Assembly: GCF_025641885.1 (NCBI RefSeq)
Contig: NZ_JAOTQN010000001.1
Location: 434,001-498,000, forward strand
DNA from: Pyrobaculum sp. 3827-6
GTDB lineage: Archaea > Thermoproteota > Thermoprotei > Thermoproteales > Thermoproteaceae
DNA: 64,000 bases
Direction: 5' to 3'
Shown here: positions 1 through 64,000 of the stretch, piece after piece
How the letters are laid out: the number at the start of each line of letters is the position of its first letter
Numbering within the stretch: position 1 is the first letter of the stretch
Made by a program: the position numbers and the translations under genes
The notes under the pieces: generated by a model
What the model was told of the DNA's origin: nothing
Database searches by the model: none
Seen by the model: only the letters and a program-made list of their open reading frames with translations

Positions 1-540
1 CCCTCCTCCGAGGATTACGTATCGGCGCGTCTTCTTGAGGCTTTGGTGGAGGCGGGCCTCGCTCTCGAGTACCTCCGCCGCGGCCTCGTTAGAAACGCCG
101 CCGGCAAGGCCTTCCAGGCGTGGAAGGCGTTTATGGCCGCCTTATTGAGGCTAGAGCTGGATAAGCTGAAGACGCTGGTCAAAGGCGACGAGGAGAGGCG
201 TTGGCTAGAGACGACGGGTGTTTCCCGGGTGCCGACTTCTAGGTTGATGGCTTTGTCTAAAATGCTGAGTGATGTGGGGTACAGCGGGATTTACTTTGTC
301 GCCAACACCGCTCTTAATCTCCACGAGTATCAGTACCACGGCCCCGATCCCGACATGGCGTGGACCAAGTACCGCACACGGGAGGAAGCCGCAGTGGCTG
401 TGGTGGAGCCGTTGAGAGAAGTTGCAGACAAAGCCGAGGTTTTGAAGGCCAGAGTGAAGTGGGGCGACGAGCTGGAGAACGCACTTAAAAGTCTTAAAGA
501 GGCCTTGGCGAGTTATACCAAGAGGTCTGTCCAGCGGTGA
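1..540 (+). CDS. PaREP1 family protein (5' end outside window)
   Basis: The reading frame is open from base 1, so the gene starts upstream of the window. The core EAGLALEYLRRGLVRNAAGKAF followed by FQAWKAF and, later, LHEYQYHGPDPDMAW matches the conserved blocks of the other PaREP1 copies here (15127-15501, 25299-25781, 44831-45307). The protein is alpha-helical, has no signal peptide, and carries an extra C-terminal helix of about 40 residues after the conserved part. The PaREP1 family is known mainly from Pyrobaculum; its function is unknown, although the helical fold suggests a HEPN-like protein (inference). Confidence 0.85.
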   Translation, partial: PSSEDYVSARLLEALVEAGLALEYLRRGLVRNAAGKAFQAWKAFMAALLRLELDKLKTLVKGDEERRWLETTGVSRVPTSRLMALSKMLSDVGYSGIYFVANTALNLHEYQYHGPDPDMAWTKYRTREEAAVAVVEPLREVADKAEVLKARVKWGDELENALKSLKEALASYTKRSVQR

Positions 541-576
541 GGGCTCCCTCTCGTAGGTGGATCTTTAAAAACTGCA

Positions 577-673
577 TGGGGCCGCCGCCGGGATTTGAAC
601 CTTAACCCGACCTCGCGGGTCGTCGGGTCAACGGGACCACAACCCGCCATCCTAACCGCTAGACTACGGCGGC
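577..673 (-). tRNA. tRNA-His (GTG) with an intron in the T arm
   Basis: Read on the minus strand, the acceptor arms GCCGCCG (667-673) and CGGCGGC (581-587) pair, and the discriminator C plus an encoded CCA end at 577. The anticodon stem GCGGG/CCCGT carries the loop TTGTGGT, anticodon GTG. The T loop TTCAAAT is present, but its stem only forms (CCGGG/CCCGG) if about 22 nt at 602-623 are removed. C73 is the usual histidine identity base in archaea. The base before the acceptor is A in DNA terms, so G-1 would have to be added after transcription. A TATA box (about 693-707) lies the right distance upstream. Confidence 0.9.
602..623 (-). other. putative noncanonical tRNA intron (T arm)
   Basis: Removing these bases joins CCG to GG and gives a perfect five-pair T stem opposite CCCGG. 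The insert has a hairpin (CCCGAC/GTCGGG extending into the exon). Boundaries are inferred from stem pairing; no shift by one base gives an equally good stem. Introns outside the anticodon loop are established in Thermoproteales tRNAs. Confidence 0.7.
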
Positions 674-723
674 TCAGTTGGCCCCATCTATCAGTTTATA
701 AATTTTAACCCACAAACCCGGAG

Positions 724-1914
724 CTACGTCTGCCTCCTAGCAACTAGACGGCGCCTGGCGGCCAGGACGCCTGCAGTGGCGACGGCCGCCGCGGCTACGT
801 AGGTAAGCACCTGCGGGGTTGGCTGGGTCTCCGGCTTGGGGGTGGAGCTTCCAGTCTCCGCCACGCGGCGCGCGGCGGTGTGGTTAGGCGCTGCTACCGA
901 GAGCACCAGCCAGTTGCCGCCTGCGACGTAGATATGCCCCTGGCTGTAGACGGCGCCTCTCACCACTGTAGCGTGGCCTTTCACGGCCCTGGCCAGGTCT
1001 GTGAATGGGACATAGCTCCTAACTCCCCACCCACCTGGGGGTATGGTGATGAGTTTGAAGTCCTCGGTTGCTAGGTAGAGGACTCCGCCAAGGTAGGCGG
1101 CTCCCCTCGCCGTGTCCGCTCCTATCCAAGTCCTCGCCAGCTCGCGGCCATCTTTGCTGTACTTCACCACGTATCCCGTGCCGTAGACGTAGGCGTTGCC
1201 CTCGTCGTCGAAGACCACGCCTGTGGGGGACGTGGATAGATTAGCTCCGAGCGCCTCTACCCTCCTCAGCTCCCCGTCTAGAATTTCGACGGTCCACGGA
1301 GCCCCGCTTCTGGCGCCCACCACCCATATCTCCCCCGTGGCCGGGTTCACGCCTATGCCCACGGCTCTGTCCACCTCGCCTAGGCTGGAGGCTGTGTACA
1401 CAGCGAGGAGAGTCAGGTCGTCTAGGCTCCTCTTCTCGACGCGCCAGCGCGAGTTTCTGCCCAAGTACTCGGCGCCGGCCACGTAGATGTACCTCCCGCC
1501 CACCGCCACCGCGTAGGGAATGCCCGCCACATCCTCCACCTCCAGCTTCATAAGCGTAAGGTTTGGACCGAACAGCAGGATGGACCACCTGCCGTGGCCA
1601 TCCCCCACCGCCACCAGCTTTCCCCCCGCCGCGGCGCAGGCCCACAGCTCGCCGAATCCCCCAGGCCAGCTCCACGTCTTAACCAAAGCCCCGTCCGCCT
1701 TCCGGAGCATCTCCACGTGCCACATAGGCGTGCTCCCATTAGGCCTCTGCCCCACCGCGGCGTAGCCGACAACGTAGATGTGTTGCCCCGCCTCGCAGAG
1801 GGCTAGAGAGGAGCCGTTGGGTAGAGGAGGCTGGTACGTCCACACCACCTCTGCGCCGGCCAGCGCCAGGACGGCCACCGCAAGCAACGCCGCGCCCACT
1901 CTAAAAATCCCCAT
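724..1914 (-). CDS. Secreted, membrane-anchored beta-propeller-like surface protein
   Basis: 396 residues. The N-terminus has a short basic start and a hydrophobic stretch to about residue 22 ending AGAEV, a likely signal peptide. Repeated segments such as IYVVGYA, YIYVAGAEYLG, WVVGARSG, YVYGTGYV and IYVAGG are spaced about 45-60 residues apart, as in SBBP or NHL-type propellers. A Pro/Thr linker precedes a single C-terminal transmembrane helix (about 370-388) and a basic tail, so the bulk is outside the cell. Several N-X-S/T sequons are present. The ATG at 1914 is 16-27 bases after a TATA box (about 1930-1941), so the message is probably leaderless. The molecular role is unknown. Confidence 0.75.
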   Translation of the reverse strand: MGIFRVGAALLAVAVLALAGAEVVWTYQPPLPNGSSLALCEAGQHIYVVGYAAVGQRPNGSTPMWHVEMLRKADGALVKTWSWPGGFGELWACAAAGGKLVAVGDGHGRWSILLFGPNLTLMKLEVEDVAGIPYAVAVGGRYIYVAGAEYLGRNSRWRVEKRSLDDLTLLAVYTASSLGEVDRAVGIGVNPATGEIWVVGARSGAPWTVEILDGELRRVEALGANLSTSPTGVVFDDEGNAYVYGTGYVVKYSKDGRELARTWIGADTARGAAYLGGVLYLATEDFKLITIPPGGWGVRSYVPFTDLARAVKGHATVVRGAVYSQGHIYVAGGNWLVLSVAAPNHTAARRVAETGSSTPKPETQPTPQVLTYVAAAAVATAGVLAARRRLVARRQT

Positions 1915-1942
1915 GACCCCTCAACCGAGTTTAAATATAGAG

Positions 1943-2977
1943 CTATGTCTTGTCTAGGATGTAGAAGGTTTTGCCTCTTTTGACGATTCCGGCGGCGAGT
2001 CCGACTAGCTCGAGTAGGGAGGCGAGCCAGACGTCTAAGACGTAGCGCCTGGCCTTCAAGCTCCCGTAGAGGTACACCGCGGCGTATACGGCGGAGACTA
2101 GCAACGGCGCGCTGGGGCCGTAGAGCCACGTGGAGGGGGCCGCCGTCCAGAGGGCGAAGCCGGCGGCTATAAGGCCTATGTAGGGGGCGTTTTTATACCT
2201 CGCCGCGTCTCTCAAGGCATTGGCCCACCTGGCCCTCTGCCTCACGAAGTCGGCGAGGGAGTTCGGGCTTCTAATCGACACGCGGGTGGCCGACTGGAAG
2301 GTCTTGTAACGCCTCCTCAGCAACTCCATGGCGAAGCGGAAGTCCTCGGTGACGGTGTCCCCCATGGCGGGCCAGATCTCTCTCAACACATCTCCCCTCA
2401 CCATGAGGAGCTCGCCGTGCATGCCGAACACGGGCCTCCTCAGCACCTCCAGAGCGAAGCGGTACACCGTCACGTCGTGGAACCACCTAACCCAGTCCAG
2501 GGCGTAGGCAAGCGGCGACCTCCCCGGCCTCGGCACCAAGACGCCGTTGCCCGCCACGTAGCCCCTCTCGCCGTAGTAGGCAATGTCGCTGAGGAACCGG
2601 GTGTCTAGGGGGTAGCTGTCGTCGTCGAGAAAGACGTACCACACGTCGGGCCTGGCGTAGTTCTTCACAAACCACCTAACCGCGCGGTACTTAGAGCCGT
2701 CCTCCTCCGGCGGCACCACCAACACGCTACGCAGGGGGAGGGGCCGCGACGAGACAACCACGTACCTCAGCCCCAGCCTCTCCAGCTGGGCCACCGTCTC
2801 CAACAGCGCAGGAAGGACCCGGCCGTCGCCCACCGTGACCACCACGACGAGGTAGTTCTCGACGGGCGGCGCCCGGCGCCCCCTCACCCTCTTCACAGCT
2901 CCCAGCGCCATTATAAAGGCGTAGAACCCCCCGATGATATTCGGAACGAGGTAAAACACCACATAGTCAATAGCCAT
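1943..2977 (-). CDS. Family 2 glycosyltransferase, membrane-bound
   Basis: 344 residues. The N-terminus is a membrane helix, followed by a GT-A domain with DDDS at about 118-121 (the metal-binding DXD), TEDF at about 210-213 (catalytic acid region) and QRARW at about 247-251 (Q-X-X-R-W). After this come three to four hydrophobic segments. This order is that of processive or EGH-like GT2 enzymes, which transfer sugars from nucleotide sugars at the cytoplasmic face. It lies just downstream of nothing in its own orientation; the surface-protein gene at 724-1914 follows it on the same strand after 28 bp and could be co-transcribed. Donor and acceptor are unknown. A TATA box lies at about 2997-3005. 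Confidence 0.8.
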   Translation of the reverse strand: MAIDYVVFYLVPNIIGGFYAFIMALGAVKRVRGRRAPPVENYLVVVVTVGDGRVLPALLETVAQLERLGLRYVVVSSRPLPLRSVLVVPPEEDGSKYRAVRWFVKNYARPDVWYVFLDDDSYPLDTRFLSDIAYYGERGYVAGNGVLVPRPGRSPLAYALDWVRWFHDVTVYRFALEVLRRPVFGMHGELLMVRGDVLREIWPAMGDTVTEDFRFAMELLRRRYKTFQSATRVSIRSPNSLADFVRQRARWANALRDAARYKNAPYIGLIAAGFALWTAAPSTWLYGPSAPLLVSAVYAAVYLYGSLKARRYVLDVWLASLLELVGLAAGIVKRGKTFYILDKT

Positions 2978-3052
2978 GAGGTGGACATAGCCGGGTTATA
3001 AATGAGTTGCCCATATGACAGTCGTCTACAACGGTGCGCATAGGAGAGGGGA

Positions 3053-3229
3053 GACCCGCGGCGTCTGGCCGTCGGCGCCGATTTCGCCGGCGGCGCCAGA
3101 CGGGGAGGCCCGCCCAGCGCTACCGGCTTGTCCCCCAACGCCGCCAGCGGCGAGGGCAGTGGATGGGGAAGCCACCCACAGCCCCCACCGCAGGAGGCTG
3201 GGCCCGGGGGCGGCTAGACGCCGCGGGTC
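3053..3229 (+). repeat. Structured repeat element with terminal inverted repeats, copy 1
   Basis: The element begins GACCCGCGGCGTCT and ends with its exact complement, AGACGCCGCGGGTC (3216-3229). Just inside, a near-perfect hairpin runs from about 3062 to 3101 (arms GTCTGGC and GCCAGAC continue inward). A second copy lies in opposite orientation at 27422-27600; the first 65 or so bases and the last 27 are almost identical and the middle differs. Open frames across it are composition artefacts. It is 211 bp upstream of the homoserine kinase start. It could be a small non-autonomous mobile element or a structured RNA. Confidence 0.8.
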
Positions 3230-3440
3230 TGTATATCAAAGACTCTATGTTTATAACTGTCTGTTTGTAATATTCTTGGATTACTAGCTGTAGATTTTTG
3301 TATTGACTGTTTTATAAGTTTTCCTAGGGTGGGGCGTTTTTAAAGTTTATATATCTATGGATTTTGCTCCCTGATGTATATAGGTGGGCTTGCGGCGTGG
3401 GGGTCTGCGTCGCCTTGGGGAGCCGGCGGGTGGTGGGGGT

Positions 3441-4334
3441 ATGAGGGCCCCGTCTACTAGCGCTAATCTCGGGGCTGGTTTCGACGTGGTTGCGGTGGCG
3501 CACGACGCCTACGTGGCTGAGGCGTATGTCAAGGTGGGGTCTGGCTGCGGCGTGGATGTGAAGTTTCGGGGGTTTGATCCTGGCGGGGATAACACGGTGG
3601 TCCGGGCTTTTCGGCGGTTTTTCGAGCTTACTGGGGTGTGCCGGGGGGTGGAGGTGGAGGTGGTTAACCACATCCCCGTCGCCAGGGGGCTTGGGAGTAG
3701 CGGCGCCTCGGCGGTGGCGGCCCTGGCGGGTTTTATAAGAGAGACTGGCATGAGGGTTGACCCGCGGCTGGTGGTGGAGGCGGCTGGCTTCGGCGAGGCG
3801 GCGGCGGCGGGGAGTCCTCATTTTGACAACGTGGCGGGGGCGGCACTCGGGGGGGCCGTTGTGCTAACCTCGCTGTCTCCCGTGGATTTTGTCAAGTTTA
3901 CGCCTAGGCTCACCTTCGTGGTGGGGGTGCCGGACGTGCCCCCCATGCCTAACAAGACTAAGATGATGCGGGAGGTCCTGCCGCGGGCGGTGGAGTTCCG
4001 CACCTATGTGAGGCAGATTTCGAGAGTGGCGTCGCTGGTGGCCGGCTTCGCCTTGTCCGACCCCAGGCTGGTGGCGAGGGGAATGGAGGACGAGGTGGTG
4101 GAGGCGGCCAGGGCGCCTCTGGTGCCGGGGTACCACAGAGCGAGGAGATACGCACTGGAGGCGGGGGCCCTGGGCTTCGCCCTCTCAGGCGCGGGGCCCT
4201 CCGTCATCACCCTCGTGCTGGACAGAGACGCCGACGCCGTGAAAAGCGCCGTGGCGAGGGCATACGCAGAGGAGGGGCTGAGGGCCGAGGTAAAGGTGGC
4301 GGCCGTGGCCGAAGGCGCCCTGTCCCAGACCTAG
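3441..4334 (+). CDS. thrB: Homoserine kinase
   Basis: 297 residues, GHMP kinase family, phosphorylates homoserine on the way to threonine. The ATG at 3441 begins [15 protein letters not shown], the usual first motif, and is preceded by a G-rich ribosome site (GGTGGGGG); an earlier in-frame ATG at 3384 gives an unlikely Gly/Arg extension. Motif 2, [10 protein letters not shown], the ATP-phosphate loop, is at about 81-90; motif 3, FALSGAGPS, is near residue 245. Length fits the family. The gene stands alone; the next gene is convergent and overlaps the stop by four bases. Confidence 0.92.
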
Positions 4335-4710
4335 TCAACTAGGTAGAGGCGTAGCGCCGGGGCCACCTCCCCAATTTTCAGGTAGTCTCTGTCTCTTGTC
4401 AATAGGGGGAGCCCGTGGGCGGTGGCGGTCGCCGCTATGTATATGTCGTTTTCACTCACCGCTGTGCCTCTTTTCTTCAGCTGGGCGAAGACGTCGGCGG
4501 CCACCTCCACCACCTCGTTTGTTACGGGGAGCACAGTGAACGCCTCCTCAAGCCTCATCTTGTAAAACCGCCTTCCCCTTTACACCTAATATATTCATAT
4601 AGAGATGTAATTGAGAGATAGGGCTGGTCCGGCAATAGCTCTAGCCTCTCCCTGTCCAGCACCTCGATCAGCACCGACGTGTCTAGGAGAGCCTCCGCGG
4701 TGATCCCCAT
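4331..4710 (-). pseudogene. VapC-type PIN ribonuclease toxin, frameshifted
   Basis: From ATG 4710 the minus strand encodes MGITAEALLDTSVLIEVLD, the start of a PIN domain with its first Asp, up to about YEYIRCKGE. The rest (MRLEEAFTVLPVTNEVV, then ENDIYIAATA and LLTRDRDYLK, with the last acidic residues) is in another frame, 4331-4558. The switch lies near 4585-4600 at a GGGG run; joined, the two parts make a full-length PIN protein of about 126 residues. It could be a real one-base indel or a sequencing error. It overlaps the antitoxin reading frame upstream, as usual for vapBC. Confidence 0.75.
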
Positions 4711-4937
4711 CTCCTCCTATCTTCAAGTAGCTCCTCAACGGTGGCCGCGCCTTCCTCTCCCCGGTTTTTCTCCAGCATCTCCAATATGGCCACTCTCCTC
4801 CTCAGAAGCCTGTACTCCTGTAGTATTCTGGATATGGCCTCCTCCATGGATCCCGCCCCGAGCCTCTCCTTCTCTCTCGCAAGCTCCTGCAGAAGTTTTT
4901 CGACACGCTATAGTCGTTTTCTCCACGTGTATACCAT
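4683..4937 (-). pseudogene. VapB-like antitoxin, interrupted or start-shortened
   Basis: From ATG 4937 the frame reads MVYTWRKRL, then TAG (4908-4910), then an open helical, charged stretch (RVEKLLQELAREKERLGAG, MEEAISRILQEYRLLRRR) to the stop at 4683. An internal ATG at 4847 would give a 54-residue product with the C-terminal, toxin-binding part. The frame overlaps the toxin start by 28 bases. Typical antitoxins have a DNA-binding N-terminus, which would be missing here, so autoregulation is probably lost. Confidence 0.55.
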
Positions 4938-4954
4938 TATAACTCTATATAATT

Positions 4955-6310
4955 CTACCGGCCGGAGATGTCGACTAGCCCGTTCTCGGTGCACTGGGGC
5001 CTCCCGGCTGGCTCGTGGGCTAGGGGCTCCTTTAGACGCCGTGGGAAAAACGCGGCGTATTTCTTAAATTCTTCGAGGTCGAGGATCTTCTCCTCTTGCT
5101 GAGTCACGGCCTTGTCGACGAGGAGGTCGATGTAGTATATGCGGCGGCCCCACTCGGGTTCGGTGTTGAGGTTGATGTATGTGCCGACCGGCTTCCCGTC
5201 GGGGGTGTAGTAGGTGTGGACCACATACCCGGCGCCGCGGGGTATGCACGTCAGCGCGTAGTAGCCCTTGCCGATCTCGACGCCGATTCCGTCCAGCACG
5301 CCCCCCGGCTTGAGCAACCTCTTCACCACCAGGACTCCGCCCCTCACGCCTATGGACTCCCCCCTCATCTTCACCACGTCGCCCCAGGGCTTTACGTGGT
5401 AAATCGCCACCTCGCCCTGCGCCAAGTACTCTGACGCCTTTTCGTACACGTCGCCGCCGACGTAGTCGAGGAGGTCTACGCATCTCCCAATCCCCTGGGC
5501 CCTGAGGGCGTGGTGCCCCCTAGTCGTTGGGACAACCGAGCCTCTGGCCTCGTCCAGCCTCTCCTTGCCCCACTTGTCGAAGAGGGCGATCGCGAGGCAG
5601 CTCCCGCGCCTCAGCACCTCGCCGGGCGCCCCGCCTTTTGAAAGCGTCAGGAGCTCTTGGTAGAGGGACTCAGCCTCACGGGCCAGGGCCTCCTCGTCGG
5701 CGTATCGGGCCGATGACTTGAATCTCAGCCCGAGGGTGGCGTACTGCCTCAGCCGGGACTCTGCGAGTATCCTCAGCCTTAGCCTGTCCTCCGGGGGGAT
5801 GTGCTCGCTGTATGTCACCCTGCCCGTGGTGTTCAGCTCGATGTACTCGCCGTCGATGGCGATCTCTGGCACCGCCACCCCTCTGTGGGGGCCGATGGGC
5901 GGCTTCGCCACTGTGTATACGCCAGCGGACCCCGGCGTGAGGAGGTAGCGGCTAGGCACTTCGTACACCTCGCCTCCGGGGCCCTCCACCGCCGCCTCGC
6001 CCACCGCCCTCCCGGCGAATACCTCCTTCGCGCCTGCCCTAGCCCTGGCGATAAAGGGGTCGGCGTATTGAGAGAGCCTCTCTAGAAAGGCCTCCACTGC
6101 CTCGCACTTCCCCACCACCATGATCCCCGTCTTAGACTCGTGGTCCTTAACCGTGGCGTCCGGCGGAGACACGTCCCTTTCAATAGCGAGGCGTTTTGCG
6201 ATCTTTTCGGTGGGCTGCACCACCTTGAAGCCCCAGTCCAGGGCCAGTTTGGTCAGCGCGGTGGCGTAGATACCCCTAATCCTCAGGCGGTACACGTCCG
6301 CCAGAGACAA
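4955..6310 (-). CDS. Probable ribonuclease FAU-1 (RNase E/G-related, DUF402)
   Basis: 451 residues, the usual length of archaeal AU-1/FAU-1 proteins, which bind AU-rich RNA and are reported to have RNase E/G-like activity. The N-terminal half (VYRLRIRGIYATALTKLALD, KDHESKTGIMVVG, TVAKPPIGPHRG) resembles the S1-like and RNase E/G-related region. The C-terminal DUF402 domain includes GKGYYALTCIP, YYTPDGKPVGTYINLNTEPE and IYYIDLLVD. The start is TTG at 6310, about 26 bases after a TATA box (about 6335-6343). It is a single-gene unit. The last 40 residues are less typical. Confidence 0.82.
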   Translation of the reverse strand: MSLADVYRLRIRGIYATALTKLALDWGFKVVQPTEKIAKRLAIERDVSPPDATVKDHESKTGIMVVGKCEAVEAFLERLSQYADPFIARARAGAKEVFAGRAVGEAAVEGPGGEVYEVPSRYLLTPGSAGVYTVAKPPIGPHRGVAVPEIAIDGEYIELNTTGRVTYSEHIPPEDRLRLRILAESRLRQYATLGLRFKSSARYADEEALAREAESLYQELLTLSKGGAPGEVLRRGSCLAIALFDKWGKERLDEARGSVVPTTRGHHALRAQGIGRCVDLLDYVGGDVYEKASEYLAQGEVAIYHVKPWGDVVKMRGESIGVRGGVLVVKRLLKPGGVLDGIGVEIGKGYYALTCIPRGAGYVVHTYYTPDGKPVGTYINLNTEPEWGRRIYYIDLLVDKAVTQQEEKILDLEEFKKYAAFFPRRLKEPLAHEPAGRPQCTENGLVDISGR

Positions 6311-6465
6311 GGGGGTTAAAGCCTTTATCCACCTATAAAAACCCGGGCGGTGGACGCATACGCCGAGGCGTGAGGAGTCCTTCCGCTCGCGACGTGTGAA
6401 CGCGGCGGGGCCGCCGAGCCCGCCTGTCGGTCGGTAGGCATATAAATCCAGGAGTATTTACTGCT

Positions 6466-6732
6466 GTGGGTAGAGGAGGCAAGTCTAGAAAGAAGAAGAG
6501 AGAGATTTCGGTGGATCCGGACCTGTGGGAAAGGTCTGAGAAGAAGGTGGCGGCGGAGGCGAAGACCGCCAGTGCGGTTTTTGAGGAGTTGATTAGAAAC
6601 TATCTCCTCGCCGACCTCTTCGCCGGGTTTGCCGAGGAGAAGGCGCCGCTTGTGGTGAGGCCTGTGAAGCCCGTGGGCCCCGCCGACGCGGGGGAGGAGG
6701 TATGGAGAATGAGGCAAGAGTCTTCTATCTAG
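6466..6732 (+). CDS. VapB-type antitoxin
   Basis: 88 residues with a basic N-terminus and a ribbon-helix-helix-like segment (REISVDPDLWERSEKKVAA, then ASAVFEELIRNYLL). The GTG at 6466 is right for a leaderless start after the TATA box CATATAAAT at 6438-6446. It overlaps the PIN toxin frame by 31 bases. The antitoxin is intact while its toxin carries a stop codon. The 155-bp gap upstream (6311-6465) shows only the two divergent promoters. Confidence 0.7.
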   Translation: MGRGGKSRKKKREISVDPDLWERSEKKVAAEAKTASAVFEELIRNYLLADLFAGFAEEKAPLVVRPVKPVGPADAGEEVWRMRQESSI

Positions 6733-7163
6733 ACACCAGCGCCATTGTGAAGAGGTATGTTTTTGAGAAGCACAGCGACTACGTGGTGGAGCTGTACGAC
6801 TCTTCGCTAGACGGCGAGGTGGAGCTCAGCTTCTCACTTTGGAACGTGGGGGAGATCCTCGGCGTTTTCGACCGCTACCTGAGGCGCGGCGTGCTGACAT
6901 AGGAGGCGTGGAGAGCCGCGCGGAGAAATTTTCTAGGTGAGACGAGGAGGCTCGTCTCGCTAGGCGTTTTGAAGGTAGTGGGGGTCACCGCAGACTTGCT
7001 GAGAGAGTCGTGGAGGTTGATAGAGAAGCACCACATATATCAAGCAGATGCGTTGCAAATCACCTCGGCGAGGTATGTAAAGGCGGATATACTAGTCACC
7101 GCCGATAAAAACCTGTGCAGAGTAGCCGGGGAGGAGGGGCTCGGCGTCAAGTGCCTGGCGTAG
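6702..7163 (+). pseudogene. VapC-type PIN toxin with in-frame TAG
   Basis: ATG 6702 opens VFYLDTSAIVKRYVFEK with the first PIN Asp, then LWNVGEILG with the conserved Glu. TAG at 6900-6902 (codon 67) interrupts RRGVLT-stop-EAWRAARRNF, after which the same frame continues to a normal end with YQADALQITSAR and ILVTADKNL, the remaining acidic sites. A Glu codon would fit the stop position. Without readthrough the toxin is inactive. A single-base error in the assembly is the alternative. Confidence 0.8.
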
Positions 7164-7650
7164 GCGGGGGTTCACAAAGCACGTCCAGCCTACCCCCCGT
7201 GTATCTGTCCAGCCGTCTGTAGCTGGGGGGCGGCCTCAGGCCGAGGTCGCTCAGCTTGACGGGGGCGCGGCACTGGGCGGGCTCCCTCACCTGGATGAGC
7301 ATGGCGTACCTGGCGCCGCGGACGTACTCCATGTCCTCCCCGCCGACGCCCACGTCGCCGAGCTCCGCCAGCAGTTGCGGAATGTTGGAGGGGGGCGCGA
7401 CGAACACGACGCCTGCCGTGAAGCGGCCGGCCACGGCGGCTGTGGGCTTGGTGAAGTAGAGGTAAACCACGTCACCCGGCTCCACGAGGGGCCCCGCCAG
7501 CCTCCTCAGCTCGTACTTCTTGCGGCCGCTGAGGATCTCCCAGCCGAACCTAGGCTTAATCGACATGAGGATGTAGCGGCGCGAGGGGGGCGGGTTCTCC
7601 TCAACGTCGGAGGTACTCCGGCTCTTCACCACTCCGACGCCTCCACCCAA
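7147..7650 (-). CDS. ASCH/PUA-like domain protein
   Basis: Up to 167 residues. The segment ILMSIKPRFGWEILSGRKKYELRR is cut here into the recognisable core SIKPRFGWEILSGRKKYE, typical of ASCH domains, which bind RNA or nucleotides and act as regulators or modification-related proteins. Later, GDVVYLYFTKPTAAVAGRF fits the beta-barrel. The first candidate start is TTG 7650, but a TATA box at about 7660-7672 places transcription near 7630-7640, so GTG 7632 or 7629 may be the true start. The 3' end overlaps the damaged vapC by 17 bases. Confidence 0.65.
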   Translation of the reverse strand: MGGGVGVVKSRSTSDVEENPPPSRRYILMSIKPRFGWEILSGRKKYELRRLAGPLVEPGDVVYLYFTKPTAAVAGRFTAGVVFVAPPSNIPQLLAELGDVGVGGEDMEYVRGARYAMLIQVREPAQCRAPVKLSDLGLRPPPSYRRLDRYTGGRLDVLCEPPPTPGT

Positions 7651-7670
7651 GTTAAAAAATATAACCTTTT
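7651..7670. promoter_or_regulatory. Shared divergent TATA region
   Basis: The AT-rich block GTTAAAAAATATAACC reads as a TATA box on both strands, serving the ASCH gene leftward and the gene at 7679 rightward. Start codons lie about 20-35 bases away on each side, so both transcripts would be leaderless and the two genes would compete for the same initiation complex (inference). Confidence 0.6.
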
Positions 7671-7678
7671 CCCCCTAC

Positions 7679-8413
7679 GTGAGGTGCTTCTGCGGGAGGC
7701 CGGCGCTGGAAAGCGGGTACTGCCCATACCACGACCCCAACTGCGTGAGGGACAAGCGGTGCCGGAGGTCGCTGACCTTCACGCCGGACTGCGAGGGCTG
7801 CAACCTCCCGGGGGGCGAGGTGTTCGACTCGGCGCCGAGGCTGAGGGGGGCGAAGATACACGGCCCCCTAATAGTGCAGTACGTGGTGGGCGACGTAGAC
7901 CTCTCAGAGGCCAGGGGGGCCGACCTCTACATCCACAGCGTGAGAGGCGCCGTGAGGCTGGGGGGCTCCCGGTTTAGAAACATATACATAGACACGGTTG
8001 AGGGCGAGGTGGACCTGACCGGGGCCAGGGCAGTGGGGGTTGTCCTCTGGTCTGTGAAAGGCTCCGTGGCGGCCCGCGGGCTGTCGGCTGGTGGCCACGT
8101 CTCCGTGGTGGACGCGGCGGGCCCCGTGGCGCTGGGCGGGGCGAAGATAGTGGGGGAGCTAATCGTCGAGGGGGTAAGGGGCACCTTACAGGCGGGGGCC
8201 TCTGCCTACTCCATCTCCATCTACAAGCTGAGGGGCGAGGCCTCGCTCTCCGGCGCCTCCACCGAGGGCGACATCCGCATAGTGGAGTCCCAAGGCGAGA
8301 GGCTGGACCTCTCCGGGGTGGAGGTAGGGGGGCGCGTCTATATCTTAGGTTCGAAATTCGGCGGGGTAAGAGTGGATAAGCAAGAAGTTTTAAGAAAGTT
8401 GTTCGTTCTCTGA
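7679..8413 (+). CDS. Cys-rich N-terminus plus pentapeptide-like beta-helix protein
   Basis: 244 residues. The first 45 residues contain eight cysteines and a CPYHD (CFCGRPA, YCPYH, NCVRDKRC, CEGC), a likely metal-binding module. The rest is a run of about 20-residue turns such as VDLSEARGADLYIHSV, VDLTGARAVGVVLWSV and LDLSGVEVGGRVYIL, as in right-handed beta-helices of the pentapeptide-repeat type. The GTG start at 7679 follows the TATA region by about 20 bases. No membrane segment. Function unknown; a scaffold or binding protein is possible. Confidence 0.7.
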   Translation: MRCFCGRPALESGYCPYHDPNCVRDKRCRRSLTFTPDCEGCNLPGGEVFDSAPRLRGAKIHGPLIVQYVVGDVDLSEARGADLYIHSVRGAVRLGGSRFRNIYIDTVEGEVDLTGARAVGVVLWSVKGSVAARGLSAGGHVSVVDAAGPVALGGAKIVGELIVEGVRGTLQAGASAYSISIYKLRGEASLSGASTEGDIRIVESQGERLDLSGVEVGGRVYILGSKFGGVRVDKQEVLRKLFVL

Positions 8414-8629
8414 CTGCTCCTCACGGCGCCGAGCCTCTACATGCCTAGAGACGTACCTGCCTTCACGCCGCGTACGCAGAAGCGCATCTACCCAGCGTTC
8501 ACAGCCACACGCCTTAGCTGACGTAGATTTTCACACCCTAGTATTAAACACACGAGTCTACGGCGTCCCTGTCGGCTTTGTGCACTAAATGCATCTTTAC
8601 ATATTTAAACTTCTGAATTTCATTTATAT
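8414..8629 (+). promoter_or_regulatory. Intergenic region with suf promoter
   Basis: The only clear signal is a TATA box at about 8599-8610 (CATATTTAAACT), 20-31 bases before the sufC ATG, giving a leaderless or nearly leaderless message. The first 180 bases show no convincing gene or structured RNA. Confidence 0.6.
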
Positions 8630-9319
8630 ATGTCTCTTGTGTTAGAAAAAGTATCGGTATCTGTAGGGGGGCGTCTTCTGCTTACTGACATATCTCTAGC
8701 GCTTTCTAGAGGCGGTGTGTTCTACATACTGGGGCCCAACGGGGCGGGGAAGTCATCGCTTCTCAAGGCTGTGATGGGCATTCCAGGTTATAACGTGGTG
8801 GGGGGCCGCGTCTTGTTAAACGGCGAGGATGTAACTGGGCTGAAGCCTTGTGATAGAGCGGCTAGGGGCCTCGCCCTCGCCTTCCAAACCCCGCCGAGGC
8901 TCCAGGGGGTAAAGGTGGGCACACTCCTCCGCCACATCTGTAGGAAAAGTGGGTGCGACCCCCACGAGGTGGCGAAGGTGGTTGAGGTTGAACATTTACT
9001 AGATCGGGAGGTTGGGAAGCTCTCCGGAGGCGAGGGGAAGAGGGTTGAGCTAGCCACAGTCATTGCACAGAGGCCTAAGGTGGCCCTAATCGACGAGCCG
9101 GACAGCGGCGTGGACGTGGAGAGCCTCGCCGTGGTGGGGAGGGGGCTCAGAGCCTTGGCGGAGACAGCGGCGCTTCTAGTAGTGACCCACAGCGCCCATA
9201 TTGCTAGGCACCTCCCTCCAACTCGGGTATGCGTTCTCCACGGCGGGGGTCTTAGGAGGTGCGGGGGGCGGGAGGTCATCGAGGAGGTGTTTAGCTATGG
9301 CTTCTCAAAGCTGGTTTGA
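8630..9319 (+). CDS. sufC: Fe-S cluster assembly ATPase SufC
   Basis: 229 residues, ABC-type ATPase. Walker A GPNGAGKSS at about 34-42, signature LSGGE, Walker B VALIDEPDSG and the H-loop VVTHSAH are all present, and the protein lacks a membrane domain. SufC drives Fe-S cluster assembly on the SufB(D) scaffold in the cytoplasm. The 3' end overlaps sufB by 23 bases, so the two are translated together. The family's characteristic SGVDVE-type D-loop region is visible. Confidence 0.92.
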   Translation: MSLVLEKVSVSVGGRLLLTDISLALSRGGVFYILGPNGAGKSSLLKAVMGIPGYNVVGGRVLLNGEDVTGLKPCDRAARGLALAFQTPPRLQGVKVGTLLRHICRKSGCDPHEVAKVVEVEHLLDREVGKLSGGEGKRVELATVIAQRPKVALIDEPDSGVDVESLAVVGRGLRALAETAALLVVTHSAHIARHLPPTRVCVLHGGGLRRCGGREVIEEVFSYGFSKLV

Positions 9320-10493
9320 GGAGGTTAGGCACAAGGCAAGGAGCGCGCTGGATAAACCGGCGCCGTACGGGCCGGATATTGACGTGACGGCCTTTGGAGA
9401 GGGGCGGGGCCTCTTGGAGGAGGAGGCGGTTGCCTCAGTTGCGGGGCGCGTGGGGGTTTCCACAGCGGCGACCGCGTTTTACATACAGGCGGACAACGCC
9501 TACTTTAGATACCTAAGCAGAATACCCGGCGTCGAGGTGTATAGATTAGAGGAGTTTGTAGAGGAGTACAGAGACGTGGCGAGGGACTACCTCTGGCGCC
9601 TAGTGCCGCCGCACCTGGATAAATACACCGCGGCGGCCGCCTTGAGGGGGGTGGGGGGTTACGTCATAAGAGTAAAGAGCGGCGTCAAGGTGAGCGAGCC
9701 AATCCTCGCATGTCTCTCTATTGTGAGGGGAGGCCTCCAGGCGCCTCACAACGTGGTTATAGTAGAGGAGGGGGCCGAGGCGGTGGTCTACACCGGGTGC
9801 GCCATTGCGCCGGAGGCGGTGGGTCTTCACGTGGGTATTTCCGAGTTCTACGTGATGAAAGGGGCCAGGCTTAGGTTTATCATGGTCCACAGCTGGAACA
9901 AGGCGGCTCACGTAAGGCCCAGGACCGGCGTCCTCGTTGAGGAGGGCGGCGAGTATGTAGAGTACTACGCCAACCTCGCCTCCGTGAAGACGCTCCAGAC
10001 AAGTCCCCGGATTGTGCTGAAAGAGGGGGCCAGAGCCCACTCCGTCTCCGTGGTGCTGGGCCTGGGAGACGCGGTGATTGATATAGGCACCGTGGCCTCG
10101 CTTGAGGGACGGGACGCCGGCGTGGAGCTGGCGACAAGGGCCATCGCCGCTGGGTCCTCTACGGTGACGATGAGGGCCTTGGTGGAGGCGTGGGGCCCGG
10201 CGAGGGGCCACGTGGAGTGTAGCGGACTGCTGATGTCGGAGCGGGCCAATATCGTGACCATCCCGCAGCTGGCCGCCCGCCACAGCGACGCCGCACTGAC
10301 CCACGAGGCCTCCATCGGGAGGCTGGCCGAGGAGGAGATCAACTACCTAATGGCCAAGGGCTTCACCTACGAGGAGGCCGTGTCGCTACTAGTCCGCGGC
10401 TTCGTCACCACAGACATCCACAAATACCTCCCGGAGCAGGCGAGGCGCTATGTGGAAAATATTGAAAAACTAATAACCGAAAAAGCCATGTGA
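9297..10493 (+). CDS. sufB: Fe-S cluster assembly scaffold SufB/SufD
   Basis: 398 residues from ATG 9297, chosen because it overlaps the sufC end and gives MASQSWFEEVRHKA; the longer frame is the sufC shadow. The long beta-helical core (VIVEEGAEAVVYTGCA, VEEGGEYVEYYANLASVK, VECSGLLMSERA) and the C-terminal HEASIGRLAEEEINYLMAKG are typical of the SufB/SufD family. Only one such protein is encoded here, so it may act as a homodimer with SufC, as in many archaea. Ends ATGTGA, overlapping the next start. Confidence 0.9.
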   Translation: MASQSWFEEVRHKARSALDKPAPYGPDIDVTAFGEGRGLLEEEAVASVAGRVGVSTAATAFYIQADNAYFRYLSRIPGVEVYRLEEFVEEYRDVARDYLWRLVPPHLDKYTAAAALRGVGGYVIRVKSGVKVSEPILACLSIVRGGLQAPHNVVIVEEGAEAVVYTGCAIAPEAVGLHVGISEFYVMKGARLRFIMVHSWNKAAHVRPRTGVLVEEGGEYVEYYANLASVKTLQTSPRIVLKEGARAHSVSVVLGLGDAVIDIGTVASLEGRDAGVELATRAIAAGSSTVTMRALVEAWGPARGHVECSGLLMSERANIVTIPQLAARHSDAALTHEASIGRLAEEEINYLMAKGFTYEEAVSLLVRGFVTTDIHKYLPEQARRYVENIEKLITEKAM

Positions 10494-10921
10494 ACCTGCG
10501 TCTGCCCCCTAGGATAAAGGTGCTGGAGGCCCTAGGCGCCTTGGCTGACGGCAGAGTCAGGGTGCTGGCCCCCGGGAGGTGCGAGGTGGTGTCCTCCGAG
10601 GGCGACAAGACCTACACCGTATACGTCGCCGGCGGGTACGCATACAGCAACGACAACGGGACGGTGCACCGGGGCTACGTGGGCTACCCCATACTGGCCT
10701 GTCTAATGGCCGAGGGCGCCCTCCCCGTGGATAGAGAGCTGGCGGAGAGGCTGAGGGGCATCCCCTGGAAGAGGCTCAACGAGCAGTTTAAGAAGTACGA
10801 AGAGGTGATGCGCTTCATCTACGCCGAGAGGGGTATAGACCGCGCCAGGGCGGAGAGCTACATAGCCAGCGTGCTGGGGGAGGTGGAGAAGCTGAGGCTT
10901 AGGTTCAAGCCGCCGCCATGA
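10490..10921 (+). CDS. Conserved protein of unknown function, suf operon
   Basis: 143 residues; GTG 10490 overlaps the sufB stop (ATGTGA) and the stop overlaps queE by four bases, so it is the third gene of a tight operon. It has a small beta-rich N-terminal half (VRVLAPGRCEVVSSEGDKT, YTVYVAGGYAYS) and a helical C-terminal half with many Arg/Lys/Glu. No motif for catalysis, no signal peptide. Linkage to SufBC suggests a role in Fe-S metabolism, but this is only context. Confidence 0.7.
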   Translation: MNLRLPPRIKVLEALGALADGRVRVLAPGRCEVVSSEGDKTYTVYVAGGYAYSNDNGTVHRGYVGYPILACLMAEGALPVDRELAERLRGIPWKRLNEQFKKYEEVMRFIYAERGIDRARAESYIASVLGEVEKLRLRFKPPP

Positions 10922-11568
10922 GGGTCTTGGAGATCTTCGCCTCCCTCCAGGGAGAGGGGGTGAACATAGGCAAGCCCGCGGCGTTTGTGAGGCTGGCGGG
11001 GTGCCCCATACGGTGCACCTACTGCGACACGAAGTACTCCTGGGACTACGGGGCTGGGGTGGAGATGGGCGTCGACGACGTTGTGAGAAAGGCGGCCTCT
11101 CTGGGGGTTACTGGCCACGTCGTGGTGACGGGCGGGGAGCCGCTGATATGGCTGGGGAGGGGGCTGGAGGACCTCGTGTGCAGGCTCAGGGAGCTCGGCG
11201 CCGTGGAGGTCGAGACAAGCGGAGTCTACCCCCCAAGCGCCGGGCTAGACCGGTGCGTGGATTACTACGACGTGTCCCCCAAGCTGTCCAACGCGGGGGT
11301 GAGGGCCCCCCTCCACCCCCTCTACGCCACAAGCCCCAAGGCGTGGTTTAAATTCGTGGTCCGGGACGAGGGGGACGTGGAGGAAGCCGCCGCCTACGTC
11401 GAGGCCCGGGGGATACCCCGGGGGCGGGTCTTCCTTATGCCTATGGCCGAGACCCCCGAGGAGCACGCCGCAGTGCTCAGAAGGATATGGGACGCGGCTC
11501 TGAGACACGGCCTAAGAGTGACCCCCCGCCTCCACATAGCGGCGTGGGGCAACGCGAGGGGGAGATAA
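10918..11568 (+). CDS. queE: 7-carboxy-7-deazaguanine synthase, radical SAM
   Basis: 216 residues. The cluster motif C29-PIR-C33-TY-C36 is the CX3CX2C of radical SAM enzymes; IFASLQGEGVNIGKP before it and VTGGEPL after it are standard for QueE. The enzyme makes the 7-deazaguanine precursor used in archaea for archaeosine in tRNA. It needs a 4Fe-4S cluster, which may explain its place behind sufCB. The ATG overlaps the previous stop. Confidence 0.9.
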   Translation: MRVLEIFASLQGEGVNIGKPAAFVRLAGCPIRCTYCDTKYSWDYGAGVEMGVDDVVRKAASLGVTGHVVVTGGEPLIWLGRGLEDLVCRLRELGAVEVETSGVYPPSAGLDRCVDYYDVSPKLSNAGVRAPLHPLYATSPKAWFKFVVRDEGDVEEAAAYVEARGIPRGRVFLMPMAETPEEHAAVLRRIWDAALRHGLRVTPRLHIAAWGNARGR

Positions 11569-11594
11569 TTAAAAAACAGAGTTATGAAAGAGGC

Positions 11595-11729
11595 ATGGAC
11601 AAGGAATTGGTGAAGAGGCTGAGGGCGGTTATCGACCAGCTTGAGTCGGCGGTGGAGGACGGCGACTGCGAGGCAGTGGAGGAGGCGCTGGACGAGTTGA
11701 GGAGCTTGGTGGAGGAGCTCGAGGGGTGA
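11595..11729 (+). CDS. Small acidic helical protein
   Basis: 44 residues from ATG 11595 (MDKELVKRLRAVIDQLESA). Highly acidic and helical, with heptad-like leucines: probably one helical hairpin. A TAATTAAAAAAC box about 20-28 bases upstream fits a leaderless promoter. It overlaps the next gene by four bases (ATGA-type), so it is translated with the dipeptidase. No recognised family; an accessory or chaperone-like peptide is possible. Confidence 0.55.
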   Translation: MDKELVKRLRAVIDQLESAVEDGDCEAVEEALDELRSLVEELEG

Positions 11730-12652
11730 TGTTTGTAGATCTGCATCAAGACATCGCCTTCCACTTCCTCACCTCCCTCAGCCCGCCCCCCTTCGACGCC
11801 GACGCCGGGGGGAGGCAGAGCGACCTGCCCAAGCTCAGGAGGGCCGGCGCGGAGCTGGTGTTCGCCGCCGTGTTCCCCTTCGTAAACGCCTACGGGGCGT
11901 GGAACCCCGACGCGAGGCTCGCGTGGGAGGGGGTAAAGATCTACCACGCCATCGCCGAGAGGCACGGCGTAAAGATCGTAGAGACGAGGGGCGATCTGTA
12001 CGCCCCGGGCCTCAAATTCCTCATCCTCCTCGAAGGGGCCGACGTCGTACACGACGTGGGGGACCTCCGCCTGTGGCACCGGCTGGGGCTACGCGGCCTC
12101 GGAGTCACTTGGAACCTCGACAACAGGTGGGGCCACTCCTGCTACTCTAAAAACGACAGGGGGCTCACCGAGGCCGGCGCGGAGCTGGTAGACGCGGCGC
12201 AGAGGCTGGGGATAGTCGTGGACCTGGCCCACGCCGGCGAAGCCACGGCGCTTGACGTGCTGAGGGAGGCCAGGAAGCCGGTGGTCATCAGCCACGCCAA
12301 CGCCCGAGGCGTAACACCCCACCCCCGCAACGTCAGCGACGAGGTCCTCAAGGCCCTGGCGGACAGAGGAGGGGTAGTGGGACTCACCTTCATACCCTCC
12401 ACAATCTCCCAGTCCCCAACCCCCCGCGACTTGGCTAAACACGCCTCCTACCTAAGAGACAAATTCGGCGTGGAGATAATCGCCGTGGGCACAGACTACC
12501 TGGGCATCTCCACCACCCCCCAGGGACTTGAATCAGTCGACAAAATAGACAACTTTGTAAAAGCCCTCAAAGACGCAGGATTCCGCGACGAGGAAGTAGA
12601 GGCGGTGATGTGGCGAAACGCCTACCGCCTACTGAGGGAGGTGCTCCCCTAG
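11726..12652 (+). CDS. M19 family (renal-type) membrane dipeptidase
   Basis: 308 residues, the standard length. Metal ligands are visible in order: VDLHQD (His-X-Asp, residues about 5-8), LLEGAD (bridging Glu), DLAHAG and ISHANA (His), and GTDYLG (Asp). These bind two zinc ions that hydrolyse dipeptides. There is no signal peptide, so the enzyme is cytoplasmic, as is common in archaea. Convergent with the next gene, overlapping by four bases. Confidence 0.9.
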   Translation: MMFVDLHQDIAFHFLTSLSPPPFDADAGGRQSDLPKLRRAGAELVFAAVFPFVNAYGAWNPDARLAWEGVKIYHAIAERHGVKIVETRGDLYAPGLKFLILLEGADVVHDVGDLRLWHRLGLRGLGVTWNLDNRWGHSCYSKNDRGLTEAGAELVDAAQRLGIVVDLAHAGEATALDVLREARKPVVISHANARGVTPHPRNVSDEVLKALADRGGVVGLTFIPSTISQSPTPRDLAKHASYLRDKFGVEIIAVGTDYLGISTTPQGLESVDKIDNFVKALKDAGFRDEEVEAVMWRNAYRLLREVLP

Positions 12653-15030
12653 CGCCCCCGGCGCGCGGCGAGGAGGCCCACCAAGGCGCCTCCACCCACC
12701 AACACAGCCACGCTGTAGAGGCCCACGGCCGGTCTGGAGACCTCGCACTTGTAGTTGAGTGGAAGCAGTGGCCTTGATCGGCCCGCCGCGTCTGTAACAG
12801 CCTTCGTGGTGTAGTTTCCGCACGATATAGACACCTCGCTGAACGGCGCCGGCATAGACAAGAAGTCTCTAACCTCCAGCTCGACGTGTCCTACGTCAGC
12901 CACGGCCTCCACCTCCGGCGGCCGCGACCTGGCCTCCACCCCCACCACAACGCCGCGCCACGCCACCTGCCTAGGCGGCTCCGGCGCCCAGCCTACGTAG
13001 TGAGGCCCTAGATAGACGCCATCTCTACTATATAGGCGAAGCGTAATGTTGTACTCCCACCTGTACTCGGCAACGATGTGCATAGGCCTGTACACCGGCC
13101 CGCTGTAGTTATAGCCAAGAGGCACGAGCCTCGTCCCGTTTCCAAGATACAAAACCGCAAGCCGCGGCAGAGGCGCGGCGCCGCCCCCCTCAACCCACAC
13201 GCCGCCCGACTCGTTATACACACGGTAAGTTACAAAATACTGATACCCCCTCTCCACAACTATAGTCGCCGGGGCATTCACCACTACAGAGGATATAGAG
13301 ACGTTGCCCATCTTCAGATCCTTCAAAACCGCCCTGGTGCCGTTGCCAAAGTCGATAATAGACTCCACTCTCGGGGAAAAGACAGAGCCAGCCGCAACCC
13401 AGTAACGCGAAACCCCAGCCACATCCACTAGAGTTATCAAATACTCCCGCCTGTATAGAAGGACAACCTCCGCCGGCGACCTCACCACAAAGCTCACAGA
13501 CCCCCTGTAGACCCCCCCAAGCCGCCACCCCTCGAAGACAAGCCGCGTCGCGTTGCCGAAGTCAACGACAGGAGGCGGGCTAAACTCATACACCCCACCC
13601 TCGGGGACCCACTCACTTCTCTCCACAGGTCCAGACACTCTAACTAAGTACTCCCTCTGCCAGCGGAATACGACCTCCAGCGGCTTAGTCACGACTACGC
13701 TACCCACACCCAAACTATTCCCCAGATACCTTACACGCGTCCTATTACCAAAGTCTATAAGCGGGGGCCTCGTCAAGTTTAGAAAAGTCCCGTTGAAAAC
13801 CACTACCCAGCCCCTTCGATCATAGTCGGAGATGTAGATAGGCACATATCTACTCCACATATACTCTGGCAGATATACCCCCCAAGTAAGATAGGCTCCT
13901 CTGCCATATAATGAGACCACCTTGACGTTTGATGCGGTTTCTGCGGTGGATCGTCCAAAATTTACATAACTCGGAACTGCGGCGAAGTGCGTGCCGTTCC
14001 AGTATTCGAGCTGAAGCACGACTGAAATCTTCTTAAAATCTGCATGCTCGCGGCAACACACTCCCCCCACGACTCCCTCCGCGTTTAGCTCAAGACCACG
14101 TGGATTCCTCTTCAGCCCCCTTACGGCAATGGCCACGCTACGTGCCGCCAAGTTTAAAGTCACGTTGTCATACCACTCAACACCACGTCCAAGATCATAG
14201 CCAAAGGCAAACCACGGCCTTCCATCAGACCTAACGCCGACTTTAATATATAGAGAAGTGTTTATTGGTGGTGCGGCGTCTTTAAAATCAAAAGCAATTT
14301 TATAATAGTAGTCTTCTAAAACTCCTTGGGGGTTGCGGTCTTTATCCACACTACCCAGCCCCTTTATAACTTCTTTACTAAGATAGCTGAACGCATCGGT
14401 ATTATTCCATATGTTATTTAGAATTCTAAATTTTCCATTATAAAACTGTATAAAGTTTTGTAGCCAGTAGTAGTGAATTCCTTTCGAAGTATTAACTTCG
14501 GCATATACGTTTAGCTGTATGCTGTAGGCATCGCCGCGCGGGCTCACCGCCTCGCCGCCCAGCCAGACCACTCGTAATCTGAACTCCCTAGTAGTATAGT
14601 TATACACAACCGGAGGATTTGTAAAAACGACGCCATAGTCGGAAACGCCGATCGGCGCGCTTCGATTTATAGCTAGTCTAAAAACAACAGGGCCTGTCCC
14701 GTTGTTGTTCACAACTACGACATATCTACCCCTCCCCAAGGTAATCCACGAAGATACATTAATGCCATAAGCTGACCACAGCGGCTTCGCCTTGAGGCCC
14801 TCCTTAGAGAACGTAGAATTTGAAAAAACCAAAACCTGGACATGCCTATCCGCAACTACATCTAGCCAGAACCCGCTACTTACGTTAAAAAATCTGTAGT
14901 AATACCAACCAGGCGGCAGGTAACCAATTGCGTTATAGAGATCACCTACAGATATCCCTTTGTCGGCAATTACTTGAAAGGAGTACGCCGACGCCACCAC
15001 AGTTATCAAAGCCAGAATTATGAGCCTCAT
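12649..15030 (-). CDS. Large cell-surface protein with tandem DFGN repeats
   Basis: About 793 residues from ATG 15030 (MRLIILALITVVASA), which starts a clear signal peptide; the upstream ATG at 15069 is less likely because the TATA box lies near 15050. The C-terminal third has at least four repeats of about 65-75 residues, each with a D-F-G-N-X-T-R block (for example PLIDFGNRTRV, PVVDFGNATRL, SIIDFGNGTRA) followed by a V-V-V-N-X-P block and an RREYL-type strand. Many N-X-T/S sequons suggest heavy N-glycosylation. It ends with a transmembrane helix (VAVLVGGGALVGLLAA) and RRGR. Probably an anchored surface or S-layer-associated protein; the ligand is unknown. Confidence 0.75.
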   Translation of the reverse strand: MRLIILALITVVASAYSFQVIADKGISVGDLYNAIGYLPPGWYYYRFFNVSSGFWLDVVADRHVQVLVFSNSTFSKEGLKAKPLWSAYGINVSSWITLGRGRYVVVVNNNGTGPVVFRLAINRSAPIGVSDYGVVFTNPPVVYNYTTREFRLRVVWLGGEAVSPRGDAYSIQLNVYAEVNTSKGIHYYWLQNFIQFYNGKFRILNNIWNNTDAFSYLSKEVIKGLGSVDKDRNPQGVLEDYYYKIAFDFKDAAPPINTSLYIKVGVRSDGRPWFAFGYDLGRGVEWYDNVTLNLAARSVAIAVRGLKRNPRGLELNAEGVVGGVCCREHADFKKISVVLQLEYWNGTHFAAVPSYVNFGRSTAETASNVKVVSLYGRGAYLTWGVYLPEYMWSRYVPIYISDYDRRGWVVVFNGTFLNLTRPPLIDFGNRTRVRYLGNSLGVGSVVVTKPLEVVFRWQREYLVRVSGPVERSEWVPEGGVYEFSPPPVVDFGNATRLVFEGWRLGGVYRGSVSFVVRSPAEVVLLYRREYLITLVDVAGVSRYWVAAGSVFSPRVESIIDFGNGTRAVLKDLKMGNVSISSVVVNAPATIVVERGYQYFVTYRVYNESGGVWVEGGGAAPLPRLAVLYLGNGTRLVPLGYNYSGPVYRPMHIVAEYRWEYNITLRLYSRDGVYLGPHYVGWAPEPPRQVAWRGVVVGVEARSRPPEVEAVADVGHVELEVRDFLSMPAPFSEVSISCGNYTTKAVTDAAGRSRPLLPLNYKCEVSRPAVGLYSVAVLVGGGALVGLLAARRGR

Positions 15031-15126
15031 ATTTCGAGATAATACCACTCTTAAAATCTCTGCCCTCACCCAGAAAGGCCTCAGTTAAGTCCCTCCGCTG
15101 AGGGTTGTCTCTCTGTCCGCATGGGC

Positions 15127-15501
15127 CTATTTGAGGAATTTCTTGAGTTTTTCGACGAGCGTCAGCGCGTCGCCTCTGTGAATTCTAAACGATGCATCTC
15201 TCAGAAAACCGTGGTAGAAATTCGCGCGTAGCCTCTCGGCGGAGGCGAAAAGCCGGGGGGTGTCGCCGTCTCCAGACTCCTCATGCAGTATTTCGACGAC
15301 CTCGGCGTAGTCTCTGTGGCTGTAGTGACGGAGGCCCCGCCTCTCCGCAATTGCGCTGAGCAGAGCAGTGACAGCCCCCCAGTACTTCTCACCGGCTTGC
15401 TGGAGGTCGCCCTTGGCGTACAGATCTTCGGCCTCCCTAAGGTACTTCTCATGGAGCTCTAGGTAGAAGTCGACGATTGGCGCTGATGTGGTTACTGCCA
15501 C
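15127..15501 (-). CDS. PaREP1 family protein
   Basis: 124 residues. Helical core YLREAEDLYAKGDLQQAGEK followed by YWGAVTALLSAIAERRGL and RANFYHGFLRD places it in the PaREP1/PaREP8 group, resembling HEPN proteins. GTG 15501 lies about 26 bases after a TATA box at about 15525-15533. A degraded copy of its C-terminal part lies just upstream (15648-15753), evidence of a local duplication. Confidence 0.75.
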   Translation of the reverse strand: MAVTTSAPIVDFYLELHEKYLREAEDLYAKGDLQQAGEKYWGAVTALLSAIAERRGLRHYSHRDYAEVVEILHEESGDGDTPRLFASAERLRANFYHGFLRDASFRIHRGDALTLVEKLKKFLK

Positions 15502-15647
15502 GCGCAGATCTGCCCCCTAGGACTATAAACTTTTACACGCCGAGGCGCGATTTGTAGCTCCACCGATCTTGTGGTCATCTGAGCCTTCAGCTCTCTGATT
15601 AAAGAGTGTGGGCGTTTCGCCACACAACAATCCGCGAGGCTGGTTAG

Positions 15648-15753
15648 AGGAGTTTTTCAGCCTCTCTACTAGCTCAAGAACTGCGCGTCTGTGGAGGTCG
15701 AACTGCCGCCGCCCCATAAAGCCGTGGTAGAAATTTGCATGAAGCCCCTCAGC
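15648..15753 (-). pseudogene. PaREP1 C-terminal fragment
   Basis: The minus strand reads EGLHANFYHGFMGRRQFDL then HRRAVLELVERLKN, which aligns with ERLRANFYHGFLRDASFRI and HRGDALTLVEKLKKF of the intact gene next to it. No N-terminal half is found. The fragment abuts the cas6 relic on the other strand, marking a rearrangement junction near 15750. Confidence 0.65.
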
Positions 15754-16094
15754 CCTCCCTCACGGCGCTGGAGCCCGCCCTCCCCGACGGCCACGGATTC
15801 GCCACCGTCAAGCTGGTCTTCGCCCCCACGGCCTTCATGTTCCACGGCAGAGACGTCCTCTACCCCTCCCCCCAGCGCATCGCCTACAGCCTCACCAAGA
15901 CCTACATAGACCTATTCGGCGTTGGCGAGGCCCGCGCAGTCCCCGCCTACATAGGCAAAGCAGAGCTAGCCATATACGGCAACGTCGAGACCTGGCTAGC
16001 CCTCCTAAAACTAGGCCAAGCCACAGGCGTAGGCATATCCCGCGCCATAGGCCTCGGCAAATACAAAATAAAAGAAATAAAGAAGCTAGCATAG
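15735..16094 (+). pseudogene. Cas6 C-terminal fragment
   Basis: From about 15768 the frame encodes ATVKLVFAPTAFMFHGRD, then YPSPQRIAYSLTKTY, and ends GQATGVGISRAIGLGKYKI. The FxxPTxF strand, the P-S-P-x-x-I-x-x-S-L helix and the glycine-rich C-terminal loop are Cas6 hallmarks. The N-terminal ferredoxin-like half, which usually supplies catalytic residues, is missing and is replaced by PaREP1-relic DNA. A full cas6 is at 49078-49842. Alternatively the frame could be expressed as a short protein from ATG 15735, but this seems unlikely. Confidence 0.65.
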
Positions 16095-16174
16095 CCCACC
16101 CCCAGTGACTACACTTAACCAACTGAACTCTATTCACAGACGCCTACGCGGACAAGAACAGACGCCGACGTAGC

Positions 16175-16197
16175 AATATTTATATGTTTGTAAACAT
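16175..16197 (+). promoter_or_regulatory. TATA box with adjacent 14-bp palindrome
   Basis: CAATATTTATATG is followed by the perfect palindrome ATGTTTGTAAACAT (16184-16197), where a repressor would block initiation near 16205. No good gene starts there; ATG 16228 is in frame with the winged-helix gene but gives a Cys/Arg/Pro-rich extension. A short transcript of unknown nature is possible. Confidence 0.4.
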
Positions 16198-16344
16198 CTT
16201 ACACAGCAACCCTGGGTGACTCCCGGCATGGCGCAATCCGCGTGGGCGTTGAGCCGTCGGTGCGTCCCACCGCCGGCGGGGGTCGGCGCGTTACGGAGCG
16301 CCGGGGGCAACATAAAACATATAAGTAGTTGTGCATGGAAATAC

Positions 16345-16716
16345 GTGGCGGCGCCGCGGCTGGAGCTGGAGGACTTCCTCGTCCTCGCGCTGGCGGGCAT
16401 GGGGGCACACCCGCCCCTAATCGCATTTCTCACGGAGATGCCGAGGGAGAAGGTGGAGCTTATCCTCGACTGGCTGGTGGAGAAGGGCTACTTGAAGAGG
16501 GAGGGGAACCGCTACAGGTTGACAAAAGCCGCCAAGCCCGTCCTTAAGCAGTGGCGCTCCAGCCCAGAGGCGGCCGCCGCGCTGAGGCGCGCCCTCGACA
16601 AATTCAGCCGGGACGTGGCGGTGCCTGTTGTGAGGGCGGCGTGGGAGGCGGCGTTTTGGTGGACCATGTGGCTAGCGGCGATGAAGTGGCTCCACTACCG
16701 CCCGCCGGAGGACTAG
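16345..16716 (+). CDS. Winged-helix transcriptional regulator
   Basis: 123 residues from GTG 16345, chosen because a TATA box (CATATAAG, near 16318-16325) lies about 25 bases before it. LELEDFLVLALAGMGAHPPLIA then VELILDWLVEKGYLKREGNRY and RLTKAAKPVL form the winged helix: two helices, recognition helix and wing. The C-terminal half ends in Trp-rich helices (AAFWWTMWLAAMKWLHY), possibly a dimer or membrane-associating segment. Target genes unknown. Confidence 0.65.
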   Translation: MAAPRLELEDFLVLALAGMGAHPPLIAFLTEMPREKVELILDWLVEKGYLKREGNRYRLTKAAKPVLKQWRSSPEAAAALRRALDKFSRDVAVPVVRAAWEAAFWWTMWLAAMKWLHYRPPED

Positions 16717-17010
16717 CTTCAGCATATTTGGGCTTGCAGTTGGGGTTTGGATACGCGGTTCTGGTAAGCGTACACGCATCTGTTTTTCCACAACCAAATA
16801 CCTTGGCGCTGTTGTGTCGACACCTTATGTCTAGACAGAGCGTATATCTACTGCCCCGCCGCAACGTGCCGTAGTTCAGCGCGATGGCGGCGCCGAAGGG
16901 CCCTAAAACGGATTCAATGAGTTTATCAACCTCTCTCGGCGTTAGGTACAGCCTCGGCTGGAGGTGCTCAGCCAGATGCCGAAGGTGACTCCGCTGAGAT
17001 ATGTTCTACG
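16717..17010. other. Intergenic, no gene recognised
   Basis: About 290 bases after the winged-helix gene. No frame on either strand shows family motifs or a promoter-start pair. It probably belongs to the decayed region that follows. Confidence 0.4.
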
Positions 17011-17361
17011 TCAACTTCGTGGTTGCACTCTGATGCCATGAGCCCACTGAGTGTTTACACAAGGCAACCCCTCAATATCGGAGGCATTAGGAGCCAGCAT
17101 AACCTTGACAATCTCCATGTAGACATCTATGACTTCGCTCCCCACCTCAAGCCGCGCTACGCCCAGCTAGGAGCGCTCAAGCCCCACAACTATGCGAGGG
17201 AGCTCAGGCGCGCACGGAACCCCGCCGAAATACCTCACCTCAACTCCTATGTATTGCTTCGCCACGACGTTGACTGAGTAGCCCCCTCCAACCTGGTAAA
17301 TTGTAAAATCAATGGGGTGAAGCTTAATACCAACCAAACGGCTGTACTGTGAACTTAGCAA
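17011..17361 (-). pseudogene. Unknown protein, interrupted by TAG
   Basis: The frame starts MLSSQYSRLVGIKLHP and runs through VGGGYSVNVVAKQYIGVEVR to VVGLERS, meets TAG at 17167-17169, and continues in the same frame LGVARLEVGSEVIDVYMEI to VQPRS before a TGA. Amino-acid composition is protein-like on both sides of the stop. The start overlaps the end of the gene at 17355-17636 by seven bases, so the two were an operon. No family recognised. Confidence 0.5.
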
Positions 17362-17636
17362 CGGCTGGCTTCACCTCCCTCACCTCTGCCTTTAGCGACT
17401 TTACCATCTAGCCGAGCGCAGTATCCGCAGAGCCTCCTCCTGTCGATCTCGTAGAAGTCGATGTAGTCAATCTCGAGGTTGATTATGCGCCCCACCTCGT
17501 CAAGCCCCACAATCACCTCGGCCTGCCCCATAACCACCGCAGACGGCGCCCTCTCAGACCTCCTCACAATGAGCACCGCGTCCACCACCCGGACACTAGG
17601 CGCCTCGGCGTGGTAAGACCCGCCCTTTACCCCCAA
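17355..17636 (-). CDS. Small protein, possibly DUF2283-like
   Basis: Up to 93 residues from TTG 17636; the true start may be a later GTG. The stretch VRVVDAVLIVRRSERAP then AEVIVGLDEVGRIINLEID has the alternating strands and the D-E-X-G-R-I-X-X-L-E-I block seen in DUF2283 proteins. The C-terminus has CGYC. It is the upstream partner of the interrupted gene at 17011-17361. The assignment is tentative. Confidence 0.35.
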   Translation of the reverse strand: MGVKGGSYHAEAPSVRVVDAVLIVRRSERAPSAVVMGQAEVIVGLDEVGRIINLEIDYIDFYEIDRRRLCGYCARLDGKVAKGRGEGGEASRC

Positions 17637-18163
17637 ATTCCCGGTGTAGTTAACCGGACGTTGCCACTCCTACAAAGAAGTACTATGAAGAAAAGCCTCC
17701 TCCCCCATATACAGCCTGCTGTAGATCACATCCACGGCTCTACATGCAATTCGCTATTTAAAGACAACCCCCATCGGACACAAACCTCCCCGTAGAGCTG
17801 ACGACAAAGCCGGCAACAGGTAGGACCCCCGCCGCTCTACACAGCCCTCTACGTGCTCTACCCCGCCCCCCAGCGCCAGATCCGCCGCTACGTCACGAGG
17901 TAGCGGGCCCCCAGTCGGCGGCCAGCTCGCAGAGACCTCCCACCAGCTGGCGCATCTCCACCCGGCAACCTCCGCCGCGGCGGTGGCGGACCTGGCCATA
18001 TACGACTACGCAGACGAGAGGATCAGGCGCCCCCGCAGAAAGTCAGACAACACGTGAAGCGCGGCCACCCACGCCGCGGGCGGCACCAGCGCAGAGGCGC
18101 ACGGGGGGCTATGTAGATGCGGAGCTGGGCACTTCTAAAAATTTTTAAAAAGCGGCTCCGGGG
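17637..18163. other. Intergenic, decayed coding DNA
   Basis: The plus strand from about 17900 to 18056 has a protein-like stretch (TSAAAVADLAIYDYADERI) ending in TGA, but no start and interrupted upstream frames, so it looks like a gene relic. A strong TATA box (AAAATTTTTAAAA, about 18138-18150) belongs to the next gene. Confidence 0.4.
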
Positions 18164-18829
18164 GTGTCTGTGTCTGTGGATTTGAAGACGCTTGAGGAGG
18201 TGGTGGAGAGGGCTGTCAAGAGGGCCCTGGCAGAAGCCCGTAGCGAGGAGATGAGGGCAGTCGCCGAGGCTTTGAAGGCGCTGGCAGACTACACCAAAGC
18301 CGGGTTTACACAAGTCACTACAGAACTCAAAGAACTAAAAACAGGTTTTGTACAAGTCACCACAGAACTCGGAGAGTTGAAAACTCAAGTCGCCGACTTG
18401 AAGACGAGGGTATCTGCATTAGAGACACGTACAGCTAGTCTAGAAAATCGTGTATCTAACCTAGAAAAACGCGTATCTAACGTCGAGGACAGTTTAGGCT
18501 CTCTCACAGAGGCTACCCTCTCCCGCTACGTCTGGGAGGATCTTAGAGAGGAGGTTAGGGCTAGGGGTGAGGTGGTGCTCGCCAGACGCCGCAACGCCCG
18601 TGTCGACGGCTTGGATATTGACCTCCTCGTGGAGACGGACAGGGCGGTGTACGTGGTGGAGGTCAAGACAAAGCCGAGGAGGAGGGATGTGGACGCCGTG
18701 GCTAGAAAGGCCGAGGCGGCCCGCGGAGCATACGGCAAGCCCGCAGTCGCAATACTCGCCGGGGTGAGGATAGGAGACGACGTGGAGAAATACGCAAAGG
18801 GAAAGGGGGTTCTCGTATACAGGTACTAA
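18164..18829 (+). CDS. Coiled-coil protein with C-terminal PD-(D/E)XK nuclease-like domain
   Basis: 221 residues. Residues about 50-115 form a long coiled coil with heptads (TELKELKTGFVQVTTELGE, LKTRVSALETRTASLENRV). The C-terminal domain has RNARVDGLDIDLLVE and VYVVEVKTKP: the D...E-X-K core of the restriction-nuclease fold. This arrangement is frequent in Thermoproteales (DUF3782-like). GTG 18164 is the first of several nearby starts after the TATA box. Two relatives are in this window: a broken one at 20728-21407 and an intact one at 48289-49044. DNA-cleaving activity is inferred, not shown. Confidence 0.7.
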   Translation: MSVSVDLKTLEEVVERAVKRALAEARSEEMRAVAEALKALADYTKAGFTQVTTELKELKTGFVQVTTELGELKTQVADLKTRVSALETRTASLENRVSNLEKRVSNVEDSLGSLTEATLSRYVWEDLREEVRARGEVVLARRRNARVDGLDIDLLVETDRAVYVVEVKTKPRRRDVDAVARKAEAARGAYGKPAVAILAGVRIGDDVEKYAKGKGVLVYRY

Positions 18830-19096
18830 TCAGAGCCGCGGGGTCCAGCGAGAGCTAGATCCGGCGTGGGCGGGAGACGGCTCCGAGACCGCGGACGCCT
18901 CTCAGAGGGCGGCGCCTACGCCGTCTGCGAGGCGGGCAGGCTGCCGTGTAGACATATCAGTAAAATTTTAAAAAACTAAAAATTTTTATTTAATGAATAG
19001 TAAGAGGGGGTTACATGGTATCTTGATAGGTTATTCCTTATTTTATTAGTAGCTGGTGCTGTAATTTACGTAAGCGGCTACACGACTCTAGGGCAG
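18830..19096 (+). promoter_or_regulatory. Intergenic with AT-rich promoter
   Basis: Two TATA-like tracts (GTAAAATTTTAAAAAAC and AAAAATTTTTATTTAATG, about 18960-18996) lie about 100 bases before the protease frame. The same frame is open from about 19010 and encodes a hydrophobic helix (LFLILLVAGAVIYV), but no ATG, GTG or TTG starts it, see the next entry. Confidence 0.45.
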
Positions 19097-20323
19097 TTGC
19101 TTATGGAGGTGCCTATTGTGGCGTATTACGTACCTGGCCTCGTCTTAGCCGCTGCAAGGCTTTACCTATCTATAAAAAAGACGGAAAATAGAATCCTCTC
19201 GGCGCTGTTCGGCGGAGTATTCCTCACATCAGTACTTTTGATAGGTACGACGTGGCTATTAGGTGAGTTGTATATAGGTGGTTTACTAGACGTCGGAGAT
19301 CTCGGCGATTTTCTATACGTTGCAATTTCAGTATTAGTGTATTTGTCATTGATGAAGGTCGTGGACATTGTTTACAGTAGGCGGCTGGCCGGCGTGGGCA
19401 GAGTAGACGGCGGCTATCTACATGTCGAGAGAGGAGTAGCCTACGGCGGCTTCACCTTTGGGCTCGGGACAAAGTCGTTTGTACTAATCGGCGGAGAGGA
19501 CCCCGCCGTGCTTGAGATGATTAGGCTACACGAGGAGTACCACGCGAAGAACAGACACCCCATGAAGCTCCAGCTGTACCTCCTGGCCGCGCTCCTCCTC
19601 ACGGGTATCATGATAAGACACGGCCTATGGAACACGCCGGTCTACCCCACGGCTGGTTTGGCGCTCGCCGTCGGCTTCCTAGTCTTCATAAGGGCGCTGG
19701 AGACAGCCGCCGACGCCTACACATGGCGCGCCCTGGGGCCCGCGGCGTACGAGCGCCTCAAAGCCTTTCTCAAGCTGAGGTACGGCGTAGAGGAGCCGTG
19801 GAGGGCCCCCCTCTGGTCTAGGCTCACCCACACCTCGCGTAGAGACGTCACCCTCACCACAGGCGACCCCATAGGCGCCCACTGGAGGCTTGAATTCCCC
19901 CTAGCGGGCGCCCTGGCCTCTCTATCCCTAATAACCTGCAAGTACTACCTCGTGCCTCAGGACATTATCTACATCACGCTCCCAGCCGCCTTCGCCGGCT
20001 TCCTCACGTTCTCCACCTCCCTGGCATACGTAGCGAAGCCCTTAATCCGCAGATTGGCAGGCCCCGCCTTCACAGACCGCGGCGTCTTCAACCTCGGCGC
20101 CTTGTCCTCAAGCGTCTACACAACCGCCGCCGCTGCCACAGTAGCCCTAGGCCCGTGGTCCCATGCACTGGCCTCCGCGTTTCTAGCCTACGCCATGCGC
20201 CACTACCTAAACAGCTGGAGACGCGGAGTAGCCCTCACAGTAGCCATATATCCCGTATACCTGGCGCTAAACACCGCCATCAACTTGCTGATCCTTGAAA
20301 TAAGCCCGCCACAACCCGTGTGA
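19097..20323 (+). CDS. M48-like integral membrane metalloprotease
   Basis: 408 residues with eight to nine membrane helices. HEEYH at about 145-149 is the zinc-binding HEXXH, and LETAADAY at about 201-208 supplies the third ligand Glu, as in M48/HtpX enzymes. The catalytic site lies at the cytoplasmic membrane face in this family. The first usable start is TTG 19097 (or ATG 19103), yet the frame upstream encodes one more membrane helix without a start codon; the gene may have lost its original N-terminus. Confidence 0.75.
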   Translation: MLMEVPIVAYYVPGLVLAAARLYLSIKKTENRILSALFGGVFLTSVLLIGTTWLLGELYIGGLLDVGDLGDFLYVAISVLVYLSLMKVVDIVYSRRLAGVGRVDGGYLHVERGVAYGGFTFGLGTKSFVLIGGEDPAVLEMIRLHEEYHAKNRHPMKLQLYLLAALLLTGIMIRHGLWNTPVYPTAGLALAVGFLVFIRALETAADAYTWRALGPAAYERLKAFLKLRYGVEEPWRAPLWSRLTHTSRRDVTLTTGDPIGAHWRLEFPLAGALASLSLITCKYYLVPQDIIYITLPAAFAGFLTFSTSLAYVAKPLIRRLAGPAFTDRGVFNLGALSSSVYTTAAAATVALGPWSHALASAFLAYAMRHYLNSWRRGVALTVAIYPVYLALNTAINLLILEISPPQPV

Positions 20324-20415
20324 CAGAAAAGGCGGACTGGCGGGGGGAGGGAGGACACCTGGCACACCGCGCCGAGGCGCCCCACTCCCACTCCGCGGGC
20401 CGCGGGGCTGAGGGC

Positions 20416-20453
20416 CGTCCCGGCCCACAACCACAACCTCCAGCTGCCTGGAG
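20416..20453 (-). repeat. 38-bp dispersed repeat, copy A
   Basis: Matches the complement of 23575-23612 at 37 of 38 bases. It carries the small hairpin CTCCAG-GCAG-CTGGAG. Both copies translate in one frame to RQLEVVVVGRD, so they may be relics of the same lost gene rather than a designed repeat. No target duplication is seen. Confidence 0.7.
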
Positions 20454-20727
20454 GCTATTGACATCTGGCCGCAGTGCAGACAGCCACCGCAGAAAGGCGC
20501 ATCACTGTTTCACTTTTGATTTCTGGCCCCGACTCAAAGTGAGCTTGCGCATCTCACTGGCGTTTCAACTATCACATCCCAACGAACGCCGTTATTGATA
20601 TGTAGAGGCGCAGATAGATAACGGCAACAACCCGCTGTGTACAGCGGCGGGGCTGTCCGGGAATCGGCTAGCGGGTCCGCCGGGGCGGGGCCTAGAAGCA
20701 TTTTTAAATTTAGGCATAAGTAACTCC
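20454..20727 (+). other. Intergenic, only a promoter seen
   Basis: No gene is recognised. A TATA box (TTTTTAAATTTA, 20701-20712) lies 16-27 bases before the GTG of the following broken nuclease gene. Confidence 0.45.
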
Positions 20728-21407
20728 GTGTCTCTTGCTGAGGAGGTCAAGAAGGTGTTGATGGAGAACCCGGATATACTAGCAGAGGTGCTGGTCTCCA
20801 GACCTGAGATAATTTACTAGGCCTTGGCCCAGCTAGTCCCGTGGCAGAACCTGGCTACTAAACAAGATATAGATGAATTGAGAAAAGCCACTAGACAAGA
20901 TATAGATGAGCTGAAGAGAGCTGTAGATGAGTTAAGAAAAAGTATTGATCAGATATCTCTAAGACTAGACGCGCTGGAAAAACTGTTACTCAAATATCTC
21001 TAAGGGTAGACGCGCTCGGCGCCCGCTGGGGGGTCCTCAGCGAAGACGCCTTTAGAGAGGGGGTGAGGGAGCTTCTGCGCGCGGCTGGCTACGCGGTGGA
21101 GAAGTGGCTGTACTACGACGCAGACGGGTACGTCTACGGATACCCCAGCGAGGTGGAGCTCGACGTAGTTATAAAAGACGGCGCTGTAATCGCCGTGGAG
21201 GTCACCTCTAGTCTGAGGAGGGGGGATTTGTTTACTGTAAAGCAGAAAACAGAACTGTACACAAAAACCACCGGAAGGCCTGTCAACGCGGTCTTAGTCA
21301 TAACGCCGTATATCAGCGACAGAAACCCAAGCTATGTCAAAGCCATGGCTGAGAGAATCAACATCAAACTCATAACCCCAGAGGAGGCGGCGGCGAGACC
21401 TGTTTAA
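20728..21407 (+). pseudogene. Coiled-coil PD-(D/E)XK nuclease-like gene, TAG and frameshift
   Basis: GTG 20728 starts SLAEEVKKVLMENPDILAEV; TAG at 20818-20820 (codon 31) follows EIIY, then the frame continues into a coiled coil with repeats DIDELRKATRQDIDELKRA. A frameshift near 20985-21005 moves to the frame ending at 21407, with SEVELDVVIKDGAVIAVEV giving the D...E-X-T nuclease core (Thr in place of Lys). Two independent lesions make it a pseudogene. Same architecture as 18164-18829 and 48289-49044. Confidence 0.75.
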
Positions 21408-21531
21408 AAAATGAGGCGGGGCGGCCCCCGGCAACACGCCCCACCCCAAGAGCGGCCGACGGCCGAGGCCGTAGCCTAAGGTCCGAGAAACAGCCGCACC
21501 GCCCTCGGCTCCCGGCCTTTGCTGAGAACTT

Positions 21532-21814
21532 GACTTAGACTGTTGTTTCTGTCAGGTCTAGCTATCGCCTTCCTCCTCGCCCTGATTCCGGCGCCTCCAG
21601 CGGCGCTACCCCTCCTGCCAGGCGCCTTCTTCATATGCTCTTCCCTCCTCGTGGCCTCTTTAGCGCCCGCCTTTGTTGCGCCGTTCTTTGGCTCGAGAAC
21701 CGCCGCATAAGGCGGTAAGAAGGCCTTGCTGTCCCCCTAACAGTCTTCTCAGCGATCTCAGCAGTACTCTTCTCTGCAGGCCCCGCGGCGATGCGGCGCC
21801 TCGGCCTCCTCTAA
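21532..21814 (+). pseudogene. C-terminal relic of a membrane transporter
   Basis: The plus strand reads LAIAFLLALIPAPPAALPLL then FFICSSLLVASLAPAFVAPFFG in one frame, and after a shift near 21705-21725, LAVPLTVFSAISAVLFSAGP then MRRLGLL and a stop at 21812-21814. The pattern of hydrophobic helices fits the last helices of an MFS-type transporter. No promoter or start. Upstream 21408-21531 shows nothing recognisable. Confidence 0.5.
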
Positions 21815-21984
21815 TCTGCGACTTCTGCTCGGCGCACACGCCAAGGTCCCTACGCCAGTCCGCAACAGCCGTCACTAATCGCCGGGATGCCCCGCGGCCG
21901 CACCGCGCTGTTGGCGCGTTACGGCTGGCGCGCGCCGAGCCGAGCCGGCACGTCTGCAGCGCTTACTCCGCCCAGCGCGCGGCT
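21815..21984. other. GC-rich intergenic, no gene recognised
   Basis: Very GC-rich with many short inverted repeats of CGCG type; no frame shows a protein-like composition and there is no promoter. Confidence 0.35.
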
Positions 21985-22380
21985 TCAGCGCCGCGCGTAT
22001 ATCTCGGCGCATTTATAGAGCTGCTCCACGTCGGCCTTCAGCCTGGCTAGGTTCTCGTCGAGCTCTTTAATTTTGGGCTTTATCTCCTCCTACACCCTTA
22101 AGATCCTCGGCGGGGCCCTCTTGGCGAGCTGGGCGGCTCTTACGGCGGCTGAGATCTCGAGAGGCCTCAGCTCCCACGGCAACCTCTCGGCCTCCATGCG
22201 CCTTGCCTGCAGGAACCTCTCCTCCATCTCAATAGCTTGTAAGTGGTGGGCGAACAGGTGCAGAAGGGACGGGAGGGACGACCTATAGCTAATCCTTACG
22301 AGGCCGGACTCGTAGACCCCTGCTCCAGACCCCGGCCGGCTGATCTCCGCAGTCGTCGAGGAGCACCGCGACGGCGACAA
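21985..22380 (-). pseudogene. Charged helical protein, interrupted by TAG
   Basis: The minus-strand frame encodes LLHLFAHHLQAIEMEERFLQ, then ELRPLEISAAVRAAQLAKRA, PPRILRV, TAG (22090-22092), and then EEIKPKIKELDENLARLKAD to CAEIYARR and TGA at 21985. Both sides are strongly helical and acidic/basic, as in a coiled coil. A Glu codon would fit the stop position. The N-terminal 30 residues are doubtful. Family not recognised. Confidence 0.45.
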
Positions 22381-22481
22381 CTCTGGGCTTCGGCACGCCG
22401 AGCTACTCGGCGCTGGGTTGTGAGATATGCCGTGGCTTGTAGTTGTTTAAATCTTTAATAAATTATTTGTAGTTGTAGCTA

Positions 22482-23240
22482 ATGGTAATCGCCGGCGTCT
22501 TTGAGGTGGCTATCGTGGCCGCTGGGCTCGCCGTTTTGTCGTTTATATCTGGGATGCTTGGGCTCGGCGTCGCTTTCGCCGCGATTCCGTTTCTAGGTCT
22601 TTTTATGCAAGATCTGGTGCACGAAGTTCAGCCGCTTGCCCTCCTTCTTAACGGTGTTACGGCTTTATTTTCTGCATTTGGTTTTGCGAGAAGCAGGCTT
22701 GTCGAGTGGAGGAGGGCTGCGTTCCTTAGCGTAGTTACAACACTGTCTGCGCCGATCGGCGCGTTTATTGTTCAATTCGTGCCGCAGATGATCGTGTGGG
22801 TTATCTACTTCGCCGCTGTTTTGTATCTAGCATATAGACTTTTTAAACCTATTAAAAGTTCTCGGGGGAGGGGGGAAAATTTTAAGTTGGCAGTTATATT
22901 TGCCGTACCTATCTCAGTGCTTGCGGGTTTTCTTGGCGTTGGCCCAGGGTTTTTACTTTTACCAACACTCATCCTCTTAGGATTTGAGCCTAAGAAAGCG
23001 GCGGGGATAAATGCCGTCGCCGTGTGTCCTCCCTCCTTCTCTGCATTAATTCCCCACTTATCAACTGCTCATTGGAATCCCTCCCTAGCGGCTATTTTAG
23101 TATTAATCGGCGCCGTTTCGGCATTCATCGGTGCGAGAGTTACAAGTCTTTTTATTCCGAGTGTTAAACTAAAACAAATGTTTGCAATCCTAATTTTAAT
23201 TGTAACTATATATAAAATATATACATTAATAACAGTCTAG
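22482..23240 (+). CDS. TauE/SafE-type membrane permease (DUF81)
   Basis: 252 residues with eight membrane helices. The N-terminal SGMLGLGVAFAAIPFLGLF and the repeated central GFLGVGPGFLLLPTLILLG are the two conserved Gly-rich half motifs of the TauE/SafE family, which exports or imports sulfite, sulfoacetate or related anions. ATG 22482 follows AT-rich TATA candidates at about 22448-22462. Codon use is less GC-rich than neighbours (many T-ending codons), which could mean recent transfer. Intact among decayed genes. Confidence 0.85.
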   Translation: MVIAGVFEVAIVAAGLAVLSFISGMLGLGVAFAAIPFLGLFMQDLVHEVQPLALLLNGVTALFSAFGFARSRLVEWRRAAFLSVVTTLSAPIGAFIVQFVPQMIVWVIYFAAVLYLAYRLFKPIKSSRGRGENFKLAVIFAVPISVLAGFLGVGPGFLLLPTLILLGFEPKKAAGINAVAVCPPSFSALIPHLSTAHWNPSLAAILVLIGAVSAFIGARVTSLFIPSVKLKQMFAILILIVTIYKIYTLITV

Positions 23241-23270
23241 TATGTATGGTACATCTAAGAAAGTATGATG

Positions 23271-23420
23271 GGGGGTGGGATAGCGGAGTACGGTTAAGGC
23301 GTGGACATGCCTTCGTGGGGGGCTCGTCCCGCAGGCAGACCTGGTTTAGGTCCTGTCGAGTCCAGAGCTGAGACCCCGCCAGCCACCGATAGCTGGTGCC
23401 TCGGCGTGGGGCACGACATG
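23271..23420 (+). other. GC-rich structured intergenic segment, possible RNA
   Basis: The segment has a box-A-like AGCGGAGTACGGTTAAGGC and several hairpins (GACCT-GGTTT-AGGTC; GTGGG/CCCGC; CCAGC...GCTGG; GTGCC...GGCAC). It resembles class II tRNA at the 5' side, but no proper D stem, T loop or matching acceptor can be built. It could be a decayed tRNA or another structured RNA. Confidence 0.3.
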
Positions 23421-23574
23421 TATAATATGTCTTTTTTGGATTTGATCATTCAGCGCCTAGGCGCTATTGCTTGACTTCTAGCCTATTTATGGAACTAATT
23501 TGAGATCAAGATTGTTGAGGTGTCTTGTTTACTGGTGGCGTTGTTGCGTGTTGGGGGCTCTCCGCTATCTATTT

Positions 23575-23612
23575 CTCCAGGCAACTGGAGGTTGTGGTTG
23601 TGGGCCGGGACG
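23575..23612 (+). repeat. 38-bp dispersed repeat, copy B
   Basis: Inverted partner of 20416-20453 with one mismatch in the loop of the small hairpin. It sits in non-coding DNA between the permease and the small gene at 23896. In one frame it reads RQLEVVVVGRDDPYRK before a TAG. Confidence 0.7.
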
Positions 23613-23895
23613 ACCCATACCGCAAGTAGCGCGGCAAATATCATTAACAGAAATCAAAAGATAGTTGAAACTTGCCCAGTAGCAGTATCTGTATCGTGGT
23701 CCAGAAATCAGCTGTTAGTGTGTGGGTTGCGCCGGGGCAATCGGCGAGGTGGGCGTTGAGTTTCGCCGTGGTGCACTTGGCGGCTGTGGTGAGTGTTGCC
23801 CATATGAGGGGACGGCGGTGGGTGGCGGCGGGTCCCAGGACTCCGCTGTTGTTAGAAGGTCGTAAAGGTTTTATAGGTTGATTTTTTGTGTGGGT

Positions 23896-24138
23896 GTGAA
23901 AAAAACAGAGGAGGCCTCTGCGGCTGAAGCGGGGGTGCGTGAGGTTTATCTGAAGAAGCTTGAGGAGATTAAGAGGGCTGTAGAGGAGGGCCGGGTGGTG
24001 AGGATCAGCGGGGTTCTTGTGCGGAAGCTTGAGTACAAGACGACGCGACGCGGGGGGATAATAGTCATCGTAAACGACGGCGAGCTTATCGACTACGCGA
24101 GCAAGCTGTTGAACAACCGGCGAATTGAAATTCTTTAA
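23896..24138 (+). CDS. Small protein of unknown function
   Basis: 80 residues from GTG 23896 (VKKTEEASAAEAGVREVYLK), chosen because TTTATA at about 23868-23874 is the right distance upstream; GTG 23890 is an alternative. A helical N-terminal half is followed by strands (VVRISGVLVRKLEYKT, GGIIVIVNDGELIDYASKLL). The size and layout are those of small DNA-binding or antitoxin-like proteins, but no motif proves this. Confidence 0.55.
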   Translation: MKKTEEASAAEAGVREVYLKKLEEIKRAVEEGRVVRISGVLVRKLEYKTTRRGGIIVIVNDGELIDYASKLLNNRRIEIL

Positions 24139-24555
24139 CCCCAGTGGCGGACGTGCGTTGCCCCGCGGCGGGAGCCTCCCGGCAGATCCTCGCGTACCCC
24201 TAACCCGCGTCTGGCTCTTATGCGCGGCTTCGGCGTCCCCCTCGCCGCGTTGCGTAGGCTGTCGCTTGGTTTCTCCGTTCGGGCTGGGCCGGCTTCGTCT
24301 TAATGGTGCTTCAAAGGCTCGGCGTTGGGCATCTCCGCGAACGCGTCTTCGGGCTCTTCTGTAAGCGCGCCGACGCGGCTCTGCCCTCGGCGTTGCTTGT
24401 GTGTAACGCGCCGGGGCTTGGTGTTGAGCCTGTTTGCCGGGTTTTTGTACAACAACGCCGCTGGTTGCGTTCAGCGGGTGGATCTGCGAGCGCGGATGGG
24501 GCGTTGCCCGGCGGCGTGTTTGGTTAAGTTTATAAATTAGGGATTGCTTTTGTCT
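24139..24555. other. GC-rich intergenic, no gene recognised
   Basis: About 400 bases. A minus-strand frame (NPANRLNTKPRRVTHKQ ... EEPEDAFAEMPNAEP) looks faintly protein-like but is cut by stops, so it may be a relic. At 24527-24540 the TATA box GTTTATAAATTAG belongs to the next gene. Confidence 0.4.
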
Positions 24556-24696
24556 GTGGAGGAGCTTCCGAGGGAGGTGGAGCTTCTGCTGAGGGCGTAT
24601 AGAGAGGCTAGGAGGCCCCGCATTGAGATTGGGTACCTCAGGGTGAAGGGGGTTGTGGGGGTTTACTATGGCGTTGAGGGTGAGGGCAGGGCTTAG
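24556..24696 (+). CDS. Small charged protein upstream of protease-like gene
   Basis: 46 residues from GTG 24556 (VEELPREVELLLRAYREA). The TATA box GTTTATAAATTAG is 16-29 bases before it, so the message would be leaderless. The stop overlaps the next frame (ATG 24668) by 29 bases, the arrangement of a two-gene module. Helical N-terminus, then RIEIGYLRVKGVVGVYYG, a strand pair. No family recognised. Confidence 0.5.
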   Translation: MEELPREVELLLRAYREARRPRIEIGYLRVKGVVGVYYGVEGEGRA

Positions 24697-25081
24697 GGCC
24701 GGGGGCAGGTAGGTCGCGGCCTCCGCGCTTGTGAACACGGGCTTTGAGTCCTCCGCCCCAGACGTGGCTGTGCCCGTGGAGGTGGCGAAGGCGCTTGGGC
24801 TGTGGCCGCCGAAGTCGGCGAGGGTTGTGTCGGCGGATACCGGCGGCGGCGAGGTTGAGCTTGTCTATATCGAGGCGGGGGCGGAGCTTGAGGTGTAGGG
24901 GAGGCGGGCCTCGGTCAACATCTTGGTGAATCCCTACATCGACGTGGTGCTGATCAGCGACTTCCTCGCCGGGGAGCTCGGCATCGTCATCCTAGACGCC
25001 AAGAGGGGCTTGTGGCAGTTTAGGGACGAGGATGCTGTGAGGCCCTCCGCCGAGCCGCAACGCTGGCCCCGCCGGGGCTAG
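24668..25081 (+). pseudogene. Retropepsin-like aspartyl protease gene with two TAG codons
   Basis: ATG 24668 begins ALRVRAGLRAGGR, then TAG (24710-24712), then VAASALVNTGFESSAPDVAV and PVEVAKALGLWPP. A second TAG (24896-24898) follows AGAELEV, and the frame ends GRRASVNILVNPYIDVVLIS ... WPRRG. The pattern A-L-V-(D)-T-G-F-E and the closing I-L-G-like block fit single-domain retropepsin-like proteins, but the catalytic Asp of DTG is Asn here. Two stops plus the lost Asp mark a dead gene. Confidence 0.6.
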
Positions 25082-25298
25082 TCGCCGGGTAAGCGGCGCC
25101 GCGATCGGCGCACCTGCGGCGGGCTGTCCAAATCGCTGGTTTAAAGCCTCTAGGCGCAGTTTTTGCTCTTGGTATCAGCATCTCGATATGTGCAGAGCTT
25201 CGCAACATTAGTGCTCACGGGGGATATCGCAGAAGGCACGGCGCCCCGCGTGGGGGGCGTCTGTATCTTCGCGCAGTTGTGAACGCCGGGGGCCTTGC
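25082..25298. other. Intergenic, no gene recognised
   Basis: Two hundred bases between the protease relic and the end of the PaREP1 gene on the other strand. Nothing beyond short GC-rich inverted repeats is seen. Confidence 0.4.
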
Positions 25299-25781
25299 TT
25301 AGGCGCTCTGCACTTGGTATTCTCTGCAGGCCTCTGTGTAGAGGGCTTCGTCGCATTTCAGCGCATTGCACAACCTGGCGGCGAGCCAGCAGAAGTCGCG
25401 GGCGGCCGCCTCGCGGCTTGGGTATATGGACATCACCCCCTCGGGGTCTGGGCCATTGTACTGGTACTGGTGGAGGGCGAGAGCGACGTAGCCCTCCTTC
25501 TCCATGCCTAGGGCGGCTGATACTTCGGGGATTGCCCTCGTGGGCATGTACGCTATGATTTTGTCTATGTTTTTGAAGCGGGGGGCGAGCTCCGCCTTTC
25601 TCTGCCCCGCGGCGGCGGCTAGATACGACTTGTAGGCTTGGAAGAGCCTGCCCGCGGCGTTTCTAGTGTAGCCCTCTGTCATCAGCGTGAGGGCTAGCCT
25701 CAGCTCTGCCCGGGCCTCCTCCAGCCTCGCCTGTATGTAGGCCTCGAGGTCTCTCCAAGGCTTGGCGAGGGCCGTGTCCAC
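25299..25781 (-). CDS. PaREP1 family protein
   Basis: 160 residues. Conserved blocks KPWRDLEAYIQARLEEARAE, TRNAAGRLFQAYKSYLAAAA, IAYMPTRAIPEVSAAL and ALHQYQYNGPDPEG match the copy at 44831-45307. GTG 25781 follows the TATA box GATATATAAAC at about 25801-25811. Helical and soluble. The conserved YQYNGPD and RNAAG motifs are intact, so the gene is probably functional. Confidence 0.85.
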   Translation of the reverse strand: MDTALAKPWRDLEAYIQARLEEARAELRLALTLMTEGYTRNAAGRLFQAYKSYLAAAAGQRKAELAPRFKNIDKIIAYMPTRAIPEVSAALGMEKEGYVALALHQYQYNGPDPEGVMSIYPSREAAARDFCWLAARLCNALKCDEALYTEACREYQVQSA

Positions 25782-25863
25782 GTCTCTACATCGGCGCGTT
25801 TATATATCTTGAAGGGCGGGGTGCCGCCTGCAAGATGTAAGGGCTGTGGGGGCTCGTCGGGGG

Positions 25864-27144
25864 TTAACAGGAGTGCCGGCGTGGTATGTAGCGGCGGGCG
25901 GCTAGCAACAGGGCGCTTGACAGTGCGGCGGACCCCGACAGGTATATGAGGCCGGCGTATGTGGAGTTGGCTAGTGTGTTGAGGTAGCCGACGATGTAGG
26001 GGCCGGCGAAGCCGCCGAGGTTGCCGACTGAGTTTATTAAGCCGACGGCGACGGCGCTGGCGACTCCGGCGAGCATGCGCTGGGGTATTGGCCAGAAGGG
26101 TGGGTAGAAGGCGTATATCCCAGCGGCGGAGAGGACGAGCGCGGCGAAGGCGAGCTGGGGGGTGGGGGCGAGGGGGGCGGCTGGGGCTAGGCCGATGGAG
26201 CCGGCTAGGAGCGCGGCGGCTGAGTGGAGGAAGCGCTCTCCGGACTTGTCGGAGGACCAGCCGACGGCCACCATGGCGGCGGAGGCAGTGAGGTACAGCG
26301 CGGCGTTTAGGAGGCCCACCACCACGGGGTTGCCGCCTGTGAGGGCTTTTAGAACCTGGGGGGACCAGAAGGTTATTCCGTACAGTGCGCTCGTGGCGGT
26401 GAAGTAGACGGCGGCGAGTAGCCACGCCTGCGGCATCTTGAGGCCGGTGACCCACGTGGCGACGTGTTCGGGTGGGTGGCTCTCCCTCTCGCGTCTCAGC
26501 TCCTCCTCGAGCCAGGCCTTCTCCTCTGGGCTCAGCCACCTCGCCTCTCTGGGCCAGTCGGGGAGGGCGAGGAGCACCACCGCCCCCCACACCACTGACG
26601 GCAGGCCTTCTAGTATCAACACCCAGCGCCAGCCTTCCAGCCCCAGCCAGCTGACTGTGAGGAGGAGGCCCGAGATTGGGGATAGGATTATGTTGGCCAC
26701 CGCTATGGCGCTCATGAAGAGGCTCACCGCGCGGCTTCTCTCGTCTTCGAGAAACCAGTGGGTGAGGTAGACAATCACGCCGGGGAAGAAGCTGGCCTCG
26801 GCGAGGCCTAGGGCGAACCTTACGGCGTATAGCTGGAGCTTGTCTTGTACGAGGCCGGTTAGGGAAGCGAGTACGCCCCATGTGATTAGTATCCTGGCTA
26901 TCCACTTCTTGGCGCTGTACCTCTCCACTATGTACGTGCCGGGGATCTCGAGTATGAAGTAGCCGATGAAGAAGATGCCCGCGGCGAGGCCGAGGTCGGC
27001 GTCTGTGAGGCCGAGGCTCTGCTTCATGCCGAGGCTAGCTATCCCGATTTTTACTCTGTCTATGAAGGCGAGGAGGTAGGCAACCCACACGGTGGGCATT
27101 ATATGCCTCCACCTCCTAGCCAAGAGGGCTCCCCTATCTACCAT
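25864..27144 (-). CDS. MFS transporter, anion:cation symporter type
   Basis: 426 residues, twelve membrane helices. The first loop motif and FIDRVKIGIASLGMKQSLGL, then GIFFIGYFILEIPGTYIVERY and GLAEASFFPGVIVYLTHWF, are typical of the ACS (phthalate/tartrate/glucarate permease) subfamily of the major facilitator superfamily, which imports organic anions. The central loop (PDWPREARWLSPEEKAWLEE) is also characteristic. Substrate unknown. A TATA-rich promoter (TTTATAAATTTAATT) is about 30 bases upstream. Confidence 0.85.
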   Translation of the reverse strand: MVDRGALLARRWRHIMPTVWVAYLLAFIDRVKIGIASLGMKQSLGLTDADLGLAAGIFFIGYFILEIPGTYIVERYSAKKWIARILITWGVLASLTGLVQDKLQLYAVRFALGLAEASFFPGVIVYLTHWFLEDERSRAVSLFMSAIAVANIILSPISGLLLTVSWLGLEGWRWVLILEGLPSVVWGAVVLLALPDWPREARWLSPEEKAWLEEELRRERESHPPEHVATWVTGLKMPQAWLLAAVYFTATSALYGITFWSPQVLKALTGGNPVVVGLLNAALYLTASAAMVAVGWSSDKSGERFLHSAAALLAGSIGLAPAAPLAPTPQLAFAALVLSAAGIYAFYPPFWPIPQRMLAGVASAVAVGLINSVGNLGGFAGPYIVGYLNTLANSTYAGLIYLSGSAALSSALLLAARRYIPRRHSC

Positions 27145-27421
27145 AGCAACTTGCTGAAATACCTTTATAAATTTAATTTACATATATCAATTTAATAAAA
27201 TATTTAACAATTAATATTGTATATGAAGTTCTGTGTGGTGTACAGATTTGCCTCGTAACCGCGGCTCACGCCGCGCCAAGACGTCGATGCCCGGATCGGG
27301 CGCCAGCGGGGTTCCATCTCTGTAAAATTTATATACCACTGTTTTACACATGTCGAGAAATGGTGTATAATATTCTGGTAATATCACACCACTGTTAATA
27401 ATTTGAGTAGTTTTGATATTA
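27145..27421. other. AT-rich intergenic with short repeats
   Basis: 27150-27230 is very AT-rich and carries the MFS promoter. 27245-27320 has GC hairpins (CCGCGGC...GCCGCG; GCCCG-GAT-CGGGC). 27339-27420 has the direct repeat ACCACTGTT twice, 60 bases apart, each near TATA-like DNA. No gene is recognised. Confidence 0.45.
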
Positions 27422-27600
27422 ACCCGCGGCGTCTAGCCGCCCCCGGGCCTAGCCACAGGCGGCTGGGGCTGTGGGTGGTTCCCCCATCCACGGCTTCCAC
27501 CGCTTGTGGCGTGTGGGGATAAGCCGGCTACGCTGGGCGGGCCTCCCCGTCTGGCGCCGCCGGCGAAATCGGCGCCGACGGCCAGACGCCGCGGGTCTCC
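27422..27600 (-). repeat. Structured repeat element with terminal inverted repeats, copy 2
   Basis: Complement of the element at 3053-3229: outer parts nearly identical, the middle diverged by substitutions and small indels. The end near 27422 has AACCCGCGGCGTCT, one base changed in the terminal repeat; the other end retains AGACGCCGCGGGTC. It ends just before the TATA box of the gene at 27629. Changes in the central hairpin keep base pairing. Confidence 0.8.
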
Positions 27601-27628
27601 TCTTTTATATCTCTGACTAGCTGTATAC

Positions 27629-27904
27629 ATGGTTAAGGTGGTTAAGAGGGATGGGCGGGTTGAGGAGTTTATACCTGAGAAGATTGTGGTAAGTGTTCTC
27701 AAGGCGGGGGCTCCTGTGGACGTTGCGCGTAGGGTGGCTAGGAAGGTGGAGTGCGCTGTTATGGACAGCGAGAACGTGACTGCGAGGGAGTTGACGCGGC
27801 TTATCCTCATGGAGTTGAAGAGGATTAATGAGGAGTGGTATAGGAACTGGGTTGTGTTTGACTTGGCGGTTAAGCGTAGGAGGACTGAGGAGGAGCTTAA
27901 GTAG
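27629..27904 (+). CDS. Stand-alone ATP-cone domain protein
   Basis: 91 residues that cover little more than one ATP-cone: VKVVKRDGRVEEFIPEKIV then SVLKAGAPVDVARRVARKVE and RELTRLILMELKRINEEWYRN. ATP-cones bind ATP/dATP in ribonucleotide reductase and NrdR. No zinc ribbon is present, so this is not NrdR; it may regulate a nucleotide enzyme elsewhere. TATA box CTTTTATATC (about 27601-27610) is right for a leaderless ATG. Confidence 0.85.
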   Translation: MVKVVKRDGRVEEFIPEKIVVSVLKAGAPVDVARRVARKVECAVMDSENVTARELTRLILMELKRINEEWYRNWVVFDLAVKRRRTEEELK

Positions 27905-27940
27905 CGCCACAAACTTAAAATACCCCCCGTTTTTTGTTTT

Positions 27941-28675
27941 ATGGAGTTTCGGGAGGCTATGGGGGTGTTGTTTAAGGGGTATCTCTACATGTTGATTTAC
28001 GTGCTTGGAGCTGGGTTGGCTATGCTGGCTATTATATACGCGGCATTGGCCGCGGCGGTTTGGGCGTCGGCGTGGGGGAAGGGGTTCAACGTGTGGGGGT
28101 ACCTCGCGGCGATTGTGGCGGTGGTTGTGTTGTATGTGGTGGGTGTCTTGGTTATCTTCTTTAGGTACCACTTCAGGGGGTTTAGGGCTCTGCACCGTCT
28201 GGGGTTTAAGGCGGCTTGGTTGCTGGCTTGGGGGCCTGTGCTTTCGCTAGTACTCATGGCGGCGTTGTTCGGCGTGGCGGTTTTCTCTGCGCCAGCTGTG
28301 TTGCTCAGGGGGGATATCTTGGGAGCCTTGGCGGCCGGCGTCGCGGTCCTGACCTTGCTGGCGGCGGCCTTTGCGGTGGGTTTCGCGGTGCTGGTGGCGC
28401 GGCTGGCTCTGCTGAGGGGGCTCTACCGCTACACCGGCCTAAGCCTTTTCAACATTGCCTTTGTCCTCGCCTTGGTGGGGCTGGTGTTCTACGCGGCCTA
28501 CTACCTCTACATCCTCACGTATTCAAGGCCCTATGGCTTCGCCGCGCCAGGCCCGGCGGTGGGTCTGGCGGCGCTTGGGGGAATTGTGAGCATCGCGGCT
28601 TACATTGTGGAGATGATTGCATATAAGGAGGGGTCTGAGTGGACGCCGAAGGCGCAACCTACCGCACCCGCCTGA
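27941..28675 (+). CDS. Membrane protein, six helices, unknown
   Basis: 244 residues with about six membrane helices (for example LYMLIYVLGAGLAMLAIIYA, GYLAAIVAVVVLYVVGVLVI, NIAFVLALVGLVFYAAYYLY). The general look is that of the crenarchaeal DUF996 membrane proteins, not certain. It overlaps the convergent ABC ATPase gene by 17 bases. ATG 27941 lies behind the TATA-like ACTTAAAATACC. Confidence 0.65.
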   Translation: MEFREAMGVLFKGYLYMLIYVLGAGLAMLAIIYAALAAAVWASAWGKGFNVWGYLAAIVAVVVLYVVGVLVIFFRYHFRGFRALHRLGFKAAWLLAWGPVLSLVLMAALFGVAVFSAPAVLLRGDILGALAAGVAVLTLLAAAFAVGFAVLVARLALLRGLYRYTGLSLFNIAFVLALVGLVFYAAYYLYILTYSRPYGFAAPGPAVGLAALGGIVSIAAYIVEMIAYKEGSEWTPKAQPTAPA

Positions 28676-29249
28676 GGGCGCCGTCCCGCATTTCGTACAT
28701 CGCGTCTGAGTTCTCAGCCTCTGGGGGGTAGTGGGTTGTCCACACCACCAGCGCCTTTTTTGCGTACTGCGCGACGTAGTCCAGGAGGCGCCTCCTCTTT
28801 TCTGGGTCGAGGTAGGCGGTGGGCTCGTCCAGCAGGGCGGCTTTGGGTCTGCAGGCGAGGACGCGGGCTACTGTGACGAGCTTCTTGTAGCCGCCGGAGA
28901 GGGACTTGGCCTTGTGTCTGAGGAGGGGTCTGAGGCCGAGGGCGTCCACCACGTCGCCGTCGTTGCATACGAGGTTGTCCTCTACGGTGCCGGAATAGAC
29001 GAGGGGCTCCTGGTGGCTGTAGAGGACGTCGCCGCGGTGTTTGGCCCTCGCCTCGCGCCACGGCGTGCCCATTATGTAGACCTCGCCCTCGGTGGGCTCG
29101 GTGAGCATTGCGAATATCTTTAGGAGGGTTGTCTTGCCCGAGCCGTTGGGCCCCACCAGCGCCACCAGCCCCCTCTCGGGTAGCTCCACGTTGACGTGGC
29201 GGAAGACGTAGTCCCCGTACCTCTTGCCGAGGTCGACGGCCCTAATCAT
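28659..29249 (-). CDS. tupC: Tungstate ABC transporter ATPase
   Basis: 196 residues, compact ABC ATPase: Walker A GPNGSGKTT at about 33-41, signature LSGGYKK, Walker B ALLDEPTAYLD and H-loop TTHYPPE. It is last in the tupA-tupB-tupC order, overlapping tupB by four bases. Energy supply for tungstate uptake fits Pyrobaculum, which uses tungsten enzymes (aldehyde oxidoreductases). Confidence 0.82.
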   Translation of the reverse strand: MIRAVDLGKRYGDYVFRHVNVELPERGLVALVGPNGSGKTTLLKIFAMLTEPTEGEVYIMGTPWREARAKHRGDVLYSHQEPLVYSGTVEDNLVCNDGDVVDALGLRPLLRHKAKSLSGGYKKLVTVARVLACRPKAALLDEPTAYLDPEKRRRLLDYVAQYAKKALVVWTTHYPPEAENSDAMYEMRDGALRRVR

Positions 29250-29890
29250 CCCCTGTATCTAAAGCCCAGCGCCGTCACGGCGGCGCTGACCGCCAGCGAG
29301 ATGGCCAGCAGTATCACGCCTAGCTGAATCGCCGCGTCCCAGTTGCCCAGCATGGTTTCGTGGGCAATGGCGGTGGTTAGGACCCTCGTGCGGTACCTTA
29401 TGTCGCCGCCCAGCATCAAGGCGATGCCCAGCTCCCCAACGGCCCTCCCGTACGACGCGGCGACGGCGGCGGCGAGGCCCGCGGCGGCCTCTCTGACGTG
29501 CAGAGCGGCGGTGCGCCAGAAGGAGAAGCGGAACATGTCGGCCACCTCCCTCAGCCTGGGGTCGACGCCCTCAAGCGCCGTGAGGGCGAAGGAGAGGTAA
29601 AGGGGGAGGACCAGCACGGTGTGGCCGATGACCACCGCGTCTAGGGTGTAGAGCAGCTGGAGGCTCCCCAGGGGGCCCGTCCTCGCAAGCAGGAGGTAGA
29701 GGAGGAGGCCGAGGAGGACCGTCGGCATGCCGACGAAGCCGTTGAAGAGGGCCTTAAGCGCCGCGGCGGCCCTCCCGCCTCTTATGTGTAGCCAGGCGGC
29801 GAGTGGAGTGCCCAGCGCCGCGGCGATAAAAACGGGGATTGTGGAGACGTAGAGGGTGTTTAGGACTATGCCGGCTACTTCAGCTGACAC
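29246..29890 (-). CDS. tupB: Tungstate ABC transporter permease
   Basis: 214 residues with five to six membrane helices. The EAA-type loop is represented by YGRAVGELGIALMLGGDIRY, and NGFVGMPTVLLGLLLYLLL is characteristic of TupB/WtpB-like permeases. Overlaps tupA by 11 bases and tupC by four, one operon. Confidence 0.85.
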   Translation of the reverse strand: MSAEVAGIVLNTLYVSTIPVFIAAALGTPLAAWLHIRGGRAAAALKALFNGFVGMPTVLLGLLLYLLLARTGPLGSLQLLYTLDAVVIGHTVLVLPLYLSFALTALEGVDPRLREVADMFRFSFWRTAALHVREAAAGLAAAVAASYGRAVGELGIALMLGGDIRYRTRVLTTAIAHETMLGNWDAAIQLGVILLAISLAVSAAVTALGFRYRG

Positions 29891-30866
29891 AGCTGGGTCC
29901 GAAGATGGCGGGTTTTATCCACTCCATGGCTTTGGGGTCGGCCTTGTTTATTGGGGTGAAGAGGGGCGTCCCGGCGATGGTTAGGTTGCCGATGACCTCA
30001 AGGCCCCTGGTTAGCATGTACTGGGCCATTAGCTTGGTGGCGGGGGAGGGCTTGACGATTTCGAAGCTGTATATGTTGATGAGGTCCGGCGCCGCCGCCA
30101 CTATGACGTCTAGCTGGGGTAGCTTGTCTCTGTACCTCAGCCAGGTCCCGGTGTCTGACAGTGTGTAAGCCTTCTTCTCGTTGGCGAGGAGGAGGGTCTG
30201 GCCCATGCCGGCGCCGGCTGAGATGTACCACGTGTCTTTGGCCGGGTCGGGCTCCCTCCCAATTGCCTTCTTCCAGAGGGAAAGCTCCATTAGGTGGGTC
30301 CCGGACCTGTCGCCGCGGGAGACGAAGGGGGCCTTGGCCTCGGCGATTTTCCTGAAGGCCTCCACGGCGGTGAGCCCCCTGGCGCCGGCGGGGTCGTCCT
30401 TCGGGCCGACGATGATGAAGAAGTTGTAGGCTATCACGTCTCTGCACTTCAGGGTGCCGTTCTCCAAGTACTGCTTCTCCAGGCTGGGGGCGTGTACAAT
30501 AACCACGTCCACGTCTCCCCGGGCGGCCATGAGGAGGGCCTGGCCGGTCCCCACCGCGGTGTACCTAACCTCTATGTCGTAGCCCCTGGACCTGGCCCAC
30601 TTTTCGAAGTCTGGGATCAAGACGTCAAGAAGCCCCGTGTCCTTCACGCTGGTGGTGGTGGCCATGTAGAGGACGACCTTCTGGGTGGTCGTCGTTGTCT
30701 GTGTGGTCTGGGTGGTCGTGGCCGTCGCCGTGGGGGTCTGCGCGGCTTTTGGCGTAGTGGCGGGGAGAGTGGGGGTCGCCGCGGGGGGCGTGGTTAGGAG
30801 GTAGGCGGCGGCTCCGGCGATTATGGCTATCACAACTGCGGTTATTAGATATCCAATTTTGGACAT
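29880..30866 (-). CDS. tupA: Tungstate-binding lipoprotein-like protein
   Basis: 328 residues. An N-terminal membrane anchor (ITAVVIAIIAGAAAYLL) is followed by a Thr/Pro/Ala-rich linker typical of crenarchaeal solute-binding proteins, then the TupA signature ATTTSVKDTGLLDVLIPDF and DVVIVHAPSLE and FVSRGDRSGTH. The protein sits outside, tethered to the membrane. ATG 30866; promoter interleaved with that of the divergent regulator. Confidence 0.9.
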   Translation of the reverse strand: MSKIGYLITAVVIAIIAGAAAYLLTTPPAATPTLPATTPKAAQTPTATATTTQTTQTTTTTQKVVLYMATTTSVKDTGLLDVLIPDFEKWARSRGYDIEVRYTAVGTGQALLMAARGDVDVVIVHAPSLEKQYLENGTLKCRDVIAYNFFIIVGPKDDPAGARGLTAVEAFRKIAEAKAPFVSRGDRSGTHLMELSLWKKAIGREPDPAKDTWYISAGAGMGQTLLLANEKKAYTLSDTGTWLRYRDKLPQLDVIVAAAPDLINIYSFEIVKPSPATKLMAQYMLTRGLEVIGNLTIAGTPLFTPINKADPKAMEWIKPAIFGPSCVS

Positions 30867-30900
30867 GTGTACGTTTTATCTACTGGTTTTTTAAGTGTTT
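30867..30900. promoter_or_regulatory. Interleaved divergent promoters, tupA and regulator
   Basis: Thirty-four bases separate the two ATGs. CTTAAAAAAC (minus strand, about 30886-30896) is the right distance for tupA, and GTTTTATCT (plus, about 30872-30880) for the regulator at 30901. Each TATA box sits on the other gene's start region, so one bound regulator or one initiation complex would affect both directions. Confidence 0.6.
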
Positions 30901-31800
30901 ATGGAGTTTAGGGCTGATTTGAAGCTGGTGTTGGGGGGCGGGGAGCTGGGGGCCGACTTCTTTAGGTGTCTGCTCGCGGTTGACCTGTGGGGCTCCATCA
31001 AGGGGGCGGCGGAGAGGCTGGGGGTGCCGTACTCCAGTGTGTGGAACAAGATCGCCCGGGGGGAGCGCCTCCTCGGCGCGCGGCTGGTGGCGGCGAGCCG
31101 GAGGGGCGGGGCTAGGCTCACTGAGGAGGGGCGGCGGGTCCTCCGCCTCTACCTGGCCGAGGCTGGGAGGCGGGGGACTGTGCTGGGGCTCTCCGACTTC
31201 ATATACGCGGGTAGCCACGACCCGGTGGTGGAGGAGGCCCTGGGCGGGGGGGAGGCGTACTTCGTGGGCTCTATGCAAGGCCTCCTCCTGGTGGCCTCCG
31301 GCCTGGCGCACTTCGGCGGCGTGCACCTGGGGGACAACTGGGGGTTTGTCTCGCGGTACGCGCCGCATCTCTGCCTCGTCGTTGGCTTCACGAGGGAGGT
31401 GGGGGTGGCGTCGAGGAGGCCTATTACGCGTCTGGCGGAGCTCCGCGGGCTGAGGATCGTCAACAGGCCGCCGGGTGCCGGGACCAGGGTGCACATCGAC
31501 ATGCTCCTGGCCGAGGTGGGGGTTGCGCCGTGGGAGGTGCCGGGGTACTGGGACGTGGCCGCGACCCACGAGGAGGCGGCTAGGCGGGTGGCCGAGGGGT
31601 CTGCTGACTACACAGTCACGGTGCGCCACGCCGCGGAGAGGCACGGCCTCTACTTCTACAAGCTGGGGGTGGAGAACTTCGACTTTGTGTGCAGGAGGGA
31701 GGCCTGCGGCCGGGTGGCGGGGTTTGTGAAGTCGCTGAGGCTCCCCCCGGGCTACGGGGAGGCGGAGGGCTTCGGAGAGGTGAGGTGCGCCTGGGGGTAA
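30901..31800 (+). CDS. ModE-type helix-turn-helix regulator with periplasmic-binding-like domain
   Basis: 299 residues from ATG 30901. Residues about 15-75 form a ModE/LysR-type winged helix (FFRCLLAVDLWGSIKGAAER, LGVPYSSVWNKIARGE). The rest is a PBP-like domain as in TupA/ModA-related proteins (GSMQGLLLVASGLAHFGGVH, NRPPGAGTRVHIDMLLAE). It is divergent from tupABC and probably senses tungstate or molybdate and controls the transporter. Confidence 0.82.
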   Translation: MEFRADLKLVLGGGELGADFFRCLLAVDLWGSIKGAAERLGVPYSSVWNKIARGERLLGARLVAASRRGGARLTEEGRRVLRLYLAEAGRRGTVLGLSDFIYAGSHDPVVEEALGGGEAYFVGSMQGLLLVASGLAHFGGVHLGDNWGFVSRYAPHLCLVVGFTREVGVASRRPITRLAELRGLRIVNRPPGAGTRVHIDMLLAEVGVAPWEVPGYWDVAATHEEAARRVAEGSADYTVTVRHAAERHGLYFYKLGVENFDFVCRREACGRVAGFVKSLRLPPGYGEAEGFGEVRCAWG

Positions 31801-31829
31801 GAGATATATTGCCTAGGGGTGTGGGGGAC

Positions 31830-32200
31830 GTGGCGATTAGGGAGGGTGATGTGATTGTCGTGACGACGCCGTACGTGCCGGGGTACAGGGTGGTTAAGGT
31901 GCTGGGGTGGCTGTGGGGGTGACGGCGAGGTCGAGGGGGCTTGGGGCTACTATAATTGCTGGGCTTAGGTCGATTTTTGGTGGGGAGATTGACGAATTTA
32001 CGGAACTTGCGGAGCAGGCGAGGAGGGAGGCTATCGAGCGGATGGTGATGCACGCGAGGGAGATGGGTGCCAACGCCGTGGTGAGCTTCCGGCTGGAGAG
32101 CAATGAAATTAGTGAAAATATGGATGAAATCATTGCCTACGGCACGGCGGTGGTGGTGGAGCCCGCTGAGGGCGGCGGGGGCTGCGCCGCGGTGGAGTAG
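31830..32200 (+). pseudogene. YbjQ/DUF74 family gene, one-base frameshift
   Basis: GTG 31830, 20-28 bases after the TATA box GATATATT, begins AIREGDVIVVTTPYVPGYRV and VKVLGWLWG, then the frame ends at a TGA. In the next frame GVTARSRGLGATIIAGLRSI, FGGEIDEFTELAEQAR and MGANAVVSFRLESNE complete a normal YbjQ protein (heavy-metal-binding-like, pentameric). The shift lies in the G run at 31916-31920; one more G restores the gene. An assembly error is possible. Confidence 0.75.
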
Positions 32201-32209
32201 TAACGTATT

Positions 32210-32223
32210 TTCCGATATCGGAA
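32210..32223. promoter_or_regulatory. PadR operator 1 (TTCCGATATCGGAA)
   Basis: A perfect 14-bp palindrome directly before the TATA tract AAATTTTTTTAAAA (32228-32241) and 39 bases before ATG 32262. A near copy lies at 32297-32310. Confidence 0.65.
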
Positions 32224-32261
32224 TCGAAATTTTTTTAAAACGTCGGGTTTTGGAGTGGGTC

Positions 32262-32780
32262 ATGGAGGCGCTGGTCTCGGCGGGTAAAAGGCTCGTTTTC
32301 GATATCGGAAGAGAAATGTTTATAAAGACGGCTGTTCGTAGACTCATGGGCCCGCCTCCGTGGGCGTTTGTCGGCAGGAGGGGTCTCCGGGAGGTGGTTC
32401 TGTGGCTACTCTCGGACAAGGCTATGAACGGGGCTGAGATTATAAGGGCTGTGGAGGACGTCACTTGGGGCTTCTGGAGACCGTCTCCTGGCTCAGTCTA
32501 CCCGCTCCTGAGGCAGCTGGAGGCCGAGGGGCTTGTCAGGAGGAGGCCCGACGGGAGGTACGAGCTTACGGAGTCTGGGAGGGGGGCTGTGAAGCTGATT
32601 CCGTGGCTGAGGGGGCCGAGGCTGGGGACGCCGAGGAGCGTGGGGGAGATTGTGGAGGAGATTGAGAGCTGGGCTATGTACCTCTCCGACCTGGCCGTGT
32701 CTGATCCAGAGAGAGTGTCTCCTTACAAAGAGAAGGTGAGGCAAATAGCAGAGTTGTTGAAAAAGGTAAGTGAGGTTTAG
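32262..32780 (+). CDS. PadR family transcriptional regulator
   Basis: 172 residues from ATG 32262, or 144 from ATG 32346. The winged helix (RRGLREVVLWLLSDKAMNGA, EIIRAVEDVTWGFWRPSPGS, VYPLLRQLEAEGLVRRRPDG) is typical PadR, and the C-terminal helix EIVEEIESWAMYLSDL is the dimer helix. The extra 28 residues in the long form are unusual for PadR. Two operator-like palindromes with their own TATA boxes precede the two ATGs, so the gene probably represses itself and has two possible starts. Ends in overlap with the convergent gene. Confidence 0.82.
   Translation: MEALVSAGKRLVFDIGREMFIKTAVRRLMGPPPWAFVGRRGLREVVLWLLSDKAMNGAEIIRAVEDVTWGFWRPSPGSVYPLLRQLEAEGLVRRRPDGRYELTESGRGAVKLIPWLRGPRLGTPRSVGEIVEEIESWAMYLSDLAVSDPERVSPYKEKVRQIAELLKKVSEV
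32297..32310. promoter_or_regulatory. PadR operator 2, inside the long frame
   Basis: TTTCGATATCGGAA, one mismatch from operator 1. It is followed by GTTTATAAAG (about 32318-32327) and by ATG 32346 at 36 bases, mirroring the first set (39 bases). The coding part there (VFDIGREMF) reads through it. Confidence 0.6.
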
Positions 32781-33964
32781 CTAATCCCCAGCTCAACCTC
32801 CAGTGTTTTTATCTCTTTACGAACCTCCTCTAGAGAGTCTTCATAATACTTTATGTAGCGTGTGGCGTTTTTGTCGGCGGCCAGGCGCTCTAGGGCTTTT
32901 GTATAGCGCAACTCATAGAGTTTTCTATTAATGTAAATGGCGGTTTTCTCCGGCGCCTCAATTACAACATATGAGCGGTCAGGTGGTAGATCGGTGAAGC
33001 TCTCGGCGAAGCAACGCCCGATAAAGCCCACGGCGTCGCCGGACATGCCGATTTTAAGCACCTCTACTCTCAACTGCATGTTAGCGTGTAGAAATGCCCT
33101 TGCCGTGTTTTTAGAGACGCCGTACCACCCCAGAGGAACGAAGGCCTCCACAACCTGGCCGTTTTTGAAGAAGCTACCGTAGTCGGAGGGTAGTAGAATT
33201 GTGTTGCTACACGGGTCGACCTCTATCCCGAGGTGCTCCCAGCCGAGTTTTACAAAATCCGCGTCGTCTAGCACGAGTAGATCCGCAACGGGGCCCCACG
33301 CCGTGGTCTCATTTCTTCCCGCGACCAGCGTTGCGTATTCGATACGCCATGCGTAGTATACACCGCGTATTGGAATCTTAGCTCTTAATACGCTTAACAA
33401 CTCGGCCACGTCACCTGGGGCGAGGAACTCTGGATCTCGCCTCGCCCTCTCCACAACACCAGCCGACGAGTTTACATAGGAGAGAAACTCCCTACGGGCC
33501 TCGTCGTCTAGCGCTCCGTAGATCTTCACGACTGTGTCGTTTCTCTTAGGTTTCCTGAAGTAGTCCATCTCCACAGCCCTCACGCCGATGTACACCTTCT
33601 CCAAGCCGTCGAACGCGATGGCTTGAGCAAATAATACGTAGGACCCCCATCCGGTTCTATTTCCAGCTCTCGTAGAATTTTCGCCCCCTCTCTGTGAAGT
33701 AGCTGATTGCGGTGGCGCCGACACCCGCCCCGTTTCCGTAGCTGTTGAGGCTGTCTCTGTGACCGCGGGGGGAGTGTTCTGGTAAGTTGGTGAGTTGGTA
33801 TGCGTATTTTGTTGAGGAGCCGATGTTGTTGCGGCTGTGTTGTGTTGTGGAGCTGTTTGGTGATCCGGCGCTGTTCCTAAGCCCGTTTGTATGATAGCAA
33901 CAACCGCCAGTATGGCAATAACTAATACTACGCTTGAGAATATTATTACATTTTTCATGGCCAC
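32777..33964 (-). CDS. Membrane-anchored secreted protein, Thr-rich stalk
   Basis: 395 residues. The first 30 residues have one hydrophobic helix (VIIFSSVVLVIAILAVVAII), then about 80 residues of Thr/Ser/Pro/Gln-rich stalk and a folded outer domain (SYVLFAQAIAFDGLEKVYIG, GVYYAWRIEYATLVAG, FVPLGWYGVSKNTARAFLHA). A single cysteine pair (C in VDPCSNT and GRCFAES) may bridge. The start (GTG 33964 or ATG 33958) overlaps the end of the gene before it, so it is the second gene of a two-gene unit. No known family. Confidence 0.65.
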   Translation of the reverse strand: MAMKNVIIFSSVVLVIAILAVVAIIQTGLGTAPDHQTAPQHNTAATTSAPQQNTHTNSPTYQNTPPAVTETASTATETGRVSAPPQSATSQRGGENSTRAGNRTGWGSYVLFAQAIAFDGLEKVYIGVRAVEMDYFRKPKRNDTVVKIYGALDDEARREFLSYVNSSAGVVERARRDPEFLAPGDVAELLSVLRAKIPIRGVYYAWRIEYATLVAGRNETTAWGPVADLLVLDDADFVKLGWEHLGIEVDPCSNTILLPSDYGSFFKNGQVVEAFVPLGWYGVSKNTARAFLHANMQLRVEVLKIGMSGDAVGFIGRCFAESFTDLPPDRSYVVIEAPEKTAIYINRKLYELRYTKALERLAADKNATRYIKYYEDSLEEVRKEIKTLEVELGIS

Positions 33965-34428
33965 TCTAAATAGGCATTTATACTGTAGCTATAGACTACA
34001 TTGTAACAGTACCCTAGATATTGATACTGGCCTTTATAGTCGTAATTTGCCACAAAGGGGCCAAAGAATCCTGATCTTATCATAGTCCACGAGCTTGACG
34101 TGTCTACCGCTTTTAGGGTGACTCTTGTGTTTACTGCAGTACATTGCCAAGCTATCAAGCGACCAGCATAGTTCGCGACGTAGAACCATGCGTAATTATC
34201 TGAAATATTAGAGCCTTGACACCTATAGTCACTATACTCATTTAACCAATATATTAAGCCTGTCATCCTATCAACATCATAGTTCGGCCCTCCTCCCACA
34301 GTGATCCCGTAATCAGCACATGATATACTTACAGTCGTACTACCAGCTGAAGTGAAGTAAGTCAACGACAGAGCCAGTAACAGTAGTACTATAAGCGTCG
34401 ACATTTTGTGGTGAGGTAATTTGGGCAT
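33955..34428 (-). CDS. Small secreted Cys-containing protein
   Basis: 157 residues with a signal peptide (STLIVLLLLALSLTYFTSAG). The mature part is rich in Tyr, Asn and Ser with four cysteines (SCADYG, YRCQGS, WQCTAV, GYCYNV), likely two disulfides. Strong TATA box (AAATTTTTAAATA) about 26 bases before ATG 34428. It overlaps the next gene. Lower GC than the neighbours. Function unknown; may be a surface or matrix protein with its partner at 32777-33964. Confidence 0.65.
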   Translation of the reverse strand: MPKLPHHKMSTLIVLLLLALSLTYFTSAGSTTVSISCADYGITVGGGPNYDVDRMTGLIYWLNEYSDYRCQGSNISDNYAWFYVANYAGRLIAWQCTAVNTRVTLKAVDTSSSWTMIRSGFFGPFVANYDYKGQYQYLGYCYNVVYSYSINAYLEWP

Positions 34429-34462
34429 AAGATGCTTTTTTTTGTATTTAAAAATTTTACTC

Positions 34463-36274
34463 CTATAAGACGAATCCGTATCTTGTTTTTAGTACTCTCG
34501 TGGTTAGGGTTATGGCGGCTATCTGTATCGCGACTAGTATGAGGCCGAGGGTTGCGGCGTCTTGTACGCCGTAGAGCCCGCTTTCGAACCGCTCTCTCAT
34601 GAAGGCGGTTATGGGCATAGCGGTGTCTTTCCCCACCCCCTTGAGGACTCCCAGGGTTATGCTGAGGGATACCTCGCTGGTGACGTAGACGAAGCCTATC
34701 AAGGCGCCGCTGAGGATGTTGGTCTTGAGGAGGGGTAGGAGGATTTTGTGCAGGACGCCGAGGTAGCCTGCGCCTAGGTTCATGGCCACCTCCTCCATGG
34801 AGGTGTGTATCTGCTGGAGCCCGGCGTATATGCTCCTCACGGCGAAGGGCAGCTTCCTCACGGAGTATCCCAGCACTAGGTAGAGCTCGGGGTGGGCGAT
34901 GGGGTCGAGGACGGCGGCTATGTGGGGGGCGCCGGCGGCCTTCAGCCAGGTGGTCATCTGGAAGGAGGTGAGGAAGTAGGCGTAGGCCACCACAAGCCCG
35001 GGTATGGCTATGGGCATGGTGGCGAGGGCGTCTAGGGCGTCAGCGAGGGGGCCTCTGGAGCGGGCGGCGGCGATGGCTATTAGGAGCCCCACCGCCGTCA
35101 TGATCAGCGTGGCGGCTACGCCGTAGTACAGAGTGTTGAGTACGCCGCGGAGGAAGAGCTGGTTTTGGAAAACCCCCTCCAGCCTCCCCGCGGCGTTGGC
35201 TGGGCTGAGGCCCTCTGGTAGCGGCGAGGTGGTCCACCTGTCTGCGAACACCAGAGCCACGGCGCCGATGAGGGGGGCGGCGGCTGTGAGGACCAGCGGG
35301 AAGGCGACTAGGTAGATGGCGAGCCTGCCGAGGGGGCCAGGGGTGTAGGTCCTCGGCCTCAGCTGGCGGATGAGCATGGCGTACTGCCTCAGCCCGACGT
35401 ACCTCCTCACGGCGAGGAACGAGGCGATTGATATGGACAGCAGTATCAGGGCGAGGAAGGCGGCGGTTGGGCTTATCTGGCCTCTTATCTGGTCGAGGAA
35501 TTTGGAGTAGACCTGGTAGGAGAGTAGCTTACGGGCAGCTGGGTCGTCTTGGAATATTATGGGGGCGGCCACGTCGTCTATGGCGAATATGAAGACGAGG
35601 ACGAAGGCGGCGGCGAGGCCCGGCGTGGAGAGGGGGAGCACCACGTCGCGGACAGCCCTCCCCTCGCCGGCGCCTAGGTTGTTAGCCACCTCCTCGAGGG
35701 TGGGGTCCACACGGGTTAGGGCGGCGTATATGTTGAGGTACGCTATGGGGAGGTACATGAGCATCTGCACAGCCGCCACAGCCGCCAGCCCCGAAACCTC
35801 TATCTTGAAGGGGAGCCCGAGGACGTCGTGGAGGAGCCAGTTGAGGGTGCCCCACCTGGGGTCGAGGAACTTCCTCACCACATACGCCGTGGCGAAGGGC
35901 ATAACTATCAGCGGGACCGTTGCCAGCAACCCCAGAAGCGTCCTGCCTGGGAAGACGTACTTGGCGAGGACGTAGGCTAGGACGAACCCCAGGGCCACGT
36001 CGGCGGCGGCCACGGTCAGCGCCACCCAGAGGCTGTTGAGGATGACGCCCATGTCGGGCCCCCGGATGACCACCATCGGGGGGTCTGTGGGTCTTATAAA
36101 CACGGCGTCTCTAAAAGCGCTGGGGGTGGGGTTTAGGTAGAAGGGGTCTGTAATCGACGTGTAGACCTCGGCTATGCCGGCGAGGACCTGCCAGAAGATG
36201 AAGAGCAGTGGGGCTACCAGCAGGAGGGTGAGGTATAGGTAGCCCGCCCCCGTGGACAGCTTTATGAGGTTCAT
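34463..36274 (-). CDS. Iron(III)-type ABC transporter, fused double permease
   Basis: 603 residues from ATG 36274 (MNLIKLSTGAGYLYLTLLL), which overlaps the ATPase stop; the longer frame is the ATPase shadow. About twelve membrane helices in two halves, each with an EAA loop (EVANNLGAGEGRAVRDVVLP; EVAMNLGAGYLGVLHKILLP). This duplicated layout is found in FbpB/ThiP-type permeases for ferric iron, thiamine or phosphonates. No binding protein is adjacent, so the substrate is open. Confidence 0.85.
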   Translation of the reverse strand: MNLIKLSTGAGYLYLTLLLVAPLLFIFWQVLAGIAEVYTSITDPFYLNPTPSAFRDAVFIRPTDPPMVVIRGPDMGVILNSLWVALTVAAADVALGFVLAYVLAKYVFPGRTLLGLLATVPLIVMPFATAYVVRKFLDPRWGTLNWLLHDVLGLPFKIEVSGLAAVAAVQMLMYLPIAYLNIYAALTRVDPTLEEVANNLGAGEGRAVRDVVLPLSTPGLAAAFVLVFIFAIDDVAAPIIFQDDPAARKLLSYQVYSKFLDQIRGQISPTAAFLALILLSISIASFLAVRRYVGLRQYAMLIRQLRPRTYTPGPLGRLAIYLVAFPLVLTAAAPLIGAVALVFADRWTTSPLPEGLSPANAAGRLEGVFQNQLFLRGVLNTLYYGVAATLIMTAVGLLIAIAAARSRGPLADALDALATMPIAIPGLVVAYAYFLTSFQMTTWLKAAGAPHIAAVLDPIAHPELYLVLGYSVRKLPFAVRSIYAGLQQIHTSMEEVAMNLGAGYLGVLHKILLPLLKTNILSGALIGFVYVTSEVSLSITLGVLKGVGKDTAMPITAFMRERFESGLYGVQDAATLGLILVAIQIAAITLTTRVLKTRYGFVL

Positions 36275-37317
36275 GTTTTGAAGGCCCAGGCGCGCGCTAT
36301 CTCCACTGCCACCCCCTCGCCGGGGGCCGCCGGGGGCTTCGGGCCCTCCGCCTTGAGGGCAACTCCGCCGCAGTTCAGAGTGGTTTGGTAGTACCTGCCG
36401 AGGAAGACCACGTCCATCAGCTCGCACCTCAGACGCCCCCCGCCTACGTAGACGTCCTCCGGCCGGATGACAAGGGTGACCTCGTCGCCGGGGACCAGCT
36501 TGTGGGGGGTGGCGGCGTGTATGGGGAAGCCGGCGTCGACCACGGCGGCCTCCCCCCTCTGCTCCACGACGCGGCCCTTAAGGACGTTGGAGCGGCCGAC
36601 GAAGGTGGCGACGAACAGGTTGGCGGGTCTGTGGTAGATCTCCTCAGGTGTCCCCACCTGCATGACCCTCCCGGCGTTCATGACGGCTATTCTGTCGGCG
36701 ACTGCGAAGGCCTCCTCCTGGTCGTGGGTGACGTATATCGTGGTTATGGAGAGCTTCTTGGCTATTCTCCTCACCTCCTCTCTGAGCTCCACTCTCAGCT
36801 TCGCGTCGAGGTTGGCCAGGGGCTCGTCTAGGAGGAGCACCTCGGGCTGAACCACCAGGGCCCTGGCGAGGGCCACCCTCTGCTGCTGCCCGCCGGAGAG
36901 CTGGTAGGGCCTCCTCTCCTCCAGCCCCGAGAGGTCCACCAGCTCCAGCACCTCCCCCACCCTCCTCTTTATCTCCGCCTCCGTCATCTTCCTGCCCTTC
37001 TTCTTCATGAGGCGGAGGCCGTACGCCACGTTTTCAAACACCGTCATGTGGGGCCACAGCGCCCAGGTCTGGGGGACCACGGCGGTGTTTCTCTGTTGCG
37101 TGGGGAGGTGGGTGACGTCGCGGTCGTCGAAGTATATACGGCCGGAGGTGGGCTCCTCCAGCCCGGCGACGAGGCGGAGGAGCGTGGTCTTGCCGCAGCC
37201 GGAGGGCCCCAGGACTGCGAGGATCTCGCCGTCGTTCACCGTGAGGTCTACGTCGTCTACAGCCACGACGCGGTTGTCGAAGACCTTGCGTAGCTTCTCC
37301 AGCCTCACGACGGTCAC
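36271..37317 (-). CDS. Iron(III)-type ABC transporter ATPase
   Basis: 348 residues. Walker A GPSGCGKTT, signature LSGGQQQR, Walker B VLLLDEPLANLD, H-loop VTHDQEEA, then a C-terminal TOBE domain (VLKGRVVEQRGEAAVVDAG, VIRPEDVYVGGG). Belongs to the PotA/FbpC/UgpC group. GTG 37317 lies behind the TATA box TAATATATATA at about 37338-37348. First gene of the two-gene operon. Confidence 0.88.
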   Translation of the reverse strand: MTVVRLEKLRKVFDNRVVAVDDVDLTVNDGEILAVLGPSGCGKTTLLRLVAGLEEPTSGRIYFDDRDVTHLPTQQRNTAVVPQTWALWPHMTVFENVAYGLRLMKKKGRKMTEAEIKRRVGEVLELVDLSGLEERRPYQLSGGQQQRVALARALVVQPEVLLLDEPLANLDAKLRVELREEVRRIAKKLSITTIYVTHDQEEAFAVADRIAVMNAGRVMQVGTPEEIYHRPANLFVATFVGRSNVLKGRVVEQRGEAAVVDAGFPIHAATPHKLVPGDEVTLVIRPEDVYVGGGRLRCELMDVVFLGRYYQTTLNCGGVALKAEGPKPPAAPGEGVAVEIARAWAFKT

Positions 37318-37402
37318 ATGTATCTCTTCCAGCCGGTATATATATTAAGTGTTGTGTATGCCGAGGCGCGTTAAGTATATAAACGTTGCCGTAGGTGGCG
37401 GC

Positions 37403-38638
37403 ATGGCTTTCGTCTACCCAGACGCCATAGTCTCCACCGCGGGGCACGTGGACCACGGGAAGACGCAGACCACCTACGCCCTCTCGGGGGTGTGGGTCAT
37501 GAGGCACAGCGAGGAGGTGAAGAAGGCCATGACCATTAAGCTTGGCTACACCCAGGTGGGGATTTACGACTGCGGCGAGGAGTACTACTACAGCGACGGG
37601 ATTCTCCAAGAGGGTAAGTGCCCGGGGGGCGGGGAGCCGAAGCTAATCCGCCGCGTCTCCCTTCTGGACGTACCGGGCCACGAGGTGCTTGTGGCCACCA
37701 TGGTATCCGGCGCCGCCGTCGTCGACGGGGCCCTCCTCGTGGTGGACGCGTCCCAGCCCGCGCCGCAGCCCCAGACGGCGGAGCACTTCGCCGTGCTCGA
37801 CATCATCGGGGTGAGGCACATGGTGGTGGCCCAGAACAAGATTGACCTGGTGACTAGGGAGAAGGCGCTTGAGAACTACGAGCAGATTAGAAACTTTCTA
37901 AGGGGGACGTGGGCTGAGAAGGCCAAGGTGGTGCCCATCTCGGCGCTCCACAGGGTGAATATAGACGTCCTCGCCACCTACATCGCGAAGTCCGTGCCGA
38001 GGCGCGAGGCTGAGCTGGGGAAGCCGGCGCGGTTCTCCGTCCTGCGTAGCTTCAACGTCAACCCGCCGGGCACCCCGCCGGAGAAGCTGAGGGGCGGGGT
38101 CCTGGGCGGGACGCTACTGCAGGGGGTGATACGTGTGGGCGACGAAATTGAGCTGAGGCCGGGGCTGAAGGTGGACAAGCCCAAGCCCGGATACCAGCCG
38201 ATATACACAAAAGTGCTTAGCATCGAGTACAGCGGGTACAAGGTGGAGGAGGCGAGGCCCGGTGGGCTGGTGGGCATAATGACCGGCCTCGACCCGGCGC
38301 TCACAAAGGCAGACGCCCTGGCCGGCGCAGTGGTGGGGAAGCCCGGCACGCTCCCCCCCGTCTGGACCGCCGTGGAGATCGAGACGAAGCCCATACCCAG
38401 GGCTGTGGGGGAGAAGGTGGAGCCGTTTAAGCAGGGGGAGGTGGTGCTGGTGGCGGTAGGCCCCGCCACCGTGTTCGGCGTGGTCCAGTCAGTTAAGAAA
38501 GACGTGGTCTCCGTAGCGCTTAAGAAGGCGGTCTGCGCCGAGCAGGGCGCCAAGACCGTCGTCATTAGGCAGGTGAAGAATAGGTGGATCGTCACGAACT
38601 ACGGCGTGCTGAAGGGAGGCACCGCGGCGCTGGAGTAA
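37403..38638 (+). CDS. Translation initiation factor aIF2, gamma subunit
   Basis: 411 residues from ATG 37403, which follows the TATA box TTAAGTATATAAAC; the longer frame is upstream DNA. G1 AGHVDHGKT, switch-1 region TIKLGYTQVGIYDC, G3 LLDVPGHEVLVATM, G4 AQNKIDL and G5 ISALH are intact; the zinc-knuckle-like CGEEYYYSDG...GKCPGG is present. It binds GTP and initiator tRNA and brings them to the small ribosomal subunit. High-confidence core gene. Confidence 0.95.
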   Translation: MAFVYPDAIVSTAGHVDHGKTQTTYALSGVWVMRHSEEVKKAMTIKLGYTQVGIYDCGEEYYYSDGILQEGKCPGGGEPKLIRRVSLLDVPGHEVLVATMVSGAAVVDGALLVVDASQPAPQPQTAEHFAVLDIIGVRHMVVAQNKIDLVTREKALENYEQIRNFLRGTWAEKAKVVPISALHRVNIDVLATYIAKSVPRREAELGKPARFSVLRSFNVNPPGTPPEKLRGGVLGGTLLQGVIRVGDEIELRPGLKVDKPKPGYQPIYTKVLSIEYSGYKVEEARPGGLVGIMTGLDPALTKADALAGAVVGKPGTLPPVWTAVEIETKPIPRAVGEKVEPFKQGEVVLVAVGPATVFGVVQSVKKDVVSVALKKAVCAEQGAKTVVIRQVKNRWIVTNYGVLKGGTAALE

Positions 38639-38684
38639 GCCGTACCTCATCAGCTCCGCGAATTGTAAAAGCCCCTCCACAGGT

Positions 38685-39626
38685 TTACTTAGGCTTGACG
38701 TAGTTCCGGCCGCCTCTCTTCTCCACCTCCACGAGCCCCTCCCTCTCCAGCCTCCTCACTGCCTTGAAGACTGTGGTGCGCGGGAGGCCCAGCGCCCTAG
38801 CTATCTCCGCCTCGTAAACCCCGCCGGTGCGCCTGACGTACTCCAGCACGGCGCTGTCCGTCTCGTTGAGGTCGCCGCCCGACTTCTTGCCCCTATTCCT
38901 CAACACGGCGTATCCCACACCCGCGGCGGCCGCCGCCGCTACACCTGCCGCGGCTACGGGAACCCAGTCGAAGCCCGGCGGCAGGCCGCCTCCAGAAGGC
39001 GCGGCGCCGGCGGTGGGGCCCGGGCTCTGGGCTGTGGAGCTTGTTACGGCTGGGGGAGGCTGCGGCGTCTGTGTGGTGGATGTTGTGGAGGGGCTGGCTC
39101 CGGTCTGCTGGGCTTGTGCAGGCGTCGGCGTTGTCGTCGTGATCGCTGTTGTGGTGGTCATGGCTGTGGTAGTGGTAGCCGGGGTGGAGGCTGGTGATGT
39201 GGTTGCTGTGGTGGTGGGGGTTTGGCCTCGGCCTTGTAGAGTGTAGGCGACGGTGCCGGGGCCTTTGGCTATTACTACGAGTGCGTTTTTGTCTAGGGTG
39301 TAGTTGATAATTTGGAGTGTGGGGAGGAGGAGCACGCCTCGCTCTGCCCATATGACGTAGTAGCCCTCTGTGACGTTGAAGGCGAGTGCGCCGTCGACGA
39401 CCCTCGTCCGGGGGACGTACTTTACTGTTATCAAGGCGTGGCCGAGGACGGGCACCGTCAAGACGTCGCTGGCGAGCACGGCGGGGACCGGCGTCATGTT
39501 GTTGTAAACCACCGGTGCGGATAGGGGCGGGGCTGGGAGGGTGAGGTTGTAGAGAGTCCCCACCAAGGTCTGGTTGAATAGGAGGAGGGCCGTCCCGTTA
39601 GCGAAGATTAAGATTGCCCAGAACAC
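38685..39626 (-). CDS. Membrane-tethered winged-helix regulator with outer domain
   Basis: 313 residues. N-terminal hydrophobic segment, an outer beta-rich domain to about residue 130, a Thr/Pro/Gln-rich stalk (about 135-215), one membrane helix (VPVAAAGVAAAAAAGVGYAV), then a cytoplasmic winged helix: DSAVLEYVRRTGGVYEAEIA, RALGLPRTTVFKAVRRLE, REGLVEVEKRGGRNYV. This puts a DNA-binding domain inside and a sensor-like domain outside in one chain, a one-component transmembrane regulator (inference). Convergent with aIF2-gamma. Confidence 0.75.
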   Translation of the reverse strand: MFWAILIFANGTALLLFNQTLVGTLYNLTLPAPPLSAPVVYNNMTPVPAVLASDVLTVPVLGHALITVKYVPRTRVVDGALAFNVTEGYYVIWAERGVLLLPTLQIINYTLDKNALVVIAKGPGTVAYTLQGRGQTPTTTATTSPASTPATTTTAMTTTTAITTTTPTPAQAQQTGASPSTTSTTQTPQPPPAVTSSTAQSPGPTAGAAPSGGGLPPGFDWVPVAAAGVAAAAAAGVGYAVLRNRGKKSGGDLNETDSAVLEYVRRTGGVYEAEIARALGLPRTTVFKAVRRLEREGLVEVEKRGGRNYVKPK

Positions 39627-39664
39627 GGGGGAGCCGGAAAAAACCTATTTCAAAGTTTCGCCCC

Positions 39665-40642
39665 CTACTTACCCTTCTTCTCCTTATCCTCTTTCTCAGA
39701 CTTGTCCTTGCCCTTGTCCTCCTTCTTCTCCTCGCCGCCGCTTGACTTCTTCTCCTCCTTCTTCTCGTTCTTGTCAGACTTCTCCTCCTTTACGCCCTTG
39801 TCCTCATATTTCTCCTCTTTTGCTTTTTCGTCCTTCTCGTCGTGGCTGTCTTTGTGGTCATTGCCTTTCTTTACCTCGACCTCAACCTTGTAGCCCTGGC
39901 CTGTCTTCTTTATTTCTATGTAGGTGCCGTTGCCTAGGTGTAGCTCCACCTCTTTAAGTGTCGATGTGAAGTTGGCCAGGTAGGCGGCGGCTTTTGTCAG
40001 CTGCGCCGCCGTCTGCGGGTCTATGGGCTCTATCTGCTTAGCCACTTGTCTCAGGTAGGTGGCCATCTGGGCGAGGTCTCTTACGTGGGCCTTTACCTCG
40101 AGCTCGCTGGAGGTGCCGTTGAGGGCCTTGGCTTTTCTCTCTATTTCGTACTCTATCTTGGCCTTTAGGGCTGTGGCGTTGGGGGCTGTGCTGTTGAGGG
40201 CCTTTGCGGTGACCATTATGTTCAGCTCGGCCTTCTTCGTGGCGTTGTTCGTGGCGACGTACTGCGCAAGTTGCTTCAGTAGTTGCATGGCTTTGGTGTT
40301 GTTGCCGGCCTTAAGGGCCTCGTATATCTGCTTCACCAAGCTGGAGGCGTTGAACTGACCCACGGCGTGGCCCACAACGTGTATGTAGTAGGCAGTGGTG
40401 CCGTTGTAGACAACCGTCTTCAGATTTACATTAATAGTCTTATTATTGTAGTTTAGGACGAGCATCGTGCCGTTTGTCTTGTAGACGATGTGTATCGTGC
40501 CGGAGGGCGTCACCACGTACACCGTGCCGTTCGACACGGCGGCTGTGGAGTTTGTGGTTGTTGAGTTTGTAGTGGCCGCCGCGGATAGGCCCGCGGCGAG
40601 CAACACCGCCACCGCGGCTATTAGTAGGTATTTCCTGTTCAT
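39665..40642 (-). CDS. Secreted protein with Lys/Glu-rich C-terminal tail
   Basis: 325 residues from ATG 40642 (MNRKYLLIAAVAVLLAAG), a clear signal peptide; the longer frame upstream is unlikely. The middle is helical with many sequons (NATKKAEL, NSTAPNAT, NGTSSE). The last 80 residues are almost only Lys, Glu, Asp and Ser, with no membrane anchor. The tail could bind the cell surface, metals or an S-layer by charge. A cluster of short repeats lies upstream (40685-40757). Confidence 0.7.
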   Translation of the reverse strand: MNRKYLLIAAVAVLLAAGLSAAATTNSTTTNSTAAVSNGTVYVVTPSGTIHIVYKTNGTMLVLNYNNKTINVNLKTVVYNGTTAYYIHVVGHAVGQFNASSLVKQIYEALKAGNNTKAMQLLKQLAQYVATNNATKKAELNIMVTAKALNSTAPNATALKAKIEYEIERKAKALNGTSSELEVKAHVRDLAQMATYLRQVAKQIEPIDPQTAAQLTKAAAYLANFTSTLKEVELHLGNGTYIEIKKTGQGYKVEVEVKKGNDHKDSHDEKDEKAKEEKYEDKGVKEEKSDKNEKKEEKKSSGGEEKKEDKGKDKSEKEDKEKKGK

Positions 40643-40684
40643 GGCCTTCCGTATCTGCCGTGGTTTAAAGGAATTTGTTTCCCC

Positions 40685-40757
40685 GACGTGGTGAACGGCC
40701 GGTTTGACGTGGTGAACGCCTCCGAGGGCGGTGTTCACGGCGTGTATTCACGACGTT
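40685..40757. promoter_or_regulatory. Repeat cluster upstream of secreted protein gene
   Basis: GACGTGGTGAACG occurs at 40685-40697 and 40706-40718 (21 bases apart, two helical turns). Related inverted forms, GTGTTCACG and GTATTCACGACGT, follow to about 40757. The set looks like multiple sites for one DNA-binding protein. Confidence 0.5.
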
Positions 40758-40877
40758 GGCTCAGTCCGCGGAATAGTTCTCACCGCTCGATAGGGGGCAA
40801 GTCGTCCTCATCGCCGTTGATATCTACGCCCCCGTATTTTAGCTTTAACGCCACATTCTTATAAACACCTCTTCTGT

Positions 40878-41357
40878 ATGTGGGTGTGTCTTTCAAAGAC
40901 GTGGCCGTCGGGGGGTCGGGACTGGGCGGCTGTGGGAGTGTTGCTGGAGAGAGGGCGGGTTTTGCTAATTAGGCGGGTGAGCAGGGAGGGGGACCCCTGG
41001 TCTGGACAGGTGGCCTTCCCGGGGGGCCGCTGGAGGGAGGGGGAGGATCTGCTCCAGACGGCGGTTAGGGAGGTGGAGGAGGAGGTGGGGGTTAGGCCCA
41101 CGGGGCTTGTGGGGGTCATGGCGCCGCAGAGCCCGGAAAACGCGCCGTGGCTAAAGGTTGTCCCCTTCGTCTTCGACAGGTGGGAGGGGGAGGTGAGGCC
41201 CAACCCCCGGGAGGTTGCCGAGGCGAGGTGGGTGGCGAGGGAGGAGCTGGCGGAGGAGGAGTGGATGGGGCGCTACGCATATGTTGCTGGGAGCTGGGTT
41301 ATCTGGGGCCTCACATTTAGAATTCTGAAGGCTCTCGTGGACTGCGGCCTTTTTTAA
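40878..41357 (+). CDS. Nudix hydrolase, CoA pyrophosphatase-like
   Basis: 159 residues. The Nudix box is complete: G-G-R-W-R-E-G-E then LLQTAVREVEEEVG (GX5EX7REUXEEXGU). The leading RVSREGDPWSGQVAFPGG is the pattern of CoA-type Nudix enzymes. ATG 40878 or the nearby GTG follows TTATAAAC at about 40859-40866. It cleaves a nucleoside-diphosphate-linked metabolite; the exact substrate is uncertain. Confidence 0.85.
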   Translation: MWVCLSKTWPSGGRDWAAVGVLLERGRVLLIRRVSREGDPWSGQVAFPGGRWREGEDLLQTAVREVEEEVGVRPTGLVGVMAPQSPENAPWLKVVPFVFDRWEGEVRPNPREVAEARWVAREELAEEEWMGRYAYVAGSWVIWGLTFRILKALVDCGLF

Positions 41358-41385
41358 CTTTATATAGTGGCAACGGGGGTTTTAC

Positions 41386-42447
41386 GTGTCTTGTGAAGAC
41401 GTGGCGCTGGGGCGGTACCACGTGCTGGAGGGGCCTAGGCTTAGGATTAGGGCCTCCGCCGGGAGGGCCCTGGTGGAGCGGCACTACGGCTTCGTTGGCC
41501 ACGCCGCGGTGGAGCTCTGCAAGTGGACTAAGGACGCCATTGAGGGGGGTAAGTCTTGCTACAAGGTGAAGTTCTACAACGCCCCTGCTGGGGGATCCCA
41601 CAGATGTGTGGAGATGAGCCCGGTGGGGCTTGTATGTAGCAACCGCTGTGTCTACTGCTGGAGGCCCACCGAGGAGTTCGACGTCTTTGTCCTCGACGAG
41701 AAGTTCTACATGGAGCCTGAGGAGGTGGTGAGGGGGGTGCTGGAGGAGAGGAGGCGCCTCCTCTCGGGCTACTGGGGCCACCCCGAGGGGCGTAAGAGAG
41801 TGAAGGAGGCCCTTGCGCCCACCCACTGGGCCATCTCCCTCTCGGGGGAGCCCGCTATGTATCCAAAACTGCCTCAGTTGATTAAGCTGGTGAAGTCGCT
41901 TCCCCACACCAAGTCTGTATTTCTCGTCACGAACGGACAGCACCCCGACATGCTGAGGAGGCTTATTGAGGAGGACGCCCTGCCCACCCAGCTCTACCTC
42001 TCCACAAACGCGCCGAACAGGGAGCTGTACTACAGGATAAACGTGCCGGTTTACAACGTGGAGGACGCCTGGGAGAAGTGGCTGGAGTCGCTTGACATAA
42101 TCGCCAAGGCCCCCACGAGGACTGTGCTCCGCATTACCCTGATCAGGAGCCTCAACTACGACGATAGGTACATACCGGAGTTCGCCCAGATCGTGAAGCG
42201 TGGCAACCCCCACTTCGTGGAGGTTAAGAGCTATATGCACCTCGGCCACTCCTCCTTTAGGCTGAGGAAGGAGGACATGCTCAGCCACGAGGAGGTTAAG
42301 GAGTGGAGCCGCAAACTGCTGGGGGAGCTGGAGAAGCTGGGCGCCCGCTTTGTCTACATGGACGACGACGAGCCGAGCCGCATAGTGGTGCTCCAGAACC
42401 TAGACCGCTACGTAGACCGCTGGATCGTGCCGCCGGGCTCCGCCTGA
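41386..42447 (+). CDS. taw1: 4-demethylwyosine synthase, radical SAM
   Basis: 353 residues. The cluster motif is in GLVCSNRCVYCWRPTEE (CX3CX2C); N-terminal conserved lysine and cysteine region KWTKDAIEGGKSCYKVKFY and ISLSGEPAMYPKLPQL are as in TYW1/Taw1. It makes the tricyclic base of wyosine at G37 of tRNA-Phe. Tail-to-tail overlap of 40 bases with the nucleotidyltransferase gene. Confidence 0.93.
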   Translation: MSCEDVALGRYHVLEGPRLRIRASAGRALVERHYGFVGHAAVELCKWTKDAIEGGKSCYKVKFYNAPAGGSHRCVEMSPVGLVCSNRCVYCWRPTEEFDVFVLDEKFYMEPEEVVRGVLEERRRLLSGYWGHPEGRKRVKEALAPTHWAISLSGEPAMYPKLPQLIKLVKSLPHTKSVFLVTNGQHPDMLRRLIEEDALPTQLYLSTNAPNRELYYRINVPVYNVEDAWEKWLESLDIIAKAPTRTVLRITLIRSLNYDDRYIPEFAQIVKRGNPHFVEVKSYMHLGHSSFRLRKEDMLSHEEVKEWSRKLLGELEKLGARFVYMDDDEPSRIVVLQNLDRYVDRWIVPPGSA

Positions 42448-42719
42448 CGGCAGACGCCGAGGCCGAGGCCGTCGAACAGCGCAAGGCAGTTTTCCAACAT
42501 CTTCGCCACGACGCCGTCTATGGCGAATACCCCCAGCGAGTAGAGAAGCAGGTCGAGGGGTACCCCTCTGCACATTCTCCCAATCTCCGCCGCCTCCCCG
42601 AAGTAGTCCTCGTACCGCGGCAACACCACTATTATGTCGAAGTCGCTCGCGGCGCCGTGCCTCCCCGCCGCCCGCGAGCCAAATAGTAGAGCCGAAACGC
42701 GGCCTCTGCACCGCTCCAC
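42408..42719 (-). CDS. MNT-type nucleotidyltransferase domain protein
   Basis: 103 residues from GTG 42719. LLFGSRAAGRHGAASDFDII has the G-S...D-X-D motif of minimal nucleotidyltransferases, which act as antitoxins for HEPN toxins by adding AMP, or as kanamycin-type transferases. No HEPN gene is adjacent. A helix-like stretch in another frame just upstream (VKIEVFVERVRESPQRFSP) hints that the N-terminus may be shifted. Overlaps taw1. Confidence 0.7.
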   Translation of the reverse strand: MERCRGRVSALLFGSRAAGRHGAASDFDIIVVLPRYEDYFGEAAEIGRMCRGVPLDLLLYSLGVFAIDGVVAKMLENCLALFDGLGLGVCRQAEPGGTIQRST

Positions 42720-42861
42720 TATTGAAGATATACAGCGGGGAAAATCTCTGGGGGGACTCCCTAACCCTCTCTACAAAAACCTCAATTTTAACCACGGAGC
42801 TGATACATACCCTAAATGAATCAGTGTAATAACGTTTTTATATTCAGGGGATAAATGTCTT

Positions 42862-43500
42862 ATGTCGTCGGCCGAGTTGAGGAGGAGGGCTGGGGACATC
42901 TGGGGGAGGATTTTGGCGCATCCCTTTGTCGTGGAGCTATACGGGGGGTCTCTGCCGCTGGAGAAGTTTAGGTACTACCTGCTCCAGGACTACAACTACT
43001 TGGTTAACTTCGCCAAGGCGCTTTCCCTCGCCGCGGCTAAGGCGCCTGGCGTGTCGCTTATGAAGACGGCGCTTGAGCTGGCCTACGGCACCGTGACGGG
43101 GGAGATGGCGAACTACGAGACTCTGCTGGCCGAGGTGGGGCTTACGCTGAGAGACGCCGAGGCCGCAGAGCCTAATAGGGTAAACAGGGCGTATATGTCC
43201 TACCTCAAGTCTGTCTGCGCCTTGGAGGACTTCTACAGTTGCATGGCGGCGGTTCTGCCCTGCTTCTGGAGCTATATGGAAATTGCAGAGGCCCACAGGG
43301 ACAAGCTGGAGGGGAACCCAGTCGCCGTCTACAGGCGCTGGGCCTCCGTCTACCTATCCCCGGAGTACAGAGCCCTCGTGGAGAGGCTTAAGGCCGTGCT
43401 GGACCGCTCGGGGAGGCGCCCCGACGAGCTGTGGCCCTACTTCCGGGAGGCGTCTCTGTACGAGCTGGAGTTTTGGCAGGCGGCGTATGAGGGTCATTGA
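42862..43500 (+). CDS. tenA: TenA family protein with active-site Cys
   Basis: 212 residues. Conserved HPFVVELYGGSLPLEKFRYY, LLQDYNYLVNFAKAL, EDFYSCMAAVLPCFWSYMEI (the catalytic Cys region) and the C-terminal Glu in ASLYELEFWQAAY identify the TenA_C type, which hydrolyses aminopyrimidines in thiamine salvage. It overlaps the second TenA gene by 14 bases. Confidence 0.87.
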   Translation: MSSAELRRRAGDIWGRILAHPFVVELYGGSLPLEKFRYYLLQDYNYLVNFAKALSLAAAKAPGVSLMKTALELAYGTVTGEMANYETLLAEVGLTLRDAEAAEPNRVNRAYMSYLKSVCALEDFYSCMAAVLPCFWSYMEIAEAHRDKLEGNPVAVYRRWASVYLSPEYRALVERLKAVLDRSGRRPDELWPYFREASLYELEFWQAAYEGH

Positions 43501-44080
43501 GGCTATTAGGAGGGAGCTGGAGCCGCTTAATAGAGAGATCCTGGCTGCCCTCAAGCCCAGTGGGGAGGCTCTGCGCAGGTTTGTGGCTAACCAGCTCTAC
43601 ATAGTGCCCCACGACTTGAAGGCGCTGTCCGTGGCCATGTCCAAGGCGAGGGAGAGGGACGAGTACCGCCTCGTCAAGTTGCTGGTAGACGGGGACTACA
43701 GAGCATTGGAGCTGTTGCGGGAGCTGGCGGAGGAGGTGGGGGTGGCCTTCAGCTGGGACGCCGTCGACCCGTCGGCGGTTTCCTACACCCACTTCTTGAG
43801 CTGGCTCGCCCTGCACGGCACCTTGGGGGACCTCGCCGTGGCCATGACGGTGAACCTCCCCGTCTGGGGCGAGAACTGCGCGGCGCTGGCGAGGTGGGCC
43901 ACGGGGCGGGGCTACTCCAAGCTGGGCTTTCTAGAGATGTTCGCCGGGCCTTACGACGAGCTGGAGGCGGAGGCGGAGGCCGTGGCGGAGAGGTATCTCG
44001 ACTGGGGGCGCTACCGCTTCGTGGCCAGGGCGATACAGAGGTACGAACTGGACTTCTGGCGCGCCATATCCAGCACTTAA
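43487..44080 (+). CDS. TenA paralogue lacking the active-site Cys
   Basis: 197 residues from ATG 43487 (MRVIEAIRRELEPLNREI), chosen because it overlaps the first tenA and removes a shadow extension. In place of LPCFWSY it has LPVWGEN, so the catalytic Cys is Val; the C-terminal Glu (IQRYELDFWRAI) is kept. It may be a TenA_E-type enzyme or a partner subunit of the first protein. Confidence 0.78.
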   Translation: MRVIEAIRRELEPLNREILAALKPSGEALRRFVANQLYIVPHDLKALSVAMSKARERDEYRLVKLLVDGDYRALELLRELAEEVGVAFSWDAVDPSAVSYTHFLSWLALHGTLGDLAVAMTVNLPVWGENCAALARWATGRGYSKLGFLEMFAGPYDELEAEAEAVAERYLDWGRYRFVARAIQRYELDFWRAISST

Positions 44081-44084
44081 ATAT

Positions 44085-44136
44085 TTTGGAATTTTGAAAT
44101 TCCAAAGTTCTTAAACATGTTGGAATTGGGGATTCC
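44085..44136. promoter_or_regulatory. Two inverted repeats after the tenA pair
   Basis: 44085-44106 is a perfect inverted repeat with 10-bp arms (TTTGGAATTT) around TG. At 44122-44136 GGAAT-TGGGG-ATTCC repeats the same half-site. They lie before a TATA-like GTTTTTTAAAC and the ruined ATPase gene, so they are more likely operators of that gene than terminators. Confidence 0.5.
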
Positions 44137-44154
44137 GTGGGTTTTTTAAACCCC

Positions 44155-44673
44155 CTGGTGGAGGGGGAGGCTTGAGGAGGACCCCCATCTGGCTAGGTGG
44201 GCCGAGTCGCCTGTTAGGTGGGTGCCCGGCTTCGTCTACGAGGTGGAGCTGGAGCCCTACGCCCTCCACTTCCTATTCGGGCCGGGGCAGGTGGGGAGGA
44301 TCACCGCGCCGAGTCTCTTGGTGAAGCGGCTTGTGTAGGAGGGTAGGGACTCCGCTCCATTTTTTACTACACCTGCGACCTCCTAGCCGACTACCGGGAG
44401 CTGGCAGAGGTGTTGAGAGAGGTGGCTAGGCTGAAGGAGAGGTGGGGGTTAGAAGCGCCTTTGTAATACTCGACGAGGTGATCTACCCTCAAGAGGTGGT
44501 ACAGGGCAGTGCCGGAGCTGAGGCTGGGAATAGAGGTGAAAATAGGCAGAGCTGGCGCCGGGGGGATTGTGGGACAGATAAAATATATAGGAATCCCCCC
44601 CGACGCCGCCGAGTACCTATACCAAATAGATAACACGCCGCGGGCAAACCGCGGCTTCTACAGCGAGGGGTAG
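44155..44673 (+). pseudogene. AAA ATPase (DUF4143-type) relic
   Basis: LARWAESPVRWVPGFVYEVE then LHFLFGPGQVGRITAPSLLV is the start of these ATPases with a damaged Walker A (FGPRQVGKTT expected; here GPGQVGRIT). TAG at 44336-44338 follows VKRLV. Further parts appear in other frames: FYYTCDLLADYRELAEVLRE, then AFVILDEVIYPQE (Walker B), then a C-terminal piece ending ANRGFYSEG. At least two frameshifts, so it is dead. Confidence 0.7.
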
Positions 44674-44830
44674 AACGGCCAATGGGCGCATCTAAACAGC
44701 GGAAAAAAGGCACCTCATAGACACGTCAGAATCCACGGCGAGAATGCCACTTACAGCCCCCGTGCCTAGACCGCCGAAAAGGTCGAACCCCTCTTTGAAT
44801 AAACATTTAAATTCAACCCACGGCGGTTTT

Positions 44831-45307
44831 GTGGAGTTAAAAAAACCTTGGATAGACCTCGACGGGTATATTAATACCAGGAGCAAGGAAGCCTTATATG
44901 AGGCGGAGTTGGCGCTGGATTTCTTAAGACAAGGGCTAATACGAAATGCAGCGGGAAAGGCGTTCCAGGCATGGAAGGCGGTCCTGGCACTTCTCGCCGC
45001 CAAGGAGGAGGAGAGGATACGCGGGAAATACCCCGGAGAGAAGAGGCTAAAGACCGGGAAAAAGATAGCCGAGGCTTATTGGATTATTGCGTTCATGCCC
45101 ACGACGAGGCTTAGAGAGGTGGCGCGTCTACTGGCAGAATCCATCGGCATGGAGGTATACTTCGCGACGGAGATAGCGCTTTCGCTTCACGAGTATCAAT
45201 ACAACGGCCCCGATAAGGAACTAATATTCAGCAGATACCGCACAGACGAGGAAGCCGCTAGAGATATATCGTTGCTAATAAACCTCGTGAGGAAATACAG
45301 CCAGTAG
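44831..45307 (+). CDS. PaREP1 family protein
   Basis: 158 residues from GTG 44831, placed by the TATA box AAACATTTAAATTC (about 44800-44812). VELKKPWIDLDGYINTRSKE, LIRNAAGKAFQAWKAVLALL, MPTTRLREVARLLAES and LSLHEYQYNGPDKELIF carry all family blocks. Intact; next to decayed genes on both sides. Confidence 0.87.
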   Translation: MELKKPWIDLDGYINTRSKEALYEAELALDFLRQGLIRNAAGKAFQAWKAVLALLAAKEEERIRGKYPGEKRLKTGKKIAEAYWIIAFMPTTRLREVARLLAESIGMEVYFATEIALSLHEYQYNGPDKELIFSRYRTDEEAARDISLLINLVRKYSQ

Positions 45308-45688
45308 ATCGGCGACCAGAAGCCAACCACACCTATCGGAGAGCTGGAATTTAGCACCCGCAGTGCCTATTAGTGGGGACGGCAAGACTAACCGACGGAA
45401 CAAAGACTGGCCCCCTCCCCGCCCCGGCCGGGGGCCCCCGCTGGCGGGCAAAGGGCGGATCCCAGAGACTCGTCAGAGGGCCAACAACCCCCCCGGCGAG
45501 CTCCATGGCAATGAGCTTAGCCTTGAGCCCGCCTTAGCCGCATTTCACACGGAGGGGCGGATTCAGCCGCCGGGGACATAGGGTTCATAGACTTGGCGGC
45601 GCGCGACCCAGCGCCGTGGCTGGGCTGGCCGTAGGCGGGGGGTTGCGTATAGAATGAAAAAAGCGGCTATGTTAAATGGCGGCTTTCC
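45308..45688. other. Intergenic, no clear gene
   Basis: A plus-strand stretch (NNPPGELHGNELSLEPALAA near 45482-45545) is weakly protein-like but has no start or promoter. The rest is GC-rich without structure that can be named. Confidence 0.35.
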
Positions 45689-45880
45689 TCAGCCTGCCGC
45701 CAGCTCCCGCGTCTTGATTACGAGTCCACTTGGCCACAAACTGTTTATAACACTCCCTAGAGCAGAACAGGGCTTGTTTACGCAACACGTCTTCACCACA
45801 ATTGCCCCCTCTCTAATGAGCCTCCCGCAGTTGGCGCACCTAAGCTCCGTGGGCCTTTGGACTCTAAGCTCGAACGGAAT
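45689..45880 (-). CDS. Small zinc-ribbon-like protein behind thi4
   Basis: An open minus-strand frame ends at 45689 and encodes RPTELRCANCGRLIREGAIV, then VKTCCVNKPCSALGS and WPSGLVIKTRELAAG. CX2C followed by CC and C suggests a metal-binding ribbon. It overlaps the thi4 stop, as a co-translated gene would. The problem is the start: no ATG, GTG or TTG; ATT 45880 is the best candidate, so the start is uncertain. It could supply sulfur or metal to Thi4 (speculative). Confidence 0.4.
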   Translation of the reverse strand: MPFELRVQRPTELRCANCGRLIREGAIVVKTCCVNKPCSALGSVINSLWPSGLVIKTRELAAG

Positions 45881-46649
45881 GAGCCTCCGCCGTCAAGTCC
45901 TTGTACACCACCTCCGCCACCTTCTTCCCAGACATCAACATTCCGCCGAATATGGGCCCCATCCTCGGCAACCCGTATACGGCGCAGACGGCGATGCCCG
46001 CCACGTAGAGGCCGGGGGCCACCCTACCTGTGTGCTCCACCACCAGCTTCTCCGACACCTCAGACCACGCCGACTTCTCCCCCACCACCTGTATCCCCAG
46101 CCCAGGCACCTTCCTAGCCGCCACGGAGACAACCTCCGCGTCGTGGCCAGAGGCGTCTATCACAGCCTTGGTCTGGGTGTAGAGGGGGTCGACGTGCATC
46201 CCCGACATCTGGATAGGCGTCCATATCCACAACAAGCCGGTCACCCTCGGCGGGTCCCCCCGGAAAATCACGTCGTCGACGTGGACCCCCAGTATAATCT
46301 TAGCGCCGGCGTCCACCGCACCCGCCGCCAGCTTCGCGATGAGCTCAGCCGGGTCGACGGTGTAGAGCCCGTCCTCCGCCGGCCTGTACCGCACCTTGAA
46401 GTCCCTCAGTATGGGCACAGCCTCCTCCTGCACCACTACCTTAGGCAACATGTTGCCCCCAGGCCCTATCCCGCCGCCGAAGGAAAACCTCCTCTCGTAC
46501 ACCACAACCCTCAGCCCCCTCTCCGCCAGGTACCTAGCCGCGGTGAGCCCCGCAGGCCCCGCCCCCACTACAGCCACGTCGACGTCGCTGTACTCGTCCA
46601 AGTCCCTAAGCGCGTGTCTAATAATCGCCCTCCCAATCTTCACCTCCAT
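45864..46649 (-). CDS. thi4: Thi4-type thiazole synthase
   Basis: 261 residues from ATG 46649. Rossmann motif VAVVGAGPAGLTAARYLAER, then FGGGIGPGGNMLP and VDPAELIAKLAAGAVDAGAK, and C-terminal GPIFGGMLMSGKKVAE are family hallmarks. At the position of the sacrificial Cys of yeast Thi4 there is His (SGMHVDPLY), the archaeal type that uses external sulfide with iron. Makes the thiazole part of thiamine or a related sugar-derived adduct. Links with the tenA genes 2 kb away in thiamine metabolism. Confidence 0.88.
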   Translation of the reverse strand: MEVKIGRAIIRHALRDLDEYSDVDVAVVGAGPAGLTAARYLAERGLRVVVYERRFSFGGGIGPGGNMLPKVVVQEEAVPILRDFKVRYRPAEDGLYTVDPAELIAKLAAGAVDAGAKIILGVHVDDVIFRGDPPRVTGLLWIWTPIQMSGMHVDPLYTQTKAVIDASGHDAEVVSVAARKVPGLGIQVVGEKSAWSEVSEKLVVEHTGRVAPGLYVAGIAVCAVYGLPRMGPIFGGMLMSGKKVAEVVYKDLTAEAHSVRA

Positions 46650-46736
46650 AACCCCCCATTCGACTCCACATAAAAACATTATCCCCCACGGACACGCGGA
46701 GGGAAAAATTTATTATAGAAATCGGATAACGTTGTT

Positions 46737-47990
46737 ATGTCGTGGAGGCCAATCCACTGGAAGCTCTTCGGAATCGTAAGCGCCAGCTTTTTCCTAGACG
46801 GCGTCTTGTTCAGCCTCGTACCAGCCACCTTCTTCCTACTAGAAGAGCTGGCTAAAAACGCCACGTTGATATTCGCCGCCAACTCCCTCGCCTTTATGCT
46901 AGGCGCCCTGGCCCTGGGCAAGCTGGGGGACGTCGTGGGCAGGAGGCTCGGCCTCATCGCCTCCCTCCTGATCTACACCCTTGGGACTCTGTGGTTCGTA
47001 GCCGCCTTCTGGGCAGACCGCCTCGACCTCGCCACGGCGCTGGCCACCACCTCGGTGATCAACTTCGGCGTGGGGGGAGAGGTGGGCCCCGCATACTCCG
47101 CCCTAGCCGAGTTCACCCCCCCGAGGAGGCGCGGCGCCGCCTTGATGCTCGCCGCCAACTTCTGGAACGCCGGCGCGGCCGTCATCGCAGTCGCCTCGCT
47201 CTACTACGCCCAGATAACCGGCGACGTAAAGACAGCCGTCCTCTACACCTTCGCCACAGCCCTCGCCCTAGCCGCCCTCGTGCTAATCGCGAGGTACCAC
47301 ATCCCCGAGTCCCTCAGGTGGCTAACCGCCAGGGGCAGGGAAGCCGAGGCTAGGGCCCTGGCCGAGAGGTACGGCGTCTCCTTCCCCCCGCCCCAGGCCC
47401 CCGGAGCCTCGCTGAGGGGCTACTGGGGGAGGGTGGCGGTCCTAGCCGCCGCCTTCACCGCCCAGCTACTCACCTACAACATAGCCGCCTACTACCTCCC
47501 CTACGCCCCCGGCTTCGCCTACGGCTACGAATTCGCCCCCATAAACGTCGCCTTAGCCAACCTAGGCGCCACCGTGGGGGCCTTCCTCCTACTGCCGCTA
47601 ATAGACAGGTCTAGAAAGACGTCGTTCACAGCCGCCTTCGCCGGGGGCACAGCCACAGCCGCCGCCCTAGCCGCGGCGCACGGAGCCGCCCCGGAGACAT
47701 ACGCCGCGGTCCTATTCCTAAACCTAGTCTTCTCCGAATGGGCCTGGGCCTCCATAAGCGTCCTCGAAAGCGAGCTCTTCCCCACCCCCGTGAGGTCCAC
47801 CGCCGTCGGCCTCGTCACCGCCCTGGCATGGCTGGTAAACACCGGCGCAGTCTTCCTAGAAGGCGTACTAGGCGCCCACATATTCCTCGCACTCCTAACC
47901 GCCCTATGGGCCCTCGGCCTAGCCGCCGCCGCCCTGTGGCATGCACTAGGCGTCGAAAGCGCTGGCAGAGAGCTCGAAGAACTCACATAA
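46737..47990 (+). CDS. MFS transporter, sugar-porter-like
   Basis: 417 residues, twelve membrane helices. GALALGKLGDVVGRRLGLIA is the loop 2-3 motif; GVGGEVGPAYSALAEFTPPR then RRGAALMLAANFWNAG and YHIPESLRWLTARGREAEA (PESPRWL-type) point to the sugar porter branch. Late SELFPTPVRSTAVGLVTALA is also typical. ATG 46737 is 20-30 bases behind a TTTATTATAG box. Substrate unknown. Confidence 0.85.
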   Translation: MSWRPIHWKLFGIVSASFFLDGVLFSLVPATFFLLEELAKNATLIFAANSLAFMLGALALGKLGDVVGRRLGLIASLLIYTLGTLWFVAAFWADRLDLATALATTSVINFGVGGEVGPAYSALAEFTPPRRRGAALMLAANFWNAGAAVIAVASLYYAQITGDVKTAVLYTFATALALAALVLIARYHIPESLRWLTARGREAEARALAERYGVSFPPPQAPGASLRGYWGRVAVLAAAFTAQLLTYNIAAYYLPYAPGFAYGYEFAPINVALANLGATVGAFLLLPLIDRSRKTSFTAAFAGGTATAAALAAAHGAAPETYAAVLFLNLVFSEWAWASISVLESELFPTPVRSTAVGLVTALAWLVNTGAVFLEGVLGAHIFLALLTALWALGLAAAALWHALGVESAGRELEELT

Positions 47991-47998
47991 CCCCACAG

Positions 47999-48259
47999 CG
48001 GCACCCTCAAAGAGGCGCGGCTAAAATACGTAAACTCCCACGGCGGCGCTTGAGGGCAAGCAAGACGTCCTCCAGATCCTAACCAGCGCCCAGGAACAGG
48101 GCGTCCTCCTAAAAATAACAAAGGCAAAGACACCCCACCTAACCATAAAGTGGGAGGATCCCCGAAGCCAAGAACACAGCCGCCAAGACGGCCAAAGGCG
48201 AGGAGGAGCCCCAACTCCTCAAGAAAATAGAAACCAAATTCCCCAACAAAGCCCTCTAA
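47999..48259 (+). pseudogene. Gene relic, PaREP2-like end (uncertain)
   Basis: Three frame pieces in order: GTLKEARLKYVNSHGGA, QDVLQILTSAQEQGVLLKIT followed by TPHLTIKWEDP, and KNTAAKTAKGEEEPQLLKKI. They read as one damaged C-terminus with a stop and frameshift. The family is not certain; the size and repeated occurrence in this genus suggest a PaREP-type element. Confidence 0.4.
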
Positions 48260-48288
48260 ACTTTTAAACACACACCCCCCACCAAAAC

Positions 48289-49044
48289 GTGGGCCTCAGA
48301 GAGGACTTCCTCCGCCTACTTGAACAAGACAAAGACTTCCGAATGGCCGTCGCCGGGTACCTGGGGTACAGGGAGATACTAGAGCGGCTAGACAGAAACG
48401 AGCGGCTCATCGCAAGACTACAGCGCCAAGTAGCCAAACTACAAAAACAAGTAGACAAAATGCAGAGACAAGTAGACAAGCTACAGGAGCAAGTCGCCAA
48501 GATGCAGGAGCAGGTGGCAAAGATGCAGGAACAGATGCGGAAAATGCAGGAGCAGATGGACAAGCTACTAGGCCTCTACGGACAGCTGGTAGCGGAGGTA
48601 GCCGCCGTGAAGACGCGGCTGGACAAGCTGGAGAAGAAGGTGGAGGCCACCATCGGCTCCATGGGCCGCAGGTGGGGCCGCGACCTGGAGCTCGCCGTTT
48701 TGGAGATTTTCAAAGAGGCGCTGGAGGAGAGGGGCATAGAGCCCGGGCGGGTGGAGAAGCTCAGATTTAAAGACGTCGACGGGAGGTACACAGGCACCCC
48801 CGGCCGGGTCTTCGACATAGACGTGGTGGTTAGAGACGGCGGCCTGTACGCCATAGAAGTCAAGTCCTACGCCGACGTCGAAGACGTCGAGGTCCTCCAC
48901 GACAAGATACCCGTCGTCGAGAGGTACTACGGGAGGAAGGTAGACAAAGCCTACCTCGTCGCCGTCGCCATCGAAAAAGAAGCCGTAGACAGAGCCAGGG
49001 AGCTAGGCATAGAAGTCATATACGGCTCCACCACCCCAGACTAG
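48289..49044 (+). CDS. Long coiled-coil protein with PD-(D/E)XK nuclease-like domain
   Basis: 251 residues. Residues about 40-115 are an almost perfect heptad array (units such as VAKLQKQ, VDKMQRQ, VDKLQEQ, VAKMQEQ), a coiled coil about 10 nm long. The C-terminal part has RRWGRDLELAVLEIFKEALE, VFDIDVVVRDGGLYAIEVKS, the D...E-X-K of the nuclease fold. GTG 48289 fits the TATA box CTTTTAAACAC. Tail-to-tail with cas6 (33 bp gap). Same family as 18164-18829. Confidence 0.75.
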   Translation: MGLREDFLRLLEQDKDFRMAVAGYLGYREILERLDRNERLIARLQRQVAKLQKQVDKMQRQVDKLQEQVAKMQEQVAKMQEQMRKMQEQMDKLLGLYGQLVAEVAAVKTRLDKLEKKVEATIGSMGRRWGRDLELAVLEIFKEALEERGIEPGRVEKLRFKDVDGRYTGTPGRVFDIDVVVRDGGLYAIEVKSYADVEDVEVLHDKIPVVERYYGRKVDKAYLVAVAIEKEAVDRARELGIEVIYGSTTPD

Positions 49045-49077
49045 CGCCCCCGCGCGGCCCCCCGCCCCGGCGATCTT

Positions 49078-49842
49078 CTAGCCGCAGTCCCTCGGCTCCA
49101 CCTTTACCGCGCCCAGGCCCATCCCCCGGCCAGTCCCCACGTTAAAAACCTCAGCCACCCGGAGAGCCCGCCAGACGTCCCCCAGCCTCCTCCTGCCAAA
49201 CACGCGGTAGACGGCCCACCCCGTGAACCCCCTAGCCACCCCGCCCCCCAGGAGGCTCACAGTCCTGACGCACCTCCCAAAGCATCCGAAGTCAGCCAGC
49301 CCCACGTAGGTGTAGACCCAGCGGAGAAAAGGCGCGCCGAGGTCCAAGACGCCGAGAGCCCGGCCGTGCCTAACCACAGACTTAAACACGTTTAGAGGCC
49401 TCGGCGTGAAGTCAAACAGCGCCCTCCTCCGCCTATACAGCGGCCTCACAGCGAACCTCACCGGCGAGAGAAACTCCAGCCTAAAGCAACGCGCCCCCGG
49501 CAGAGGATCCATAGACACGTCACGGAACTCCACCTCCTCCACCGCGACGCGGGAGTTGAAAATACGGAAGCCCCTCGCGACGCCGTCCACAAAGGCCTCG
49601 GCCAGCCCCCTCTGGGCAAATCCCACCCGGAACTCCACCAGCTCCCCGGCCGGCAACGCCGCGGCGTCCAGCACCGGCCTCCCCCCGGCGAAGAGGGGAG
49701 ACACCGCGAAGGGCTTCGGCCTCGCATCGTGGAGATCACCCCTCCCCAGGACCGAGAGGACGATGGACAGCACCAGCGTCCCCGAGAAGCCGGACACCGC
49801 CGCGCCCTCCATCAGCCTGCCCCGCACCCACACCCGCCACAC
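49078..49842 (-). CDS. cas6: CRISPR repeat endoribonuclease Cas6
   Basis: 254 residues from GTG 49842 (VWRVWVRGRLMEGAAVSGF), placed by the TATA box near 49865; the ATG at 49872 lies within the promoter. The RAMP fold is visible in LGRGDLHDARPKPFAVSPLF, CFRLEFLSPVRFAVRPLY and the glycine-rich loop VGTGRGMGLGAVKVEP at the C-terminus. Cas6 cuts the precursor transcript in the repeat. It reads away from the CRISPR leader, sharing the intergenic region. Confidence 0.85.
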   Translation of the reverse strand: MWRVWVRGRLMEGAAVSGFSGTLVLSIVLSVLGRGDLHDARPKPFAVSPLFAGGRPVLDAAALPAGELVEFRVGFAQRGLAEAFVDGVARGFRIFNSRVAVEEVEFRDVSMDPLPGARCFRLEFLSPVRFAVRPLYRRRRALFDFTPRPLNVFKSVVRHGRALGVLDLGAPFLRWVYTYVGLADFGCFGRCVRTVSLLGGGVARGFTGWAVYRVFGRRRLGDVWRALRVAEVFNVGTGRGMGLGAVKVEPRDCG

Positions 49843-49875
49843 ACAGAAGAAAACACCCCCTATAAAAAGCATTTA

Positions 49876-50157
49876 AAAACGTCGTGCAGAAAGCCCTTTA
49901 CCTTTGTCAATATTTCAACTCCCCTCGGCGGATAGACAAATGTATAGGGGAGATCCAGTTTATAAAACGTCGTGCAGACCCGCGGCGCGCGGCGCCGCCG
50001 AGCTGTTGCCACACGACATTCAGCTACCAGAAGCCGCTAGGCACGCTGACACAACGTAGAAAGACAACAAAAGACAAGCAACCGCAACACAGCAACCCCT
50101 CGAATATTACACAAGAAAAACTTAAAAACCCACAAAAAACCATGACCAGAAACCCCA
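49876..50157 (+). promoter_or_regulatory. CRISPR leader and cas6 promoter region
   Basis: The 282 bases before the first repeat. AAAACGTCGTGCAGA occurs twice, at 49876-49890 and 49964-49978, each directly after TATA-like DNA. ACTTAAAAACC (about 50120-50130) is placed to start transcription just before the first repeat. AT-rich tracts before the array are normal for leaders. The array polarity (see next entry) makes this the leader end. Confidence 0.75.
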
Positions 50158-51305
50158 GTATCTCAAAAAGAGGATTGAAAGAGACGGGTAGGGCCACACG
50201 GACCTCCACGATACGGCTGAAGCGCGATATCTCAAAAAGAGGATTGAAAGCCGCGAGCTGAGCCGCCTTGATCGTAACCACATGCCCCCTCGCGTATCTC
50301 AAAAAGAGGATTGAAAGATCCACGTCATAGCTATTATCCACCCCACCACGGCGAGGAGTATCTCAAAAAGAGGATTGAAAGCAGTTGCCTAACGTGACGT
50401 GGAGGCTTCCGAACATGTCCACCGTATCTCAAAAAGAGGATTGAAAGTTGTCGCACCCGGTGGCGGGACCGCTGACCGTGATCATCTTGGCGTATCTCAA
50501 AAAGAGGATTGAAAGACGTGATCCGGCGGCTGGAGCGCAGGTGTACCGTCTCTACACGTATCTCAAAAAGAGGATTGAAAGCCCTCACATCTTCGAGAGT
50601 CACCTGCCTCAGCCTCTCCAGTATCTCAAAAAGAGGATTGAAAGATGGCAGAGCGGTGGTGGTTCACGTCGCTCTGCGTGTCGTATCTCAAAAAGAGGAT
50701 TGAAAGGTAGCTGGACGTAGCCCATCACCGATGCCTTCACGCTGGGGTAGGTATCTCAAAAAGAGGATTGAAAGAAGGGCCCTGACAAGGGACCTGACCG
50801 CGTCTCCTGGCCCGGCGGTATCTCAAAAAGAGGATTGAAAGTCAGATATGCTATAGCAGGTATCATGACCGCTCCGTGGATCACGTATCTCAAAAAGAGG
50901 ATTGAAAGGACAGCTCTTAGGCACAGACACCGCGCCGCACTGCACATACGAGTATCTCAAAAAGAGGATTGAAAGGAGTGGACGAGGTACTGGCTTGGGG
51001 AGATCGCGGAGTTCTATATCTCAAAAAGAGGATTGAAAGTTTTTTGCGGCAAATAGTATAGACGCGCTACTCTGCGTATCTCAAAAAGAGGATTGAAAGA
51101 AGAGCCTGTTAATCAGCCGCCTGCCGAAGCGTAGCGTTATGTAAGGTATCTCAAAAAGAGGATTGAAAGTACGAGCCTGGCGAGTTCCCCGTAGATCCGT
51201 CCTCAGGGAAGTGTATCTCAAAAAGAGGATTGAAAGAGCGCCTCCGCCAGCGACACCAGCATAGACGCCTTCCTAATCCGCGCATCTCAAAAAGAGGATT
51301 GAAAG
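50158..51305 (+). CRISPR. CRISPR array, 18 repeats, 17 spacers
   Basis: 24-base repeats that start GTATCTC and end ATTGAAAG, at 50158, 50227, 50294, 50358, 50424, 50492, 50558, 50621, 50683, 50751, 50818, 50885, 50952, 51016, 51076, 51146, 51213 and 51282. Spacers are 36-46 bases. ATTGAAAG is the usual eight-base 5' handle of type I-A crRNA, so transcription is on the plus strand. Repeats 2 and 14 have A for the first G; the last one has GCATCTC, a typical worn distal end. Spacer targets were not searched. Confidence 0.98.
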
Positions 51306-51483
51306 CTCTACCCGTACGATGGTATGTGACGCACGCTACTACTCCAGCCTCTCATAACAGAGGCACGGCGGCGAGCTCTGCGAGTTGCTCCTGGAGCAAC
51401 GTTGACTAGAAGCTGAGATCAAATGGTTCAGAAGGTACGAAATATCAGCAGAAATATAGATATTAAAAATAGTTAGTACTAAT
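51306..51483. other. Region after the array, with a 17-bp palindrome
   Basis: About 180 bases between the last repeat and the end of the winged-helix genes on the other strand. GTTGCTCC-T-GGAGCAAC (51384-51400) is a perfect inverted repeat that could stop transcription from either side. No further repeats are found. Confidence 0.5.
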
Positions 51484-51774
51484 CTACTTTTTCGCCTCTA
51501 TCCTCTCTCTGATTTTTGCACGGTCAAACAGCTTCATGACGTCGTCGACGGCCTCAAGGAGCTCTACGCCGCGCCTAGTCAGCCGCCAGTAACCAACATT
51601 AAACTCAACCAGCTTCAGCTCCCATAGGAATTTGAGTTCCGCGTCGTACCCCAGCTTAGATACGTGATACAGCAGATCACCCTCAGCCAGCTCACCGCCA
51701 TACGCAAACAGCACCGCAAGCACCGCGACGTCAGCCACAGTAACACGGCTAGCTAAGTCCTTGACGTCGCTCAT
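51484..51774 (-). CDS. Small winged-helix protein, second of a pair
   Basis: 96 residues. VADVAVLAVLFAYGGELAEG, DLLYHVSKLGYDAELKFLWE and LVEFNVGYWRLTRRGVELLE form a winged helix of the PadR-like kind. The ATG overlaps the stop of the upstream winged-helix gene by four bases, so both are made together and probably form a heterodimer or act on the same site. Confidence 0.7.
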   Translation of the reverse strand: MSDVKDLASRVTVADVAVLAVLFAYGGELAEGDLLYHVSKLGYDAELKFLWELKLVEFNVGYWRLTRRGVELLEAVDDVMKLFDRAKIRERIEAKK

Positions 51775-52046
51775 ATAACCTCCTCGACGAATCGAAGCAC
51801 CTCCTCGCCCCGCGCAGTTATCTTATACACGCCGTTGACCTGGTCAACAAGATCCCTGCCTATCAGAGTCTTCAGCCTAGACGCGAGGCTGTGGCTAATC
51901 TTAAAACCGTACACGTCGTGAAGTACCTCGATAATTTCGGAATACCTACGCGGCTTCTCCTTCAATATCTTCAGTATTACTATATTCAACACGTCAAGCT
52001 TCACGACGAGGTTGTGCACGTGATAACTTTCAGTGACCTCTCTCAT
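51771..52046 (-). CDS. Small winged-helix protein, first of a pair
   Basis: 91 residues. LNIVILKILKEKPRRYSEII then EVLHDVYGFKISHSLASRLK, TLIGRDLVDQVNGVYKITAR is a clear winged helix. The ATG at 52046 lies inside a palindrome (52043-52062), and the TATA box GATATATAAC is just upstream, so this protein probably represses its own operon. Location inside the CRISPR-Cas locus suggests control of cas genes or of the array (context). Confidence 0.75.
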   Translation of the reverse strand: MREVTESYHVHNLVVKLDVLNIVILKILKEKPRRYSEIIEVLHDVYGFKISHSLASRLKTLIGRDLVDQVNGVYKITARGEEVLRFVEEVI

Positions 52047-52076
52047 GAATCCAGATTCATGAATCAGTTATATATC
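52043..52076 (-). promoter_or_regulatory. Operator and TATA box of the winged-helix pair
   Basis: TCATGAATC-CA-GATTCATGA (52043-52062) is a perfect inverted repeat that covers the ATG of the first gene; GATATATAAC (about 52067-52076) is the TATA box 20-30 bases before it. A protein bound here would block both initiation and early elongation. Confidence 0.75.
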
Positions 52077-52096
52077 TGTCAAACAATACCACAACC

Positions 52097-52120
52097 GTGT
52101 TTTAAAAAGGGGATTGAAAG
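52097..52120 (+). repeat. Orphan degenerate CRISPR repeat
   Basis: The 24 bases match the array repeat at 20 positions, including the whole ATTGAAAG handle. No second repeat or spacer-repeat unit is found beside it. It lies between the cas4 stop and the winged-helix promoter, on the plus strand like the array. Confidence 0.7.
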
Positions 52121-52125
52121 CTTGT

Positions 52126-52701
52126 TTAGATTTTTTCTATCTGTGTGTATGTGTATCCGCAGTATTTTCTGTACCAGCAATTGGGGCATTTGTTTGGGTG
52201 GTGTCTTGGCTGGGGGGTCCAGCCGCTGTATATGCGGCGTATCTGGGCGGCTACGTGGTTTACTAGCTGTATGAGGTCTTGGGTGAGTGGGATTGTGGCT
52301 GTGTGGCCGGTTTCTGTGTAGTAGATGTAGGCGGCGGTGGCGGCTCTGCGGTACTGGGCCTGGGCGGCGATGGCGTAGGCGGCGGCCTGTGCTTTGTGGG
52401 GGGTTGGGACTGTGCGTGGGGGTTTGGCTAGCTTTACTTCGAGGGGGGCTGGGCGGCCGCCTATCCACAGCACGGCGTCGACGACGCCGCATATGCCGGC
52501 GCCTTCTAGGCGTGGGCTGTGTTCGACGCGGTCGGCGCCGAGGGCCTTGGCGACTGCCTCGACGGCCTCGCGCTGGGTTTCCTTTCCCCTCTTCATCCTC
52601 TCGGTGGGGGGCTCGGCGGCGCCTGTTATGATGTAGTAGGCGGCGGCTGGGCAGTAGAGGTACTGCCTGATGAGGGCTGGGTTAATGCAGAGCTGGGCCA
52701 C
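52126..52701 (-). CDS. cas4: Cas4 family nuclease
   Basis: 191 residues. N-terminal Cys in QYLYCPAAAYYI, nuclease core GVVDAVLWIGGRPAPLEVKL (D...E-X-K), and the C-terminal cluster CPNCWYRKYCGY that binds a 4Fe-4S cluster. Cas4 trims prespacers and helps set PAM and orientation. Overlaps cas2 by 20 bases in the order csa1-cas1-cas2-cas4. Confidence 0.92.
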   Translation of the reverse strand: MAQLCINPALIRQYLYCPAAAYYIITGAAEPPTERMKRGKETQREAVEAVAKALGADRVEHSPRLEGAGICGVVDAVLWIGGRPAPLEVKLAKPPRTVPTPHKAQAAAYAIAAQAQYRRAATAAYIYYTETGHTATIPLTQDLIQLVNHVAAQIRRIYSGWTPQPRHHPNKCPNCWYRKYCGYTYTQIEKI

Positions 52702-52957
52702 GGCCGCTGGGTGGGGGTGGGCCTATTCTTATCATGGCTTCCAGCGTCCTTCTGTCTATTTTGAGGATTATTATGTCTGCGTTGGCGCCTCTGACGGCTC
52801 TGGCGAGCCTCTCGGCGAGCTCCTTGACGTAGGCCGGGGGGAGGCGGCCTATGTAGGCTGACTTCTGGACGCGGGCTAGGCCGTATGACCTCAGCACCTC
52901 CGCCACCTTGTTTCTCACGTGGTCTTCGGTTATGTCGTACACCACTAGGATGTGCAT
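52682..52957 (-). CDS. cas2: CRISPR adaptation protein Cas2
   Basis: 91 residues. VVYDITEDHVRNKVAEVLRS has the N-terminal strand with the conserved Asp, and RVQKSAYIGRLPPAYVKELA follows. Ferredoxin fold dimer that bridges two Cas1 dimers in the integrase. The C-terminus (PPPPSGRGPALH) is Pro-rich. Overlaps cas1 and cas4. Confidence 0.93.
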   Translation of the reverse strand: MHILVVYDITEDHVRNKVAEVLRSYGLARVQKSAYIGRLPPAYVKELAERLARAVRGANADIIILKIDRRTLEAMIRIGPPPPSGRGPALH

Positions 52958-53832
52958 AGGGACTTCGCGAGGTGCCTTGCTTCTCTGTGTATCTCGGCTG
53001 ATACTGGGCTTCTCCCGGCGCCGAGCTCCTCCAGCACCGCGGCGGCTACGGCGAGGCGGGACTTGTGGGTGAGGAGGCCGTCTTCCACCTCAAGCTCTTC
53101 GGCGTATTTGGCCACCGCGGCGTCGACGCGGGGCCTCCACTGCTCCATGAAGTCTAGGACTAGGGAGGGCCTGCCGGACCTGTCCGCGTGTAGGAAGCCT
53201 ACGTAGGGGTCTAGGCCGGAGAGGAGTAGGGATTTGAAGCAGAGGGTTTTTAATATGCCGTAGCCGTAGTTGAGGCCGGCGTTTACGGGATCTCGGCCTT
53301 CCTGGTCGCGGCCTGGGAAGCCGGTTACCTCTCTGTAGGCGGCCCAGTAGGCCTCGGCGGCCGCGGCCTCCGCCTCCATCAGAGCCCTGGCGTCGGGGGC
53401 GCGGGCCGCGGCGTCGGCGGCCTTGCTGATCTGCTCGGCGTATTGGCTGTACCGGGCCAGCCTCCTCCGCCACGTGCGTACGTTCTCCAGCTGGCCTCTT
53501 ATCTTCCTCCAGATCCACCTCCTGGCGAACTCAAGCCCTCTGCCGTCTGCGGCGGCTTTGTACTGGCAGAGCCTCTTGGCCCCGGTGGCGTCGCCCACGG
53601 GCTTCATGAATATGCCGATGGGCTCCCCCCTCTGGTCGAACACGGCGACGGTGGCGCCGGCCCTCAGCAACGCCCTTAGGGCCTTCGTAGAGATGGATAT
53701 CCCGCCTGTGAGCAACAGCACCTCGTCTACTTCGTGGAGGGGGTATTCCCTCCTGGCGCCGGGGCTCTCGACGACGAGCAAGCCCCGCCTGGCTCTTATC
53801 CGGGTTCCGTAGCTAGCGACTGCGATCTGCAT
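52945..53832 (-). CDS. cas1: CRISPR integrase Cas1
   Basis: 295 residues. N-terminal beta-domain (LLVVESPGARREYPLHEVDE) and the helical domain with the metal site: Glu in ALMEAEAAAAEAYW, His in YVGFLHADRSG, Asp/Glu in SLVLDFMEQWRP. Full length for type I. It inserts new spacers at the leader end. Overlaps csa1 by 20 bases. Confidence 0.95.
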   Translation of the reverse strand: MQIAVASYGTRIRARRGLLVVESPGARREYPLHEVDEVLLLTGGISISTKALRALLRAGATVAVFDQRGEPIGIFMKPVGDATGAKRLCQYKAAADGRGLEFARRWIWRKIRGQLENVRTWRRRLARYSQYAEQISKAADAAARAPDARALMEAEAAAAEAYWAAYREVTGFPGRDQEGRDPVNAGLNYGYGILKTLCFKSLLLSGLDPYVGFLHADRSGRPSLVLDFMEQWRPRVDAAVAKYAEELEVEDGLLTHKSRLAVAAAVLEELGAGRSPVSAEIHREARHLAKSLCTS

Positions 53833-54706
53833 GGCATATGTGGAAGAAGGGGCACGTCCGGGGGCACTCCGGCGCGGCGCCGGGGTCGCGTCCGGAGGCT
53901 ACTATGTCTATGGCCTCGTCTCTCGCCTCGAGGAACTTAGCCCGGGCGGCGTCGCCGAGGGGGTGCGCCACGGCTCGGTACTCCACCGCGGCGTTGACGG
54001 ATATCTGGACGTGTATGCCGTAGTCGATGGGCACCCCCCACTCCGCCTCTATGGCCATGGCGTATCCCGCCAAGGCGGCCTCCACGTTTTGCGAGGGGCC
54101 GAACTTAAACTCCACCACGGCTCCGAGGGCGACGCCGTCTGCCACCACGTATCCGAGGCCTAGGGGGGCCCCGTCGACGACTACCTGGGTGGCTATTGGC
54201 GCCGTGTAGAACACAGCCGAGTCTCTCCCTCGTGCCAGTCTCGCCGCTGAGACGTAGCTGTGCTCTCCCATAAGTCTAGTGGCGATGTATTTGTACAACG
54301 CCTCGGCTTTGGGCCTCACGTCTTCTGGCATCCCCTCAAAACTGGGTGACATAGGCAGGCCGGAGTAGGCATACTTCTTGTAGTCCTCTAAGGCCTTGAA
54401 AAGGACTTGGTGCATGACTTGACCCTCCACGAGGAGCTTCGTGGCTGTCCCCCTCTCGCCCAAGACGTATTTGAGGTAGAGGTTGCGGCCCGTGGGGCAG
54501 TAGCCGTAGGCGAAGTCGGAAAGGGCAAGGCCTAGATATGCAGGGGGCTTTACCGGGGGTCTGTCGTAGCTCCAACCCCTGTACTCTGGGCTAACCTCCA
54601 CTGAACCCCATGTGATCTTTGCCCGCCTGAGCAAACGGGCTATTTCTTGGAGGGTTAACACAAAGTTTTGGCAATCTCCACGTATTATCAGTTCTGTTCT
54701 GCACAA
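53813..54706 (-). CDS. csa1: Csa1, Cas4-like protein of type I-A
   Basis: 297 residues from TTG 54706. Conserved ALSDFAYGYCPTGRNLYLKY, VEGQVMHQVLFKALEDYKKY, VVVDGAPLGLGYVVADGVAL then AVVEFKFGPSQN (nuclease-like D...E-X-K) and the C-terminal CPRTCPFFHICHADR, where three cysteines plus an N-terminal one bind Fe-S. First gene of the adaptation operon csa1-cas1-cas2-cas4. Divergent from csa3 with 33 bases between starts. Confidence 0.92.
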   Translation of the reverse strand: MCRTELIIRGDCQNFVLTLQEIARLLRRAKITWGSVEVSPEYRGWSYDRPPVKPPAYLGLALSDFAYGYCPTGRNLYLKYVLGERGTATKLLVEGQVMHQVLFKALEDYKKYAYSGLPMSPSFEGMPEDVRPKAEALYKYIATRLMGEHSYVSAARLARGRDSAVFYTAPIATQVVVDGAPLGLGYVVADGVALGAVVEFKFGPSQNVEAALAGYAMAIEAEWGVPIDYGIHVQISVNAAVEYRAVAHPLGDAARAKFLEARDEAIDIVASGRDPGAAPECPRTCPFFHICHADRSR

Positions 54707-54742
54707 GAAAAAGTTTTATTTGCAGACACCTGCAGTTAAATG
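54707..54742 (-). promoter_or_regulatory. csa1 promoter with motif shared by csa5
   Basis: On the minus strand CATTTAACTGCAGG (54742-54729) lies about nine bases upstream of the TATA box AAATAAAAC. The csa5 promoter has CATTTAACTGTAGG in the same orientation and spacing. The motif also covers the ATG of csa3 (54740-54742). TGCAG-ACAC-CTGCA (54721-54734) is an inverted repeat overlapping it. Confidence 0.7.
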
Positions 54743-55345
54743 CATCTGGCTGTAACCGTCGGCTTTGACGAGGCACTTGTGGTAAGAGCTATTGCAAACA
54801 TAAAGGCAAATGAGATTTACCTGTTAAGAGGCTTCACAAGCTCTGAGGGAGATGCAAAGTCTCAAGAAGCTGTAAGGCGGATCATAAGGGCTCTCCAGAG
54901 GGGATCAGAGCGCGTGGTGGATCTGAGAGACCCCGCCAGGGGGCTGAGGGAGATAGCCGAGATTGAATTCGACGTCGTTGCCCTCGCGGGAGGTCCTAGG
55001 CTTCTAGTCTTGCTTACATTCGCCGTGGCGGCCCTGAAGGGCGCCAAGATATACGTGGTGCCCGAATACGCGTCGGATGCCTTAGACGTGACGGGGCTCG
55101 GGAGCATTGTCGTGTTGAAGAATCTGTCTGAGGCCAAGTTGAGGCTTCTCTCGAAGCTAACCGAGTGGAAACATGCCGAGGTGGTGGCCAAGGAAGTTGG
55201 CTTGGACACCAGCACGGTATATCGTCACCTCAACTCTCTTGATGAGGTGGGTCTCGTGAGGGGCGAGGGGAAGAGGAGGAAAAAATACGTGGCGGATAGG
55301 CTGGTAACCGAACTCGCCTCCATTACGTTGAAATACATTCAATAA
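54740..55345 (+). CDS. csa3: Csa3, CARF-domain winged-helix regulator
   Basis: 201 residues. The N-terminal CARF Rossmann-like domain (AVTVGFDEALVVRAIANIKA, FDVVALAGGPRLLVLLTFAV) would bind a cyclic oligoadenylate or similar ligand. The C-terminal winged helix is WKHAEVVAKEVGLDTSTVYR then HLNSLDEVGLVRGEGKRRK. Csa3 proteins of Sulfolobus regulate adaptation and interference genes, so it is the best candidate to bind the motif shared by csa1 and csa5. Confidence 0.9.
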   Translation: MHLAVTVGFDEALVVRAIANIKANEIYLLRGFTSSEGDAKSQEAVRRIIRALQRGSERVVDLRDPARGLREIAEIEFDVVALAGGPRLLVLLTFAVAALKGAKIYVVPEYASDALDVTGLGSIVVLKNLSEAKLRLLSKLTEWKHAEVVAKEVGLDTSTVYRHLNSLDEVGLVRGEGKRRKKYVADRLVTELASITLKYIQ

Positions 55346-55402
55346 TTGCATATATTTACATTCAATTTACATTTAACTGTAGGACGCAAAGCATTTAATA
55401 TA
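55334..55402 (+). promoter_or_regulatory. csa5 operon promoter with phased repeats
   Basis: TACATTCAAT at 55334-55343 and 55357-55366 and TACATTTAAC at 55368-55377 are spaced 23 and 11 bases, close to two and one DNA turns. CATTTAACTGTAGG (55370-55383) is the motif shared with csa1. The TATA box CATTTAATATAG is at about 55391-55402, 17-28 bases before ATG 55419. Confidence 0.7.
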
Positions 55403-55418
55403 GCGCTTTTTCAGCTCT

Positions 55419-55844
55419 ATGGATATCGAAAGTCTGAGCCAAAGTAGCGTCGTCAGCCTCCTGAGGTTCTATGTGGATACCAAGCAGTACAGCGTGGTTG
55501 ACAGGTTGGCCTACGCCACCTCTCCCGCCACTGCTGAGTACGCACTTTATGAGGCGATTAGGCAGATCAGATCGGCGAAGGACCGCTCGATTATAGCAAA
55601 GCGGAGACGCGAGGAGAAAGAAGAGGAAGTCGAATGTTGTTATTACGAGGTAAAGAAGGAAGGTGGGGAGGAATGCGAGGTAGGGTTCGAGGTGGAGCAC
55701 AACGGCGTTAAGTACTGTTGTGTCACTTGTCCCCTAATCCCTCGCGAGGACGAGCTCGAGAAAATTGTTAAGGCGATTGAAAGCGATTTGTCAGTGGCGG
55801 CTAAGCTGGCGGCTCTAGCCATGGCATATAGGGCAAGGAGGTAG
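55419..55844 (+). CDS. csa5: Csa5, small subunit of the type I-A Cascade
   Basis: 141 residues. VVSLLRFYVDTKQYSVVDRL then AYATSPATAEYALYEAIRQI and IVKAIESDLSVAAKLAALAM give the helical small-subunit (Cas11-like) fold. A central insert has six cysteines (ECCYYEV, ECEVGF, YCCVTCPL), unusual for this family and possibly metal-binding. First gene of the interference operon. Confidence 0.82.
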   Translation: MDIESLSQSSVVSLLRFYVDTKQYSVVDRLAYATSPATAEYALYEAIRQIRSAKDRSIIAKRRREEKEEEVECCYYEVKKEGGEECEVGFEVEHNGVKYCCVTCPLIPREDELEKIVKAIESDLSVAAKLAALAMAYRARR

Positions 55845-55848
55845 TGCT

Positions 55849-56904
55849 ATGTATCTTTCATTCTCACTAAGGGTTTTGCTAGATGCCGAGGCTCTTAACA
55901 TGGTGGAATCGGTTGGGAACTACACGAGGCACAGGAGGGCGCCGCTGGTGATCGTCGAGAGGGGAGGGTATCTCATTAGGTATGTCCCGGCAATAAGCGG
56001 AGAGGCTCTGGCGCATGGATACCAGGCCGCCCTGGCGGAGCTGGCAACGGCGGCGGGCCTCCCGGTCTGCGACAGCTGTAGGAGGGGCGAGTTCTTGAAG
56101 CACGATACAGACGCCCACTTCGGCAATCAGCAGTGGGAGCAACGGGTCATTATGCTGGCCAAGGAAGGAAAGCTACACGAGGCCGAGAAAACCCTTATAG
56201 AGAACTGCGTCGTGGAGGACGTCGGAGGTTTCCTCTATACAGATGGCGGCGTTAGGCGTACGTCCAAGGTATATTTCGGCTACGCCTTGCCGGCGCGCGA
56301 CTTCTACCAAGCCTCGGCAATAGAGCCGCAGTTCCACGTCCGCCATGCTCCAACTATACTTCAGCAGGAGAAGCAAAAAGAAAAGAAGACAAAGGAAAAG
56401 GATGTGGGGGAAGGAGAAGAGGGGACCGTGCGCGGGCAGATGATTTACTACGTGGAGACGGGGTCTGCCGTGTATGCCATAAGCGGCCTTCTGGAATTAT
56501 CCAACGTAGGCGTCACCACGTTTGAAAAGAGGGAGGAGGTGAAAGATGCGGAGAAGAGGAGGGAAATCGCGCTGAAGGCGCTACTCCATATGCTGGACAA
56601 CCAGCTGTACGGAGCGAAGAGGAGTAGGTTCCTGCCTGCTTGGACTGTCACAAGCGCCGTTTTCGCGCTTAGCAAGCACATCCCGTTCATGGTCACTACA
56701 GCCCACGTGAAGAACTACATAACAGAGACTGCGGAGAGGGCGAGTAAATATGCCGGCTTATTCGGAGATAATGAATGGATAAAGGTGTGGTATTATGTAA
56801 GAGAGGGCTACGAGCCCGATCCCAAGCCGCATAACGCCATCAGGTTGCCGTCGATTATCGACTTATACAAGGCGGTGAAGGAGGCGGCTGGATGGAGGCA
56901 ATAG
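55849..56904 (+). CDS. cas7: Cas7 (Csa2), crRNA backbone subunit
   Basis: 351 residues. LSFSLRVLLDAEALNMVESV and RRAPLVIVERGGYLIRYVPA, ISGEALAHGYQAALAELATA are the start of Csa2/DevR-type RAMP proteins; KRSRFLPAWTVTSAVFALSK is near the end. It polymerises on crRNA. Residues about 175-200 contain a charged insert (KQKEKKTKEKDVGEGEEG), perhaps a surface loop. Starts four bases after csa5. Confidence 0.9.
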   Translation: MYLSFSLRVLLDAEALNMVESVGNYTRHRRAPLVIVERGGYLIRYVPAISGEALAHGYQAALAELATAAGLPVCDSCRRGEFLKHDTDAHFGNQQWEQRVIMLAKEGKLHEAEKTLIENCVVEDVGGFLYTDGGVRRTSKVYFGYALPARDFYQASAIEPQFHVRHAPTILQQEKQKEKKTKEKDVGEGEEGTVRGQMIYYVETGSAVYAISGLLELSNVGVTTFEKREEVKDAEKRREIALKALLHMLDNQLYGAKRSRFLPAWTVTSAVFALSKHIPFMVTTAHVKNYITETAERASKYAGLFGDNEWIKVWYYVREGYEPDPKPHNAIRLPSIIDLYKAVKEAAGWRQ

Positions 56905-57572
56905 TAGTACGGGGCCAGTTCCATTGGGGCTTTGCCATAAGGGAGCCGCTACAATCTGCCTTACAATCTCCTTTATTTCTTCCCCCGCCCGGGACCCTCA
57001 TAGGTGCGCTGGCGAGAGCTGTTGAGAAAGTGGAGTCAAGGCGATACGGTGGGCTTGAAGACAAGATTAAATGGGCAGCTTTTGGTTTCGATGAAAAGAT
57101 TCCAGGCTTGTCGCTGACTAGCCTTGCAATAGTTGATATCAATAGACATTTAAAGGCTCCTTACAGCAGAAAAGAGCGTAGGAGTTTACCTGAGTATAAG
57201 TTCGCCGCGGTGCCCACGGGAAAGGTATATGTACCTGCATTTAAAGTGGTTTTACTTTATTTAGGTGAAGGTATTTCGCGACTGGGTCAAGCTGCGTGGG
57301 GGATATCGAGACTGGGTAGTAAGGAATCTCTGTTTACTGTGCTGGAGGTTCAGATGTGCAGAGTGACAGAACGTAAAGATGGCGAATTGAATACCTCGTT
57401 ATATGTGCCGAAAGACAAAGCATCGCCCTTAGTGCCTGATAACGTCATGGAACTCGAACTGTGGAGACAGGAGGGCGAAAAGGTGAAGGTGTACGCTCCC
57501 CGTATGTTGGAGGAAGTACCATATAAAGCCGAGCGAGTAGAGATCTGCGATCAGCAGTATGTTAAGATCTAG
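56892..57572 (+). CDS. cas5: Cas5, crRNA 5'-handle binding subunit
   Basis: 226 residues. AIVVRGQFHWGFAIREPLQS then ALQSPLFLPPPGTLIGALAR is the N-terminal RAMP motif with the glycine-rich loop. It caps the 5' handle of crRNA in the Cascade complex. Overlaps cas7 by 13 bases and cas8a2 by 14. GC is lower than in the first half of the locus. Confidence 0.9.
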   Translation: MEAIVVRGQFHWGFAIREPLQSALQSPLFLPPPGTLIGALARAVEKVESRRYGGLEDKIKWAAFGFDEKIPGLSLTSLAIVDINRHLKAPYSRKERRSLPEYKFAAVPTGKVYVPAFKVVLLYLGEGISRLGQAAWGISRLGSKESLFTVLEVQMCRVTERKDGELNTSLYVPKDKASPLVPDNVMELELWRQEGEKVKVYAPRMLEEVPYKAERVEICDQQYVKI

Positions 57573-58503
57573 TACTTGCCCAGAGCCATCTGAGGAGTTC
57601 ACGGCTAAGGTTTTTCTCTTACACGCATGCGCTCTCCAAGACCCGTTAAGTGGTTGCCTAGGGGTGATCAGCAAGGCTAAGAAGCAACGATTGTATATTC
57701 GTACTTATGGCAATGATAATAAATATGTCTTCTCTAAAATGGCTAATAAATATAAAGTAAAGAACGCTGGGAAGAAGGGTGAAATTGTTCTAGATATATT
57801 AGAAACCTATTTTGCTAATAATATAACTGACGCCGATAGATACGCCGCTCCCAATATATTGAAGGCTTCTTACGAGTTTGACAAAAAGTTCGACCAAAGG
57901 GACGTTAAGATGACGGGGGATCAAATTGCATACGCCCTCTGCGGCCTTCTCCTCACTATGACGGGCAGGGTGGTGATAAGGGGGGATGTTTACGGCTCGT
58001 TTTACCTGCTCTCCGGTTTAACCAGGGACGAGGTAAAGGTCGACGACCTGTTCAACAGATTAGTGCAACAGGCAAGGGACATGCCTAAAGATGTGGGTGT
58101 CGCTGTCAAGAGGCTGTACCTCTCGGCGGCGGGCACCCCGACTTACACACCTATCGAGCTCTTTATAGCTGAGGGAAAGAACAGGGCCGACATTGTATAT
58201 ATTAACAGGTTGTACCTCTACGACCTGGCACCTTATCCACAGCTTAAAGAGAGCTTGGCGGCGACTATACGATATTTGTACAACGACGATGTGAAGAAGG
58301 TGGCTGAGTTTATAGCCTCTAGGGTACAGATGTTCTTCGGAACCATGCAAGAGTTTGGTGGGAAGAAGTGCGGCGATCCTAGATGGCTCTATGACGTGTT
58401 AAGAGAGCTCCATCGGCTCAGGTACGAAGGCGGTGCGGTGGGGAGCTATGCTAGGGAGATGTATAGGGGCCTCGTTGACTTGCTCTATGCGGGGTGTATA
58501 TGA
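57559..58503 (+). CDS. cas8a2: Cas8a2 (Csa4), large subunit
   Basis: 314 residues. It sits between cas5 and cas3' as in all type I-A operons and has the weakly conserved helical pattern of Csa4 (ADRYAAPNILKASYEFDKKF, KMTGDQIAYALCGLLLTMTG, YTPIELFIAEGKNRADIVYI). The large subunit recognises PAM and recruits Cas3. Assignment rests on place in the operon plus general similarity. Overlaps cas3' by ten bases. Confidence 0.82.
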   Translation: MLRSSTCPEPSEEFTAKVFLLHACALQDPLSGCLGVISKAKKQRLYIRTYGNDNKYVFSKMANKYKVKNAGKKGEIVLDILETYFANNITDADRYAAPNILKASYEFDKKFDQRDVKMTGDQIAYALCGLLLTMTGRVVIRGDVYGSFYLLSGLTRDEVKVDDLFNRLVQQARDMPKDVGVAVKRLYLSAAGTPTYTPIELFIAEGKNRADIVYINRLYLYDLAPYPQLKESLAATIRYLYNDDVKKVAEFIASRVQMFFGTMQEFGGKKCGDPRWLYDVLRELHRLRYEGGAVGSYAREMYRGLVDLLYAGCI

Positions 58504-59990
58504 GGAAGCTCGCCAAGAGGGTTACTGAGGAATTCGGCGCGTACTCTCCCAAGACGGTTGTGTTCGTGGCGCCGACGGGGTACGGCAAGACGGAGGCGGC
58601 TCCCTACGCCTTTAAGCGCTCTGGCATGCCCAGGGCTGTCCACGTCGCGCCCATGAGGACTTTGGTGAAGGCGGTGTATGAGAAGTGGCTGAAGCACGCC
58701 GCCGCCGTCGGCTTGTCGGAGGATGACGTGGGGTGGCAGTACATGTCGGGCCGCGCCTCCTTCGGGAAGTCTCCGTACTTCTTGCGGAGGGCCGTGGCGA
58801 CGACATTCGACTCGTTCCTCTACAACTTGATGAAGTTACCTGTCGCGAGGATAGACGAAGGCGTCGCCCACTACGAGTTGCCTAGGTCGGCGATAGCCTC
58901 TTCCTTTGTAGTGTTTGACGAAGTGCATCTTTACGGTGGGGATCCCGGCCAACCCGACGTGCAGATGTTCTCGGCATTTCTCACGGCCTACGTAGCCGTG
59001 GCCGAGAACCCGGTCTTGATTATCACAGCGACCTTGCCGCAGTGCGTCGTCAAGGCGGTTGAGAAAGAGGCGGGTAAAGCCGGAGTTGAATATGCGTATG
59101 TAGACTATGAAGAGGTGGTTGACGAGGAGTATGAGGATTGGATAAAGAGGCACTTCTCAATAGAGACGCGTGTGGTTGAATCTATTGAGGAGGTGCCCAG
59201 CCACGTCTTTTCCAAAAAGACGCTGTTTGTGTTCAACACGGTGGAAAAGGCCGTGCAGTTTTACCAAAAGATTAGGGGGGACGGCGTGGTGCTTATCCAC
59301 GGGAGGTTCGCCCAGAGGGATAGAGAGGCGAAGGAAGATGCATTAAAGTTGGCCAAGACGGTAGTGTCAACTCAAGTCGTGGAGGTCGGCATAGATATAG
59401 ACGCCGATGTCGTCGTGACCGACGCGGCGCCGATAACATCTCTCGTCCAGAGGGCCGGCAGGGCCTGCAGGAGGGAGGGCGCCGGGAGGAGGGTGTGCAA
59501 GGTGTACGTGGTGAAGGGGGACGGCGACGGCGTCTACGATCCCAACATTGTCAAGAAGTCTGTCGAAGCGGTGGAGGCTGGCGTCGACTGGAAGCACCCG
59601 CGCGAGGCCATAGAGAGGGTGTACGGCGGATGTGCCATCGACCTGGATCCGGAGGCGTACGTACTGCTTAAGGAGCTCGACACGAGGCTCCACTTGGGGT
59701 TTTCAGACGCCAAGAAGTTGCTGAGAGCCTTCTGCGAAAGGGGGAGGGGGCTGGCGAGGGATGTGCTGATGGTGCCCGTCTATGTGGGCAACAATCCGCC
59801 GTCCCCCGAGCCGGACCTCATGATTCCGGTGGGCGTGAAGCTCGCGGCCAGGCTCCTGGAGCTCGGCGCGGGGCTCCTCAAAACCGGGGGTTGCCCCGGC
59901 GATCTCTGCGAGGCGCTCCTCAGGGGGTGCGCCACGCTCCACTACCCTAAATATGACGGGGAGCTGGGCCTGCTGGTTGAGGAGGCATGA
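58494..59990 (+). CDS. cas3': Cas3' helicase
   Basis: 498 residues (GTG 58494; ATG 58500 is equally possible). Superfamily 2 motifs: Walker A APTGYGKTEA, motif II FVVFDEVHLYGG (DEVH), motif III IITATLP, motif IV-V FNTVEKAV and STQVVEVGIDID, motif VI SLVQRAGRACR. The HD nuclease is a separate gene downstream, as is usual in type I-A. Unwinds target DNA. Confidence 0.93.
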   Translation: MYMRKLAKRVTEEFGAYSPKTVVFVAPTGYGKTEAAPYAFKRSGMPRAVHVAPMRTLVKAVYEKWLKHAAAVGLSEDDVGWQYMSGRASFGKSPYFLRRAVATTFDSFLYNLMKLPVARIDEGVAHYELPRSAIASSFVVFDEVHLYGGDPGQPDVQMFSAFLTAYVAVAENPVLIITATLPQCVVKAVEKEAGKAGVEYAYVDYEEVVDEEYEDWIKRHFSIETRVVESIEEVPSHVFSKKTLFVFNTVEKAVQFYQKIRGDGVVLIHGRFAQRDREAKEDALKLAKTVVSTQVVEVGIDIDADVVVTDAAPITSLVQRAGRACRREGAGRRVCKVYVVKGDGDGVYDPNIVKKSVEAVEAGVDWKHPREAIERVYGGCAIDLDPEAYVLLKELDTRLHLGFSDAKKLLRAFCERGRGLARDVLMVPVYVGNNPPSPEPDLMIPVGVKLAARLLELGAGLLKTGGCPGDLCEALLRGCATLHYPKYDGELGLLVEEA

Positions 59991-60652
59991 CGATCTACTC
60001 CTGGGAGGGGGAGGACCTCTGGGAGCATAGTCTACTCGCGGCCGAGGCCGGCCGTTGCCTCTTCCCGGAGGAGGTGGAGCTGTACAACAAGAAGGTCTCC
60101 CAGCTCGCGGGCGTCGACGCAGACTGGTGGACGCTCACGGCTCTGCTACACGATGTTGGCAAGGCGCACAGAGCCTTCCAGAAGCCGCCCTACAAGAGCT
60201 TCAGGTGTCACGAGTTTTACTCGGCGGCGTTCGCCTATAGGGCCCTGGCGCGCTACGGATACGCCGCGCACGTCGTGGCGCTTGCCGTAGTGCTCCACCA
60301 CCACGCCATGGAGAGGGTGCACAGATGCCTCAACACAGCCCCCTTCGATCCAGTGGAGGAGCTGCCGGAATACGTCTCTAAGGTGTCATACAAGGTCGGC
60401 ATTAAGCTAGATAAATGGAGCCATATAGCTGTTAGAGATGTCTTGAAGAACATATCAAACCCGAAAATATACAAGACAGCGCTGATAGCCGTACTCCCGC
60501 TTGTGATAGGCGATAACTTAGCCGCGTATAAAAGAGACCAAGTGGTAGCTAGAGTTGTTGCCGAGACGATGCGGGAACATACGTCTCGGCTCATTAAATG
60601 TGTCTATAGCAAGCTGGTTAGTTGTGGGAGTTGCGTCGGATCACCTGCCTAA
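59987..60652 (+). CDS. cas3'': Cas3'' HD nuclease
   Basis: 221 residues. HD motif in LTALLHDVGKAHRAFQ, first His in LWEHSLLAAEAG, later VLHHHAMERVHR. Metal-dependent nuclease acting with Cas3'. ATG overlaps the cas3' stop by four bases. Last gene of the interference operon; C-terminus has four cysteines (KCVYSKLVSCGSCVG). Confidence 0.9.
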   Translation: MTIYSWEGEDLWEHSLLAAEAGRCLFPEEVELYNKKVSQLAGVDADWWTLTALLHDVGKAHRAFQKPPYKSFRCHEFYSAAFAYRALARYGYAAHVVALAVVLHHHAMERVHRCLNTAPFDPVEELPEYVSKVSYKVGIKLDKWSHIAVRDVLKNISNPKIYKTALIAVLPLVIGDNLAAYKRDQVVARVVAETMREHTSRLIKCVYSKLVSCGSCVGSPA

Positions 60653-60788
60653 CGTGCTTGTGGAGCTTTGTACAGAGGTTAGCGGCGGGGGTGTAGCGTA
60701 TACTAGGGAGAGTGAGCAAAGTGGGCTTGGGGGGGGGGGTACTTTGTGGTGGGGTGTGGTTGTTTTGGGTTTGGGTGGTGGGTTGCGT
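60653..60788 (+). other. G/T-rich intergenic, possible G-quadruplex
   Basis: The plus strand from about 60719 to 60783 is almost only G and T, with a run of ten G and the groups GGGTTTGGG and GTGGTGGG. It may form G-quadruplexes in the transcript of the cas operon's 3' end. No gene. Confidence 0.5.
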
Positions 60789-61838
60789 CTAGGTGGAGAG
60801 CTGTGCTGGGTTTGTGAGGTAGTCGGCTAGTCTTACGATGCCGTATATGATGGCGTAGGTTATGGTGCCGAATAGGGGGCCGATGGCTTTGACTGTTGTG
60901 GTGTAGAGGTGTAGCATGTAGTAGTAGAGCCAGAGGCCGTCTGCGAGTCTGTAGGCGCCTACTATTCCGCCTATTTTCCGGCCTTTGAGGGTGTCGGTGA
61001 GGGTTATGCCGAGTACGGTGGTGAAGACTAGGGCTGGGAAGGTGGCTTCGGTGAGGGGGTCTAGGTGGCCTATGTGGGTTTGGGTTAGGTGCCAGGCGAG
61101 GGCTATGGCGATGGGGGCGAAGAACATTGCGGTTTTGCCCATGACGACGGCTATGGGGATTGAGTGTCCGCGGTATTCTATTGAGAGGATCTCTGTGGCG
61201 GCCCAGAAGTAGGCGAGGCCTGTGGCGAAGATGAAGAGGTGTGTGAGTGGGTGGACTTGGGCGCCTGCAGTGTCCACCGCGGCGGCGGCGAGGAGGGGGG
61301 CGACGGATAGGTTGAAGGCGAGGCGCCTCCCCACCGCGATCATGGATAGGGGGAGGCCGGCGGCGACTGCGTAGAGGAGGGGGGTGGGGTCTGCCTTGGC
61401 TAGGTGGGCTACGGTGATGGCGGCTGTTAGGAGTAGCGAGGCTGTCCAGAGCTGGCGGGTGTCCAGCCAGCTACCTTCCTCGCCTCTCTTGGGTAGGCGT
61501 ATTAACATGGAGGTGATGGCGGATGGTATTGCGTAGAGGTATGCCTTGATGGGGTGGTTGAGGGGGCCGAGGGGCATTTCGGGGGGTATGCTGATCTTCA
61601 GCAGGTAGGAGGCTGTGTAGAAGGTCCAGTACCACACTAGTAGGTACTTCCCCGGCTCCCAGCCCTTTACGAGCCAGTAGGTGGCGGCGGTGGCGGCGGC
61701 TGATGTGGCTACGGTTTTAAGCAGGGCGTCCCAGAAGGGGTCGGGCGCGAGGCGGTGGGGCCACAGCTGGGTGAGCACGGCGAGGCCTGCGAGGCCCATG
61801 GCCACTAGCCTCAGCTCCGCGCCGTACACCACCAGCAT
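60789..61838 (-). CDS. Membrane protein, about ten helices, unknown
   Basis: 349 residues, mostly membrane helices (LVAMGLAGLAVLTQLW, YLLVWYWTFYTASYLLKISI, LFIFATGLAYFWAATEILSI, ALVFTTVLGITLTDTL). No transporter signature recognised. ATG 61838 with a TATA-like TTATAAG box about 20 bases upstream. Convergent with the cas operon. Confidence 0.65.
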   Translation of the reverse strand: MLVVYGAELRLVAMGLAGLAVLTQLWPHRLAPDPFWDALLKTVATSAAATAATYWLVKGWEPGKYLLVWYWTFYTASYLLKISIPPEMPLGPLNHPIKAYLYAIPSAITSMLIRLPKRGEEGSWLDTRQLWTASLLLTAAITVAHLAKADPTPLLYAVAAGLPLSMIAVGRRLAFNLSVAPLLAAAAVDTAGAQVHPLTHLFIFATGLAYFWAATEILSIEYRGHSIPIAVVMGKTAMFFAPIAIALAWHLTQTHIGHLDPLTEATFPALVFTTVLGITLTDTLKGRKIGGIVGAYRLADGLWLYYYMLHLYTTTVKAIGPLFGTITYAIIYGIVRLADYLTNPAQLST

Positions 61839-61867
61839 TGGGCAATCTGTGTTCCTACTTATAAACC

Positions 61868-62342
61868 TTATGGTGTCGGCCGCGCCGCGGCTTTTCTGAC
61901 GTATTCCACCACGTCTTCTACCTCTCTCTCGACCTGGTCCAGCGATCTGCAGCGCGGGAGAGCCCCCTCGGGGTCGAGGCCGCTGTGCTGGAACTGGCCC
62001 AGGTCCAGGGCCTTCTCCACGGCCAGCTCCAGCCCCTCGCCTCCTGGGTGCTGGGCCACCTCTTTCATCCCGGTGACGGGCATCATGGCGATTACCAGAT
62101 CTACCCTAGCCACCCGGCGGCCCCGCCCTCCCCTCGCCGGGGTAGAGGCCGCCGAGCCTTTCCCTTTGTTGAGCCGCCGCGGCCAGGAGGGCCTTCACTG
62201 CTTGGAACGCCTCGCTGGCCGCGTTTCTGTACATGCCGTTTTCAAGAAAGCGGAGGGCTAGCTCAGCCTCGTAAACGGCCTCCCTCAGCCTGTCTTCACT
62301 ATACTTGTCGAGGCTGATCCACGGCTTCGCCGTTGACTCCAC
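61868..62342 (-). pseudogene. PaREP1 family gene, frameshifted
   Basis: The first part (from GTG or ATG at 62342) has AKPWISLDKYSEDRLREAVY and YRNAASEAFQAVKALLAAAA, the N-terminal family blocks. After GLYPGEG the frame is lost; the rest is in another frame from about 62130 down to 61868: RVDLVIAMMPVTGMKEVAQH and LDLGQFQHSGLDPEGALPRC. The shift lies in GGGGAGGGCGGGG near 62120-62140. One-base indel or assembly error. Confidence 0.75.
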
Positions 62343-62379
62343 GTCTAAGTCCTACAAACTTGTTATATAGCTAACCGCG

Positions 62380-62570
62380 TTGGGCGAATAGCTGGCCGAG
62401 GCGGTGGCGTTGTGGACTGCGTTCTACATGGGGGCGGCGGGCGCCTGCGAGGTGTTGATTTTGGTTGCGCCCTTCGCTGTGTCTGTGTTCTGGAGGCGCG
62501 GGGGGTCTTGCGGGGGTGGCTGTGGGGCTTTTCGCTTCCGGCCGCCCGGCGCCGTCTATTTATATGTCTT
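62380..62570 (+). pseudogene. Fragment of a membrane protein (uncertain)
   Basis: After a TATA-like GTTATATAG the plus strand has TTG, GGC, GAA, TAG, then LAEAVALWTAFYMGAAGACE and VLILVAPFAVSVFW, one to two membrane helices, then a frame change. No family recognised. The end overlaps the promoter of the next gene. Confidence 0.35.
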
Positions 62571-62588
62571 ATTACATGTGTAATTATT

Positions 62589-64000
62589 ATGGCTGTAATA
62601 AAACTTTACGGGAGGGAGAGGGAGCTCGCCCTGCTGGGGCGTCTTAAGCCTCCTTTTCTCGCTGTGGTGTATGGCCGGAGGAGGATTGGCAAGACTGCGT
62701 TGGTGCTGTCTTTCATCTCGGCGAGGCCCCACCTGTACTTCTTTGTCAACCCGAAGAAGCCCCGGGGGGTGTTGCTGGAGGAGTTTGGGGAGGCGCTGAG
62801 GAGGGTTGCGGGGCTCCCGAGCTACGTCCGGTTTGCGGATTGGGAGGAGTTTTTCGACGTGTTGTTCCAGCTTAGGGGGTACGTGGTGGCTTTTGACGAG
62901 TTTCAGTGGTTTTTGGAGACGGCGCCTGAGGTGCCCTACATACTGCAGAAGATGTGGGATACGCGTGTGGAGAAGCCCTCGGTTATCCTCACCGGCTCGG
63001 TTGTTGGAATGGTGAAGAGGCTTGTGGCGGAAGCGGGGTCTCCCCTCTTCGGCAGGGCGGACCTCGTGCTGGAGCTGGGCGAGCTGGAGCCCCCCGCAGT
63101 GTTCCGGTGGCTGGGGGATATGGGTGTGGTGGGGGAGGAGGCTTTCAAGCTCTTTCTCCTATTCGGCGGGGTGCCCTACTACTACCGCCTTGCTCAGCAG
63201 TGGGGGGTTAAGACGGCGGAGGATGCCGTGAGGCTTCTCGTGGCTGGCGAGGGCGGCCCCTTGAGGCACGAGGTGGAGTTCGTCCTCGCCGAGTCTCTAG
63301 GCCGGGAGTACCGCACACACCTGGCGATTCTAGACGCCGTAGCAGGAGGCGCCACCAAGCTGGAGCAGATAGCCAGCCGCGCCGGTGTGAAGGCCACGTC
63401 TCTCCCGCCCTACCTCAACGACCTGGTTAATCTCCTAGGCGTGTTGGAGCGGCGCAGGAGCAAGAGGGTCTATTACGAGATTAGAGATAGGTTCTACGCC
63501 TACTGGCTGAGGTCTGTGTATAGACACGGCGACGTGGCGGCGGGGGAGGCCCTGGTGGAGGCCGCGGTTAGGGAGCTGGAGCGTTTCTACCCGTGGGCTT
63601 TCGAAGCCGCTGTTAGGCAGATACTGCCCAGGTTCTACCCCGTCAAGAAGGTGTCCAGGGAGGTGGTGCACATCAGAGAGGGGGGTAGGCGCGTCCAGCT
63701 GGACGTGGACGCCCTGGGGGTAGACGAGGAGAGGAGGTTCGCGGTGCTTGCCGAGGCTAAGTGGGGCGCCGCGGACCCCCGCGAAATAGTGCCGAAGCTT
63801 AGGAAGGCCGCGGAGATGCTCATCCCCCCAGGGTGGACGACGCGGCTGGCCATCTTCGCCAAGTCCTTCACCGCGGAGACGGAAGAGGCAGACCTCATAG
63901 ACCTCGGGACCATTCTCCAAAACCTCGCCCAGTCCACTCCAAGCGTGTACACTCCTCAAACGTCAAAGCCCCGCGGCGGCTCCGCAGAGCCCGACGTCGT
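62589..64000 (+). CDS. Archaeal ATPase with DUF234-type nuclease domain (3' end outside window)
   Basis: At least 470 residues; the frame from ATG 62589 has no stop before the window end. N-terminal KLYGRERELALLGRLKPPFL then VVYGRRRIGKTALVLSF (Walker A), VVAFDEFQWFLE (Walker B) and VILTGSVVGMVK (sensor), then a winged helix (LAILDAVAGGATKLEQIASR) and a C-terminal VQLDVDALGVDEERRFAVLA then EAKWGAA, the DUF234 nuclease-like part (D...E-X-K). TATA box CTATTTATATG about 26 bases upstream. These ATPases are widespread in hyperthermophiles; function unknown. Confidence 0.88.
   Translation, partial: MAVIKLYGRERELALLGRLKPPFLAVVYGRRRIGKTALVLSFISARPHLYFFVNPKKPRGVLLEEFGEALRRVAGLPSYVRFADWEEFFDVLFQLRGYVVAFDEFQWFLETAPEVPYILQKMWDTRVEKPSVILTGSVVGMVKRLVAEAGSPLFGRADLVLELGELEPPAVFRWLGDMGVVGEEAFKLFLLFGGVPYYYRLAQQWGVKTAEDAVRLLVAGEGGPLRHEVEFVLAESLGREYRTHLAILDAVAGGATKLEQIASRAGVKATSLPPYLNDLVNLLGVLERRRSKRVYYEIRDRFYAYWLRSVYRHGDVAAGEALVEAAVRELERFYPWAFEAAVRQILPRFYPVKKVSREVVHIREGGRRVQLDVDALGVDEERRFAVLAEAKWGAADPREIVPKLRKAAEMLIPPGWTTRLAIFAKSFTAETEEADLIDLGTILQNLAQSTPSVYTPQTSKPRGGSAEPDV

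What the first reader, a model, noticed from the sequence alone, without database searches (positions are those of the whole stretch)
54707..55402. Same 14-bp motif, orientation and spacing before csa1 and csa5
CATTTAACTG(C/T)AGG lies 9-10 bases upstream of the TATA boxes of both operons in the same orientation, which fits an activator that recruits TBP/TFB. In one case it also covers the ATG of csa3, suggesting self-repression. Csa3 is the likely protein, by analogy with Sulfolobus Csa3 regulators.
Basis: partly seen in the sequence, partly recalled or inferred. Interest (0 to 1): 0.65.

Follow-up and report, generated by a model that had tools for sequence, protein, structure and literature searches.

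The report
Shared regulator box before CRISPR operons
In this heat-loving archaeon and its relatives, one short DNA box sits at the same fixed distance (about 42 bases) before both halves of a CRISPR immune system, and a matching palindrome overlaps the promoter of the regulator gene csa3 between them, which suggests that one Csa3 protein runs both halves and controls its own level.

Summary
CATTTAACTGYAGG occurs exactly twice in the 2.3-Mb genome, once before csa1 and once before csa5, but the element was drawn wrongly. Across Thermoproteaceae its CATTTAA half is not conserved; the signal is a YTGYAG box. It starts at -42 before the first interference gene (exact in 6 of 13 loci, 5/6 bases or better at -44..-42 in 11 of 13) and at -42/-43 before csa1 (10 of 10 closely related csa3-adjacent copies). 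It lies between csa3's TATA box and its start codon and at -74/-64 of csa1. csa1 most likely starts at GTG 54661, with its TATA at 54682-54689 and its -42-type box at 54699-54704; the TATA assigned to csa1 is csa3's. Boxes are absent from csa1 copies not beside csa3 and from ordinary promoters. Best reading: one Csa3 activates both operons from -42 and represses itself through the palindrome. Csa3 binding and the direction of control are inferred, not shown. In Sulfolobales, separate Csa3 proteins with unrelated sites do these jobs, so this is a new variant of a known kind.

The parts
54740..55345 (+). csa3, CARF + winged-HTH regulator (201 aa), the only csa3-family hit found in this genome
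   Evidence: TIGR01884 113.6 bits (cut-off 60.2), Pfam Csa3_N and TrmB/HTH; one hit in G000
54721..54734 (.). Palindrome TGCAGACACCTGCA; sits between csa3 TATA and ATG, and at about -74/-64 of csa1
   Evidence: Exact TGCAG-N4-CTGCA 6 bp before the csa3 start in 6 genomes; the other copies inspected lie inside or at the edges of unrelated reading frames
54699..54704 (-). Box O1, GTGCAG on - strand: -43 from csa1 GTG and -41 from csa3 ATG (shared by the divergent promoters)
   Evidence: YTGYAG-like box at -42/-43 of csa1 in all 10 closely related csa3-adjacent loci
54713..54721 (+).
   Evidence: About 24-26 nt before ATG 54740; TATA-like words peak at -26/-25 before 186 ORF starts of this clade
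54682..54689 (-). Probable csa1 TATA box (GATAATAC)
   Evidence: About 25 nt before GTG 54661; GGATAWTAC-type sequence conserved in G000, G001, G002, G006, G007, G008, G014
53813..54661 (-). csa1/cas4-like adaptation gene, corrected start GTG 54661 (282 aa)
   Evidence: TIGR01896 331.8 bits; 282-aa ORFs in relatives without an upstream in-frame start
55377..55382 (+). -42 box of the interference operon, CTGTAG
   Evidence: YTGYAG at exactly -42 in own, G001, G002, G005, G006, G015; one base off in G007, G014, G017
55394..55402 (+). csa5 TATA box TTTAATATA
   Evidence: First base at -25 from ATG 55419
55419..55844 (+). csa5, first gene of the interference operon csa5-cas7-cas5-(cas8?)-cas3'-cas3''
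   Evidence: TIGR01878 55.0 bits over cut-off; neighbouring genes

Best explanation
The shared element is the operator of a single Csa3 regulator. Csa3, a CARF-winged-helix protein (probably a dimer, as in Sulfolobus), binds TGCA-centred half-sites (YTGYAG) arranged as a palindrome (TGCAG-N4-CTGCA, half-sites one helical turn apart) or as boxes 21-22 bp apart. A box starting at -42, abutting BRE/TATA of the leaderless csa1 and csa5 promoters, lets Csa3 recruit TBP/TFB and switch on adaptation and interference together. The palindrome, lying between csa3's TATA and its start codon, lets the same protein shut off its own gene. Shown here: conservation, fixed spacing, specificity, and linkage to csa3. 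Inferred: that Csa3 is the protein that binds, that the effect is activation at csa1/csa5 and repression at csa3, and that CARF ligands modulate it.
For: Palindrome at a fixed place before csa3 in 6 genomes. Boxes at -42/-43 of csa1 in 10/10 closely related csa3-adjacent loci; YTGYAG at exactly -42 before the interference operon in 6/13 loci, at least 5/6 bases at -44..-42 in 11/13. In 1000 shuffles of the 13 upstream regions, the most hits at one position never exceeded 2, against 6 observed. Control: among 186 ORF starts of the same DNA, YTGYAG at -42 occurs only at csa1/csa3 starts; in the own genome YTGYAG-N36-ATG is not enriched (68 hits, 98 for the control pattern). Seven csa1 copies away from csa3 lack the boxes. 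In G014, where csa3 sits further away, the -74/-64/-42 set stays with csa1, so it serves csa1 and not only csa3. Where the csa1 box is TTGTAG (G005, G015) the interference box is also TTGTAG, and the Csa3 recognition-helix Y161 is Ala; in G006 (TTGCAG/TTGTAG) it is Leu. Sulfolobus Csa3a activates csa1 from a site just upstream of BRE/TATA (PMC4333418).
Against: No binding data for any Thermoproteaceae Csa3. S. solfataricus Csa3a bound its predicted palindrome non-specifically in vitro (PMC8699464). Own csa5 box (CTGTAG) and own O1 (GTGCAG) each depart by one base from CTGCAG, and own csa5 lacks a clear second box. G008 and G011 interference promoters, and the divergent G011 and G018 csa1 promoters, lack the box. 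Start sites are deduced from sequence, not mapped. The helix/box correlation rests on two or three lineages.
Confidence: 0.6

Rival explanations
1. Csa3 binds the same boxes but represses both operons (Csa3b-like, possibly with Cascade), releasing them on infection.
For: Sulfolobus Csa3b represses the interference operon and footprints on the csa1 and csa5 promoters (PMC7480081; review PMC10013973). A -42 to -37 box abuts BRE, where binding could block TFB.
Against: The -42 position matches the activating Csa3a site described just upstream of BRE/TATA. A clear repressor-type placement (between TATA and start) is seen only at csa3.
Confidence: 0.2
2. The boxes are bound by another transcription factor (for example the small HTH proteins at 51484-52046, or a host regulator), and csa3 is only one of its targets.
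For: No direct evidence ties Csa3 to the sites; two small HTH genes lie next to cas4.
Against: Box occurrence follows csa3 adjacency (present at csa3-linked csa1, absent from seven unlinked copies). The HTH pair was found at the cas4 end only in own and G003, while the boxes are family-wide. G004 and G016, which lack csa3, have no full palindrome, though they also lack csa1.
Confidence: 0.13
3. The 14-mer match is coincidence or common ancestry of promoter DNA without regulatory meaning.
For: The CATTTAA half is indeed not conserved.
Against: Exact positional recurrence of the box in divergent promoters, no background at -42, no shared stretch as long in shuffles.
Confidence: 0.04

Closest known systems
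Sulfolobus islandicus/solfataricus Csa3a and its palindromic site (CAPPa)
   Same: CARF-wHTH Csa3 encoded divergently from the csa1-cas1-cas2-cas4 operon; palindromic operator immediately upstream of the csa1 BRE/TATA (PMC4333418, PMC8699464).
   Different: Operator sequence unrelated (TCCC-N8-GGGA / TTCNTAACTAAANANGGNNNGAAA versus TGCAG-N4-CTGCA and YTGYAG); no TCCC-N8-GGGA near csa1/csa5 here. Here the box is also before the interference operon, and a palindrome overlaps csa3's own promoter. No such box was seen at the expected place in the one leader read.
Sulfolobus Csa3b
   Same: Regulates the interference operon through the csa5 promoter and also touches the csa1 promoter (PMC7480081).
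   Different: In Sulfolobus a second, separate Csa3 with an unrelated site; here a single csa3 lies between the two operons.
Methanosarcina mazei MM_0565 (CARF-wHTH)
   Same: CARF-wHTH protein related in structure to Csa3a that binds its own promoter (PMC7465815).
   Different: No defined DNA motif and no direct effect on type I-B cas genes reported there.

Membership tests
Csa3 family (TIGR01884, CARF + wHTH) | Score above the curated cut-off over the whole protein | tested here: met
   113.6 bits vs 60.2, residues 3-188
Csa3 family (TIGR01884, CARF + wHTH) | N-terminal Csa3 CARF (Rossmann-like) domain plus C-terminal wHTH | tested here: met
   Csa3_N 3-103 and TrmB/ArsR-type HTH 144-185; LAGGPR motif invariant
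Csa3a-type regulation (Sulfolobales) | csa3 divergent from and adjacent to csa1 of the adaptation operon | tested here: met
   81 bp between csa3 and csa1 starts in 7 genomes
Csa3a-type regulation (Sulfolobales) | CAPPa palindrome TCCC-N8-GGGA upstream of the csa1 promoter | tested here: not met
   No match with up to 1 mismatch in 54.6-55.4 kb
Csa3a-type regulation (Sulfolobales) | Protein binds the site and activates csa1-cas1-cas2-cas4 | not testable with these tools
   Needs EMSA/footprinting and expression data
Csa3b-type regulation (Sulfolobales) | A second csa3 gene dedicated to the interference module | tested here: not met
   Only one csa3-family match in the own genome
cOA-responsive regulator | A Cas10 able to make cyclic oligoadenylates in the same genome | tested here: met
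   Cas10 at C1:544198-544554 with HD and GGDD motifs; ligand binding by this Csa3 not tested

The most novel reading that the evidence does not exclude
A single Csa3 forms a self-limiting switch that turns CRISPR adaptation and interference on together through an identically placed -42 box. The operator and the Csa3 recognition helix co-evolve, and the divergent csa1/csa3 operator is retained when csa3 and the interference cassette are exchanged (own genome versus G003: cas1/2/4 97-99% identical, csa3 46%).
Probability: 0.4. Interest if true: 0.65.

Novelty: new variant of a known kind. Interest (0 to 1): 0.48.

Why it matters
In Sulfolobales, the archaeal model in which Csa3 control has been worked out best, adaptation and interference are run by two Csa3 proteins with unrelated sites. 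Thermoproteaceae appear to use one Csa3 and one box for both, so taking up new spacers and destroying invaders would rise and fall together. The element gives exact, short, testable targets, and it might help explain how adaptation and interference modules can be exchanged while staying under common control.

Tried and rejected
cas6 as a further target: own and G003 carry CTGCAC before cas6, at -47/-48 from the likely start, but other relatives do not, so it is not counted. CRISPR leader: no box at the expected distance before the array at 50158; two CGTCGTGCAGA copies upstream (49884, 49974) left unexplained. Whole-genome hits of the palindrome or of paired boxes elsewhere lie inside or at the edges of reading frames, or are short tandem repeats, as far as inspected. 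Own-genome YTGYAG-N36-ATG hits: only csa5 and one site before a large P-loop ATPase-like gene (C4:182750) have a TATA-like word near -26. More distant Thermoproteales loci were too different to compare promoters. The csa5 promoter has no close DNA relative in other family genomes. The lone repeat at 52097 is a relic array end, not a regulatory RNA locus. Single-protein and profile searches of solved structures gave no full-length Csa3 hit. He et al. 2017 and the T. tenax cas operon paper were not held.

Full report
What is there. The window carries a type I-A CRISPR-Cas locus: cas4, cas2, cas1 and csa1 on the minus strand, csa3 on the plus strand, then csa5-cas7-cas5-(cas8?)-cas3'-cas3''. The reported 14-mers are exactly where stated and are unique in the genome, and no shuffle of the two intergenic regions gave an equally long shared stretch.

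Which part matters. Aligning the csa1-csa3 intergenic region of nine family members shows that CATTTAA is not conserved. Conserved instead are CTGCA-type words: a palindrome TGCAG-N4-CTGCA and a third box about 22 bp away on the other side of an AT-rich box. Exact TGCAG-N4-CTGCA occurs only once or twice in most genomes that have it, and in six genomes one copy sits 6 bp before the csa3 start; the other copies inspected lie inside or at the edges of unrelated reading frames.

Where the promoters are. In these genomes TATA-like words peak at -26/-25 from ORF starts, as expected for leaderless genes. csa3 ATG 54740 has GTTTTATTT at that distance. For csa1 the TTG at 54706 is not the start: relatives give a 282-aa protein from the conserved GTG and several have no earlier start. 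From GTG 54661 the TATA is GATAATAC (54689-54682). In seven genomes the csa3 and csa1 starts are 81 bp apart, so box O1 (54699-54704) lies at about -42 of both genes, while the palindrome lies at -74/-64 of csa1 and inside the csa3 core promoter.

The csa5 side. Before the first interference gene, YTGYAG starts at exactly -42 in own, G001, G002, G005, G006 and G015; one base differs at -42 in G007, G014 and G017; G003 and G018 have near matches at -44 and -43; G008 and G011 have none. Several also have a second TGCA-type box at about -63 (G001, G002, G006, G005/G015). Shuffling the upstream regions never gave more than 2 hits at one position, against 6 observed. At least 5/6 bases at -44..-42 is found in 11/13 of these promoters but in only 18 of 221 control starts, a set that includes csa1/csa3 starts themselves.

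Link to Csa3. The boxes occur at csa1 copies next to csa3 (10/10 in the closer group; absent in divergent G011 and G018) and not at seven csa1 copies elsewhere. In G014, csa3 has moved away from csa1 and its promoter has no boxes, yet csa1 keeps -74/-64/-42 boxes: the set belongs functionally to csa1 as well. In G005 and G015 both operons carry TTGTAG at -42, and Csa3 has Ala instead of Tyr at recognition-helix position 161; G006 has Leu there and TTGCAG/TTGTAG boxes. G005 and G015 have nearly identical loci and count as one event.

Mechanism (inferred). A box abutting BRE/TATA is the usual place for an archaeal activator and is where Sulfolobus Csa3a acts on csa1 (PMC4333418). A palindrome between TATA and start is the usual place for a repressor. 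Together: one Csa3, positive on csa1 and csa5, negative on itself. The alternative that Csa3 represses everything (Csa3b-like) is open. A Cas10 with HD and GGDD motifs in the genome makes control by cyclic oligoadenylates possible, but in S. solfataricus cA4 did not change specific DNA binding by Csa3 (PMC8844856, PMC8699464).

Comparison. The Sulfolobales operator (CAPPa, TCCC-N8-GGGA) is absent from this locus, and Csa3b's site is unrelated to CAPPa and served by a second protein. No description of the Thermoproteaceae box was found in the papers searched, but two relevant papers were not held, so novelty of the motif is likely, not proven.

Module exchange. Own and G003 have cas1/cas2/cas4 97-99% identical, csa1 88% and csa3 46% identical, with different interference cassettes, yet both keep the palindrome. 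csa3 thus seems to travel with the interference cassette while the divergent operator stays compatible.

Noticed in passing
52097-52120: A lone degenerate CRISPR repeat (GTGTTTTAAAAAGGGGATTGAAAG) just past the cas4 end, separated from the array by two small HTH genes; G003 has a similar repeat there, and several relatives have array repeats near this point, so probably a relic array end.
   Followed up: yes
51484-52046: Two small overlapping HTH genes between the CRISPR array and cas4, 93-96% identical in G003 and not found at this place in the other relatives.
   Followed up: partly
49884-49889 and 49974-49979: Two copies of CGTCGTGCAGA next to TATA-like words upstream of the CRISPR leader and cas6; function unclear.
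   Followed up: partly
L102 vs window 52126-54661: Adaptation genes cas1/2/4 97-99% identical to G003 while csa3 is only 46% identical and the interference cassette differs: a module swap with the breakpoint near csa1/csa3.
   Followed up: partly
L103 and L108: The csa3-csa1 regions of G005 and G015 (assigned to different genera) are nearly identical, suggesting recent transfer of the locus.
   Followed up: no
L116 and L171 (own genome C1:536-545 kb): A second csa1/cas1/cas2/cas4 module lies about 7 kb from a Cas10 (HD and GGDD present) with a Csx1-like DLTHG protein beside it; this csa1 lacks the boxes.
   Followed up: partly
L162, own genome C4:182750-182794 (-): TTGTAG at -42 with a TATA-like word near -27 before a large P-loop ATPase-like gene (912 aa); the only other such candidate in the own genome, inside the end of the upstream gene.
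   Followed up: partly
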